Part shown: in pieces, positions 1 to 43,574 of the stretch
How positions within the stretch are numbered: position 1 is the stretch's first letter
Layout of the letters: every line of letters begins with the position of its first letter
DNA from: a virus
IMG/VR virus record: IMGVR_UViG_3300009408_000089
Coordinates: 1 to 43,574 of that record
Length of the DNA: 43,574 nucleotides
Strand: one strand, 5' to 3'
Notes under the pieces: generated by a model
What the model saw: only the letters and a program-made list of their open reading frames with translations
Told to the model about the DNA's origin: nothing
Databases searched by the model: none
Translations under genes and position numbers: made by a program

Positions 1-6
1 CAACAA

Positions 7-438
7 ATGCAAGAAGGAATTGCATTTGTTGGTGTTTCAAGGACTGATCATAAGTACGAAGTTAGAATTAAACTATCAAATGGATACATATTCACAGGAA
101 TACGTTTTGCGCGGACATTGAATTTTAACTGTGCTACTCGAACTTCGTCACATGATGATATTGCAGATACACCCTCTACAATGACTTCTAAGACCTCGAT
201 AGTAAGTAAGAAAATAAAATTAAAAGCAAGACATGCATTATCAAGATTAAATCAAATAATTGGAGATAGTAGATTAAAAGTAAAAAGAATTGAAAAATTT
301 CATTCAAAAAATGTTAATTTAATGAAACAATTTACTGTTGATAATAAATGTACTCAATTTACGGATATCGGAGCGGAATTATTTACTCAAATTATATATC
401 CTGTAAATAAAGATCCAATCTTGATGGGAGGCACATGA
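7..438 (+). CDS. Hypothetical protein, probably truncated at the window edge
   Basis: The frame is open to the left edge (two more codons precede the first ATG), so the true start may lie outside the window and this may be only the C-terminal part of a larger gene. The visible 143 residues are basic and polar, with no membrane segment or motif I recognise. It sits upstream of a baseplate/tail assembly gene, so a virion structural role is possible but unproven. A gap of about 200 bases follows with only AT-rich sequence and a short ATTCATCT tandem before the next promoter. Confidence 0.5.
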   Translation: MQEGIAFVGVSRTDHKYEVRIKLSNGYIFTGIRFARTLNFNCATRTSSHDDIADTPSTMTSKTSIVSKKIKLKARHALSRLNQIIGDSRLKVKRIEKFHSKNVNLMKQFTVDNKCTQFTDIGAELFTQIIYPVNKDPILMGGT

Positions 439-642
439 AGTAATTCAATCCAACTGTTCATCTATTCATCTATTCAACTATCTAATAAACTAATTTAATA
501 TCTTCTTATGTAACCCAACTATTCAGTAATGAAGTAATTAATATAAATTATTAAATAAATAAAAAAAAGATGAGCTGGGTTTTAGAGAGATAATAAACCC
601 CTTAAAAGCAATATCATAACATAATAAAATTAAAATTGATTC

Positions 643-670
643 TTGACGAATCATAAAGATAAGGTATATT
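643..670 (+). promoter_or_regulatory. Sigma70-type promoter for the baseplate assembly gene
   Basis: TTGACG at 643-648 and TATATT at 665-670 are separated by 16 bases. The predicted start of transcription near 677 leaves a short leader with AGGAG at 681-685 ahead of ATG 694. This rules out the TTG at 643 as a start codon because it is the -35 box. Confidence 0.6.
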
Positions 671-693
671 TAAATTATAAAGGAGTCAAAGAA

Positions 694-1437
694 ATGACAT
701 ATAAAGCAACAGAAGAATTACTATCAAAAATACGAACACCCTCTGAAACGGTAGTTCTCCCGGCAGCAAGTGATGTATATACTAAAGATATAATAGAACC
801 TTCAATAGATGGAAAAATAACAATTCATCCTATGATTACTGAAGATGAGAGACTATTTGCGTCTGCAGCAGCCTTTACTGAAGGAACGGGAATATATGAA
901 GCCATACAAAAACGTATACCAAGCATTAAGCAACCTCGAAAACTTTATTCTCCTGATATATTATTTCTAGTTGCAGCACTTCGGGCAATCTCATTTACTT
1001 CGTTGTATGAAATAAAACATGATTGTACAAAATGCGGAAATGAAATCAATACAACAGTAGATTCAAATACTTTTCAACTCGATGAATATACTAAAGATGA
1101 TCTTGTTAATTCATTAACGCTTTCAAATGGACAACTTCTGAAATATAGGTTTTTGACATTTGACGAGGGAATACGAATTGATAAACAGGATGATATGCAC
1201 GCTGGATATATTGCAAGAATCATTGAAGTTGATGGTATAACCGATCGACATGCTATAACAAAATGGTTTAAAGCTTTACCGTTTAAGCTTCGTTCAGAAT
1301 TATCAGAACCTTTTAAGAAGAAATTGGGCGGCTTCATAACTAATATAAAAATAACTTGCCCTGCATGTAATCATCAAAATGATCATGAGGTAGATATTCT
1401 CGCTGGTTTTTTTACCCAACTGTTGTCCCTGAATTAA
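694..1437 (+). CDS. Baseplate hub / tail assembly protein, T4 gp26/gp51-like
   Basis: The protein of 247 residues carries two CxxC pairs (CTKCGN near the middle, CPACNH near the end), suggesting a zinc site. It resembles the T4 baseplate hub assembly family that includes gp26 and gp51. I chose ATG 694 because AGGAG lies 8 bases upstream. The frame ends shortly after a run of seven T (1407-1413). Reading on in the -1 frame from there adds about 65 residues that look like the usual C-terminal tail of this family (acidic, then a W-F-I-E-R-L helix rich in Lys/Arg). Family assignment is from residue pattern only; a tail assembly chaperone of another lineage is the alternative. Confidence 0.6.
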   Translation: MTYKATEELLSKIRTPSETVVLPAASDVYTKDIIEPSIDGKITIHPMITEDERLFASAAAFTEGTGIYEAIQKRIPSIKQPRKLYSPDILFLVAALRAISFTSLYEIKHDCTKCGNEINTTVDSNTFQLDEYTKDDLVNSLTLSNGQLLKYRFLTFDEGIRIDKQDDMHAGYIARIIEVDGITDRHAITKWFKALPFKLRSELSEPFKKKLGGFITNIKITCPACNHQNDHEVDILAGFFTQLLSLN

Positions 1438-1613
1438 CAACAGTAATAAAAAATCATCGTGAATATATTAATGAAGATATATTCACGTTGTTATATTTTT
1501 ATGAAGGATCTTTCACTTTTTCAGATGTTAATGCAATGAGCACTCCGGACAGAAAATGGTTCATCGAGCGCCTCTTAAAACAACGAAAAAAAGATAAAGA
1601 AAATAAGCCATAA
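1407..1613 (+). other. Candidate programmed -1 frameshift site and C-terminal extension
   Basis: Codons GGT TTT TTT ACC contain the slippery heptamer T TTT TTT at 1407-1413. A -1 shift lets both P- and A-site tRNAs re-pair perfectly. The zero frame stops at 1435-1437; the -1 frame stays open to TAA 1611-1613 and has no start codon or ribosome binding site of its own. This is the arrangement of known tail assembly chaperone frameshifts such as lambda G/GT. I did not find a clear downstream stimulatory hairpin. Confidence 0.6.
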
Positions 1614-1616
1614 ATA
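1609..1616 (+). promoter_or_regulatory. Possible late promoter (CATAAATA)
   Basis: CATAAATAC lies 19 bases before ATG 1635, one base off the T4 late consensus TATAAATA, and is followed by a TAGAGG ribosome site. The window encodes gp55, the factor that recognises such sites. Confidence 0.35.
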
Positions 1617-1634
1617 CATATAGAGGACTTTATA

Positions 1635-1919
1635 ATGATTAAATCTGATTTACTTTCAAAAATACGTCAAATGGATACTTCTATATTAGATGATCCGGAA
1701 TTAAAAAAAATGATACGAAAGGATAACAAACATTTTAAAGAACTCGAAAAACAAAGGTTGAAGGCTAAAAAATTTAATTCATTATTACGAGCTTCTCCCG
1801 CATTGATAGGATTAATTTTAGGATGGCATCATGCAAAAAAACGAACCTCAAGAGCTAAAAATCAATATGATACATATAGACAATTGAGATTTAAAGATGT
1901 TTTGAGGAATTATAGATGA
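1635..1919 (+). CDS. Small basic hypothetical protein with a short hydrophobic segment
   Basis: 94 residues, Lys/Arg-rich, with one hydrophobic stretch (ALIGLILGW, about residues 56-64) that could touch a membrane or pack in a protein core. A TAGAGG ribosome site precedes ATG 1635. It overlaps the gp55 start by four bases (ATGAG), so the two are translationally coupled. No family recognised. Confidence 0.6.
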   Translation: MIKSDLLSKIRQMDTSILDDPELKKMIRKDNKHFKELEKQRLKAKKFNSLLRASPALIGLILGWHHAKKRTSRAKNQYDTYRQLRFKDVLRNYR

Positions 1920-2308
1920 GCACAAAAAAGAGAGCAAATTATTTAAGTAATACACATTTATTGGAAGAACTTAAAATCTATAATGAAACAGGAGAATTTA
2001 CTGATAGATTAGCTCGAATGTTTATGTTGCTGGCAAAAAATGTTTCTAATCATAGATGGTTTCGAGGATATTCGTATGTTGATGAATTGATTAATACTGG
2101 TGTTGAACTGTGTACTCGTAAGATTGATAAATTTGATATAAGCAAAGGATCAAATGCTTTCGCTTATTTTACTCAGATAGCATGGAACGGAATGAGGCAG
2201 TTTTGTATAGCTGAAAAGAAACAACAGGATATTAAAAATGCTCTGTTGTTAGAAAATAATGTGGATCCATCATTTAATTTCAAAGAAAAGGCAAAAGAGA
2301 ATTATTGA
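1916..2308 (+). CDS. 55: Late transcription sigma factor, T4 gp55-like
   Basis: The 130-residue protein matches the core of gp55-type sigma factors: an aromatic stretch W-F-R-G-Y-S-Y followed by DELI, then KIDKFDISKGSNAFAYFTQ, the region-2-like segment expected to contact the -10 element. T4 gp55 has 185 residues, so this is a short version. In T4, gp55 directs host RNA polymerase to TATAAATA late promoters with help from the sliding clamp; both the clamp (31.2 kb) and several such sites occur here. Confidence 0.85.
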   Translation: MSTKKRANYLSNTHLLEELKIYNETGEFTDRLARMFMLLAKNVSNHRWFRGYSYVDELINTGVELCTRKIDKFDISKGSNAFAYFTQIAWNGMRQFCIAEKKQQDIKNALLLENNVDPSFNFKEKAKENY

Positions 2309-2311
2309 TTA

Positions 2312-2339
2312 TTGACATATTGGAAATATCTTATATTAT
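2312..2339 (+). promoter_or_regulatory. Sigma70-type promoter immediately before gp47
   Basis: TTGACA at 2312-2317 and TATTAT at 2334-2339, spacer 16. The predicted transcription start falls at or within a base or two of ATG 2346, and no Shine-Dalgarno sequence is visible, so this transcript could be leaderless. Confidence 0.55.
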
Positions 2340-2345
2340 TATCGT

Positions 2346-3362
2346 ATGCAAATTTTAACTTTTTCAGATATTCATTTTGGTTCTCATCAAAATTCTCTAT
2401 CATATAACAAAGCTGCCCTGAGAACAGTTGAAGAGTATATCCAATTATGTAAACAATCCCATATTAAATATGGTGTATTTCAAGGTGACTGGCATAATCA
2501 TCGAATTACTATAGATGTGCAAACTTTACACTATAGTAGAATGGCTCTTCAAAAATTGAATCAGTATTTTAAAAGTGTTGATGGAAGACTTTATTTTTGT
2601 TTAGGGAATCATGATCTGTATTATAGACGCAATCGTGATATAAACAGTTTACCTTTTATAACAGAAAATTTAAGACACATTGAAGTTATTTCCGAACCAC
2701 TTGTGGAGATATTCACAGACAAAAAGATATTATTTTTGCCTTGGTTAACACCTTCAGATGACCTTCCGAATATTTTAGGCAATAGTGATGCCAGTATATT
2801 GATAGGCCACCAGGAGTATTCTGGATTTAAATGGAACATCAATAGTAGTGCTTTGACAATAGGAATATCTCCTTCGATGGTTAAGCATTTTAAGCTGGTG
2901 CTCAGTGGGCACTATCATTCACGTCAGAAGAAAGGAAACATAGAGTACATCGGTTCTTGCCTCCAGATGAACTTTGGTGATTGTAATGAAAAGCGTGGAT
3001 ATACGTTGGTAAATTTGAGTAATTATACAACAGAATTTATTGAAAATACAACTGCTCCTAAGTACTATAAAATACCAATGAGTCGTTCAGTCACTGAACT
3101 TGGAAAAATTGAGGGAAATCATATAAAAATAATTGAAGATATTGTTTTTGATTATGAAAAACGAATCCATTATCTTGAATTGATAGAAGCAAAGAATCCT
3201 GCTTCATTGGTAGTAGAGCCAATTAATGAATATGATGAGGAAGAGGTAATTGAAGCTGATGAAATTGAAGAGGTTGATACTATTCTTATTGATCTTCTTT
3301 CGAATCATATTGAAAGGAAAGACAAAAAAGAGCTTGTAGAAACTCTGAGGGCTTATCTATGA
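2346..3362 (+). CDS. 47: Recombination endonuclease subunit gp47 (SbcD/Mre11-like)
   Basis: 338 residues, almost exactly the length of T4 gp47. The metallophosphoesterase motifs appear in order: D8-x-H10, GDWHNH (47-52), GNHD (87-90), GH (154-155) and SGHYHS (187-192). With gp46 it forms the nuclease-ATPase that resects DNA ends for recombination-dependent replication and helps break down host DNA. It overlaps the gp46 start by four bases. A promoter abuts its ATG and no ribosome site is seen. Confidence 0.95.
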   Translation: MQILTFSDIHFGSHQNSLSYNKAALRTVEEYIQLCKQSHIKYGVFQGDWHNHRITIDVQTLHYSRMALQKLNQYFKSVDGRLYFCLGNHDLYYRRNRDINSLPFITENLRHIEVISEPLVEIFTDKKILFLPWLTPSDDLPNILGNSDASILIGHQEYSGFKWNINSSALTIGISPSMVKHFKLVLSGHYHSRQKKGNIEYIGSCLQMNFGDCNEKRGYTLVNLSNYTTEFIENTTAPKYYKIPMSRSVTELGKIEGNHIKIIEDIVFDYEKRIHYLELIEAKNPASLVVEPINEYDEEEVIEADEIEEVDTILIDLLSNHIERKDKKELVETLRAYL

Positions 3363-4105
3363 AGATACAACTTAAATCCTTAGCATTACAAAATTTTCTG
3401 CGGTTTGGTAATTCACCTCAAACATTCAATTTTTCTAATATTGGTAAGCATCTTATCATGGGGAAATCTTCAAGTGGAAAGAAAAATGGGGTAGGAAAAT
3501 CAACCATCCTCGATGGAGTATCATATGCCTTGTTTGGTAAGCCGCTTCGTAATATTAATGTGGGAAGTATAGTAAATGATCTAAATAAATCCAATTGTAT
3601 TGTAACGCTCGATTTTGTGGTTAATAGTGAAAAATATAAAATTATTCGTGGAAGGAAACCGGATAAGATTTGCTTGATGAAAGGCAGCAAGGATATTTCA
3701 AAAGCTGTAACATCAGAAATTAACAAACAGATTGAGGATCTTATTGCTATTGATTATCGAACATTTCAATATTTGATTGTATTCTCCGCTAATAGTATGA
3801 TTCCTTTCTTTGATTTGTCAAAAGAGGAAACACGCAAAATAACAGAACGTATTCTTGGTTTGACAAAACTGTCAGATATGCGAAATGAAATGCGAAATCG
3901 AAATTCCGTATTGGCAAAAGAATATGCGGTTGAAACAGCTAGGGTTGGTTTTTTAAAAAATGCTAATGAAACAGCAGAAAGATTAATAGAAGAAAACAAA
4001 CGTGATATGCAGAATTGGGAACAACAGCATGAGACGAAATTAGCTGATTGGGAAGTTACCCAGAAGAACAAGATTGCTGATTGGGAACCAGAGTTTGTCA
4101 AATAA
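3359..4105 (+). CDS. 46: Recombination endonuclease subunit gp46, N-terminal part (SbcC/Rad50-like)
   Basis: Carries the N-terminal ATPase lobe with Walker A (GKKNGVGKST near residues 39-48), the Q-loop region, and the first part of the coiled coil ending in a repeated K-[LI]-ADWE motif. The frame stops at 4103-4105, well before the zinc hook, so alone it cannot be a working Rad50-type ATPase. Deleting one C in GGAACCAGAG near 4088 joins it to the next frame as ...ADWEQSLSNKL, which reads as continuous coiled coil. A single-base insertion, assembly error or +1 recoding are the options. Confidence 0.85.
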   Translation: MKIQLKSLALQNFLRFGNSPQTFNFSNIGKHLIMGKSSSGKKNGVGKSTILDGVSYALFGKPLRNINVGSIVNDLNKSNCIVTLDFVVNSEKYKIIRGRKPDKICLMKGSKDISKAVTSEINKQIEDLIAIDYRTFQYLIVFSANSMIPFFDLSKEETRKITERILGLTKLSDMRNEMRNRNSVLAKEYAVETARVGFLKNANETAERLIEENKRDMQNWEQQHETKLADWEVTQKNKIADWEPEFVK

Positions 4106-5300
4106 ATTACATGAATATGATTCAGTAGATGTTATTCGACAAAAGGAACTGCATGAAGCAATCCAGAAGGAAGAAGAACAACTTCTTAGTGCTAACAATC
4201 AAATTCAAACATTGGAGCGGGAGAAGGATTCGTTACAAAGTAATATCAAGGTTAGTCAGAATCAGCTTGAAGGATTTAAGAAGGAGAACAATACCCAACA
4301 GTTGCAGGTTGATTCATTAAAACAAGGAGTATGTCCAACTTGTAAGCAATCACATGTTGACGAAAAGTTAATTAAACACTTATCAGTTGAACTACAAAAT
4401 CGAACTTTAGCAATAAAAACATTGGATTCTGAATTGAAGAACCATCAAGTTGAATTATCAAAATTAGATAATAATATAACTGATGCAGAACGTAAAATTA
4501 TAAATTTGAAGGGAATCAAAGAAGAGCTATCAAAACTTATAACTCACCCATTGAATGAATTACTTCAAATTGAACAAAAGAAAGTTTCTTTGAGAGACGC
4601 AGTTAGTATTTTGGAGAAGGAGAAAGCTCCGGAAGTTAAGGACATCAATCCTCATGAGAATATTGAAAATCCCTACACAGATGAAACAAATCCACATGAA
4701 GGTTTATCAAATCCTTATACAAATGAAGTAAATCCGTATTCATCGGTTATATTGCCTGAGATTATTCCAGTTGATTATGATACTATCAATAACATGGAAA
4801 ATGAAAAAGATCGGTTAGATTATTTGATTAAGTTCTTGGATACAAATGGATTAGCTAAGAAAACTTTAGTTGCTAAGAATATCCCATTTTTAAATTTGAG
4901 ATGTAATCATTATCTCCGTCTACTGCAATCCGAACATAAATTAACATTTATGTCAGATTTTTCTGCTACCATAACTGTAGGACCAAATGAAATTCCATTT
5001 GGCGGATTGTCAATGGGAGAAAGACAACGGTTGAATTTGTCTATCTCATTAGCGTTTCGAGACATTGTTGAGCGTTCCGCTGGAAGCACATTCAATGTTC
5101 TGTTTTTAGATGAAATTTTGGATAGTTCACTTGATACACAAGGAATTCAGGATTGTATGAAAATCATCACAGAATTCGCAAGAAACACAAGTGTTTATGT
5201 GATTTCTCATCGTCCGGAAATTATTGACGATTTTGATGATCTCATCATAATAGAACGAAAGAATCAATTTTCATCAATAGTAACGGATGGTGAATTATGA
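4074..5300 (+). CDS. 46: Recombination endonuclease subunit gp46, C-terminal part
   Basis: Contains the second coiled-coil arm, the zinc hook CPTC (87-90 of this frame), the ABC signature GLSMGERQR (311-319), Walker B NVLFLDEILD (341-350) and the switch histidine (379). The only in-frame start near the beginning is TTG 4074 with a weak AGAAG upstream, so independent initiation is doubtful. Most likely it is the continuation of the frame ending at 4105. An unusual run of NPHE/NPYT units (about residues 191-222) lies between hook and ATPase lobe. Combined length would be about 640, against 560 in T4. Confidence 0.85.
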   Translation: MLIGNQSLSNKLHEYDSVDVIRQKELHEAIQKEEEQLLSANNQIQTLEREKDSLQSNIKVSQNQLEGFKKENNTQQLQVDSLKQGVCPTCKQSHVDEKLIKHLSVELQNRTLAIKTLDSELKNHQVELSKLDNNITDAERKIINLKGIKEELSKLITHPLNELLQIEQKKVSLRDAVSILEKEKAPEVKDINPHENIENPYTDETNPHEGLSNPYTNEVNPYSSVILPEIIPVDYDTINNMENEKDRLDYLIKFLDTNGLAKKTLVAKNIPFLNLRCNHYLRLLQSEHKLTFMSDFSATITVGPNEIPFGGLSMGERQRLNLSISLAFRDIVERSAGSTFNVLFLDEILDSSLDTQGIQDCMKIITEFARNTSVYVISHRPEIIDDFDDLIIIERKNQFSSIVTDGEL

Positions 5301-6073
5301 TTATATCTACGAGGGAATGTAAATGTTCAGTTTGTGAAGCATCCATACGTATTGCAATAGAAAGCGGGAGTGATGTACCACGGAATATTTTATGTCATAG
5401 ATGTAACCATCGGAACACAATAAAAGAACAGGAAGAACATACTATTCGTGTATTTGGTGTGGTAAAACCAAACGACGCGGCAATGATCTTATTCCCGGAG
5501 AATACAAAAATGATCGCCGGAATTGATTATTCTTTAAGTAGTCCATGTATTTGTATAGCCAATGAAAGAAAACCGTTTTCCTTTGAATCATGTAAATTTC
5601 TATGTATGGTTAAGAGTAAAAGATTACCTTCACAGATAAAGAATATAAAAATCATTCAAAATTATGATTCATTCTATCCTCAAATGCATCGATATCAATA
5701 CTTGGCGTCAAATACAGCGTGCTTTTGCGTTCGTAATGGAGTGCAAACTGTACTAATTGAAGATTATGCATTTGCCGCACATGGAAGAGTATTTCACATT
5801 GGAGAAAATTGTGGAATTATGAAAAATCTATTATCTTTATACGGCGTCCAAATGGAAACTGCCGCTCCGGCTACTATTAAGAAATTTGCAACGGGTAAAG
5901 GGAATGCAAATAAAAATGATTTATTTGAAAAATTCAATGAAGAAACAGGAGTGAATTTATTAGATTTACTTAAATTGAAAAAAACTAAACATCTTCCTGC
6001 TCCGGTAACTGATATAGTAGATGCGTATAATTTATGTCATTATTATTATCAAAGGAAAAGAAATGTGGCCTAA
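5297..6073 (+). CDS. Zinc-ribbon RuvC-like nuclease (probable Holliday-junction resolvase)
   Basis: 258 residues. The N-terminus has four cysteines (C8/C10, C13 and CHRC at 33-36) that form a probable zinc ribbon. The rest has an RNase H fold pattern: GIDYSL with D77, then LIEDYAF with E155, and DIVDAYN with D239 and D242, the expected order of RuvC-family acidic residues. A KGNANK segment is typical of the RuvC loop region. T4 resolves junctions with gp49 instead, so this is a different solution. ATGA overlap with gp46 places it in the same recombination operon. Confidence 0.75.
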   Translation: MIISTRECKCSVCEASIRIAIESGSDVPRNILCHRCNHRNTIKEQEEHTIRVFGVVKPNDAAMILFPENTKMIAGIDYSLSSPCICIANERKPFSFESCKFLCMVKSKRLPSQIKNIKIIQNYDSFYPQMHRYQYLASNTACFCVRNGVQTVLIEDYAFAAHGRVFHIGENCGIMKNLLSLYGVQMETAAPATIKKFATGKGNANKNDLFEKFNEETGVNLLDLLKLKKTKHLPAPVTDIVDAYNLCHYYYQRKRNVA

Positions 6074-6452
6074 AGAACTCAAAAAACTTGGATACCATGA
6101 ACTTGATGTCAATCTATTTAAAAAAGATCATGTTGTTATTGTAGACAAAAACATGTTGTATGTACCGGTTACAACTCCTCCTGAATCCCTTATGCCTCTT
6201 ATCGACTTGGTAAACGAGACTTTGAAATTAAAGCAAGTTTTTATTTTTTCTAAATCAAAAGAGAAACCTTTATTATTTCCGGCAGATGTGGAATGGAGTA
6301 AAACAATAATACCTATTTTGAAATTTTTGAATTTTCCTACAACTTTATTTATTAGTTGCATGGCGGAATGGTTTCCTAATATACGATATGCTGATCCAAT
6401 TTCAACATTTGGACGAAATTTTGAAGGTGAATGTTTTGTTACGTTTCATTGA
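6063..6452 (+). CDS. Hypothetical protein
   Basis: I place the start at ATG 6063, preceded by AAAGGAA, giving 129 residues beginning MWPKELKKLGYHELDV; an earlier ATG at 6021 lies inside the upstream gene with no ribosome site. No recognisable motif; hydrophobic patches look like an alpha/beta fold. It is the last gene of the recombination group before the next promoter. Confidence 0.55.
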   Translation: MWPKELKKLGYHELDVNLFKKDHVVIVDKNMLYVPVTTPPESLMPLIDLVNETLKLKQVFIFSKSKEKPLLFPADVEWSKTIIPILKFLNFPTTLFISCMAEWFPNIRYADPISTFGRNFEGECFVTFH

Positions 6453-6463
6453 TTAAATTTTTC

Positions 6464-6491
6464 TTGACTTTTAATTATGATTATATATAAT
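6464..6491 (+). promoter_or_regulatory. Sigma70-type promoter
   Basis: TTGACT 6464-6469, TATAAT 6486-6491, spacer 16. It serves the gene at 6523, whose ribosome site GAGGAGA lies at about 6511. Confidence 0.75.
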
Positions 6492-6522
6492 TGGTACTAG
6501 AAAACAAGTCAGAGGAGATAGG

Positions 6523-7344
6523 ATGACTGATTATTTCAGTGCACAAATAACAGATCAACAGATGGATGAGATGAGAAAGCAATTAGCGTTGATAGGTGAA
6601 GTATTGCCCTATGATAAATATTTGGCAGCATATCATTTTTTACAACCCCATTTGATTAGTAGTGATAATTATAATGATTTGTTAGAACGAAGAAATAAAG
6701 CAAAAATTAAACAATCTTCCGAACTTAATCATGGAACGCCTGAAAAAAGAAAGATTTCCTCACATAAGATTCCGGTTAAGACATTTGAAGAAAAATGTGA
6801 TATTATGTTAATGGAAATGGAAAATGGACAATTCACTTGTCTCGAAACAATCAACCCAAAACAAGCTGCTTATCTTCGTAAATACATGGAAGAGAACAAA
6901 TGTGAGGAAAGTATCACTCAAGAACCCATTTGGTATAAAATTTATTCTAAGTTAGAATCTTTTATAATAAGCAAGACAGCTAATTCTGCAAAGCAAATCA
7001 AAAAGAGATGCGAACAATTTGATTTGCTTTCTGAAGCACACGGATTTAGAGGGTTACCTGCAAAAGAATTATTTTCACCCTCACACACGTTCGTATTTTA
7101 CAATGTTAAATATAATCAGTTAATAACAGCAACAGTTGGAGATCCTATTAATCGATGGAAAGGTCAAGTAACTTTAGTTGGTGATATTCAATCAATATCT
7201 GTGAGACCAAAATTATTACCGGATTTACTAACAGCAAGATCTTTGAAAACAATGCAAACAATATTTCCTAATCGTAAAAAGCAACTTCTTCCTGCATTAC
7301 GAATGAGGCCTACATTAATTTTGTTAAAGAAGTTCAAAAACTGA
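6523..7344 (+). CDS. Hypothetical protein upstream of RNase H
   Basis: 273 residues, basic, without membrane segments. Strong GAGGAG site and promoter upstream. A central part rich in Lys/Glu is followed by a compact C-terminal region with FVFYNVKYNQL and a run of beta-like residues. I do not recognise the family. TGATG overlap couples it to the following RNase H gene, suggesting a role in replication or nucleic acid processing, but that is inference. Confidence 0.55.
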   Translation: MTDYFSAQITDQQMDEMRKQLALIGEVLPYDKYLAAYHFLQPHLISSDNYNDLLERRNKAKIKQSSELNHGTPEKRKISSHKIPVKTFEEKCDIMLMEMENGQFTCLETINPKQAAYLRKYMEENKCEESITQEPIWYKIYSKLESFIISKTANSAKQIKKRCEQFDLLSEAHGFRGLPAKELFSPSHTFVFYNVKYNQLITATVGDPINRWKGQVTLVGDIQSISVRPKLLPDLLTARSLKTMQTIFPNRKKQLLPALRMRPTLILLKKFKN

Positions 7345-8303
7345 TGTATGATTATTTGTTAATTGATGCAACAAATCAATTTGCTCGTGCTCGTTATGCA
7401 GCACAATCTTCTAGTTTACTGAATCCATTAGAAGAACATCACTATAATCAATTGAAAAAATTAGAAGAACGCACTGAGCAAGAACAAAAAGAATTTGAAT
7501 TTTTACGCAATGAATTACAATCTGCAACAATCGGGTTTGCTGTACATCTTTTCTTTTCTATCATATTTTCTTCCGTACAAAAATTTCCAGCAAAAAAATT
7601 GGTGTTGGCGTGGGATAAAGGATCATGGAGGTATAAAGTTTATCCGGATTACAAATGTTCAAGAAAAAAGAAAAGACAAGAACAAAATCAAACAGAGAAA
7701 GAATTTCAACAAAAATATTATGATGCAATGAAACATGTAATTGAACAATTCAATTGCACCAATATTATTAATCTTCATATAACAGAATGTGAAGCTGATG
7801 ATATTATCGGTGTTCTATGTACTGCACCCAATAAATCCATTATGATCATTACGTCAGATTCAGATTTTCATCAACTTTTGATGATGCCATGGGTGTCGAT
7901 TTATGATCCGATTAAAAAACAAAAGATATTGAAAACGATTGATGAAGCTAGATATTCTCTTTTGGAAAAAATAATAAGAGGTGACACAACTGATAGCATT
8001 CCATCATCTTATCCTCGTTTACGTAAAACAAAAATTCAACATTGGAACGAAAATCCTGTTGATATGATAACGGAATTGGAACATAATGAAGCATTCAATC
8101 AAAAATATAAACGTAACAAAAAATTGATAGCGTTTACTGAAATACCTTCTAAACAGCGTCTCGATATATTTAAAGCCTTTACAATGCAAATGTGCAAGGA
8201 GAAAAATATATATTCTTTATCTGATTGGGTTGGTTTTTTGAAACAATATAAATTGAAGCAACTTATTTCAGAATTAGATAAAATACACAAATTTTTATAT
8301 TGA
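7344..8303 (+). CDS. rnh: RNase H / 5'-3' exonuclease of the FEN-1 type (T4 Rnh-like)
   Basis: 319 residues, against 305 in T4 RNase H. Metal-binding acidic residues occur in family order: D8 in LLIDATN, D in AWDKG followed by the basic SRKKKR helix, ECEADDIIG, TSDSDFHQ, and GDTTDSIPS. The enzyme removes RNA primers and adjacent DNA from Okazaki fragments. It acts with gp32, polymerase and ligase; gp32 and polymerase are in this window. No ribosome site of its own is needed because it is coupled to the upstream gene. Confidence 0.88.
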   Translation: MYDYLLIDATNQFARARYAAQSSSLLNPLEEHHYNQLKKLEERTEQEQKEFEFLRNELQSATIGFAVHLFFSIIFSSVQKFPAKKLVLAWDKGSWRYKVYPDYKCSRKKKRQEQNQTEKEFQQKYYDAMKHVIEQFNCTNIINLHITECEADDIIGVLCTAPNKSIMIITSDSDFHQLLMMPWVSIYDPIKKQKILKTIDEARYSLLEKIIRGDTTDSIPSSYPRLRKTKIQHWNENPVDMITELEHNEAFNQKYKRNKKLIAFTEIPSKQRLDIFKAFTMQMCKEKNIYSLSDWVGFLKQYKLKQLISELDKIHKFLY

Positions 8304-8339
8304 AGTATGTCCTAGTACATATTTTAGATAAAAATGGCT

Positions 8340-8372
8340 TACAATCGATTGTATAGCCATTTAGACTATATT
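8340..8372 (+). promoter_or_regulatory. Palindromic operator-promoter element, copy 1
   Basis: A perfect 14-base palindrome TACAATCGATTGTA (8340-8353) lies exactly 27 bases upstream of TATATT (8367-8372), occupying the -35 region. Flanking AAATGGCT and AGCCATTT extend the dyad with one extra base. The same palindrome at the same distance from TATATTAGA recurs at 26705. No normal -35 box is present, suggesting a phage regulator binds here. Confidence 0.6.
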
Positions 8373-8386
8373 AGAAAGGAGTTGTT

Positions 8387-8725
8387 ATGTGTGATTTAAA
8401 TAAAATGTTAATTGTAGCTCATCATTTCTTTGAGAATGATCGAATCATATTAAGTATTGGTACAAAACATCAACATACGATGGATCAAACTCTTTTGATT
8501 GATGGAAGAATAGCATTTAATAGCTATGAACATCGTCGTGATGCATTTGATGTAATGATCAAATTTAATTTGTATGTTAAGAAGTTGGAAAATGGACAAT
8601 ATGAATCCGGTAGTCATGATTCTCTGATTAAAGAAACTTATATTGCTGATAAACCAATTATTGCCATTACTGAAATGGCATATATTATATGTAAAAAAGA
8701 AGGAGAAAAAAATGAAAGTAAATGA
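8387..8725 (+). CDS. Hypothetical protein
   Basis: 112 residues beginning MCDLNKMLIVAHHFF, with AAAGGAG just upstream. No family recognised; predicted small alpha/beta protein. It is the first gene downstream of the palindromic promoter and overlaps the next small gene by 14 bases. Confidence 0.6.
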   Translation: MCDLNKMLIVAHHFFENDRIILSIGTKHQHTMDQTLLIDGRIAFNSYEHRRDAFDVMIKFNLYVKKLENGQYESGSHDSLIKETYIADKPIIAITEMAYIICKKEGEKNESK

Positions 8726-8912
8726 ATATGTTTTGTTCGATAAATTAATTCAAGATGGATTACAATATGCAATTACTCGGTTATTTAAATATCGAGAAAA
8801 CAAAACAATTACAGAACAGGAATTACGTAATATTGTAGAACAAATGGCTGAATGGATTATGACTGATTTTTGTGATACTGTAATTTTTGAAGGAAGTGGA
8901 ATTGAAGAATGA
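8712..8912 (+). CDS. Small hypothetical protein
   Basis: 66 residues beginning MKVNEYVLFDKL; AGGAG at 8701-8705 sets the start at ATG 8712 rather than the earlier TTG. Largely helical and acidic at the C-terminus. Its end overlaps the start of the DHH gene, so it probably belongs to the same translational unit. Confidence 0.55.
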   Translation: MKVNEYVLFDKLIQDGLQYAITRLFKYRENKTITEQELRNIVEQMAEWIMTDFCDTVIFEGSGIEE

Positions 8913-9792
8913 TATTTTTGTGCCAACAAAATGTATAGCACATAGAGATTTTGATGGATTAATTGCAGGTGTTCTTTTAGAAAAATGTTTTGAAATTCCT
9001 GCTATTTATGTTGGATACAACAAACTAGAACAAACAGTTAATACATGGTGCGATGAAAAATCAAAAGTTGCAATATGTGATATCTCATTACCCGAAAATT
9101 TATACACCAAACAATTTGTTGATGATAAAATAATTCTCATTGATCACCATGAAACAACTTTACCACTAGTAGGTAAAAAAGGTGTTTATTTCGATCAAAA
9201 ATACGCAGGCAGCACACTTACATATAAATGGTTACTTTTAAATCATCCATGGTGTAAAGATATCATCAAACCTTATTTAGATCTAACTATTTGCTCTCAA
9301 GATTATGATTTGTGGATTCACAATGATTGGCGTTCCGTTTACTGGACTGCACTGATACATGAATTAGGATTTAATAACGTTCGACAACGATTTCTTACAA
9401 ACTCCTCTGTTGATTTTACACTTGATGAATTGCGAGTAGTTAAAAGACTATCAGATATGAGGAATCATACGAGAAAAATAATTGAGCAAGAAAGTACAAT
9501 AGTAAAGGCAAAAGATGATTCTCATTCTCTTTTAATTTTCAGTGAACCTGAACAAAAACTTGTTTGTATGTTTGAGGAGTTATCTCATTTTGCAAAACAA
9601 CAAAATTATGATATGACATTGATAATTTATCATAATTCGAATCGGTGTTCATTACGTTCTACTGAGATGAATATTTTAGAAACAAAATGGAATACATTAT
9701 TTCGCGGACACCCTCAAGCCTGTGGAATGAAGGTTGAAAAGAAGATGAGTAATGTACTTGACTTATTAGAAGAAATGTATATTATATCGTAA
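8902..9792 (+). CDS. DHH-family phosphoesterase (NrnA/RecJ-like)
   Basis: Shows the DHH-family signature: HRDFDG near the N-terminus, CDIS, DHHE in the middle, and GHPQACG near the C-terminus, corresponding to the DHHA1 substrate-binding glycine motif. About 296 residues. Such enzymes degrade short oligonucleotides or cyclic dinucleotides. Start codon is not ATG: TTG 8902 is favoured by AAGGAAG at 8890, with GTG 8896 and TTG 8887 possible. In a phage it could recycle nanoRNA or cut cyclic dinucleotide alarm signals; sequence alone does not separate these. Confidence 0.75.
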   Translation: MKNDIFVPTKCIAHRDFDGLIAGVLLEKCFEIPAIYVGYNKLEQTVNTWCDEKSKVAICDISLPENLYTKQFVDDKIILIDHHETTLPLVGKKGVYFDQKYAGSTLTYKWLLLNHPWCKDIIKPYLDLTICSQDYDLWIHNDWRSVYWTALIHELGFNNVRQRFLTNSSVDFTLDELRVVKRLSDMRNHTRKIIEQESTIVKAKDDSHSLLIFSEPEQKLVCMFEELSHFAKQQNYDMTLIIYHNSNRCSLRSTEMNILETKWNTLFRGHPQACGMKVEKKMSNVLDLLEEMYIIS

Positions 9793-10571
9793 TGGATATG
9801 CATGTAATTCGGATATTCAAAGAACGAACAGGAAAAGATACTGAAATTCTATCCAATTATATTCAAACCTTACCTGATTTCGATTTTGATATAGAACCTA
9901 GTCAATGCATCAATTTTGGCTCCCAGTTATCACTTGATTCGGGAAAAGTGCATCCTGTTGCTCGATCTTTGATCAAACTTCCATGGTCTCTAACAAAAAA
10001 GTCGTGTGATCGTTTAGGAATTCCGCATGTTGATTTATTACCTAACTCTATTCTTTCTAACATTTCAAATAAGCTATCTGTAGATGAATTAGAGAGAAAA
10101 AATGTAATCCATCATTTGTATCGTACTCATTCCACTCCTTTGTACCATATTCATAATTGGATGAAGTATTTGTTTCAATGTCCTCCTATCGAAACAATAA
10201 TAGATTTAGCGAAATTTGTAGGATTGATACGACCTGGAGTGAGAGAAATATTTTTAGAGCATAATCTTCCTATCATGTTTGATTATCATATTCTTAATGA
10301 TTATATAAAGAAAAATAAACTTATATTTCAAGAGGATATCATAAATTGTTTAAAAATAATTTATGATTATGATAATCTTCATGCTGAGATGAGACGAAAG
10401 AAAGCCCCTCATTTATATTTACCTGTTGATGATGAATCACATTTAAATGAAAAAGATCAAAAATTATTTGAACGTTTATATGATACACTCAATCCTCATG
10501 TTCTTTCAAAAGGACATTGTTTAACTGTAGCGTATGTTATTTTGCTTCAGTTGAATGAACTATATGAATAA
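9792..10571 (+). CDS. Hypothetical protein
   Basis: 259 residues, starting in a TAATG overlap with the DHH gene (a second ATG lies two codons on). Mostly helical, with scattered His and Pro. No motif I recognise. Its coupling to both neighbours suggests a shared pathway. Confidence 0.55.
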   Translation: MDMHVIRIFKERTGKDTEILSNYIQTLPDFDFDIEPSQCINFGSQLSLDSGKVHPVARSLIKLPWSLTKKSCDRLGIPHVDLLPNSILSNISNKLSVDELERKNVIHHLYRTHSTPLYHIHNWMKYLFQCPPIETIIDLAKFVGLIRPGVREIFLEHNLPIMFDYHILNDYIKKNKLIFQEDIINCLKIIYDYDNLHAEMRRKKAPHLYLPVDDESHLNEKDQKLFERLYDTLNPHVLSKGHCLTVAYVILLQLNELYE

Positions 10572-11251
10572 TGCTTCATCATATTAGTCCTACACAGATT
10601 GAAGATGTAAATATTCAAGAAGGAGACATTGTTTTATTTGAATCTCCTTCATTTTATAATCTAGTAGAATTGTCGGATCTGATTTTAGATAAATGTGCGT
10701 TTCCATACTTCAGTGTAACGCATGGAACATATAGTAAGATTAAATTGAACAAAATACAATTAACAAATTCAGATGGGATTACTATTGTATCATCATTTAA
10801 TTCAAAATTTGTTAGTCAATTTATACTTAATCCATCTAAATTAAAATTGGATGATGTTTTTTTTATTTCAGATGTAGATTCAAAAATAACAGAAATAAGT
10901 AACCATCTCGAATCAACTGGAGTCCACATACTATCTGGATCTTATTTAGATCTTGAAAAATTAATCTTGACAAATTCTGAAATTGACTTATTATATTTTC
11001 AAACAACTAAAATTCATTTGGGAATGAAAAAAAATGAGACATATGTATTAAATTATTGTATAAAGAAAATTCGTTCTGGAGGATATGGAATTCAGTATAT
11101 CGAACGATTTCAAAAAGAATTTGATATTCTCAAACGATATGGAATGTTGGAAATTTTTTCTGAAGTTGAAAAACAAATGAAGGGATTAAATGGAATTTTG
11201 CGGGGATCTGCTAATAATTCATTAATTTGTTTTTTGTTTAAAAGGGTGTAG
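10571..11251 (+). CDS. Hypothetical protein
   Basis: 226 residues, starting in a TAATG overlap with the preceding gene. The N-terminal part (EGDIVLFESPSF) resembles a beta-rich entry to a Rossmann-like fold, but no catalytic motif stands out. Unknown function; third gene in the DHH cluster. Confidence 0.55.
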   Translation: MLHHISPTQIEDVNIQEGDIVLFESPSFYNLVELSDLILDKCAFPYFSVTHGTYSKIKLNKIQLTNSDGITIVSSFNSKFVSQFILNPSKLKLDDVFFISDVDSKITEISNHLESTGVHILSGSYLDLEKLILTNSEIDLLYFQTTKIHLGMKKNETYVLNYCIKKIRSGGYGIQYIERFQKEFDILKRYGMLEIFSEVEKQMKGLNGILRGSANNSLICFLFKRV

Positions 11252-11253
11252 AT

Positions 11254-11580
11254 GTGTATTATTTTCTTTATATTGACGATGAACGTTCACCGCAAGGCAC
11301 AAAATATGATTTTATTGCACGAACAAGTCAGGATGCTATACAAATTATGGAAAAACATGGTTGTCCTATTTACATTTCATTTGATCACGATTTAAGCTAT
11401 GCTAGTGAATATGATGGAATAGGTATTGTTAATTGGATGATAGAGCGAGATTTAATTTCTGGCGGAAAATTCATTCCTGGAGCTTTTCATTACATTGTAC
11501 ATTCAGCTAATCCTATTGGCAGAGATAATATCATTGGAAAATTGGATAGTTACTTGGATCAAAGGCTTCTTAACAATTGA
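11254..11580 (+). CDS. Cyclic-phosphate-processing receiver domain protein (cREC)
   Basis: 108 residues forming one domain: IDDERSP near the N-terminus, ISFDHDL in the middle, and VHSANPIGRDNI near the end, the hallmarks of the receiver-like domain predicted to process cyclic nucleotide phosphates. GTG start with AAAGGGTG upstream. This family is frequent in phages and RNA-repair or defence contexts. Next to the DHH phosphoesterase it may act on cyclic nucleotides or RNA 2',3'-cyclic ends; the substrate is not known. Confidence 0.75.
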   Translation: MYYFLYIDDERSPQGTKYDFIARTSQDAIQIMEKHGCPIYISFDHDLSYASEYDGIGIVNWMIERDLISGGKFIPGAFHYIVHSANPIGRDNIIGKLDSYLDQRLLNN

Positions 11581-11593
11581 GGAGAAACATTAC

Positions 11594-11621
11594 TTGACTT
11601 TTTGTTTTAAATCATTATACT
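11594..11621 (+). promoter_or_regulatory. Sigma70-type promoter for tmRNA
   Basis: TTGACT 11594-11599, TATACT 11616-11621, spacer 16. Predicted start near 11628, about 20 bases before the mature 5' end of the tmRNA. A near copy of its spacer and -10 region occurs at 12318-12348. Confidence 0.7.
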
Positions 11622-11646
11622 TTGGAAATATAAATATAGGTATAAA

Positions 11647-11992
11647 GGGGGTGAAAGGTTTCGACGGAGATTCGAAGAAACATATAACGCACGTTGGTTT
11701 GCCTAGAGCCACAATTCTAGACGCGCATGTAAATGCAAACGATACAACACTGTTAGCGCAAGCAGCGTAAACACCAGCTCTTCTAGGAGCCTACATCTAG
11801 AAGAAGCTGGTCATTAGGTAGGACGGATTGAGAAGTGTATGGTTACTTGACTTTTCAATGGAATTTATCTAGCAACAAGGATACAGAAGAAGGTGGCCAT
11901 TCTCCTTTCTGTTGACATATAAAAATGGAAAACGTGTAACGTAAAGTTGGATAGAGTTTTCGGACGGGGTTTCGATACCCCCACCTCCACCA
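11647..11992 (+). ncRNA. ssrA: Phage-encoded tmRNA
   Basis: The 5' end GGGGGTG pairs with CACCTCC (11982-11988) to form the 7-bp acceptor stem, followed by ACCA. The conserved 5' GAAAGGTTTCGACGGAG element and a 3' T-arm-like GGGGTTTCGATACCCC are present. The tag frame starts at the resume codon GCA 11735 and reads A-N-D-T-T-L-L-A-Q-A-A, stop TAA 11768-11770. The total of 346 nt is close to the E. coli molecule. Start ANDT is typical, but the tag ends AQAA rather than the usual ALAA. It would rescue stalled ribosomes and mark products for proteolysis. The T stem is slightly irregular. Confidence 0.93.
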
Positions 11993-12017
11993 AATTGATG
12001 TAGTAAGAAATAAATGC

Positions 12018-12046
12018 TTGACTTTTTGAGAAGAAGTTATTATAAT
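12018..12046 (+). promoter_or_regulatory. Sigma70-type promoter for the structured RNA and tRNA
   Basis: TTGACT 12018-12023 and TATAAT 12041-12046 at the ideal 17-base spacing. Predicted start near 12053, only about 15 bases before the long stem of the structured RNA, so this promoter appears dedicated to RNA genes. Confidence 0.75.
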
Positions 12047-12066
12047 TAAGAAAAAGAGGATAAATA

Positions 12067-12174
12067 ATATTTACGCATGGCGGTTGGTGAGACAGTGTTT
12101 GAGGCACTATAAAGAGTTCTCGGTAAGTGAGATAGGGTCTTTCCCTATGGAGGCCAGCCGCCAGTCGTAAATAT
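12067..12174 (+). ncRNA. Structured RNA of unknown family between tmRNA and tRNA
   Basis: A long closing stem: ATATTTACG (12067-12075) with CGTAAATAT (12166-12174), then, after a 2x2 internal loop, TGGCGGTTGG (12078-12087) with CCAGCCGCCA (12154-12163). Inside are GAGA/TCTC (12089-12092 with 12118-12121), AGTG/CACT closing a seven-base loop (12094-12108), and ATAGGG/CCCTAT closing a five-base loop (12132-12148). It has no D-arm or T-arm space, so it is not a normal tRNA. No convincing coding frame runs through it. I do not recognise the family. Confidence 0.6.
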
Positions 12175-12194
12175 GTTACAGTCTATCTGTTTAT

Positions 12195-12269
12195 TGCGGA
12201 GTAGAGAAATGGTATCTCACTAGCCCCATAAGCTAGAGGCAGTCGGTCCGATTCCGACCTCCGCAACCA
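12195..12269 (+). tRNA. tRNA with anticodon CAU (Met or lysidine-type Ile)
   Basis: Cloverleaf: acceptor TGCGGAG with CTCCGCA; D-arm GAGA/TCTC with GG in the loop; anticodon stem CTAGC/GCTAG with loop CCCATAA (anticodon CAT); T-arm GTCGG/CCGAC with loop TCCGATT; CCA encoded. The U1-A72 pair and lack of three G-C pairs in the anticodon stem argue against initiator tRNA. It is either elongator Met or an Ile tRNA whose C34 is modified; the bases alone do not settle this. Confidence 0.92.
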
Positions 12270-12280
12270 AATTATAGCCC

Positions 12281-12327
12281 ATCCAGGCGCACGGAAATTA
12301 TGATGATAAGTCCTGGATTTTTGTTTT
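12281..12327 (+). terminator. Probable Rho-independent terminator after the RNA island
   Basis: ATCCAGG (12281-12287) pairs with CCTGGAT (12312-12318), followed by TTTTTGTTTT. The 24-base loop is long for a terminator. The right arm overlaps a promoter-like sequence for the next genes. Confidence 0.5.
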
Positions 12328-12340
12328 AGATCATTATACT
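12314..12340 (+). promoter_or_regulatory. Weak promoter, degenerate copy of the tmRNA promoter
   Basis: The segment TTTTTGTTTTAGATCATTATACTTTG is nearly the same as in the tmRNA promoter, but the -35 is TGGATT instead of TTGACT. TATACT is at 12335-12340. It would drive 12378 onward. The -35 region is shared with the terminator stem. Confidence 0.4.
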
Positions 12341-12377
12341 TTGAAAAATGTAAATTTAGAAAGATAAAGGAGAGAAA

Positions 12378-12560
12378 ATGAAGCTTCCGAGAGGAATTAA
12401 GTCGCGTTTAAATCAAATAGAGAAATTAAAATCTGAGCTTGAGACTTTAATTCCTGCTTATGTATTTGATGAAGATACATCTACACAGAGAGCATTGCTT
12501 AATATCGAAGGAGCGATCCTTCTCCTTCAAAGAAAGGTGAAAGATTATGAGAATACCTGA
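12378..12560 (+). CDS. Small coiled-coil-like hypothetical protein
   Basis: 60 residues, AAGGAGAG upstream of ATG. Heptad-like Leu/Ile spacing with Lys/Glu suggests a helical pair or coiled coil. Overlaps the following gene by 14 bases. Family unknown. Confidence 0.6.
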   Translation: MKLPRGIKSRLNQIEKLKSELETLIPAYVFDEDTSTQRALLNIEGAILLLQRKVKDYENT

Positions 12561-12957
12561 AGATCTTATTAATAAAGCTGAGAAAGCATACGCAAGTAAA
12601 CGACATCCTGCTCGCTGGGATGGAGAAACTTGGGGAGAGGCGGGACAACTAAATCATCGTGCTGCAATTAAAGAAGTGTTGAAACTTGCAGTAACAAATT
12701 CAGTCAAAACTTCTATTGAACAATATAAAATTTTAAATACATTGAGAAAATGTCTTCCATATTCGGATCAAATATTCGGTGTTGATTTATTTGAAGATGG
12801 CTCCATTCGTTTTGATTGGAGAGGAAGAAGATACCGAATTAGTAGGAATTATGGTGTTGAGCAAGTTGGTGATGGTATTCTAATTAGTAGCAACAAAGCA
12901 ATGTTAATTCAAGCCCTGTTAGAAAATGAAAGAAATAAAACAATTCATACAGACTAA
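12547..12957 (+). CDS. Hypothetical protein
   Basis: 136 residues. N-terminal helical segment, then a beta-rich basic part (FEDGSIRFDWRGRRYRI) that could bind nucleic acid. AAAGGTG precedes ATG 12547. It overlaps the primase start by 32 bases, so it is probably translated together with it. No family recognised. Confidence 0.55.
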   Translation: MRIPEDLINKAEKAYASKRHPARWDGETWGEAGQLNHRAAIKEVLKLAVTNSVKTSIEQYKILNTLRKCLPYSDQIFGVDLFEDGSIRFDWRGRRYRISRNYGVEQVGDGILISSNKAMLIQALLENERNKTIHTD

Positions 12958-13891
12958 TTTTCATATCATTAAAACACGTAATCGTTTTAATGATGAGCTT
13001 CTTGAATTGAAATGTCCTCTATGCGGAGACAATAAGAAACATGATAGAAAAAATCGGGCAAGAGCTGCCTTTATTTGTAAGGAAGATTCCATCTTCTATC
13101 ATTGTTTTAATTGTAATAAATCATTGAGTATATCAGAACGAATGACAGATCTAGCATTTGTTTTATCAAGAGAAAAAGATATTTCCTATCAAGCTGCAAA
13201 GCAATTATTGTCTCCGTTGCTGAAGCATTTTTTGACTGTAAAATCAATTCAAGAACAGATTATTGATGTTCCAGATATCATTAAAGAAATAAAAATTAAA
13301 GGAAATGTTCCTCAAAAATCTGGAGTAAAATGGTTGAATTCTCGTGGATTTACTCCAACATCAATGCTTCAATTTAGGCAAATAGATTCTAAAAAATTGA
13401 TATTACCATTTATGCAACATGGTAAATGTTTTGGATATCAAGAGATTGATATTGAGAAGAAATTCTATAAGAATATTACCGAGACAAATGATTTAAATCA
13501 TTATCTAATTGGTATCGATGATATAAATCCAGCAACAGAACGAGTGTTGGTTGTTGAATCTGCAATTGACGCAAAATTGATCACACAAGATTCTGATTCT
13601 ATTGTCGTCGGATTAGCATTAACAGGATTATCATTAGGCAAACAGCGAAAGCAAATTCTTGAATCATTATCATTTCCATTCATTCTTTTTCCCGACAATG
13701 ATGAAAGTGGATTACAATTACTAGACGGATTAAAAGGAAGTAATCCACAATGGTTAGCAAGTTTGACTCCAAAACCATTTAAAGATTATGGAGAATATAG
13801 GAAAAATGTAGGACCAATTATTGCACTTTCACGATTAGTACAACAAGCTAAACAATTGAATTCTGTTGCTCTGAAATTATTACGTTTGTAG
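12926..13891 (+). CDS. 61: DNA primase, T4 gp61-like
   Basis: 321 residues (T4 gp61 has 342). N-terminal zinc ribbon CPLC (30-33) and CFNC (60-63). TOPRIM core: VLVVESAIDAKL with the catalytic Glu, and LFPDNDESG supplying the acidic pair. It makes RNA primers for lagging-strand synthesis and works with helicase gp41, found at 17.9 kb. It starts inside the preceding gene without a clear ribosome site, so translation is probably coupled. Confidence 0.88.
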   Translation: MKEIKQFIQTNFHIIKTRNRFNDELLELKCPLCGDNKKHDRKNRARAAFICKEDSIFYHCFNCNKSLSISERMTDLAFVLSREKDISYQAAKQLLSPLLKHFLTVKSIQEQIIDVPDIIKEIKIKGNVPQKSGVKWLNSRGFTPTSMLQFRQIDSKKLILPFMQHGKCFGYQEIDIEKKFYKNITETNDLNHYLIGIDDINPATERVLVVESAIDAKLITQDSDSIVVGLALTGLSLGKQRKQILESLSFPFILFPDNDESGLQLLDGLKGSNPQWLASLTPKPFKDYGEYRKNVGPIIALSRLVQQAKQLNSVALKLLRL

Positions 13892-13899
13892 GAGAAAAA

Positions 13900-14109
13900 A
13901 TGAAAAAATATTTTTATGTTTTATATTGTTTTATATTGTTTTATATTTTGTTTGTTCCTTCAATATCATTTTTCGAGACTTATCAACATATAGAATATAT
14001 AGCTCCAGAAAAATATACTTGTCCTACATATGATGATTTTAAGAAGAAAGGGATGACCCCAATAGGGGCTGCAATAACAATGGTTTCACTTGGAAAATGC
14101 ATAGAGTAA
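13900..14109 (+). CDS. Small membrane or secreted protein
   Basis: 69 residues. MKKYF followed by about 17 hydrophobic residues (YVLYCFILFYILFVPSI) forms a membrane anchor or uncleaved signal; the remaining 45 residues contain two cysteines that could form a disulfide outside the cytoplasm. Ribosome site AGGAG. Possible roles include superinfection exclusion or lysis control, but nothing specific shows this. Confidence 0.55.
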   Translation: MKKYFYVLYCFILFYILFVPSISFFETYQHIEYIAPEKYTCPTYDDFKKKGMTPIGAAITMVSLGKCIE

Positions 14110-14119
14110 TAAATTTCTC

Positions 14120-14147
14120 TTGACTTTTGATTTAACTTCTTTATAAT
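14120..14147 (+). promoter_or_regulatory. Sigma70-type promoter
   Basis: TTGACT 14120-14125, TATAAT 14142-14147, spacer 16. The block GACTTCTTTATAATCCGG is almost repeated in the promoter at 32993, so these are copies of one phage promoter. It reads into 14166 and the cassette region. Confidence 0.75.
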
Positions 14148-14165
14148 CCGGTTTAGGAGAAAGAA

Positions 14166-14540
14166 ATGAATGATTTATATCAGAAGGCACATCAAGCAGG
14201 AATTGAAAGAGCAAATGAAATAGCTGACTCAATCAAACCGATGATTGTTGAAGAACATAAAAATATGTTGGATGATTCTTCGAAGGTTGTTAAACAATAT
14301 GTTGTTGAAGGAGGACCTTGCGGATTCGCTTGGATCAATATCAGGCCAGGAAATTGTAAGTTTGCTAATTGGTTAAAGAAGAACAAATTAGCAAGTGCAG
14401 ATTCATATTACGGAGGAGTTTCAATTTGGGTACATGAATTTGGACAATCAATGGCACTAAAGGAAGCGTATGCTCGAGCATTCTCGAGATTTATTGAAGG
14501 TTACGGAATCAAATCTTACTCAATGTCAAGGATGGATTAA
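14166..14540 (+). CDS. Hypothetical protein, last gene before the cassette array
   Basis: 124 residues with a helical N-terminus and a central GGPCGFAWINIRPGN motif followed by GGVSIWVHEFGQS; no enzymatic family recognised. GGAGAAAG ribosome site. It has its own phage-type promoter, so it probably belongs to the phage backbone, but the first attC-like site begins six bases after its stop and it could be the first cassette. Confidence 0.6.
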   Translation: MNDLYQKAHQAGIERANEIADSIKPMIVEEHKNMLDDSSKVVKQYVVEGGPCGFAWINIRPGNCKFANWLKKNKLASADSYYGGVSIWVHEFGQSMALKEAYARAFSRFIEGYGIKSYSMSRMD

Positions 14541-14546
14541 ATCATG

Positions 14547-14604
14547 AAAACGCCTTACATAACCGGCAACGCCTTTTGTTGTCCGCTTGATGTGATTGTT
14601 ATCT
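14547..14604. repeat. attC-like site A
   Basis: Layout AAAAC-GCCTTAC-ATAACCGG-CAAC-loop-GTTG-T-CCGCTTGAT-...-GTTAT (14598-14602). The inner arms pair with one extra base on the right arm, as in attC sites where extrahelical bases set strand choice. Outer boxes are AAC and GTT. Close copy of sites C and E, but its inner left box has AACCGG instead of AAGCGG. Confidence 0.65.
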
Positions 14605-14781
14605 TCGATTTTAACTGAGGAAGAGCAAGCGAGATTCACCCCTTCCGAGATTCGGGAAATGTGTATGCTGGCTTGCATTAACTACGAAATGCGACACATA
14701 CGCGAACACACTATCGACCCAAGAGTTGATGAAGCGTTCCGGGTGTTCGACGATTTCATAAGTAAACCACGAAGAAGATAA
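14596..14781 (+). CDS. Cassette ORF 1, hypothetical
   Basis: 61 codons from TTG 14596, which lies inside site A; no clear ribosome site, and the true start may be slightly downstream. Charged helical protein (ILTEEEQARF to FISKPRRR). Its TAA stop is part of the ATAAC box of site B, the usual position of a cassette stop. GC content is clearly above that of the flanking phage genes. Confidence 0.45.
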   Translation: MLSSILTEEEQARFTPSEIREMCMLACINYEMRHIREHTIDPRVDEAFRVFDDFISKPRRR

Positions 14782-14838
14782 CGGCTATTTAATAAGCGGG
14801 CGCGGCTTTATGCGCTCCGTTTGATTTAATTGTTATAT
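14778..14838. repeat. attC-like site B
   Basis: ATAAC (14778-14782), ATAAGCGG-GCGC, short loop, GCGC-T-CCGTTTGAT, GTTAT (14832-14836). Same architecture as the other sites, with a bulged T/A on the right arm, but the stem tip is GCGC/GCGC instead of CAAC/GTTG. Variation in the stem with conserved ends is characteristic of attC sites. Confidence 0.65.
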
Positions 14839-14855
14839 TTTTAAAGGAGAGTATT

Positions 14856-15062
14856 ATGAGATATAAGATTACTGCATTCCAAGTTTGTTTGCTTGGCTGG
14901 ATTGCAAGAAAGATTGTTGTCCAGAGCCATATGCACAAGAGCAATATAATTAAGTACTATGAAATTATTAATGACGCTGCTCACAATGAATTTACAGAGG
15001 ACAATGAACCAACACTCAATGAGTTTCTAACAGAATGTCATGCTGAGTCATTGAGAATATAA
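14856..15062 (+). CDS. Cassette ORF 2, hypothetical
   Basis: 68 residues, AAGGAGAG upstream of ATG. Basic helical N-terminus with a hydrophobic face, acidic C-terminus. TAA stop overlaps the ATAAC box of site C. No family recognised. Confidence 0.55.
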   Translation: MRYKITAFQVCLLGWIARKIVVQSHMHKSNIIKYYEIINDAAHNEFTEDNEPTLNEFLTECHAESLRI

Positions 15063-15116
15063 CGACCTACATAAGCGGCAACGCTTTTTGTTGTCCGATT
15101 GATGTTTTTGTTATGT
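15059..15116. repeat. attC-like site C
   Basis: ATAAC (15059-15063), CTACATAAGCGG-CAAC, loop GCTTTTT, GTTG-T-CCGATTGAT, GTTAT (15110-15114). Same spacing as sites A and E. Confidence 0.7.
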
Positions 15117-15153
15117 GATTTTAGGAGGATATATGACTGAACAATGAGCGAGA
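15117..15153 (+). other. Miniature cassette with a leader-like micro-ORF
   Basis: Only about 37 bases separate sites C and D. They contain a perfect AGGAGG and ATG 15133, which encodes just M-T-E-Q before TGA 15145-15147. That stop overlaps a second ATG (15144) whose 21-codon frame runs through site D to TGA 15207-15209. Either a decayed cassette or a tiny translated element. Confidence 0.4.
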
Positions 15154-15207
15154 ATAACAACAAAAATTCGCTAACGAGTGCCGTTCCGCTTGAACGCCTT
15201 GTTATGT
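15154..15207. repeat. attC-like site D (divergent)
   Basis: ATAAC (15154-15158) and GTTAT (15201-15205) flank an imperfect dyad: TTC-GC-T-AACG, loop AGTGC, CGTT-CC-GC-TT-GAA. Ends match the other sites; inner arms are diverged with bulges. The CCGCTTGAAC right arm is close to that of classical attC sites. Confidence 0.5.
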
Positions 15208-15226
15208 GAAAACTTGAGAGGAAAAT

Positions 15227-15499
15227 ATGGACGAAATAATATGCCCCGCAACAGAAATTAACCTTGGCATGTCGAATTTTGATAACGAAATAGAAGACGG
15301 TTTTCTTGAAGCCTTGCAAGGAGAGCCAGGTGAAGTTTTTGGGCGGCACTCTGGCTGGAACTTTAACGGACGTGTCTGGCTTGAAAACGGTAAGTTTCAT
15401 GAAGAAGTGTGGGTCTATGGTTCACCAGTAGCAATCTATTCAGGAGATAGCTTACGGGAACTTATGGACGAAGTTAACAATGAACATGGGTGGGACTGA
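15227..15499 (+). CDS. Cassette ORF 3, small acidic hypothetical protein
   Basis: 90 residues, GAGAGGA upstream. Acidic, with a conserved-looking core GRHSGWNFNGRVWLENGKFHEEVWVYGSPV, here split: W-N-F-N-G-R-V-W, then FHEEVWVY, and an end LRELMDEVN. I have an impression that such small proteins occur in environmental gene cassettes, but the function is not known. GC-richer than phage genes. Flanked by sites D and E. Confidence 0.6.
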   Translation: MDEIICPATEINLGMSNFDNEIEDGFLEALQGEPGEVFGRHSGWNFNGRVWLENGKFHEEVWVYGSPVAIYSGDSLRELMDEVNNEHGWD

Positions 15500-15502
15500 C
15501 AC

Positions 15503-15559
15503 ATAACGCCTTACATAAGCGGCAACGTTTTTGTTGTCCGCTTGATGGTTTTGTTATCT
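15503..15559. repeat. attC-like site E
   Basis: ATAAC (15503-15507), CTTACATAAGCGG-CAAC, GTTTTT loop, GTTG-T-CCGCTTGAT, GTTAT (15553-15557). The best-formed copy: twelve paired bases in the inner stem with one extrahelical base. Confidence 0.7.
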
Positions 15560-15581
15560 TTTTATATTATGGGAGTTCATA

Positions 15582-15875
15582 ATGGGTTACACATGGTATT
15601 ATTCTGACGTGGCAAACGAAGAAGTGGGATCAATGATATGCACAAAATGCAAGCACCCGATTCACAAAGGGGAATATAGGTACAGAGAGACAGAGGAAGC
15701 ATACCTTGCACAGCACCGTCATTGTTCGGCAGACGACACAGGGTGGAATACCAAGGACAAGAAAAGCGAGGCTGACCGAAAGAGATTAAAGGCTTACAAG
15801 TCTTTCAGGGACACATGGCGCGAGAGTCTTTTAGATGATGCCATCGAGGAAATGGAAGACGATTTGTTGTTGTAA
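15582..15875 (+). CDS. Cassette ORF 4, small zinc-finger-like protein
   Basis: 97 residues beginning MGYTWYYSDVANEEVGSM. CTKC is followed about 30 residues later by HRHC, a treble-clef-like zinc pattern. The C-terminal half is Lys/Asp/Glu-rich and helical, ending in an acidic tail. GGGAG upstream of ATG. GC-rich compared with neighbours; flanked by site E and a half-site. Confidence 0.6.
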   Translation: MGYTWYYSDVANEEVGSMICTKCKHPIHKGEYRYRETEEAYLAQHRHCSADDTGWNTKDKKSEADRKRLKAYKSFRDTWRESLLDDAIEEMEDDLLL

Positions 15876-15876
15876 G

Positions 15877-15905
15877 ATAACATTACAATTGGATGGAAAT
15901 GTTAC
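15877..15905. repeat. Possible truncated attC half-site F
   Basis: ATAAC (15877-15881) and GTTAC (15901-15905) flank a small dyad AACATT/AATGTT. The inner AAGCGG/CCGCTT arms are missing, so this looks like the broken end of the array where it joins phage DNA. It could also be chance. Confidence 0.3.
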
Positions 15906-15931
15906 GTCAAAGATATGAGCCAGAAAGGTTA

Positions 15932-15959
15932 TTGACATATCGCAAACTTAACATATACT
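15932..15959 (+). promoter_or_regulatory. Sigma70-type promoter for gene 32
   Basis: TTGACA 15932-15937, TATACT 15954-15959, spacer 16; leader of about 30 bases with AGGAGAAG before ATG 15999. Confidence 0.75.
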
Positions 15960-15998
15960 AGAGAAAGTTGGCGGAAACATCCGCAAAAGGAGAAGTAA

Positions 15999-16841
15999 AT
16001 GACAAGAAAGAAAATGAAGTTTGATTTATCAGCATTACGCAAACGAGTTGAGGCTGAGAAAAGTGGAGGTGGAGTTGCATACTTTTCTCCAAATAAATTG
16101 CCAGATGATACTACTGTTAATATTCGATTTCTGCCTATTCCTGATGGTACACACTGGAGGATTGAACATTTACATCATAAAATTCCTGGCGCAGAAAATC
16201 AAAAGATTTATACCTGTCCAACAATGGAAGGTAAGCCATGTCCATTTTGCGAACGTGCACAGAAGTATTATAATGAAGGAAATGATGACATGGGATCATT
16301 GTATTGGCGCAAGAAGCGGTACTATGCTAATGTAATTATTCGCGAGAATGCTGCGATTGCAAATTTCTCTGAATTGAAGATGCCAGTATTATGGCAATAT
16401 GGTCCAAAGATTGAAGCAAAGTTGGAAGCTGGTCTGATGGATGATGATATTGGTGTATTCTTTGATCCAGATGAAGGATTGGACTTCAAGCTCCATAAGA
16501 CAACAGTGAAGAACTGGGCAAATTATGATCAATCATCATTTGCACGTAAAACATCAACAGCATGTTCATCGGATAAGGAATTCGATCAGATTACTGATGA
16601 TATGCACGATTTGAATGGAAAAATCACCCCAGCTTTGAGTTATGAGGAAATGAAAGCTTTGATGGATGGTGCTGCTCCAACAATAATATCTCCTTCAGCT
16701 CCTACATCAAATGAACGCGCAGATAAACCTGAAGATGATAAACCTGCAACATTACCTGATACTGATTCTTCAGAATCCGTTGATGAAGCAGCAGAAATTG
16801 AGAAATTACTTGCGGAGATTGAAAGCAAACAATCCTCATAA
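15999..16841 (+). CDS. 32: Single-stranded DNA-binding protein gp32
   Basis: 280 residues (T4 gp32 has 301). Basic N-terminal segment for cooperative binding, then the OB-fold core with YFSPNKLPDD and the zinc site CPTMEGKPCPFC, then YWRKKRYYANV. The last 60 residues are highly acidic, the tail that recruits replication and recombination proteins. It coats ssDNA for gp43, gp41 and UvsX. It lies just after the cassette array and just before uvsX. Confidence 0.92.
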   Translation: MTRKKMKFDLSALRKRVEAEKSGGGVAYFSPNKLPDDTTVNIRFLPIPDGTHWRIEHLHHKIPGAENQKIYTCPTMEGKPCPFCERAQKYYNEGNDDMGSLYWRKKRYYANVIIRENAAIANFSELKMPVLWQYGPKIEAKLEAGLMDDDIGVFFDPDEGLDFKLHKTTVKNWANYDQSSFARKTSTACSSDKEFDQITDDMHDLNGKITPALSYEEMKALMDGAAPTIISPSAPTSNERADKPEDDKPATLPDTDSSESVDEAAEIEKLLAEIESKQSS

Positions 16842-16858
16842 TGATATTGCAGCGTAAG

Positions 16859-16886
16859 AGAGGGTCCAATTTTGGACCCTCTATTT
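16859..16886 (+). terminator. Terminator or attenuator between gp32 and uvsX
   Basis: AGAGGGTCC (16859-16867), loop AATTTT, GGACCCTCT (16874-16882), then ATTTAGG. Nine perfect base pairs, but the T-tract is weak, so partial termination or mRNA 3'-end protection of the abundant gp32 message is likely. Confidence 0.65.
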
Positions 16887-16897
16887 AGGGGTAATGA

Positions 16898-17755
16898 ATG
16901 GCAAAAAGTAATTGGGATACAATTCTAAAAGATGTAGATGCTGAATTGAACGGTGAAGGAGCGATGCCTTCAGATTGGATTAGTACTGGTAATTATTGTT
17001 TGAATAAATTACTCAGCGGGGATCTTGAACGAGGGATTCCTGTTGGTAGAGTAATTGCTCTTGCAGGCGAATCTGGTACAGGTAAATCTTTATTAACTTC
17101 TTGTATGATGAGGGAAGCTCAAAAGAAAGGATATTACTGTGTAGTATTTGACTCAGAAGCTGCTATGGATGCTTCTTTCCTTGGAAATCTTGGAGTTGAT
17201 TCAAAAAAATTAGCATATATCGCAGTTGATACTATTGAAGATTTTCGAATAAAAATAGTCAAACTTTTAGAAGGAATAGAGGATCGTAAGGTTCTTTTTG
17301 TTCTTGATTCAATGGGAAATCTTGCATCTAAAAAGGAATTACAGGATACTTTAGATGGTAAAGCTGCGTCCGATATGGGAATTCGTGCTAAACTTTTAAG
17401 GGCAACTTTTCGTGTACTTTCAAAAATGATTGAATCTAAAGATGCTACATTAATTGTAACAAATCATACATATACGGATGCCTCAGGATATGTTCCTATG
17501 CAAGTTATGTCTGCTGGAAAAGGATTATTTTATAATTCATCCATTGTTCTGATGCTTAAAAAACGAAAATTAAAAGAAGGTAAAGAAACATTAGGAGTAA
17601 CAATTACTGCCACTACAGATAAAAATAGGTTTGTTCCTCCATTTAAATCGATTGCTCTTGATTTAAACTTTGAGCATGGCATGGGTAAATATACCGGTTT
17701 GTTGGATGTTCTTATTGAACAAGGAATTATTATTTTCGTAACGGAAAAGAAATGA
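16898..17755 (+). CDS. uvsX: RecA-like recombinase UvsX
   Basis: 285 residues, clearly shorter than T4 UvsX (391). Walker A GESGTGKS (57-64), Walker B VLFVLDSMG (132-140), and ITATTDKNRFVPPF near the C-terminus. It forms filaments on ssDNA and drives strand exchange to prime replication. TGA overlaps the ATG of a small gene, then gp41, giving a tight 32-uvsX-41 order. ATGA overlap and a GGGG ribosome site support the coordinates. Confidence 0.9.
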   Translation: MAKSNWDTILKDVDAELNGEGAMPSDWISTGNYCLNKLLSGDLERGIPVGRVIALAGESGTGKSLLTSCMMREAQKKGYYCVVFDSEAAMDASFLGNLGVDSKKLAYIAVDTIEDFRIKIVKLLEGIEDRKVLFVLDSMGNLASKKELQDTLDGKAASDMGIRAKLLRATFRVLSKMIESKDATLIVTNHTYTDASGYVPMQVMSAGKGLFYNSSIVLMLKKRKLKEGKETLGVTITATTDKNRFVPPFKSIALDLNFEHGMGKYTGLLDVLIEQGIIIFVTEKK

Positions 17756-17892
17756 AAGATATTTCAGTTACTACAATTAATGAAAAAATTGCTATTGAAT
17801 TAGCAAAAGATGAATTGAAAGCAACTTACCCAGAATTTCAGTTTCAGAATTATAAGGTCATTACTCTTAAAATAATGCAAGAATCAGAGTGA
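17752..17892 (+). CDS. Small hypothetical protein between uvsX and gp41
   Basis: 46 residues beginning MKDISVTTINEKIAIEL, starting in an ATGA overlap with uvsX and ending in an overlap with the GTG start of gp41. Its position bridging two coupled genes, with no spacer, argues it is translated. Family unknown. Confidence 0.6.
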   Translation: MKDISVTTINEKIAIELAKDELKATYPEFQFQNYKVITLKIMQESE

Positions 17893-19196
17893 CTCCCGAA
17901 AAACAAAAACAAATTTTATCATGGTTGTTAGCTGATAGAATTTTATGGATAAAGTCAATACCTTTTCTAAAAGAAGAATATTTTACTGACCCTGATGTGA
18001 GTAAAGTTATCGGTGCAATGCGTAAATTCACAATTGAAAATAAACAAATTCCAACAGAGGATATCATTTATGCCGAGGTAGGATTTCGTCCATCAGAAAA
18101 ATTTAATTCCGCTATTCCTTCATCAATTGAAAAAGAATATATTGTTAAAGAATTGGAAGAATTTTATAAACACAGCCGCCTTCATGAATTTTTGATTGAA
18201 GGAGTTGATATGCTCGAAATGAATGAAATAAATTATGGAGAACTTGAATCGCAAATGAAAGAAATTGTCCGCGCTTCAATGAAAGTTGATATCGGACTTC
18301 GATATTTTAATAACATATCTGAGCGTTTAGAAAAATTAGATGCTCCCTCATATTACATATCCACCGGATTTGATTCTCTTGATAAAATGATGAATGGAGG
18401 ATGGGAACCATCTGAATTACATATTATTGCAGGAGGAACAGGAGCAGGTAAATCAATTTTTTTGGCAAATCATGCAAGTCGAAATGCCCTTCAAGGTAAA
18501 GAAGTATTAATTATTACATTAGAACTAGCTCAAGATATATTTGGATTACGTTTTGATGGGATATTTCTTGATAAAGTTAGGGATCATATCATGCAAGATA
18601 AGATTCGAACACAACACACCTTACGATCATTGCAGGAAGCAACTGGTGGAGGATTAACAATAAAATATTTTCCTACGAGTAGTTTATCCACAGTTATGAT
18701 TGAAGCATATTTAGAACAATATTTTTTGGAACTAGGTAAATATCCGGATATTATATATCTTGATTACATGTCTCTTATGAAACCAAATGAAACATTGAGA
18801 GATTACAATAGTTATACTGCTGAATCATTAATATCGAAAGAATTGAGAGGATTAGCGGGTGAATTAGAAATTCCACTTGTTACAGCTTCACAATTGAATC
18901 GTAGTGGAATTGATAGTGCCGTTCCTGATAAGAAGGACATTGCAGACTCAATCGGAAAAATATTTACTGTTGGATCATTGTTGAATATAAGTCAAACAAA
19001 AGCAGAAAAAGCTCTAGGATTAACAAAGTTATATGCTGCAAAAATGAGAAATGGACCCGATGGTTGGTGTGCTAAATTTAAGATCAATTATGAAACATTA
19101 AAATTGACTGATATGGATGTTGTTATGAATTATGGTATCGATAATAGTCAAGAACAAACAAAAACATTACAACAAGGATTGAGTGGAATAACATAA
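17889..19196 (+). CDS. 41: Replicative DNA helicase gp41 (DnaB-like)
   Basis: 435 residues (T4 gp41 has 475). Walker A GGTGAGKS (182-189), Walker B PDIIYLDY (286-293), and a downstream ASQLNRSG sensor/arginine region typical of DnaB-type hexameric helicases. Begins at GTG within the preceding small gene. It unwinds the fork 5'-3' and partners with primase gp61 (12.9 kb). A loader gp59 was not recognised in this window. Confidence 0.92.
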   Translation: MTPEKQKQILSWLLADRILWIKSIPFLKEEYFTDPDVSKVIGAMRKFTIENKQIPTEDIIYAEVGFRPSEKFNSAIPSSIEKEYIVKELEEFYKHSRLHEFLIEGVDMLEMNEINYGELESQMKEIVRASMKVDIGLRYFNNISERLEKLDAPSYYISTGFDSLDKMMNGGWEPSELHIIAGGTGAGKSIFLANHASRNALQGKEVLIITLELAQDIFGLRFDGIFLDKVRDHIMQDKIRTQHTLRSLQEATGGGLTIKYFPTSSLSTVMIEAYLEQYFLELGKYPDIIYLDYMSLMKPNETLRDYNSYTAESLISKELRGLAGELEIPLVTASQLNRSGIDSAVPDKKDIADSIGKIFTVGSLLNISQTKAEKALGLTKLYAAKMRNGPDGWCAKFKINYETLKLTDMDVVMNYGIDNSQEQTKTLQQGLSGIT

Positions 19197-19203
19197 TAGG
19201 TTA

Positions 19204-19231
19204 TTGACTTTTTATGTATTTATTATAAAAT
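19204..19231 (+). promoter_or_regulatory. Sigma70-type promoter for thyX
   Basis: TTGACT 19204-19209 and TAAAAT 19226-19231, spacer 16. AAGAGG ribosome site follows before ATG 19248. Confidence 0.6.
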
Positions 19232-19247
19232 CTATCAAGAGGTAAAT

Positions 19248-19973
19248 ATGTCATTACGAAATGAAAATATTAATAAAAAAATTGATGTGTTGGATCACGG
19301 ATTCATACGTCTTGTTGATTTTATGGGAAGTGATTTATCTATATCAAGAAATGCTAGAGTATCATATGATTCTCCTCCTCGTCCAGAAGATGAAAAGTTA
19401 ATCAACTATTTGTATAATAATGGTCATAATACTCCGTTTGAATCGGTTGTGTTTACATTCGAAGTAAAGGCACCAATTTTTGTATTTCGGCAGTGGCATA
19501 GACATAGAACTCAATCTTATAATGAGTTGTCAGCACGATATAGAGAACTCCCTGAAGAGTTTTACATCCCTGAACCTCATTTGGTTGGTAAACAAAATGC
19601 AGATAATAAGCAAATGCGGGATCCAATGACAGTGGAAGAGTTTGAAAAATTGCCGCAAGAAGATCAAAATAAAACGAAAATGTATCTTGATATTATGAGG
19701 CAACATAATGAACAAGCTTTTTTTCATTACAAAGTATTGTTGGCTGATGGAGTTCCAAGAGAATTAGCTAGATCAATTCTTCCTGTTGGAACTTATAGTC
19801 ATATGTTTGCCACAATGAATTTGAATAATTTATTTAAATTCTTACACGAACGTACTCATATTCATGCTCAATATGAAATACGAGTATATGCAATGGCACT
19901 GCTTGAATTGATCGAACCTATTGTACCATTAGCTACTGCCGCATTTAAAGAAAAAATCGAGTGGTTAAATTAA
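19248..19973 (+). CDS. thyX: FAD-dependent thymidylate synthase ThyX
   Basis: 241 residues, the usual length. The ThyX signature RHRTQSYNELSARY is at 85-98. Uses FAD and methylenetetrahydrofolate to methylate dUMP, raising dTTP for an AT-rich genome. T4 uses the unrelated Td enzyme, so this is a substitution. C-terminal ELARSILPVGTYSHM region also fits. Confidence 0.95.
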   Translation: MSLRNENINKKIDVLDHGFIRLVDFMGSDLSISRNARVSYDSPPRPEDEKLINYLYNNGHNTPFESVVFTFEVKAPIFVFRQWHRHRTQSYNELSARYRELPEEFYIPEPHLVGKQNADNKQMRDPMTVEEFEKLPQEDQNKTKMYLDIMRQHNEQAFFHYKVLLADGVPRELARSILPVGTYSHMFATMNLNNLFKFLHERTHIHAQYEIRVYAMALLELIEPIVPLATAAFKEKIEWLN

Positions 19974-19990
19974 AACAAAGGAGAAAGACC

Positions 19991-20086
19991 ATGGATGTGA
20001 TTGTAGTAATGGGATGTATAATTTCCGTGTATGTTGTGGGGCTATGTGCCAACTTGATAATATGGCACCAAATGAAGGACCACTAG
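19991..20086 (+). CDS. Tiny single-pass membrane protein
   Basis: 31 residues with a hydrophobic core from VIVVMGCIISVYVVGLCANL; AAGGAGAAAG upstream gives it a good ribosome site. Short C-terminal polar tail. Function unknown. Confidence 0.5.
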   Translation: MDVIVVMGCIISVYVVGLCANLIIWHQMKDH

Positions 20087-20119
20087 GTACACCCAGAATA
20101 GGAAATAAAAGAGAATAAA

Positions 20120-20380
20120 ATGAAAACAATGAGAGCTAAATTAGTTATTAATGATATGAACAACTTTGTAGATGATCAGAAAAATGTAGTAGGATTATCT
20201 TTATCATTTCGTGCGGTTTGTAGAGCAGAAGGCTATCCGGAGGATGGAACAGATGAGAATAATACGTTTGCTAAATGGACTCCAACTGCAAATTTAAATA
20301 TGTCTATCACTAATCCGGCACTATTCGATTCATTTGCAATAGGACAGGAATATTATGTTGATTTTACGGAAGCTAACTAA
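20120..20380 (+). CDS. Hypothetical protein
   Basis: 86 residues, beta-rich by composition; preceded by a weak AAGAG. The polar loop AEGYPEDGTDENNTFAKW and end NPALFDSFAIGQEYYVDF look like a small phage-conserved beta-barrel protein, but I cannot name the family. Confidence 0.6.
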   Translation: MKTMRAKLVINDMNNFVDDQKNVVGLSLSFRAVCRAEGYPEDGTDENNTFAKWTPTANLNMSITNPALFDSFAIGQEYYVDFTEAN

Positions 20381-20392
20381 AAGGAGAAAACA

Positions 20393-20719
20393 ATGCCAAC
20401 ACAGGCTAAACCAATGACAAACAAACCAGAAATTGAGGTTCCTTCACAAACTAGACAGGAACGACGCAAAGAGGAAAGAGACTTGAATAAGAAACAGAAA
20501 CAATTTTTAAAGAAATTGGAATCTCCTGTTTCTCATCGTGAGTTATACGGGGTAACGCAGTATTTGGAAACAACTATTGCGGTTATGGATTCATTTATTG
20601 AATCGAAATTTGGTGAAGAATATTCCAATTATATAAAGGATCAAATGAATAAGGAAAAGGAAAAATTAGGAGTTAAAGCTAAAGAAAATACACCAGAAGA
20701 ACAAAAAGAAGAAGCATAA
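20393..20719 (+). CDS. Charged coiled-coil hypothetical protein
   Basis: 108 residues, Lys/Glu-rich with predicted helices at both ends (ERRKEERDLNKKQKQF and KEKEKLGVKAKENT). AAGGAGAA ribosome site. The stop overlaps a late-promoter-like sequence for the next gene. Possibly a structural or scaffolding factor; no evidence for a specific role. Confidence 0.55.
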   Translation: MPTQAKPMTNKPEIEVPSQTRQERRKEERDLNKKQKQFLKKLESPVSHRELYGVTQYLETTIAVMDSFIESKFGEEYSNYIKDQMNKEKEKLGVKAKENTPEEQKEEA

Positions 20720-20722
20720 ATA
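20715..20722 (+). promoter_or_regulatory. Possible late promoter (CATAAATA)
   Basis: CATAAATACA lies immediately before ATG 20728. It matches the T4 late consensus except for the first base. The start of transcription would fall almost at the ATG, so its use is uncertain. Confidence 0.3.
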
Positions 20723-20727
20723 CAAAT

Positions 20728-22290
20728 ATGGAAAGGTTATATTGCCCAAAATGTAATGAACGCATAACAGGTAAATCAGGTAAATCTACTTCTGGGAGAC
20801 AAAGATACAAATGTGAATCAGGTCATCGTACTACGAATCCTATCCACAATCAAATTGATTCTCATGATCTTTTCGATAAGAAGCAGATTAAGAAATATAT
20901 TTCCCAGATACACAAAAATAAAAGCCTATCAGATATACAACGTTATGTTATTACTTCCGCACAATCAAATACTCCTGTACATAAAGCATTTTTTAATGCG
21001 TTGTTAACATATTGTGAATATAATGATACTAAACTTTTAGTTATTCCGGTTCGTTATAAAAACCCTACAAATTTAAAGGAATGGGCTAAAAATGATTTGT
21101 GGTGGCCGACAGAAGTTCTTCCTTATATATTGAATAAATCTGTTAATTTGAATAAACAAATTTGTGTGAGGGGTGATATTAAAATCGCTGCAACTGCCAC
21201 AGATCCAGTAACAGGGTTGGAAACCATCTCAGGAACCAAATCTGCAATTTTTGGTCATGCACAAGTTAGGATGAAGATGATAGCAACTCCACAAGATCGG
21301 TTACCAAAAATGTTGCATACAACTGGAAGTGTATCTGTTAAAAACTATTCATTAACAAAAGCAGGTGCAAAAGGCAAACATCATCATTCCCTTGCGGCAG
21401 TATTTGTTGAATGCCAAAAAGATTCATTTTTTGTGAGGGAAATTTCCGCTGAACCTTCCGGATTTTTTCACGATCTTGATATTAGATACGGTCCTGATAA
21501 AATAGAGCGTGGACATAGAATTGAAGCATTAATTACCGGTGATGAACACACTATTCATGCATCTCCAGAAGTAACTTCAGCTACATATACAAATTCTAAT
21601 TCAATTGTAAATATACTAAAGCCTAGAGTTATTGTTCGTCATGATGTTCTTGATTTCTATACTCAGAATCATCATCATAAAGGTAATTTATTCAGAAAAT
21701 ATACTAAATATGTAAAAAAACAATTGAATGTTTTGGATGAATTAAATGGAGTCATAGATTATATTGATGCTACTACTCCTAAAAACACAATGAATTATAT
21801 TGTTGCATCTAATCATAATGATGCGTTAACGAGATGGTTGAATGAATTTAAGCCGTTTGAGGATCTTGTCAATTTGAAAATTTATGCAAAATTGCTTGGA
21901 ATGATGTGCGATAAAATACATGAAACGGGCGAGGTCCCGGATGCTTTTGAAATTTATTCTGAAAATAAATTCAAGTCCAACACCTCATTTCTACACAGAA
22001 AGAATTCTTGTTTGATTCGAGGAATAGATGTTTCACAACATGGAGATGCTGGAGCGAACGGCGCAAGAGGATCAATTAGATCTTTTGCTTCCTCAGAATA
22101 TAAATCTATTATAGGACATTCTCATTCTCCTGGAATACATTTTGGTTGCTATCAGGTAGGAACCTCTTCAGTGTTGGATCTTGAATATAATCGTGGACTT
22201 TCTTCATGGATGAATACGCATGCTATTATCTATCCAAATGGAAAGAGATCTTTAATTCATATCGTTAAAGGAAAATGGAGAGCGGAATAA
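20728..22290 (+). CDS. Zinc-ribbon metallophosphoesterase, possibly T5 A1-like nuclease
   Basis: 520 residues. N-terminal zinc ribbon CPKC (6-9) with C29 and H33, similar to those at the start of transposase/recombinase proteins. The rest has a calcineurin-like phosphoesterase order: GDEH near 260, ASNHND near 360 in place of GNHD, HGDAG, and IGHSHSP near the end. Such a fusion recalls the large A1 early protein of T5 involved in host DNA breakdown, but that is a resemblance in layout, not a confirmed match. If nuclease, its target must be spared by base modification of phage DNA. Confidence 0.6.
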   Translation: MERLYCPKCNERITGKSGKSTSGRQRYKCESGHRTTNPIHNQIDSHDLFDKKQIKKYISQIHKNKSLSDIQRYVITSAQSNTPVHKAFFNALLTYCEYNDTKLLVIPVRYKNPTNLKEWAKNDLWWPTEVLPYILNKSVNLNKQICVRGDIKIAATATDPVTGLETISGTKSAIFGHAQVRMKMIATPQDRLPKMLHTTGSVSVKNYSLTKAGAKGKHHHSLAAVFVECQKDSFFVREISAEPSGFFHDLDIRYGPDKIERGHRIEALITGDEHTIHASPEVTSATYTNSNSIVNILKPRVIVRHDVLDFYTQNHHHKGNLFRKYTKYVKKQLNVLDELNGVIDYIDATTPKNTMNYIVASNHNDALTRWLNEFKPFEDLVNLKIYAKLLGMMCDKIHETGEVPDAFEIYSENKFKSNTSFLHRKNSCLIRGIDVSQHGDAGANGARGSIRSFASSEYKSIIGHSHSPGIHFGCYQVGTSSVLDLEYNRGLSSWMNTHAIIYPNGKRSLIHIVKGKWRAE

Positions 22291-22296
22291 TTTCTC

Positions 22297-22325
22297 TTGA
22301 CTTTTCAATTTGCTTTCTCTATAAT
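22297..22325 (+). promoter_or_regulatory. Sigma70-type promoter
   Basis: TTGACT 22297-22302, TATAAT 22320-22325, spacer 17. Serves the uvsY-uvsW group. Confidence 0.8.
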
Positions 22326-22347
22326 TGTTATCAGGATATAAAAATAA

Positions 22348-22410
22348 ATGAACAATCTATTTGAGCAATTAAAAGGATTGTCTAAAATGAAAAATCTATT
22401 GTCAAGGTAA
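22348..22410 (+). CDS. Possible 20-residue leader ORF
   Basis: ATG 22348 to TAA 22408-22410, encoding MNNLFEQLKGLSKMKNLLSR. Weak AGGA upstream at about 22334. It could be a small amphipathic peptide or a chance frame. Confidence 0.3.
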   Translation: MNNLFEQLKGLSKMKNLLSR

Positions 22411-22416
22411 TAAAAT

Positions 22417-22938
22417 ATGAATAAATTTCCACGAGCATATCATTTTTGTAACTATTATCTATCTCACATACAACATGGGATACAAACGGCCCATTGTCAA
22501 ACTCAATTTTTTAAAAAATATGGGAATATCAAATTTGTGACAAACAACTTAAAAAGAGCAAAAAATTATTTATATGAATGGTTAGATAATCCTACTACTA
22601 TTTGCTTGAATGGAGGAAATAATCAAGAATTAAAAAATATTTTGGAGGATTTAGAGAAATTTGAAAGTTTTTATCCGATGGCCTCTTTTCATGAAGATGA
22701 CGAATCTTTAGGAGGATTGTTAACAAATGTTGGCATTATTGTACCCTACAAAATATGGGGAGCATACGATGAATTGATGAGAGATTCCAACAAAAAGTTT
22801 TTTGTTAATATGTATTTGCTGAGAGAAGATAACAAGTGGGTAAATGAACGAATTTCTGAATTTGAAAAAAATTATGGAAATATCTCATACGAAGATGCCC
22901 GTTTGATTGATTCTTTACGATCATTCAAACTAGCATGA
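22417..22938 (+). CDS. Hypothetical protein upstream of uvsY
   Basis: 173 residues. The N-terminus FPRAYHFCNYYLSHIQHGIQTAHC has conserved-looking His/Cys residues that might be catalytic or bind metal. I do not recognise the family. Ends in an ATGA overlap with uvsY. Confidence 0.6.
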   Translation: MNKFPRAYHFCNYYLSHIQHGIQTAHCQTQFFKKYGNIKFVTNNLKRAKNYLYEWLDNPTTICLNGGNNQELKNILEDLEKFESFYPMASFHEDDESLGGLLTNVGIIVPYKIWGAYDELMRDSNKKFFVNMYLLREDNKWVNERISEFEKNYGNISYEDARLIDSLRSFKLA

Positions 22939-23432
22939 TTATTTTAACTGATCTTGATCCTATCTACAAAGAAACATTGTCTTTTGTAACGGATTGTCTA
23001 AAGCAAATATCTATCAATTCGCAGCGAATTCAGAATCCAAAAGATGATCTTAAACTAACAACTGCTACTTTATTACAGGATATTCAACGTCATCCAGCAA
23101 TTCATGCTTACTATGCTGGATTGAAGGCAATTTGCAGTGCATGTATCAACGAATGCACTAAGACTCTGGAGTTGATTGACGGAGAATTGTATGATTACTA
23201 TAAGACTTCATATGCTCTAAAATTATCCACTCAAGAAATCAAACATTATATTACACATGATGATCGCCACCGGGAACTTACAAGAATAATCGTTTTAGTA
23301 GATAGAGAAATGGTGAAGATTTCGGCAATTCTTGAAGCTGTTGTTTCGAGGGGGTATTCAATCAACAACATAGTTAAATTGATGCAGATTAAGCAGGAGC
23401 AGGCTCGGTTAGAAGAACCAATGAAATTATGA
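22935..23432 (+). CDS. uvsY: Recombination mediator UvsY
   Basis: 165 residues (T4 UvsY 137). The C-terminal half follows the UvsY pattern closely: a YDYY helix, then a Tyr/Thr-rich stretch, and SRGYSINNIVKLMQI, equivalent to SRGFAIKHIQDM in T4. UvsY helps UvsX displace gp32 from ssDNA. All three partners are encoded here. It overlaps uvsW by four bases, which supports the assignment. Confidence 0.75.
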   Translation: MIILTDLDPIYKETLSFVTDCLKQISINSQRIQNPKDDLKLTTATLLQDIQRHPAIHAYYAGLKAICSACINECTKTLELIDGELYDYYKTSYALKLSTQEIKHYITHDDRHRELTRIIVLVDREMVKISAILEAVVSRGYSINNIVKLMQIKQEQARLEEPMKL

Positions 23433-24916
23433 TCATTATTGAAGTAACTAATCCGGTATATTCAAGAATTTATTCAGGAGACGGAAAAGCTGAAACATTA
23501 AAAACGTTGTTGTGGTATGCAGAACAGATGAAAATTTATGTGGAAAATTATCGATTTCATCCTTCATTTAAGGCAAAACGATGGGATGGAAAACTATCAT
23601 TTTTCAATGCGGGATCAGGGTATATTCTAACTGGATTAATCAATCATTCATTGAATATTTTGAAACAATACGATGAATGTGTAGTAAAAGATCCCCATCA
23701 TTTACTATTTTCATCAGATGAACCTTTAACAGTAGATCCTAATATATTTGTAGATTCTCCTTGCGGGTTTTCATTATTTGATGATCAAGAATTTGTGATT
23801 AACAAATTATTGAATAAGAAACGAGGAGTAGCGGAAGTAGCTACAGGAGCAGGTAAAACATTGTTGACATGCGCTTTACTTGAAACAATACAACCGGAGC
23901 ATGGATTGGTTATCGTTCCTAATTTGAATCTTGTAATGCAAACATACGATGAAGGATTTGTAGCTTGCGGATTGGAAGAAAAAACCGGAATGTATTATGG
24001 AAAACAGAAAGACGAATTGCGACAATATACCGTGGCAACGTGGCAATCTCTTATTCTAAATAAGGATTTAATGTCTTGCTTTGATGCAATTATATTAGAT
24101 GAGTGCCACGGAGTAAAAGGACGTGAAATACAGGATTTAATGATTCACGCAGAAAATGCAATATGGAGATATGGAGTAACAGGCACAATTCCAAGAGATA
24201 AATGCACCCGAACTACCTTGGAAGGAGTGTTTGGTCCTACTTTAGTACAAGTGTCAAGCCTGGATCTTCAAAATAGAGGACGCTTATCAAATTGCTGCAT
24301 CATAATGGTTAATATTGAATATCCCGGAGATTTTAAGAAACGAATTAATGATGAAGCAAACTTATTGATGGCTGAAGCAAAATTGAAAAAGAAAGAAGCC
24401 CCTGCTCTTAAAAGAAAACATAAACTAAAGGAATTGGCAAAATATCAACCCAGAATTGCTGCAATTCAAAAATTGATTGCTGCATCTTCAGGAATGAGTG
24501 TTATTTTAAATAATTATAAAGAAGAAGGAATCAATTTAAACGATGGACTAACAAAATCCGTATTTATGGATGGATCTACTTCAATTGAGGAACGGAAAAA
24601 ATATAAGGAACAGTTGACATCAGGAGAAATGGAAACCTTGGTTACGAGTTATAAGATGGGCTCAACTGGTTTGAATTATCCGCATTTGAAAAATGTCTTT
24701 ATGACCTCACCAACCAAAGCATATGTTACCGTAATACAATCAATAGGAAGAGCTTTAAGAAAAGCGAATGATAAGAGTTTAGCATTCATCTTTGATATAA
24801 ACGATAAAATTCCTAATGTTGAATCAGGACAAACAAGAAAATCCTATTATGAAGAGAAACAGTTTCCAGTTAAAGAAATAACAATTAATCTGAGCAAACA
24901 AGAAAAATTATTTTAA
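23429..24916 (+). CDS. uvsW: Recombination DNA-RNA helicase UvsW
   Basis: 495 residues (T4 UvsW 503). N-terminal small domain, then Walker A ATGAGKT (138-144), DECH box (225-228), motif III TGT, a charged insert, and QSIGRALRK motif VI near 440. It migrates branches and unwinds R-loops, shifting replication from origin-dependent to recombination-dependent. The stop is followed directly by a late promoter. Confidence 0.93.
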   Translation: MIIIEVTNPVYSRIYSGDGKAETLKTLLWYAEQMKIYVENYRFHPSFKAKRWDGKLSFFNAGSGYILTGLINHSLNILKQYDECVVKDPHHLLFSSDEPLTVDPNIFVDSPCGFSLFDDQEFVINKLLNKKRGVAEVATGAGKTLLTCALLETIQPEHGLVIVPNLNLVMQTYDEGFVACGLEEKTGMYYGKQKDELRQYTVATWQSLILNKDLMSCFDAIILDECHGVKGREIQDLMIHAENAIWRYGVTGTIPRDKCTRTTLEGVFGPTLVQVSSLDLQNRGRLSNCCIIMVNIEYPGDFKKRINDEANLLMAEAKLKKKEAPALKRKHKLKELAKYQPRIAAIQKLIAASSGMSVILNNYKEEGINLNDGLTKSVFMDGSTSIEERKKYKEQLTSGEMETLVTSYKMGSTGLNYPHLKNVFMTSPTKAYVTVIQSIGRALRKANDKSLAFIFDINDKIPNVESGQTRKSYYEEKQFPVKEITINLSKQEKLF

Positions 24917-24924
24917 TATAAATA
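24917..24924 (+). promoter_or_regulatory. T4-type late promoter
   Basis: TATAAATACAAGTAATAGGAG: exact match to the late consensus TATAAATA, then the ribosome site of the gene at 24946. The same arrangement with almost the same leader is seen at 38599. Confidence 0.65.
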
Positions 24925-24945
24925 CAAGTAATAGGAGTAAAAGAT

Positions 24946-25671
24946 ATGAAATTTAAAGATTTAGTTGATAACATAATTTTGGAAAAAGAAGATGAAGCTT
25001 CTAAGTTATTAAAAGAAGAAATAAAAAACCGGATTTTAGAGAAAACAAATCGAGTTTATAATGGTAAAAATATGAAACATGCCATTGCTTTTTTCACGGA
25101 GTATCCAGGTTGGCATGATTATGCAAAAGACCGCGCAACAGTAAATGCCATAAAGCGATTGGTTAAACAAGGTACGCTTGAAGTAAATGAATATCATCAG
25201 GCTCGATTGAAAGAATCTGTCAACGAAAATTATTTATCTGAATCATTACGTTTAACTTTATCAGATAAGAAGGTTCTAACTGCTTTTACGAAAAAAGAAG
25301 AAGCGGATTCAAAACATCTATATACTGATGGGAAGTCTTTAGATGGTTTGTGGATGGGTGGAAACAAGATTGCTTATTGGGAAGGCGATAAAGTTAAATT
25401 TAGAGAAATTGATAGCCGTTCTGCGCAGACAATTATACGTGCATTGAAGCGAATGCTTCCAAAGAATTTAACGGAGATGGAATATCCATACGGGAAAATA
25501 AGTAATGCGGATTTAGAAAAAGCTGAAAAAATTCTTTGGGACGCGGAGAGAGCAGTGAGAAATCATGAGTTTGAAACTGAGAATGAATATGTTGATTCTC
25601 TTGAAAATGTAAATGATGATATTTTGACATATATTAATTTCCGTTTCGATCGACGATCCGGCGCATATTAA
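24946..25671 (+). CDS. Late hypothetical protein with capsid-targeting-like N-terminus
   Basis: 241 residues. Starts MKFKDLVDNIILEKED, similar to the 38626 protein (MKFKDIVES). Contains LxE-type candidate prohead-protease sites, including IILE (10-13) and YLSES near residue 93. A consensus late promoter precedes it. The middle part (ALKRMLPKNLTEMEY) is helical. A packaged internal protein is the working hypothesis; no enzyme family recognised. Confidence 0.55.
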   Translation: MKFKDLVDNIILEKEDEASKLLKEEIKNRILEKTNRVYNGKNMKHAIAFFTEYPGWHDYAKDRATVNAIKRLVKQGTLEVNEYHQARLKESVNENYLSESLRLTLSDKKVLTAFTKKEEADSKHLYTDGKSLDGLWMGGNKIAYWEGDKVKFREIDSRSAQTIIRALKRMLPKNLTEMEYPYGKISNADLEKAEKILWDAERAVRNHEFETENEYVDSLENVNDDILTYINFRFDRRSGAY

Positions 25672-25682
25672 GGAGAATAATA

Positions 25683-25901
25683 ATGAATTTAACTGAAATG
25701 ACAATAGCGGCTAATAATATATCTCCTGTAATAACAGAGGCAAGCTCCAAGTATCCTGAATTACAAAAAGTTGTTGATAAATTAGTTGAAGAATTTATGA
25801 GTCAAATTCATGAAGAAACTGATAAAGTTGAAAGTGAAATGCCATATAAAAAACAATGGGTTCTTGAAGAAATAGCAACAACATTACAGAAAAAAGTATA
25901 A
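25683..25901 (+). CDS. Small acidic hypothetical protein
   Basis: 72 residues; AAGGAG upstream. ITEA at 17-20 fits the (I/L)xE|A prohead-protease consensus of T4. The remainder is one or two charged helices. Member of the cluster of likely late proteins at 24.9-26.7 kb, but the targeting motif here is weak. Confidence 0.5.
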   Translation: MNLTEMTIAANNISPVITEASSKYPELQKVVDKLVEEFMSQIHEETDKVESEMPYKKQWVLEEIATTLQKKV

Positions 25902-25962
25902 ATTTTAGGAGATAAAAATGATTTTATTTAAGGATTATTTGAAGGAAGCGAAAATTGATGTT
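25897..25962. repeat. Direct repeat of a gene 5' end, copy 1
   Basis: TATAAATT, ribosome site AGGAG, ATG and the first 15 codons are nearly the same as at 26112-26177 (differences only around the second codon). Marks duplication of a promoter-plus-start module. Confidence 0.75.
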
Positions 25963-26097
25963 CGTAAATATACAATCAAATTACTAGATATGGTAGATGA
26001 TGAAGCAATAGATGCAAAGCAAGTAGTTAAAATGTGTCTTAATTATATGTCTGAAGATGATGTTAAAGATATGATGGAAATGAATGATGTAATCTAG
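25918..26097 (+). CDS. Small protein with capsid-targeting-like N-terminus
   Basis: 59 residues beginning MILFKDYLKEAKIDV, followed by an unrelated acidic helical body. LKE|A at positions 8-11 places a possible protease cut after residue 10, exactly where T4 internal proteins (MKTYQEFIAE|A) are cut. Shares its first 15 codons with the 26133 gene. Confidence 0.6.
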   Translation: MILFKDYLKEAKIDVRKYTIKLLDMVDDEAIDAKQVVKMCLNYMSEDDVKDMMEMNDVI

Positions 26098-26111
26098 GAT
26101 GTAATCTAGGA

Positions 26112-26177
26112 TATAAATTTTAGGAGATAAAAATGAGTTTATTTAAGGATTATTTGAAGGAAGCGAAAATTGATGTT
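26112..26177. repeat. Direct repeat of a gene 5' end, copy 2
   Basis: Second copy of the 66-base module described at 25897-25962. Just upstream GATGTAATCTAG is tandemly repeated (26086-26109). Confidence 0.75.
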
Positions 26178-26672
26178 AAAACGGTACTTACTATTAAAGG
26201 TTTGCTTCCAAAAGTTCGCGCTAAATTGGATACACAGTTAAGAGACATGGGATATAATATTGAAGACGTGGGCACGGATTATGTATCAACTTCTAAATAT
26301 AAAGGAAAGGAATTAAATTCTTCTGATATTGAAGGTCTGCAATCATATTTGGAAGAAGAAGGATATATGAATGAATCTACACTTAATGAATTTTCTAAGT
26401 TTCTTAAGTTTTTGGGCGATCAACCTCAAGGTGAAGAACTGCGTAAGAAGATGGGAGACCAAGAAGATCGTGCTGCAATTAAGAATAAGGGCGACGGTGA
26501 GGACGATGAAGAAATGGATGAATCAAATCATCCGGGAATGAATGCTAGTGGTCCAACGGCTGAAGAATTAGAAAATATAATTTTAGCTAAGTATAGAATC
26601 ACTCCTGAGGAAGCAAAATATATTTTAAAACATAAATATCATTATTCTGATAAAGAAATTTCTAATCTGTAA
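26133..26672 (+). CDS. Late protein with capsid-targeting-like N-terminus
   Basis: 179 residues beginning MSLFKDYLKEAKIDV; LKE|A after residue 10 matches the T4 internal-protein cleavage position. The body has a C-terminal acidic stretch (GDGEDDEEMDES) and a helical tail (TPEEAKYILKHKYHYSDKEI). TATAAATT and AGGAG precede it. Packaging into the head is inferred only from the N-terminus. Confidence 0.6.
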   Translation: MSLFKDYLKEAKIDVKTVLTIKGLLPKVRAKLDTQLRDMGYNIEDVGTDYVSTSKYKGKELNSSDIEGLQSYLEEEGYMNESTLNEFSKFLKFLGDQPQGEELRKKMGDQEDRAAIKNKGDGEDDEEMDESNHPGMNASGPTAEELENIILAKYRITPEEAKYILKHKYHYSDKEISNL

Positions 26673-26704
26673 TCCTAGGATATATATTTTGAATAAAAAT
26701 TGCT

Positions 26705-26737
26705 TACAATCGATTGTACGGTGTTCTAAGCTATATT
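26705..26737 (+). promoter_or_regulatory. Palindromic operator-promoter element, copy 2
   Basis: TACAATCGATTGTA at 26705-26718 and TATATT at 26732-26737: 27 bases from palindrome start to -10, the same as in copy 1 (8340). GCTTACA precedes both and CTATATTAGA is shared. Confidence 0.6.
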
Positions 26738-26755
26738 AGATAGAAAGTATGTTTC

Positions 26756-26784
26756 TTGACAGATCCCACTTTCTATATTATACT
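26756..26784 (+). promoter_or_regulatory. Sigma70-type promoter
   Basis: TTGACA 26756-26761, TATACT 26779-26784, spacer 17. It follows the palindromic promoter by about 20 bases, so the same operon has two start sites of different type. Confidence 0.75.
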
Positions 26785-26810
26785 TTCCGTATGTATAAAG
26801 GAGATTGTGA

Positions 26811-26984
26811 ATGAAATTTCTGACAATGGATAAACTCATAAAGTTTATAGAAAAACAAAAAATGAAAACTACTGAGATAGAGGACAGAAAGGTATTTTAT
26901 ATAGATATAGCTGATATGTCTTATTTAAAGGCATCAGAAGTATTGAAGAAGATAAAGTCTGAAATTAATATACCCGTTACATAA
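26811..26984 (+). CDS. Small hypothetical protein
   Basis: 57 residues beginning MKFLTMDKLIKFIEK; AAGGAGA upstream. Helical with alternate Lys and hydrophobics. TAATG overlap with the following gene. Confidence 0.55.
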   Translation: MKFLTMDKLIKFIEKQKMKTTEIEDRKVFYIDIADMSYLKASEVLKKIKSEINIPVT

Positions 26985-27589
26985 TGGACGGAGTAATAAC
27001 AGAAGAAGAAATCTATAATTTATACAAATTATGGTGCAAAGAAAAAGGTTTAGCTCACAATAGGCCATATCGAATAGCAAAAAATCCTAAGAAAACAAGC
27101 AAAGCCATTTGGACAGTGATGACAAAGTTAGCCGCTATGTTAGAAGGGGCATCAATAGATCCACAAGCTTACATGCGTGCAGGTTTAACTAATATAAATA
27201 ATTGTCAACCAGGACACCTTATAAGTCAAAAAGGAATCGACGCGTTTGAGAAATTTTATAATTTACAAACAGTTAAATTAGATAGTCCAATCAAAGAAAT
27301 TGATAGATCGCTTAACTATGTCTTGGATTATTGTGCTAAGAATAAGATTACATTTCCCGACTATTTATTTCATAACACAGGAAAAACAAGAGTTGCCGTT
27401 TTGCATCTTGACATAAAGACTCTTTCCCCTTATCTTTTACTTGTGATGCCTCTTTATGATCGATTTATAAGTTCATTAGCAGAAGATGAAAAACATGAGG
27501 TTATACATAATGTAAGTAAGGCATTTTATGTAATAACAAAACAGAAAAATAAATATTTAAAAATAAGAGAAGCTCTTATGCAGCTATAG
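26984..27589 (+). CDS. Hypothetical protein
   Basis: 201 residues, starting in a TAATG overlap. Mostly helical, basic. No motif recognised; TVMTKLAAMLEGASIDPQAY looks like a conserved core. It belongs to a small operon that precedes the DNA polymerase. Confidence 0.55.
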   Translation: MDGVITEEEIYNLYKLWCKEKGLAHNRPYRIAKNPKKTSKAIWTVMTKLAAMLEGASIDPQAYMRAGLTNINNCQPGHLISQKGIDAFEKFYNLQTVKLDSPIKEIDRSLNYVLDYCAKNKITFPDYLFHNTGKTRVAVLHLDIKTLSPYLLLVMPLYDRFISSLAEDEKHEVIHNVSKAFYVITKQKNKYLKIREALMQL

Positions 27590-27597
27590 GAGAAGAT

Positions 27598-27777
27598 ATG
27601 GATCTAACGATTGAAGAGATGAATAATCCGAAGAAAAAAATTAAATATACAGCACCAAAAACAAGTGCTTGTTTGATTGAAGATATGGAAGAAAAAATTA
27701 AAAGAATAGAAAAAAATGGAAAGATTGAATATGAACCAGTTGAAAAACAATTAATTGAACAAATCGACCATGTATAA
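27598..27777 (+). CDS. Small charged hypothetical protein
   Basis: 59 residues beginning MDLTIEEMNNPKKKI; GGAGAAG upstream. Rich in Lys/Glu, probably one long helix in the second half. Family unknown. Confidence 0.5.
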   Translation: MDLTIEEMNNPKKKIKYTAPKTSACLIEDMEEKIKRIEKNGKIEYEPVEKQLIEQIDHV

Positions 27778-27787
27778 AGGAGATATA

Positions 27788-27841
27788 ATGAGCACAAGAG
27801 AAGCATTTGATTTATATTATAATGTTTGTAATCAAATTTAA
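27788..27841 (+). CDS. 17-residue leader peptide ORF
   Basis: AAGGAG then ATG 27788 encodes MSTREAFDLYYNVCNQI, stop TAA 27839-27841, sharing its last A with the ATG of the next gene (TAATG). The next gene has no ribosome site of its own, so this leader probably feeds ribosomes to it by reinitiation. Confidence 0.4.
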   Translation: MSTREAFDLYYNVCNQI

Positions 27842-28284
27842 TGGAATTTGAAAATATAAATAGAATTGATTTTAAGTATATTGATGATAATCATATTACA
27901 GGTTTTGATGAAATTTTTCATACTCCTATAAAGGAATTATGTGGACTGAGTGAATTGGTTGAAGATTACACTATTACTATCCAATTTCAAAAAAACAAAA
28001 TTTCATTGCCTTCAACTTGTGAAGTATTTCAAACAGATGGTGTTTATATTGATTCAATACCATCCTTGAAATTACAACGTCTTCCTCTATTATCTATGAA
28101 AGGAAAGATAGGAGTCAATCAAATTAAAATATTCACGGTTTCTGTAAGTAAGAATCCTGAATATTGGGAAATTCCAATCTTACCTAAACGAGTTGCATCT
28201 ATTTTAAATTGCGGTTTAGTGATAGTAACAAATCCCCAAAAATGTCAAAGAAACATAATAAAGAGATCTACAAAGAGGAAATAA
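27841..28284 (+). CDS. Hypothetical protein upstream of DNA polymerase
   Basis: 147 residues. Mixed alpha/beta, ends in a very basic tail RNIIKRSTKRK. In T4 the translational repressor RegA lies near gene 43, but I see no RegA-like pattern here. Starts by coupling to a leader ORF and ends one base before the polymerase gene. Confidence 0.55.
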   Translation: MEFENINRIDFKYIDDNHITGFDEIFHTPIKELCGLSELVEDYTITIQFQKNKISLPSTCEVFQTDGVYIDSIPSLKLQRLPLLSMKGKIGVNQIKIFTVSVSKNPEYWEIPILPKRVASILNCGLVIVTNPQKCQRNIIKRSTKRK

Positions 28285-28285
28285 A

Positions 28286-30748
28286 ATGTACACAGGAATT
28301 TTTTACCACAGGCCTACAAATACAATTCATTTATGGGATGATAAATTAGGATATAAGAAATTTCCATATAAACCATATTGTTATTTTATAACAAATGAGA
28401 ATCCTGATTCTACTTCAATCTATGGGGACGGATTGAAGAAAATGTTGTTTAATTCAATTAATGAGATGCGTGAATTTAAAGAGTCATGGGATGAAAAAGT
28501 TTTTGAATCGGATTTACGACCTGAATTGAGGACGCTTGTTGATTTATATCATAAATGTTCTCCTTCTTTACCAGAAGTAACAACAGCTTTTGTTGATATT
28601 GAAGTTGATATTGAAGACCCTCAATTTAAAAAACTTGGTGGTTTCCCTAATGCTTCCGAAGCAAATGCACCGATTAATGCTATAACACTATATTTAACAT
28701 CTACAGAGAAATTTCATACTTGGGTGCTGCTTCAAGATGAAATGAATAACCCTGATTATAATCGCAATGATTCGTTTATCTACACTTTTAAGGATGAACG
28801 TGAGTTGTTATCAAATTATATAAATTTTTTCAAATCGCAAGATATACGTTGTTACAGCGGTTGGAATAGTGAATCTTTTGATGTTCCGTATATATTTAAT
28901 CGTATTACTAAATTGTTAGGCAAATCATATACATCACATTTAAGTCCAATTGATATAGTTAAGAATAATCCGGAAAGAGAAGAATATCAAATCGCCGGAA
29001 TTGCTCATATGGATTACATGTTTCTTTATAAAAAATTCACAGTAAATGAAAAAGATAATTACAAACTTGATAATATCGCTGCTATTGAAATCGATTCACA
29101 CAAAGTAAAATATGAAGGAGCGCTTGGGTCTCTGTATCGTAAAGATATTAACAAATTTATTGAATACAATATAGGTGATGTGGAATTACTTGTAAAATTA
29201 GATAAGAAACTGCAATATATTGATTTAGCACGAACTTTATGCTACAAAGGAAATATTCCTTTTGAAAGCATTGTATATTCATCTTTGCCTATTGATGGAG
29301 CAATTCTAACATATTTGAAGAAACATAATTTGGTTGCTCCTGATGGTAAACATAATGCAAGAGAAGGACATATACAAGGGGCATATGTAGCAACACCAAC
29401 AGCAGGTTTGTATGAATATGTAGTGGATTTAGATTATACTTCATTGTATCCATCTATCATGCGAACTTTGAATATTAGCCCTGAAACAAGAGTGAAAAAA
29501 GTTCGAAATAATGAAATAGCATTATTGGAAGGTCTTGAAGATAATCAAGTTGTTTCTATTAACGGTTGTGTTTATGATAATTCAAAGCGAGGCGTTATTC
29601 CGACTATTCTAGATTTGTGGTTTGATGAACGGGTTGAATATAAGAACAAAATGAAGGAATATAAGAAGTTAGCTCAGAATTCAAAAGATCAGAATGAAAA
29701 AAATGATTTTTTATCAAAGGCTAATCATTATGATCTGTTGCAATATACATTGAAGATTTTGTTGAATACGGTGTATGGGGTACATGCTCTTCCATCATTT
29801 AGATTTTTCAATCGGGATGATGCTGAAGCAATCACCCTAACAGGGCAAGCGGCAATTAAATATGCCAGGAAGGAAGTCGATATTCTGTTGAAGAAATTAG
29901 GATCTACAGACCGAGTTACATATGCGGATACAGATTCTTTGATGTTATCATGTAAAGGATTATTGAATAAATTCAATGCAGATTTAAATGATATTCCTAA
30001 ATGTGTGGATCTTATCAGAAATAAATTGATGCCAGCATTTAGAGCAAATAATGTAATAGCTTTAACCGAATTTGCTTTGAAATCTTTAAATGTTAGAGAA
30101 AGACATTATTTCCACTTAAAACAAGAATTTATTGCTAGACGAATGTTTTTTCTTTCAGCAAAAAAGCGGTATGCAATGTGGCTGGTCAATAAAGAAGGAA
30201 TAGATTGTGATAGAATTGAATTTAAAGGGCTTGATATTCGTCGAAGTTCATTTCCCCCATATTTCAAGAAAACAATGTTTGATTGTTGTAAAGGAATTTT
30301 GAAAGGTAAAGAACAACAGAATATACAAGATGTAATTTGTGATTACAGAAGGCAAACAAAAAATCAGTCATTGTTTGATATAGCAACTCCAACAGGAGTT
30401 AAGAAATTAAGTCCCTTAGGAATTAAAGGACAACCTGTACATGTAAGAGCGGCGCAAGTATACAATAAGATGCTTATAGACGAAAAACGAAAGAATGCAT
30501 TTCCTATCACAGCGGGATCAAAATTAAAATGGGTGTATTTGGAAGCTTCAAATCCTTGGAATCAAAATGTGATTGCTTTTAATGAAGAAACTCCTAAAGA
30601 TATTCTTGATAATATAAATCGCTATGTTGATTATGAAACAATTATTGCCAAAAACATTGAAGGAAAAATGGGTCCCATCTTACAAGCATGTGGTATGCAA
30701 ATGCCTGAAAAAGTAAATGAAAAATTTGAAGGATTCTTTTCATTTTAA
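28286..30748 (+). CDS. 43: DNA polymerase gp43 (family B)
   Basis: 820 residues (T4 898). Exonuclease motifs: FVDIE (D104, E106), NSESFD (194-199), YNIGD (D298). Polymerase motifs: A DLDYTSLYPS (381-390), B KILLNTVYG (490-498), C YADTDS from 546. KKRYAMW near 630 matches the thumb-side KKRY motif. Replicates the genome together with gp45 clamp and gp44/62 loader encoded directly downstream. Start ATG 28286. Confidence 0.97.
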   Translation: MYTGIFYHRPTNTIHLWDDKLGYKKFPYKPYCYFITNENPDSTSIYGDGLKKMLFNSINEMREFKESWDEKVFESDLRPELRTLVDLYHKCSPSLPEVTTAFVDIEVDIEDPQFKKLGGFPNASEANAPINAITLYLTSTEKFHTWVLLQDEMNNPDYNRNDSFIYTFKDERELLSNYINFFKSQDIRCYSGWNSESFDVPYIFNRITKLLGKSYTSHLSPIDIVKNNPEREEYQIAGIAHMDYMFLYKKFTVNEKDNYKLDNIAAIEIDSHKVKYEGALGSLYRKDINKFIEYNIGDVELLVKLDKKLQYIDLARTLCYKGNIPFESIVYSSLPIDGAILTYLKKHNLVAPDGKHNAREGHIQGAYVATPTAGLYEYVVDLDYTSLYPSIMRTLNISPETRVKKVRNNEIALLEGLEDNQVVSINGCVYDNSKRGVIPTILDLWFDERVEYKNKMKEYKKLAQNSKDQNEKNDFLSKANHYDLLQYTLKILLNTVYGVHALPSFRFFNRDDAEAITLTGQAAIKYARKEVDILLKKLGSTDRVTYADTDSLMLSCKGLLNKFNADLNDIPKCVDLIRNKLMPAFRANNVIALTEFALKSLNVRERHYFHLKQEFIARRMFFLSAKKRYAMWLVNKEGIDCDRIEFKGLDIRRSSFPPYFKKTMFDCCKGILKGKEQQNIQDVICDYRRQTKNQSLFDIATPTGVKKLSPLGIKGQPVHVRAAQVYNKMLIDEKRKNAFPITAGSKLKWVYLEASNPWNQNVIAFNEETPKDILDNINRYVDYETIIAKNIEGKMGPILQACGMQMPEKVNEKFEGFFSF

Positions 30749-30757
30749 GATTTGTTA

Positions 30758-30785
30758 TTGACAGATTTAAATACAATATTATAAT
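30758..30785 (+). promoter_or_regulatory. Sigma70-type promoter before gp62
   Basis: TTGACA 30758-30763, TATAAT 30780-30785, spacer 16. The predicted start near 30792 falls downstream of ATG 30786 and 4 bases before TTG 30796. Confidence 0.75.
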
Positions 30786-30795
30786 ATGAATATAT

Positions 30796-31224
30796 TTGAT
30801 CAAACGTATAAAGGAAGGAAAGAAAGCTCTAGATAATGAGGATTTCAAGGAGTATACCCCATATTTAGTTCCTCGTTTTCTTTCTATGAATATAACGAAT
30901 ATACAAGGAGCTGCTATATTAAATAAATATACTTTTTTACCGTTATCGAAGAAACAACACTATGAATTGATGTTGACATTACCATGGGATTCATCCTATG
31001 CAAAGTATATTAAAGGAGAAAAATCTTCTGATAAATGTTTAAAGGAGTTAGTAGGAATTGTGATGAAATCATGGAAAAATACATCTGTGAAACAATCAGA
31101 GATTGTAGAAACCATAAAAAGAAAATTATTAACAGGAGATGAAATTGAGAAGATTTTAGTTAGAACAGGAACAGAAACTCGAAAGAAAAATAAATTATTG
31201 AAGTATTACAAGGAGAAAGCATGA
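30796..31224 (+). CDS. 62: Clamp loader small subunit gp62
   Basis: About 142 residues from TTG 30796 (T4 gp62 has 187). YLVPRFLSMNITNIQG followed by KKQHYELMLTLPW and YAKYIKGE follows the gp62 pattern. Start is unresolved: ATG 30786 begins MNIFDQTYKGRK, which resembles gp62 N-termini, but this frame stops after 16 codons; a one-base change in AAAGGAAGGAAAGAAAG would join it to the main frame. Partner of gp44. Overlaps gp45 by four bases. Confidence 0.75.
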   Translation: MIKRIKEGKKALDNEDFKEYTPYLVPRFLSMNITNIQGAAILNKYTFLPLSKKQHYELMLTLPWDSSYAKYIKGEKSSDKCLKELVGIVMKSWKNTSVKQSEIVETIKRKLLTGDEIEKILVRTGTETRKKNKLLKYYKEKA

Positions 31225-31922
31225 AAGGATTTAATCATTTTTTAACAGCACTGTTACCGTCAAGTATAGAATCCGGGCGTATTAAATTTACCCCGGGGTC
31301 AATTGAATCTTCTTTGAAACGCGAAGACGGACAAGTTATTGTTCAGTCAATTCTAAACACTCCATCGAATAAATTGAATGAGGAAATTTGCATCCCTCAT
31401 TTATCACAACTACAAAAGGCATATCGAACTTTAGATAATCCAAAAGTTTCGTTTACTTACGAACAAGATATTCCATCTAAACTAGCTTTAATGGGAAATG
31501 GATCGAGAATTAGTTTATTTTTGATGGATAAGGATTTTGTATCATGGCCATCTCTAACCGCTGAGCCCGAATATTCATTGTCTGTAGAATTAACGCTATC
31601 ATCTCTTGAATCGATGAAAACAAATTATTCATTGGTAGATGGCGAATTAACAAACATTAAGTTAAGTAATTCAAAATTAACATTTATTGTTGGAAATGAG
31701 GAACACGAAAATTCAGCTAAAACCTCTATGGATATTGATGTTAATGATGAATATGAAATGACTATTCGAAGCGAATTCATTACAGCCATTTTGGATACTA
31801 TTAATTCAGATTCAGTTGTAACATTGAACGCATCTGAACACGGACTGATTAAGATTGTTGTTGATCTAGATACAGAGGATTATAAATTAAGCACTAAATA
31901 TTTCTTGGTTGCTTCACAGTAA
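31221..31922 (+). CDS. 45: Sliding clamp gp45
   Basis: 233 residues (T4 228). Beta-rich clamp pattern with ALMGNGSRISLFLMD in the centre and LSTKYFLVASQ at the C-terminus, as expected for the trimeric processivity ring. It also serves as the moving activator of late transcription together with gp55. ATGA overlap with gp62 and AAGGAG ribosome site. Confidence 0.85.
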   Translation: MKGFNHFLTALLPSSIESGRIKFTPGSIESSLKREDGQVIVQSILNTPSNKLNEEICIPHLSQLQKAYRTLDNPKVSFTYEQDIPSKLALMGNGSRISLFLMDKDFVSWPSLTAEPEYSLSVELTLSSLESMKTNYSLVDGELTNIKLSNSKLTFIVGNEEHENSAKTSMDIDVNDEYEMTIRSEFITAILDTINSDSVVTLNASEHGLIKIVVDLDTEDYKLSTKYFLVASQ

Positions 31923-31936
31923 ATAGGAGACTGTTA

Positions 31937-32082
31937 TGAGTAATTTACATGTTAATATTCGATTCGGGGCTTACCGTTTTCAATTAACACGCCAGTGGAA
32001 AATTAGGATACGTAAAGGAGTATCAAGTAGCAAGTCATATGTTAAATTCTTTGAAGTATATGAATTTTTCGGTTATAAATGA
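31937..32082 (+). pseudogene. Small ORF with apparent frameshift before gp44
   Basis: ATG 31937 (GGAGA upstream) encodes MSNLHVNIRFGAYRFN, then stops. One more T in the run at 31978-31980 would let it continue as QLTRQWKIRIRKG to TGA 32080-32082, overlapping the gp44 ATG in the ATGA style of this genome. That fit suggests a 48-residue protein broken by a one-base loss, in the phage or in the assembly. Confidence 0.4.
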
Positions 32083-32996
32083 CAGTTAATACTCTTTGGG
32101 TAGAAAAATACCGCCCAAAATCTTTAGATCAGTTTATTTTACCACCAGACTTTCGAAAGAAAGTTGAACAATGGGTCTTGGAAAAAGATATTCCGCATCT
32201 TCTTCTCTGTGGAAGCGCCGGAACAGGAAAAACAAGCCTTGCATATTTTCTTCGGGATCAGATAGCTGGAAAAGATAATTCAATGACTATCAATGCTTCT
32301 TCAGAGAATTCGGTTGAAGTAATGCGAACAAAAATTCAGAATTTTTCAATGGGCGTGTCTTTTGGAGGACAAAAGATCTGTATATGGGATGAAATGGACT
32401 ATCTCAGTCCTAATGCTCAAGCTGCAGGGCGCAATATCCTTGAGACGTATTCCATGCATACCAGGTTTATTCTTACATGCAACTATCCTCAGAAAGTAAT
32501 TGATCCTCTAAAATCAAGATGTCAAGTGCATCAGTTTAATGAATTCAGTAAGACGCAAATCCTTAAAACATTGGCAACAATAATGGTAAAGGAACATGTG
32601 AAAGGAACTGCTGAACAACTTGAATTAATTACTGATTCATGTGGAACAGATATAAGAAAAGCGATCAATCTTTTGCAATATTCTTCATCCAATGGGGTAT
32701 TAAATATTAGTGAGGAGTTGATAACCTCATCTGATTACAAATTCAAAATACTTGAATTATTAAATGAAAAGAAATTAACAGCAATTCGTGAGCTTGTTGA
32801 TGCGAATATGATAAAGGATTATACTCCATTGTATGTGTTTTTAGCAGATAGGAAAGAGGATCTTACAGTATGTGACCCTGATGAAGCACATCTATTGATT
32901 GCTGAATACTTATATAGATCTGCATTGGTAGCAGATCAATGGGTAAACTTTTCTGCTTGTATGTTAGAAATCATGAGGGCTAAAAATACTTCTTGA
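32079..32996 (+). CDS. 44: Clamp loader large subunit gp44 (RFC-like AAA+)
   Basis: 305 residues (T4 319). Walker A GSAGTGKT (45-52), Walker B IWDEMD (102-107), the SRC motif LKSRC (144-148). Loads gp45 on primed DNA using ATP. T4 order is 45-44-62-regA-43 reading toward 43; here the order on one strand is 43-62-45-44. Confidence 0.95.
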   Translation: MTVNTLWVEKYRPKSLDQFILPPDFRKKVEQWVLEKDIPHLLLCGSAGTGKTSLAYFLRDQIAGKDNSMTINASSENSVEVMRTKIQNFSMGVSFGGQKICIWDEMDYLSPNAQAAGRNILETYSMHTRFILTCNYPQKVIDPLKSRCQVHQFNEFSKTQILKTLATIMVKEHVKGTAEQLELITDSCGTDIRKAINLLQYSSSNGVLNISEELITSSDYKFKILELLNEKKLTAIRELVDANMIKDYTPLYVFLADRKEDLTVCDPDEAHLLIAEYLYRSALVADQWVNFSACMLEIMRAKNTS

Positions 32997-33021
32997 CTTT
33001 TTGATTTGACTTCTTTATAAT
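32993..33021 (+). promoter_or_regulatory. Sigma70-type promoter
   Basis: TTGACT 32993-32998, TATAAT 33016-33021, spacer 17. Overlaps the gp44 stop. Nearly the same sequence as the promoter at 14120. Confidence 0.8.
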
Positions 33022-33028
33022 CCGGCGA

Positions 33029-33068
33029 TATGCCAAGCAATTCAATGCTTTGCCAAGGCTCTGGCATA
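33029..33068 (+). other. Structured 5' leader
   Basis: TATGCCA (33029-33035) pairs with TGGCATA (33062-33068); inside, AAGCA/TGCTT forms a small hairpin. Begins about where the transcript from the 32993 promoter would start. A 5' stabilising structure or regulatory leader; no known riboswitch recognised. Confidence 0.35.
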
Positions 33069-33130
33069 CGGTTTGTGGTTAACAAAACACTATTTTTTGA
33101 CAAATATAGAGAGGTGAAATAGTCGAAAGT

Positions 33131-33220
33131 ATGTTAAAATTAATGTGGTACGAAGGTGATGATGAATTTGCAACCTATACTGTCATAGGAGATAGAAAGT
33201 CAAAGGAGAATAAGTTATGA
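33131..33220 (+). pseudogene. Truncated 5' copy of the 33554 gene
   Basis: ATG 33131 encodes MLKLMWYEGDDEFATYTVIG, the first 20 residues of the 33554 protein with one change, then an unrelated tail and TGA that overlaps ATG 33217. About 61 bases are repeated almost exactly. Remnant of a duplication through which the 33217 gene entered. Confidence 0.65.
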
Positions 33221-33552
33221 AAATCAGAATAACAGCAAAAGAAGATAATCGCAGGCGGTTCGCTGTTGTATTTATGGGAGTAAAAGTCGCTGTAGCTTTT
33301 AGTAGAGATTCAGGAGCAAAAATTGCTTATGGGGCAAGAATGATTTCAGGTGAAATTGATTCTGGGGGAAGTCGAAAAAATTGGTATTGTATCGTTAAAG
33401 AAGGTTCAGTTTTTGAGATTGAAGTTGACGAGGAAGCATATAATCGTAATAAAAATCGCATCAGAAAATGGGAGATGGAACCCATTGATGAATTTTCAAT
33501 GTCTGAAGAAAAGAGTCGGTTACTTGCTCACGCAGCCGATAATTTAGAGTGA
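33217..33552 (+). CDS. Hypothetical protein
   Basis: 111 residues; AAGGAG upstream. Basic beta-rich N-terminal half and acidic C-terminus. Sits between two copies of the same 61-base sequence, so it was probably inserted with that duplication. Family unknown. Confidence 0.55.
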   Translation: MKIRITAKEDNRRRFAVVFMGVKVAVAFSRDSGAKIAYGARMISGEIDSGGSRKNWYCIVKEGSVFEIEVDEEAYNRNKNRIRKWEMEPIDEFSMSEEKSRLLAHAADNLE

Positions 33553-33553
33553 T

Positions 33554-33793
33554 ATGTTAAAATTAATGTGGTACGAAGGTGATGATGAATTTGCAACCTG
33601 TACTGTCATAGGAGGTGTTATATCAATTTACCATCTTAATTACATTCTGACACATCCAGATATGAAAATTCAAGATGGTTGTAAGCCTCAGAATATAGTT
33701 GCAACAAATCTTGATGGGGATATTGTAGATATGAACCGTGGGATAAATTATTGCTATTCTCATTCAACTCGTTTAAGTAATAATATTTCTTGA
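33554..33793 (+). CDS. Hypothetical protein (full-length copy)
   Basis: 79 residues beginning MLKLMWYEGDDEFATCTVIGG. Its 5' end is duplicated at 33131. Small alpha/beta, function unknown. The stop overlaps the promoter of the next gene. Confidence 0.5.
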   Translation: MLKLMWYEGDDEFATCTVIGGVISIYHLNYILTHPDMKIQDGCKPQNIVATNLDGDIVDMNRGINYCYSHSTRLSNNIS

Positions 33794-33818
33794 CTTCTAG
33801 CTTAAGTTTCTTTATCAT
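33790..33818 (+). promoter_or_regulatory. Sigma70-type promoter
   Basis: TTGACT 33790-33795, TATCAT 33813-33818, spacer 17; AAGGAGAAG before ATG 33851. Confidence 0.65.
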
Positions 33819-33850
33819 TTTGAAATTGAAACATAAGGAAAGGAGAAGAA

Positions 33851-34480
33851 ATGGTTCTTACTAGCACTCCCCCATTTAAACTGTTACCATTTGCAATGTT
33901 GCTCAACTCAATGTCCGATAATAATTATATTGTCGGAGGAGCAGTTCGAGATATGTTAAGCGGTAAAACTCCCCATGACTATGATTTAGTAACTGATATT
34001 CCTATGGATTGTCTTATTGATTTATTTGAAGAGGGAGGGTTCAAAACAAAACAAACAGGTGTTGCTCACTTTGTATTGAATGTTTATTTCTCTGATTATG
34101 GAGTTGAAATATCAAATTTTAGAAAGGATGTTATATGCTATGGTAGACAAGCAGATGTTGAGATAGGAACCATTGAGGATGATGCAAATAGAAGAGATTT
34201 TACTATCAACGCCGTATATTTAAATATACAAACTAAGAAATTAGTTGATCCTACAGGAAAAGGAATTGATGACATAAATGATCGTATTCTCCGATTCGTT
34301 GGAAAGCCAAAAGACCGTATTCTTGAGGATTATTTACGCGTCGCCCGTTTCTATCGATTTATGTCAAAAGGATTTACTCCGGAAGTTCGCTCATTGAGAG
34401 CAGTGCGAGAGATGTTCAATGAAGCGTATGCCCATATCACTCCGGAAAGATTTAGAAATGAATTAGAGAAGATGTGGTGA
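33851..34480 (+). CDS. CCA-adding enzyme / poly(A) polymerase, head domain only
   Basis: 209 residues covering only the catalytic head and neck: IVGGAVRD (27-34), DYD (43-45) for metal binding, RRDFTINA, and a neck helix with RILRFVGKP and RVARFYRF. Cellular CCA enzymes are about 400 residues with body and tail domains that are missing here. It could repair tRNA 3' ends, or do another nucleotide transfer. The one tRNA in this window already encodes CCA. Confidence 0.8.
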   Translation: MVLTSTPPFKLLPFAMLLNSMSDNNYIVGGAVRDMLSGKTPHDYDLVTDIPMDCLIDLFEEGGFKTKQTGVAHFVLNVYFSDYGVEISNFRKDVICYGRQADVEIGTIEDDANRRDFTINAVYLNIQTKKLVDPTGKGIDDINDRILRFVGKPKDRILEDYLRVARFYRFMSKGFTPEVRSLRAVREMFNEAYAHITPERFRNELEKMW

Positions 34481-34490
34481 GGAGTTAACT

Positions 34491-34766
34491 ATGAGCAGGG
34501 ATGAAAGACAAAAAATTGTAACAGATGAATATCGTGAAAATTATGATAAAATTTTTAATCAAAAAGGTGGAAATAAAGAAAAGAAGTTAATAACAAGGTA
34601 TAAAAGAAATGAAAAATTATCTGTTGAAGAATTAAAAGAATTGCTTGATTATTACAAACAGCGTTTAACTGGAAATCCTCTTGATATGGAGGCAAATATG
34701 GAGGTAGAAAATATCGAATGGAATATTGATTTAATTATTAATGGGTTATGGAATAAAGAACATTAA
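34491..34766 (+). CDS. Small charged hypothetical protein
   Basis: 91 residues, GAGGAG upstream. Mostly helical, Lys/Glu-rich (KKLITRYKRNEKLSVEELKE, split here as two helices). Directly after the CCA-adding domain. No family recognised. Confidence 0.5.
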   Translation: MSRDERQKIVTDEYRENYDKIFNQKGGNKEKKLITRYKRNEKLSVEELKELLDYYKQRLTGNPLDMEANMEVENIEWNIDLIINGLWNKEH

Positions 34767-34772
34767 TCTTAT

Positions 34773-34934
34773 ATGAAGAAAATTAAAATAAATGATGATA
34801 AGTTGAAGGAGAAATTAGTCCGTTATTGGACTTGTCCAAATTGTGGATATAAAATATTGGACGCTCAATATCAATCTCTACGTTTTGATTTTGGGTGTCC
34901 GGATTGTCGGACTTCCTTTACAAAATTTCATTGA
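34773..34934 (+). CDS. Small zinc-ribbon protein
   Basis: 53 residues beginning MKKIKINDDKLKEKL. CPNC and CPDC, 20 residues apart, form a complete zinc ribbon. Could contact nucleic acid or RNA polymerase. The stop overlaps the TTGACA of the next promoter. Confidence 0.55.
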   Translation: MKKIKINDDKLKEKLVRYWTCPNCGYKILDAQYQSLRFDFGCPDCRTSFTKFH

Positions 34935-34959
34935 CATTTAATATAAATACAATTATATT
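34931..34959 (+). promoter_or_regulatory. Overlapping early and late promoters
   Basis: TTGACA 34931-34936 and TATATT 34954-34959 (spacer 17) form a sigma70 promoter. TATAAATA at 34942-34949 inside the spacer matches the late consensus. The gene at 34974 could thus be read both early and late. Confidence 0.55.
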
Positions 34960-34973
34960 GGAGGTGAGATATA

Positions 34974-35237
34974 ATGGCTGATTTTAGAACACATTTAATA
35001 GAATGCGATTTAGAAGAATCTTTTTCAGAAGAAATTCGTAAAAGTGGATTAAAAATTGTCAATAAATTAAGGAATCAGCCAAAAGTTCTAAAGAGAATAA
35101 GTCAAACTAATCCAGAAACAGCTCGAAATATTATAGTTGATATTGCTAAATCTTCTAATATTCATTTAGGAGATTTAACCTCTGATGTAGTGGATTATGT
35201 GGAATATAAAATTGGTTCGTGGCAATTTAATTCATGA
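34974..35237 (+). CDS. Hypothetical protein
   Basis: 87 residues, TGGAGGTGA upstream. Helical with many charged residues; no family recognised. ATGA overlap with the phosphoribosyltransferase gene begins a run of ten or more coupled genes. Confidence 0.5.
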   Translation: MADFRTHLIECDLEESFSEEIRKSGLKIVNKLRNQPKVLKRISQTNPETARNIIVDIAKSSNIHLGDLTSDVVDYVEYKIGSWQFNS

Positions 35238-35716
35238 TACATGCGCCAACAAAAGAACATGTAGAATATCGTTATATTAATCCAATTTCTCGTTCTGGAA
35301 TTAAGTGGAATTTTATGTTCAATGAAGAAGATTATCTTCTTCCTTTTTGGAGAGGAGGAATTCATTTAGCTTTAAGTTTGAATGGAATACTCGGATGTCC
35401 TATACTTAATGTTTATAACCCTCATAAAAAAGAATTCAATTTAGATCCTAAGAATCATGAAAGTCCGGTCTGGACTGAAAAGGTTATAATTGTTGAAGAT
35501 ATAGTAGATACCGGGGAAACGGTTGTACAAGCTATTGATTATTTTCAACAATTGAAGAATATGTTCACTTTCCCACAATTTGAAGTAGCATGTATAGTCG
35601 CAAAACCGCGAGGAATTCGTCGTTGCCGAGATATTGGTATTGATGTAAAACAAATGCATACAATACCGGATAATACATGGGCAGTGTTCCCTTGGGAAAA
35701 GGATCCTATGGCATGA
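35234..35716 (+). CDS. Phosphoribosyltransferase-like protein
   Basis: 160 residues. The PRPP-binding loop VIIVEDIVDTGET in the middle is diagnostic of type I phosphoribosyltransferases. RGGIHLALSLN resembles the preceding pyrophosphate loop. Probable substrates are purine bases, salvaging guanine, hypoxanthine or xanthine; a base used in the deazaguanine pathway cannot be excluded. Phage copies might also interfere with nucleotide-based defence. Confidence 0.75.
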   Translation: MIHAPTKEHVEYRYINPISRSGIKWNFMFNEEDYLLPFWRGGIHLALSLNGILGCPILNVYNPHKKEFNLDPKNHESPVWTEKVIIVEDIVDTGETVVQAIDYFQQLKNMFTFPQFEVACIVAKPRGIRRCRDIGIDVKQMHTIPDNTWAVFPWEKDPMA

Positions 35717-36270
35717 CACCAGTTGAAATTCCAGAAGACATTGCATTGTTGGCAGTGAAGCAGTATGGATTTGCAATCAAATACATCAAAAATCCATCCG
35801 AGGCAGTCCAGCTAGCAGCAATGAAACGGAATGGATGTGCAATCGATTACATCGACAATCCATCCGAAGCAGTCCAGTTAGCAGCAGTAAAACAGTATGG
35901 ATATGCAATTTCCTACATCGTCAAGATTCTTGGACATGATCCATCTGAAGCAGTCCAGTTAGCAGCAGTGAAGCAGGATGGATCGGCAATTTCCTACATC
36001 ATAAAGAATCTTGGACATGATCCATCCGAGGCAGTCCAGTTAGCAGCAGTGAAGGAGTATGGTCAGGCAATCTATTACATCAAAGATCCATCCGAGGCAG
36101 TCCAGCTAGCAGCAGTGAAACGGAATGGATATGCAATCGAATACATCATAAATAATCTTGGACATGATCCATCTGAGGCAGTCCAGTTAGCAGCAGTGAA
36201 ACGGAATGGATATGCAATCGATTACATCGATAATCCATCCGAGGCAGTGAAGAGGGCGGCTGGAAGATGA
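35713..36270 (+). CDS. DUF4116-type repeat protein 1
   Basis: 185 residues from ATG 35713 (ATGA overlap). After MTPVEIPEDIALLAVKQYG come about six units of 22-27 residues: PSEAVQLAAVKxxGxAIxYI, some with an INNLGHD insert, ending in PSEAVKRAAGR. Each unit would form a helical hairpin, so the whole is a curved solenoid suited for binding another protein. DUF4116-like repeats have no known activity. Paralogues at 36767 and 39028. Confidence 0.75.
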   Translation: MTPVEIPEDIALLAVKQYGFAIKYIKNPSEAVQLAAMKRNGCAIDYIDNPSEAVQLAAVKQYGYAISYIVKILGHDPSEAVQLAAVKQDGSAISYIIKNLGHDPSEAVQLAAVKEYGQAIYYIKDPSEAVQLAAVKRNGYAIEYIINNLGHDPSEAVQLAAVKRNGYAIDYIDNPSEAVKRAAGR

Positions 36271-36770
36271 ATCTATTTCAAGAATTTTTAGCAGAATCAA
36301 CTTCTACGGGAACTTATCTCGGAGTTCGTTTTGCAAAAGAGACAATGAAAGCAGTAAAAGAAGCGCAAGAAATTAATCATATAAAAAATGCTATACCGTC
36401 TTCTGAATTACATTGTACTTTGATTTATGATGAAAATAAACCATATCCAAAAGGATTTAAAGCTGCAGGTATATATTCAGCTCCTATTCTTGGAACAGCA
36501 TTAAATTATGATTTGTGGGGCAACGATAAGAAAACGCTTGTATTATTATTTAATAGTCCTAGACTAATGGAACGACATAATTTTCTGGTGAAGACGTTTG
36601 GATTTGATCATGGATTCTCAGTATATCAGCCTCATGTGACTTTAAGTTATGATGTTGGAGAGGAATTTGAACAAAATGATTTACATCAATTAATCATTCC
36701 TGATACGTTAAAAACAATTGCTATCATACGTGAATACCAAGAACCTTTGAATAAGGAGTATGGGAAATGA
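36267..36770 (+). CDS. 2H phosphoesterase with capsid-targeting-like N-terminus
   Basis: 167 residues. MNLFQEFLAES at the N-terminus closely matches T4 internal proteins (MKTYQEFIAEA), with LAE|S placing a cut after residue 10. Then two H-x-T-L motifs, HCTL (about 49-52) and HVTL (about 122-125), define the 2H fold. T4 Acb1, which destroys CBASS cyclic-nucleotide signals, is a 2H enzyme; RNA ligase-like 2H proteins act on cyclic-phosphate RNA ends. Lying between two repeat proteins in a coupled operon, it may be injected with the DNA to cut defence signals at once. The substrate is inferred only. Confidence 0.7.
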   Translation: MNLFQEFLAESTSTGTYLGVRFAKETMKAVKEAQEINHIKNAIPSSELHCTLIYDENKPYPKGFKAAGIYSAPILGTALNYDLWGNDKKTLVLLFNSPRLMERHNFLVKTFGFDHGFSVYQPHVTLSYDVGEEFEQNDLHQLIIPDTLKTIAIIREYQEPLNKEYGK

Positions 36771-37246
36771 AACCAGTTGAAATTCCAGAAGACATTGCAT
36801 TGTTGGTAGTAAAACAGTATGGTCGGGCAATCGAATACATAAAGAACCCATCGGAAGTAGTTCAGTTAGCAGCAGTGAAGGAGCAGGATGGATATGCAAT
36901 CGAATACATCAAAAATCCATCCGAGGCAGTCCAGTTAGCATCAGTGAAACGGGATGGATCCTCAATTTACAATATCATAAAGAATCTTGGACATGATCCA
37001 TCTGAGGAAGTCCAGTTAGCAGCATTGAAGGAGCATGGATGTGCAATCGAATACATAAAGAACCCATCGGAAGTAGTTCAGTTAGCAGCAGTGAAACGGC
37101 ATGGATCCTCAATTTACAATATCATAAATAATTTTGGACATGATCCATCCGAAGCAGTCCAGTTAGCAGCAGTGAAGCAGGATGGATATGCAATCAAATA
37201 CATCAAGAATCCATCGGAAGCAGTGAAGAGAGCGGTTGGAAGATGA
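36767..37246 (+). CDS. DUF4116-type repeat protein 2
   Basis: 159 residues. Starts MKPVEIPEDIALLVVKQYG, almost the same as repeat protein 1, then about five units and PSEAVKRAVGR. One unit has an extra residue (KEQDGY). The high DNA identity between units and between the two genes indicates recent duplication and recombination. Confidence 0.75.
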   Translation: MKPVEIPEDIALLVVKQYGRAIEYIKNPSEVVQLAAVKEQDGYAIEYIKNPSEAVQLASVKRDGSSIYNIIKNLGHDPSEEVQLAALKEHGCAIEYIKNPSEVVQLAAVKRHGSSIYNIINNFGHDPSEAVQLAAVKQDGYAIKYIKNPSEAVKRAVGR

Positions 37247-37590
37247 AAAATGAATCTACAACAACCGGAGATATTTCAATTCTTAATGTTCCTCTTGGAA
37301 AAAATGGTAAGAAGTTAATCAATGCCGCATTGAAAAAGAGAATGGATTTGTTTAAGAATTTTTACAAGGCACTAGATGAATCACTTTCTCATTTTCAATT
37401 GAAACAAAATGGGTATGAAATCAGGGAAATTCCGGATTATAGAAAATCTATTAATGATCAAAATACAACACTTTTTGAAATTACATGGACAAAGATAGGA
37501 GGACATAATAGAAAAATAATTGGAAAAGCCAGAAAAGTAACTACAGCATGGAAGATTGCACAAAGTCATTACACACGAGGTTATAAATGA
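37243..37590 (+). CDS. Hypothetical protein, paralogue pair member 1
   Basis: 115 residues beginning MKNESTTTGDISILNVPLG. N-terminal 25 residues repeat in the next gene; the C-terminal half (FEITWTKIGGHNRKIIGKA) is beta-rich and basic. Coupled by ATGA at both ends. Function unknown. Confidence 0.55.
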   Translation: MKNESTTTGDISILNVPLGKNGKKLINAALKKRMDLFKNFYKALDESLSHFQLKQNGYEIREIPDYRKSINDQNTTLFEITWTKIGGHNRKIIGKARKVTTAWKIAQSHYTRGYK

Positions 37591-37766
37591 AGCAGAATGA
37601 ATCAACAACAACAGCAAGCATATCTATTATAAATGTTCCATTGGGAAAAGATGGAAAAAAACTGATCAATGCAAAAGGAGCAAATGTTCCTGAGACAAAT
37701 GATAGACAATTAGACTTTTTTAAGAACTTCTATAAACCATTGGAGGAATTAGATACTGGAAAATGA
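37587..37766 (+). CDS. Hypothetical protein, paralogue pair member 2
   Basis: 59 residues beginning MKQNESTTTASISIINVPLG. Shares the N-terminal module and the FFKNFYK motif with the preceding gene but lacks its C-terminal half. ATGA overlaps at both ends. Confidence 0.55.
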   Translation: MKQNESTTTASISIINVPLGKDGKKLINAKGANVPETNDRQLDFFKNFYKPLEELDTGK

Positions 37767-37957
37767 ATTATTATCGATGTCGTTGTGGTGAAAAGATAGC
37801 AGAATTTTCTCATTATCCTCCTCCGTGTGTAGGTTGTAAGAAATGTAAGACAACCTTAGCTCAATCATCGGATGATCATAGGACAATAATTAACCATATC
37901 TACGATGAAACAAATGCATGTATTCGTTGTGGAAAACTTAAAAAGGAGCAAAAATGA
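37763..37957 (+). CDS. Small zinc-finger protein
   Basis: 64 residues with seven cysteines: CRC at 6-8, then CVGCKKC, and CIRC near the end, plus histidines; probably two metal sites. Found in the coupled operon between the paralogue pair and a KOW-like protein. Family unknown. Confidence 0.55.
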   Translation: MNYYRCRCGEKIAEFSHYPPPCVGCKKCKTTLAQSSDDHRTIINHIYDETNACIRCGKLKKEQK

Positions 37958-38169
37958 TAAAAATAGGTGATAAAGTTAAATTGGTTGAACAAAATTGTAA
38001 TTATACAGGAATTGTAGAAGATATACGAAAAAAGAAAGTGCATCGTTCAGGGATAGAGAAATTTTATATTGTTGCTTGGAAATATGAAGGGAGAGAAACA
38101 AAATACGATAGAATGAAAGCAAACATAACTGATTTACATTTTAGAAATGAAATTGAATTAGCAATATGA
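37954..38169 (+). CDS. KOW/SH3-like small protein
   Basis: 71 residues, beginning MIKIGDKVKLVEQNCNYTGIVEDI, the pattern of a KOW-like beta barrel (G-D-K-V ... G-x-V). Basic. Could bind RNA or protein. AAGGAG ribosome site. Confidence 0.5.
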   Translation: MIKIGDKVKLVEQNCNYTGIVEDIRKKKVHRSGIEKFYIVAWKYEGRETKYDRMKANITDLHFRNEIELAI

Positions 38170-38603
38170 AATTTGAAGAGATACATGGTAATTTATTTGA
38201 TTCGATTACACAAGTTATTGCGCATGGGTGTAATTGTCAAGGAATTATGGGAGCAGGCGTTGCATTGCAAATAAAACGACAATTTCCTGAAGTTTATTTA
38301 GAATATCATAATGAATGTAAATGCGGGTATTTCAATCTTGGTTCATGTCTAATAAAAGAATCTGAAGGAAGAGTTATCGCTAACCTTGGCACTCAAATGT
38401 ATTGTGGACCTGATGCAAGAATAAGCGCAATAACAGAATCTTTATTACGACTTCGTGTATTGATGGAAGATAATGGTTGGTTTTCTGTAGCAATGCCTCG
38501 AATTGGTTGTGGACTAGGCGGATTATTGTGGTCGGATGTAAAGAAAGTAATCAAAAATGCTTTTACTTCCACTGATATTGAAGTATTTATATACAAATTA
38601 TAA
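38166..38603 (+). CDS. Macro domain protein (ADP-ribose hydrolase-like)
   Basis: 145 residues, one macro domain: HGNLFD near the start, IAHGCNCQGIMGAGVALQI carrying the ADP-ribose-binding Asn and glycines, and MPRIGCGLGGLLW for the phosphate loop. Such domains remove ADP-ribose from protein or nucleic acid, or process ADP-ribose-1''-phosphate. In phage they can counter ADP-ribosylating toxins such as DarT or NAD-based defence. Same coupled operon as the 2H enzyme. Confidence 0.88.
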   Translation: MKFEEIHGNLFDSITQVIAHGCNCQGIMGAGVALQIKRQFPEVYLEYHNECKCGYFNLGSCLIKESEGRVIANLGTQMYCGPDARISAITESLLRLRVLMEDNGWFSVAMPRIGCGLGGLLWSDVKKVIKNAFTSTDIEVFIYKL

Positions 38604-38606
38604 ATA
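38599..38606 (+). promoter_or_regulatory. T4-type late promoter
   Basis: TATAAATACAAATAACAGGAG before ATG 38626: consensus late box and a leader very close to that at 24917. Confidence 0.65.
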
Positions 38607-38625
38607 CAAATAACAGGAGAAAATA

Positions 38626-38973
38626 ATGAAATTTAAGGATATAGTTGAATCAAAACAATCTTATTCTACATTTAAGACACATAATGATAACGATTTAATT
38701 GACGGCAATGGCACGCATCGATTGGGAACTATTCAAACATCTTATGCGCATATTGTTGATGTATTTGGAAAACCGATTACATTTAAAGGCGATGATGGAG
38801 ATGGCGTTCGGGCTGAATGGGATATTGAATTTGAAACAAATGATTCGGAATATATTATTGCAACAATTTATGATTGGCATAATGATGAACCAATTGAAGA
38901 AGTTAAAGAATGGCATATTGGCGGAAAAGAATATGCTGCTGTTGAATTACTTGACGAAGCATTAGGATTGTAA
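38626..38973 (+). CDS. Late protein with capsid-targeting-like N-terminus
   Basis: 115 residues beginning MKFKDIVESKQS; IVE|S at 6-9 fits the prohead protease rule. The body is acidic and beta-rich (FKGDDGDGVRAEWDIEFET). Preceded by an exact late box. Highly negative charge suits DNA mimicry or a packaged protein, but function is unknown. Confidence 0.55.
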   Translation: MKFKDIVESKQSYSTFKTHNDNDLIDGNGTHRLGTIQTSYAHIVDVFGKPITFKGDDGDGVRAEWDIEFETNDSEYIIATIYDWHNDEPIEEVKEWHIGGKEYAAVELLDEALGL

Positions 38974-39080
38974 TTCATTCTTGACATTTAACAGAAAGTA
39001 TATAGTATTAACAGAAAGGAGGAAATAATGAAGCAGGTAATTTACAAAATGAATGCCGTGAAATATGGAAAATGTGGAAA
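38970..39080. repeat. Direct repeat of promoter plus gene start, copy 1
   Basis: About 110 bases covering TTGACA (38981-38986), TAGTAT (39003-39008), ribosome site, ATG and about 17 codons (MKQVIYKMNAVKYGKCG). Repeated at 39584-39695 with few changes. Confidence 0.8.
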
Positions 39081-39582
39081 CATCGTTGATCCATCTGAGG
39101 TAGTCCAGCTAGCAGCAGAGAATGGATATGCAATCCAATACATCGACAATCCAACTGAAGCAGTCCAGCTAGCAGCAGTGAAGCAGGATGGATATGCAAT
39201 CCAATACATCAACAATCCATCCGAAGCAGTCCAGTTAGCAGCAGTGAAACGGAATGGACATGCAATTGATTACATCGACAATCCATCTGAAGCAGTTCAA
39301 TTGGCAGCAGTGAAGCAGGATGGATATGTACTCCGATACATCGACAATCCATCTGAGGTAGTCCAGTTAGCAGCAGTAAAACAGTATAGTTATGCAATCC
39401 AATACATCAACAATCCATCCGAAGCAGTCCAGCTAGCAGCAGTGAAACGGAATGAATTTGCAATCCGGTACATCGTTAATCCATCTGAAGCAGTTCAATT
39501 GGCAGCAGTGAAACGGGATGGACTTGCAATCCGGTACATCAAGAATCCATCCGAGGCAGCGAAGAGAGCGGCAGGAAGATGA
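39028..39582 (+). CDS. DUF4116-type repeat protein 3 with a captured zinc-ribbon start
   Basis: 184 residues. The first 20 (MKQVIYKMNAVKYGKCGNIV) belong to the zinc-ribbon gene at 39642; the rest is seven units of 22 residues PSEAVQLAAVKxxGxAIxYIDN and the cap PSEAAKRAAGR. So the repeat array was fused in frame to a duplicated gene start, with its promoter. Units lack the GHD insert seen in the other two paralogues. Confidence 0.75.
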   Translation: MKQVIYKMNAVKYGKCGNIVDPSEVVQLAAENGYAIQYIDNPTEAVQLAAVKQDGYAIQYINNPSEAVQLAAVKRNGHAIDYIDNPSEAVQLAAVKQDGYVLRYIDNPSEVVQLAAVKQYSYAIQYINNPSEAVQLAAVKRNEFAIRYIVNPSEAVQLAAVKRDGLAIRYIKNPSEAAKRAAGR

Positions 39583-39583
39583 A

Positions 39584-39695
39584 GTAATTCATTCTTGACA
39601 TTTAACAGAAAGTATATAGTATTAACAGAAAGGAGAAAATAATGAAGCAGTTAATTCATAAAGTGAATGCCGTGAAATGTGGAAAATGTGAAAAG
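39584..39695. repeat. Direct repeat of promoter plus gene start, copy 2
   Basis: Second copy of the module at 38970-39080: TTGACA 39595-39600, AAAGGAGAA, ATG 39642. Drives the intact zinc-ribbon gene. Confidence 0.8.
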
Positions 39696-39866
39696 ATCCT
39701 TGATATCAAGTCAGATACGTTTATGACAATTTACGGAAATATTTGTATAGGAACATCTGGTGGCCTTGTTGGAAATAATCTGGATGAAAATATGAAAGTG
39801 GAAAATGCTTCGATATATTGTATTCCTTGTTTTCATGAAGTTACATCATTAGTTGGAAGAAGATGA
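39642..39866 (+). CDS. Zinc-ribbon protein
   Basis: 74 residues beginning MKQLIHKVNAVKCGKC. CGKC near 13-16 and CIPC near 60-63 make a ribbon. It is the parent of the fused start in repeat protein 3. Overlaps the phosphatase gene. Function unknown. Confidence 0.55.
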   Translation: MKQLIHKVNAVKCGKCEKILDIKSDTFMTIYGNICIGTSGGLVGNNLDENMKVENASIYCIPCFHEVTSLVGRR

Positions 39867-40264
39867 TCACCCGCAATCAATCGGGAGTAATTTTCAATTC
39901 TTATCAAGGTCAAGCGAAGAAAGTTCTTTGTGTTTGTTCTTGTGGAATTCTTCGATCACCTACAATAGCAGTTATTTTATCACAGGCTCCATATAACTTC
40001 AATACACGTGCAGTAGGAATTGATAAAGATTTTGCACTTATTCCTATTTCAGATCAATTAATCGTTTGGGCAGATGAAGTACTTTGTTCTGATGAAAAAC
40101 AAAAAGATATAATCCTTTCAATGATTAAAGAAATTGAAGGGGAATTGGGAAAGAAATATCCAGGCAAAGTGTATAATCTGAATATACCTGATTACTATGG
40201 ATATATGGAAGAAACAATGATTTTAGCTATTAAAGAAAGATATGATAACTTGGAGAAAGAATGA
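39863..40264 (+). CDS. Small protein-tyrosine-phosphatase-like protein
   Basis: 133 residues. VLCVCSCGILRSPT holds the C-x5-R-S loop of low-molecular-weight and related tyrosine phosphatases. IWADEVLC and a late IPDYYGYME supply the acidic loop. Phage versions are frequent but their targets are unknown. Precedes the DpdA gene with an ATGA overlap. Confidence 0.7.
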   Translation: MITRNQSGVIFNSYQGQAKKVLCVCSCGILRSPTIAVILSQAPYNFNTRAVGIDKDFALIPISDQLIVWADEVLCSDEKQKDIILSMIKEIEGELGKKYPGKVYNLNIPDYYGYMEETMILAIKERYDNLEKE

Positions 40265-41442
40265 AAGACATTAAATATTTTTTCGCATGTTCTGTTGGTG
40301 CATTACCGCATATTATAAAAAAAGATATTCATCACAAAGATGGAACAACATTTCGTTTTTACAACAAAGATGAATCGTTCTTTCATCATCCAAATGTTTT
40401 AGTTTCAGCTGGACATAATTACGAAAATATAAATTTTCGCAAGGATTGGAAAATTGGTGATGATGCATTGTTATTGGGTGATTCAGGTGGTTTTCAAATA
40501 GCAACAGGCGTAATTGATGTTAAAAAGATTGATAGATTGACTCTGCGAAAGAAAATATTTAACTGGCTTGAATATAATACAGATATCGCAATGAACATTG
40601 ATATTCCTCCTTTTGTATCAGGATTCTCTGGTACAGTTTCAAAAGCTGTATTTGATGAATGTTTAGCTTTTTCAATTGAGAACTACAAATATTTTCATGA
40701 AAATCAAACAGGAAAAACAAACTTCCTGAATGTATTACAAGGCAGAACAGTGCCACAGATGTCAGCGTGGTATGATAAAGTTAAGGATTTTGAGTTCAAT
40801 GGTTGGGCTGTAGGCGGAGCTACAAATGTGAAACATTTGATGCCTGGTATTAAATTTCTTCTCGATAAAGGTGAATTAACTCGAACCGGATATGATTATC
40901 TTCATTTGCTCGGTGTTTCAAGCAATGAAAGTTCAATTTATCTTGCATATATTCAGAAACTACTCAATGAAATTGGAGTTGATTGTCAATTAACTTATGA
41001 TAGTTCAAGTCCGGCATTAAGTGCAGCACATGGCGGATATGTGATGTTTCCTCGTCCAACAGCGAATACAATGATGCGTATCACAAGTAGAGCGGAATAT
41101 GCATCAAATATTGAACATTTGCCTTGTTTTTGTCCTGTGTGTCAGAAAACAAACTTACAGGATATAGTAAAATTCAAGAGTGAAAGTTATTCATTATTAA
41201 CATTGCATAATTTATATAAATTCATTGATTTTCAGAAAGTTGTTGGTCGTATACTTGATTTTAATGATTGGAAAGTTTATCAATCAGTATTCGGCGCAGG
41301 AATTACGCGGAATCTTAAAGCTTTGCGACATGTGTTTGTAGAAGGAAAAGGAGGAGCATCGTATTTGTATTCACATTTCAAATCAGTTGAACCAAATTTT
41401 CAAGAGAATGCAGTAGAAAAAATGAGTGAATATTTTGAATGA
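40261..41442 (+). CDS. dpdA: DNA guanine transglycosylase DpdA (TGT-like)
   Basis: 393 residues. Follows the tRNA-guanine transglycosylase plan: GDSGGFQI (73-80) with the general acid Asp, NVLQGR (157-162), GWAVGG (181-186), TYDSSS (245-250) with a nucleophile-like Asp247, and a zinc site CFCPVC (289-294) plus a later His. DpdA exchanges guanine in DNA for a 7-deazaguanine base. The following QueF, and the QueC start at the window end, supply that base. A tRNA TGT is unlikely in this setting. Confidence 0.85.
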   Translation: MKDIKYFFACSVGALPHIIKKDIHHKDGTTFRFYNKDESFFHHPNVLVSAGHNYENINFRKDWKIGDDALLLGDSGGFQIATGVIDVKKIDRLTLRKKIFNWLEYNTDIAMNIDIPPFVSGFSGTVSKAVFDECLAFSIENYKYFHENQTGKTNFLNVLQGRTVPQMSAWYDKVKDFEFNGWAVGGATNVKHLMPGIKFLLDKGELTRTGYDYLHLLGVSSNESSIYLAYIQKLLNEIGVDCQLTYDSSSPALSAAHGGYVMFPRPTANTMMRITSRAEYASNIEHLPCFCPVCQKTNLQDIVKFKSESYSLLTLHNLYKFIDFQKVVGRILDFNDWKVYQSVFGAGITRNLKALRHVFVEGKGGASYLYSHFKSVEPNFQENAVEKMSEYFE

Positions 41443-41443
41443 T

Positions 41444-41451
41444 TATAAATA
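41444..41451 (+). promoter_or_regulatory. T4-type late promoter
   Basis: TATAAATACA at 41444-41453, between dpdA and queF. Exact consensus; predicted start near 41458. Confidence 0.55.
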
Positions 41452-41482
41452 CATTTGAGTATGTCAAACAATGGAGAATATG

Positions 41483-41974
41483 ATGACAAAGAAAGGATTG
41501 CATGACGGATTGAACGCTCTAGGAATCAGTGCAAGAAACAACAAAGATTCTTATTCAATGGATCATCCAATGCCGGAAGTATTGGAATCATTTCCGAACC
41601 CGGCTAAACAAGAGAATTCGAGGACAGAATCTCTGGCATTGCATATTGTGATTCCAGAAGTAACATCAAAATGTCCTATCACCGGACAACCTGATTTTGC
41701 AAATATCTATATTGATTACAAGCCAAATGAGAAATGCGTTGAGAGTAAATCTTTAAAATTATATATTCTTGGTTATCGGAATTTTGGCGAGTTTCACGAG
41801 GCATGCGTCAATCGAATGCTTACTGATCTAGTTAATTTACTTGAACCTGAATGGATGTGTGTTGCAGGTGCATTTGCACCACGCGGTGGGATTCCTTTTC
41901 ATCCAACAGTATGCTTCGGAAATGTACCTGAAACTATATGCAATCAGACTTATACATTTGGGCAAGTTTCCTAA
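41483..41974 (+). CDS. queF: NADPH-dependent preQ0 reductase QueF
   Basis: About 163 residues. CPITGQPDFA carries the catalytic Cys; VESKSLKLY and GYRNFGEFHE are the QueF signature; APRGGIPF follows. It reduces the nitrile of preQ0 to the aminomethyl of preQ1. Start at ATG 41483 (GGAG 6 bases ahead) is preferred over 41480 or 41471. In a phage DNA-modification cluster it predicts dPreQ1, or a derivative of it, as the DNA base. Confidence 0.88.
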   Translation: MTKKGLHDGLNALGISARNNKDSYSMDHPMPEVLESFPNPAKQENSRTESLALHIVIPEVTSKCPITGQPDFANIYIDYKPNEKCVESKSLKLYILGYRNFGEFHEACVNRMLTDLVNLLEPEWMCVAGAFAPRGGIPFHPTVCFGNVPETICNQTYTFGQVS

Positions 41975-41977
41975 GGG

Positions 41978-42847
41978 ATGTCATTTGATTTATTTTTCGA
42001 AAGAGAAGAAAGCATTGTTAAACAAAAGATTGATCATCTAAATCCTCAAGGAATTCATAATTTTTGTTATGGAACACTTGATTGCTATTTCAGGATTGAG
42101 AAATTAGCAACAAAGGGTAAAGTTGCATTTCTGTTAAACGGAAAAGCGATTGCTTTAACAGGGATGCCAGGAAAATTCTCTAAGAAACTATATGTTTATG
42201 ATAATGATGTTCCTACTGATGAACTCAATGAATTACATAAAGATTTCTTAATCTATTCAATTGATCGGCTGCCATTAAGTAATGAAAAACCATTCGATGA
42301 AGTTTTTTATGAATTCTCAACAGTGTTTAATCCTGCAAGTTATGCTAATTCAAAGAAGCGGTATCAACGATTAAAATATCCATTTAAATTTGCAAAGGAG
42401 AATGATGTTATAATTGAAGAAGTTCATTCTTCTGATATCTCTAAATGTGATCAACTTCATGATCAATGGGTAGAGCATAAACTGGAAGATCCTAAGACAT
42501 TCAGAATGATGTTCCCAAATGCTCGTTACAAGAATTGTTTGCACATTGCGATGGAGAATTCAACAAATGATTATCGTACCTTCAAAGTTTTATATAAAAG
42601 TGAAATTGTTGGAGTTAGGGTTGTTTATGTATACAACAACCAAGGATATGACTTGGCATTTTTCTCCAATTTCTGGTCAACCCCAAGTCAGTTGACAACA
42701 TATACGAATGTTATTATAATGAAGGATCTTTATAGCAATGGAGTAGCAACTCTTAATTGTGGTGCAGGACTGAATAAGTTTCTGCATACGGCAAAAGCTC
42801 ATTATGCTTGTAGTAGTGTTAGAAGTTACATGTATAGCAAGGAGTAG
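41978..42847 (+). CDS. Acyltransferase-like (GNAT/FemAB-type) protein of the deazaguanine cluster
   Basis: 289 residues. The second half (from SSDISKCDQLHDQW, through FKVLYKSEIVGVRVVYVYNNQGYDLAFFSN, here two beta strands, to NCGAGLNKFL) has the strand-helix order of GNAT-fold lysyl/acyl-transferases. First half has ALTGMPGKF. It sits between queF and a cysteine-cluster gene. The natural hypothesis is transfer of an acyl or aminoacyl group to the free amine of dPreQ1. Fold assignment is by eye and not certain. Confidence 0.5.
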   Translation: MSFDLFFEREESIVKQKIDHLNPQGIHNFCYGTLDCYFRIEKLATKGKVAFLLNGKAIALTGMPGKFSKKLYVYDNDVPTDELNELHKDFLIYSIDRLPLSNEKPFDEVFYEFSTVFNPASYANSKKRYQRLKYPFKFAKENDVIIEEVHSSDISKCDQLHDQWVEHKLEDPKTFRMMFPNARYKNCLHIAMENSTNDYRTFKVLYKSEIVGVRVVYVYNNQGYDLAFFSNFWSTPSQLTTYTNVIIMKDLYSNGVATLNCGAGLNKFLHTAKAHYACSSVRSYMYSKE

Positions 42848-42849
42848 TT

Positions 42850-43488
42850 GTGAATAATCAAGATTCATTCAGTAGAATTGTAACATACTTCAAGGCGTTA
42901 GCTAGTGAAGATTTTGTGTGGAACAATCAAATAATTAAGCATTATGACTGTTTGAAATTATCTCCTCTTGCCTTCAGATCATATTCTTGCCCATCACATT
43001 GCGGTGCATGTTGTATGAAATGTTCACTTGTGTGGGATGAAAAGGTCATTGACAGTTCTATTCCAATAACATATACTATCAACAACACAGAAAAAACATT
43101 CTATGTTGATTTCCAAAAAGAGCACAATGAACCAAAATGTAGACATTTGAATTTAACTGATGGATTATGTAAACTATATCTAAAGAGGCCATTACCATGC
43201 AGGTTGGAACTATTTAAATTTATTCATTATACAAGTAAAAATGAAGCACATGCCAGAGTTCAATTGCCCGGGCGCAGATGGGCATTAACAAGAGTAGATG
43301 GAGAACAAGGAGGAATTTGTGAGATTAGAAATTATGATCCGAAACTTACCCAATCACATATCGATGATTTGAAGATTTTACAGCAATGGATGAGCGAATT
43401 TAAGATTACAAATAGATGCGATGTTGTTATTGAATATTTAAGCAGTGGTCCACATAATCATGTATTAAATATAGGAGAAAATCAATGA
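42850..43488 (+). CDS. YkgJ-family cysteine-cluster protein
   Basis: 212 residues, GTG start with AAGGAG 5 bases ahead. CPSHCGACCMKC, then CRHL and CKLYLKRPLPC give the CxxxCxxCC...C...C pattern of the YkgJ zinc- or iron-chelating family. Its position in the cluster suggests metal-dependent processing of the modified base, or metal delivery. Overlaps queC by four bases. Confidence 0.8.
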   Translation: MNNQDSFSRIVTYFKALASEDFVWNNQIIKHYDCLKLSPLAFRSYSCPSHCGACCMKCSLVWDEKVIDSSIPITYTINNTEKTFYVDFQKEHNEPKCRHLNLTDGLCKLYLKRPLPCRLELFKFIHYTSKNEAHARVQLPGRRWALTRVDGEQGGICEIRNYDPKLTQSHIDDLKILQQWMSEFKITNRCDVVIEYLSSGPHNHVLNIGENQ

Positions 43489-43574
43489 TTCCAACAGCAG
43501 AAATATCACAACGCTTTCCAACCGGATCTAAGGTTATGGTAATCCTATCGGGAGGAATGGATTCTACAATCATA
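43485..43574 (+). CDS. queC: 7-cyano-7-deazaguanine synthase QueC, N-terminal fragment cut by window edge
   Basis: 30 residues are visible, beginning MIPTAEISQRF, with VILSGGMDST, the PP-loop of N-type ATP pyrophosphatases and typical of QueC. It makes preQ0 from CDG, ammonia and ATP. ATGA overlap and AGGAGAA ribosome site. Other PP-loop enzymes share the motif, but the neighbours make QueC by far the most likely. Confidence 0.8.
   Translation, partial: MIPTAEISQRFPTGSKVMVILSGGMDSTII

Follow-up and report, generated by a model that had tools for sequence, protein, structure and literature searches.

A CALIN, taken here as at least two attC sites with no integrase nearby, lies beside gene 32 of a T4-like phage, and the genes of its cassettes run against the direction of their attC sites. 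The array consists of five attC sites and four ORF-bearing cassettes, and the record encodes no integrase. We consider it probable that the cassettes come from a pool circulating among phages, in which genes are inverted relative to attC, and that this phage represents an integrase-less outpost of that pool. CALINs of virulent phages, and their recombination by IntI1, have been published (Qi et al., 2023, PMC9892861); the polarity inversion is the new point.

The array and its phage backbone

The window analyzed is the whole of IMG/VR record IMGVR_UViG_3300009408_000089, which is linear, 43,574 bases long, and probably a fragment of a phage genome. Its plus strand carries 72 of the 76 called genes. 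The T4-like setting given in the preliminary description was borne out by the replication genes, which encode gp32 (PF08804), UvsX, a DnaB-like helicase, an SbcC/D-like nuclease, a DNA polymerase, and a clamp loader. Relatives of gp32 and UvsX in the phage collection are only about 30–40% identical at the protein level, and related-locus searches with gp32 and with UvsX found no close relatives of the phage among viral contigs. The window also encodes a phage-borne tmRNA at 11647–11992 (Rfam RF00023, 112 bits; tag ANDTTLLAQAA), followed 3' by a tRNA-Met at 12195–12269. These were the only two matches in an Rfam scan of the window, and Rfam contains no attC family.

Repeats of 50–60 bases, each comprising a left ATAAC box, a hairpin, and a right GTTAT box, occupy the region between a promoter at 14120 and gene 32 (Table 1). 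Since gene 32 has its own near-consensus promoter directly beyond the array, the array is flanked by two promoters. The 124-aa ORF that precedes the first site is either a phage backbone gene or a former cassette.

Table 1. Features of the cassette array and its flanks in the 43,574-base window.
Feature	Coordinates	Strand	Remarks
Sigma-70-like promoter, TTGACT-16-TATAAT	14120–14147	+	11/12 positions; consensus match only; 5' of first gene and array
ORF, 124 aa	14166–14540	+	phrog_22149, function unknown; between promoter and array
attC1, terminal site	14549–14602	-	16.9 bits, E 0.035 (14549–14600); repeat D2/D4; plus-strand fold weak
Cassette A ORF, 61 aa	14596–14781	+	TTG start within box, no clear RBS; TAA stop in ATAAC
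attC2	14776–14838	-	14.1 bits, E 0.17
Cassette B ORF, 68 aa	14856–15062	+	good RBS; TAA stop in ATAAC
attC3	15057–15116	-	24.7 bits, E 4.5e-4
Cassette C, empty	15117–15168	+	RBS and 4-codon reading frame only
attC4, truncated	15169–15207	-	15.5 bits, E 0.08; 31 model positions skipped; one inner arm missing
Cassette D ORF, 90 aa	15227–15499	+	good RBS; no phage match
attC5, best site	15501–15559	-	37.7 bits, E 3e-7
Cassette E ORF, 97 aa	15582–15875	+	good RBS; 36% identity to Caulobacter phage protein
Lone R-type box, AGATAAC (GTTATCT on minus)	15876–15882	-	right array edge; inverted-repeat pair I5; role putative
Gene 32 sigma-70-like promoter, TTGACA-16-TATACT	15932–15959	+	near-consensus; outside array
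gp32, single-strand DNA binding protein	15999–16841	+	PF08804, E 8.7e-12; right-hand backbone gene
Bits and E values of attC sites are those of the covariance model.

Sites were detected with a covariance model trained on 25 bacterial integron attC cores. These cores adjoin TIGR02249 integrases and were excised through a structural search that did not use the window, which was also left out of the training. At E ≤ 10 in 43.6 kb, the model returned five matches only, all on the minus strand and all within 14549–15559. The attC-like elements previously proposed for 14547–15905 were thereby confirmed as five sites with scores above background, the best reaching E 3e-7. In a motif search allowing up to three mismatches, two copies were found in the window and none in 100 shuffles; an exact attC core had zero copies in IMG/VR. 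A TIGR02249 search of the 43.6-kb record, itself a fragment, detected no integron integrase, as had been reported, and hence no intI that would accompany attI in a complete integron.

The elements carry the ATAAC/GTTAT boxes and the extrahelical base ascribed to them earlier; however, site 4 is truncated, and the base lies in the arm that is unexpected given the direction of the genes. Sites 2, 3, and 5 have intact R''/L''/L'/R' inverted repeats with 9-nt spacing, and single-strand folding of these three sites gave an attC hairpin in which one base is extrahelical and the outer boxes pair. The R' box of attC1 is degenerate (GTTTTC on the minus strand). It is very improbable that the elements are a phage repeat family (a terminator, promoter, or homing element) that has converged on the appearance of attC. 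Their regular spacing between genes and AT-rich tips would suit such a family, but the bacteria-trained attC model ranks exactly these five elements best in 43.6 kb, no Rfam family matches them, and like sites adjoin phage integron integrases with integron geometry in 133 of 133 cases (see below).

The cassette ORFs end in or next to the left box, as first described: the TAA stops at 14779–14781 and 15060–15062 lie inside ATAAC, and the stops at 15497–15499 and 15873–15875 directly precede a box. ORFs B, D, and E start approximately 20 bases past the right box behind good ribosome binding sites. The alternation of elements with small ORFs noted earlier holds for four ORFs, but cassette C is empty, and the ORF of cassette A is probably 5'-truncated. 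Similarly, the ORFs had been called less AT-rich than the phage genes, which is true of A, D, and E (45, 44, and 46% GC, respectively, where the remaining plus-strand genes average 32.8%, sd 3.8) but not of B, which at 35% is ordinary for plus-strand genes. The product of cassette E is 36% identical to a protein of the giant Caulobacter phages CcrPW and CcrColossus, its sole database relative, and has no relative in viral contigs; no phage relative was found for the cassette D protein.

With site 4 broken, the R' box of attC1 poor, one cassette empty, and one ORF seemingly truncated, the array may be decaying. We nevertheless regard it as unlikely that it is the relic of a degrading former phage integron, the elements of which are kept only as intergenic hairpins that terminate or process mRNA. 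Damage to two of the five sites, the empty cassette, and the overlap of terminator-like matches with three sites are compatible with such a relic. However, a proper T run is missing from most of these matches, and attC2, attC3, and attC5 still have both R boxes and the extrahelical base and fold with a strand bias, which is more than a terminator needs.

Polarity of genes and attC sites in the window, in bacteria, and in phages

The attC strand that recombines is set by an extra base in L'' that has no partner in L' (PMC2727003). In the window, all intact sites carry this base in the right arm, i.e., AAGCGG-CAAC...GTTG-T-CCGCTT. Both the extrahelical base and the model matches are minus-strand, whereas the ORFs are plus-strand; hence, the direction of all five attC sites is opposite to that of the cassette genes. 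As each cassette is ordered attC then gene when read, the recombinogenic (bottom) strand of attC is also the coding strand of the genes. The plus strand is therefore the one expected to fold better, which was the case at sites 2, 3, and 5 but not at site 1. For attC2, the folding energy was -10.4 kcal/mol on the plus strand versus -7.1 kcal/mol on the minus strand. The plus-strand fold of attC3 pairs the R boxes (z -3.2), and that of attC5 is an attC hairpin in which the R boxes pair and a single base is extrahelical (z -3.0). The strand assigned to the ORFs is supported by their good ribosome binding sites, by the plus-strand coding of the window as a whole, and by the phage homologue of cassette E.

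This polarity was calibrated on bacterial integrons. Across 20 bacterial arrays, the side of the extrahelical base and the location of intI agreed for 35 of 35 structural matches, and the strand of the covariance-model match likewise tracks intI in bacterial arrays. The right-arm base was also considered as a quirk of this one phage; we rejected this explanation, given that the bacterial control and published phages showed the base to mark polarity.

We compared gene direction between bacterial integrons and phage contigs by an identical procedure, in which a cassette ORF was called between neighbouring model matches. Phage contigs were collected with attC-core patterns that are blind to gene direction; the first, a relaxed pattern, gave 38 viral contigs and the second, a different one, gave 105 stretches. 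In the bacterial controls, which represent one phylum, 71 cassettes ran in the same direction as attC and 13 were reversed; by array (two sets), 27 were canonical, one was reversed, and three were undecided. The sole reversed control array (L098) has few attC sites and may be a prophage or a miscall. Phage cassettes showed the opposite tendency, with 49 reversed and 12 in the same direction for the first pattern set, and 143 and 54, respectively, for the second. Pooled across IMG/VR phage contigs, 192 cassettes were reversed and 66 were not (Fisher versus bacteria, 5e-22, near-copy contigs included); the approximately one quarter not called reversed partly reflects ORF-caller errors in GC-rich DNA. 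Antisense ORFs in GC-rich contigs were rejected as the source of the reversed calls, since bacterial arrays of similar GC content gave the opposite result with the same caller and since reversal is also obvious in AT-rich DNA, at the phage loci L250 and L252.

Three published phage CALINs, i.e., those of MW202573, Pseudoalteromonas H101 (PH101), and Polaribacter P12002L, are also reversed, whereas that of TJE1 is canonical. The attC nearest in sequence to that of the window, from a Cycloclasticus prophage, is reversed as well. Neighbours of this near-identical attC in the prophage (L004, 389–2163) are a phage integrase and the phage Dam methylase.

These comparisons bear on the host's integron, which the preliminary description had suggested as a possible source. 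That suggestion was not supported: the window genes run against attC as they do in phages, and the relative of cassette E is a phage protein. In its fuller form, i.e., that cassettes of a host chromosomal integron were captured through illegitimate recombination and kept as passengers, we consider it quite unlikely. Capture of this kind has been proposed for other phage CALINs, which IntI1 can recombine (PMC9892861); moreover, the cassette ORFs are GC-richer than the phage, and attC4 resembles common bacterial attC halves. Yet host genes, which are read from Pc, follow attC, all four window ORFs oppose it as in most phage contigs, and the array DNA matched neither phages nor plasmids.

Phage contigs with their own integron integrase

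A profile search with ten IntIs identified 191 IMG/VR stretches that encode relatives, 80 of which were kept (L249–L328). The 191 viral relatives far exceed the few phage intI genes of PMC9892861. In the 45 IMG/VR contigs that contain both intI and attC, all 133 attC matches lie upstream of intI (133/133) and all are on the strand pointing away from it (133/133). Cassette genes run toward intI in 38 of these contigs, away from it in four, and in mixed directions in three, which differs strongly from the bacterial arrays (27 canonical, one reversed; Fisher p 4e-14). A terminase gene is present in 25 of 43 intI-bearing contigs, counting two families alone, and also in contigs G027, G280, and G262. 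Mis-binned bacterial DNA was therefore rejected as an explanation for the terminase-bearing reversed contigs.

Among the contigs of the first pattern set, G027, G025, G280, and G262 carry an integron integrase, with array genes co-directional with intI and attC opposite. The ORF caller scored G027 as mixed, yet its Lar cassette is on the intI strand. In G280 (L230, 7478–15863), intI runs off the contig end and has about a dozen attC sites on its upstream side. The integrase of G262 (L229, 12910–13867) is split between two frames, which suggests a frameshift or misassembly; it adjoins a phage integrase and an excisionase-like gene.

Phages with an intI of their own have, on one strand throughout, a promoter followed by the cassettes, the attI side, and intI. 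The window fits this inverted-cassette group, in that its attC sites point away from the presumed insertion end, its genes point toward it, and the genes follow the phage coding strand; it looks like the gene order of the intI-bearing phages minus intI. Phage-type IntI is absent from the window fragment and was found in at least 38 other phage contigs.

In a maximum-likelihood tree, in which the bacterial IntIs were sampled from one phylum only, most viral IntIs form one exclusively viral clade (support 100). Inclusion of 20 of the closest bacterial IntIs from the phylum left this clade intact (34 viral rows, 100/98). The tree also contains other, deeper viral groups. The integrases of L257 and L289 are placed with bacterial sequences; both contigs have canonical polarity and are probably bacterial DNA. 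For L290 and L327, the IntIs fall in viral clades and the arrays were called canonical; these are either gene miscalls or true exceptions.

DNA stretches common to otherwise unrelated array contigs tend to be bounded by attC sites, with 91 of 248 alignment ends falling at attC versus 26.6 expected. For instance, L168 and L260 share 370 bases, and L016 and L020 share 651 bases, at 94% identity in both cases.

Comparison with known integrons and a model for inverted cassettes

Sedentary chromosomal integrons of Pseudomonadota share with the phage arrays their R and L boxes, the extrahelical base in L'', and the polarity of attC relative to intI. They differ in gene direction: genes of the chromosomal integrons run along attC and away from intI, whereas phage genes run against attC and toward intI. 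The 'reverse' integron of Treponema (PMC3607928, PMC4909258) resembles the phage integrons in that intI and the cassette genes are co-directional. However, the reading order in Treponema is intI, attI, and then the cassettes, whereas phage cassettes precede attI and intI and point toward them. Interpretation of the window as a Treponema-type reverse integron was rejected, given that attC is upstream of intI in 133 of 133 matches at the phage loci and the genes are inverted relative to attC.

Among phages, complete integrons are known from the temperate phages Vibrio anguillarum p16, E. coli P1, and Shewanella M16-3, where they are pieces of host chromosomal or class 1 integrons (PMC9892861). 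Like the loci described here, these place intI and cassettes within a phage genome; unlike them, the phage IntIs in our set belong to exclusively viral clades and are accompanied by inverted cassettes. The published phage CALINs (PMC9892861) resemble the window in combining attC clusters and small ORFs without an integrase. None of those compared is from a T4-like phage with the array beside gene 32. That study calls the TJE1 and PH101 arrays typical of bacterial arrays, and the inversion of genes relative to attC goes unmentioned. A search of the open-access literature, which excludes subscription papers and preprints, turned up neither inverted phage cassettes nor an IntI lineage of viruses. 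The earlier proposal of a lytic phage as a carrier of mobile cassettes had already been published (PMC9892861).

The inversion is best accommodated by a model in which phage transcription reads the cassettes toward intI. A newcomer would enter at the attI side, becoming the last gene of the operon, and to be read there its gene must be inverted relative to attC. Such an arrangement would account for the circulation of reversed cassettes among phages, whether or not these carry intI. In the window, the array would be read as an operon from the 14120 promoter toward gene 32, each cassette consisting of attC then gene in the reading direction. Recombination, which in attC sites takes place at G^TT of R', would fall in the boxes on the left. 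The right edge would serve as the insertion end, where the lone box at 15876–15882 beside gene 32 may represent the attI-like side, and attC1 with its poor R' box would be the far end of the array. An integron integrase supplied in trans by a resident or co-infecting phage, or by the host, would fold and recombine the window sites. We infer that the sites are active, that the array grew by attC recombination, and that cassettes have been exchanged in this very phage.

A broader proposition is that phages possess an integron system of their own, comprising exclusively viral IntIs and a separate pool of inverted cassettes from which intI-less phages draw in trans, with the phage and host pools kept functionally apart because a cassette moved across pools would be silent. 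We see the case for and against this proposition as evenly balanced. Integrons have so far been approached as a device of bacteria, with phage CALINs interpreted as spilled host cassettes; if the proposition is true, phages with their own integrase lineage and inverted cassettes have their own gene-swapping platform. Polarity would then be a simple test separating phage-pool from host cassettes, with cassettes that cross between pools predicted to be antisense. For attC biology, the phage arrays would be a naturally occurring example of genes whose coding strand is also the recombinogenic one.

Among the cargo of the arrays inspected are DNA methyltransferases and Dam, as well as Lar (in G027), a restriction-alleviation protein. 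Should the phage system exist as proposed, the arrays would thus be a way to swap anti-restriction genes. The cassettes of G280 encode several DNA methyltransferases (PF01555, PF05063), and L027, L029, and L042 have MT-A70 methylase cassettes in common, at 43–70% identity.
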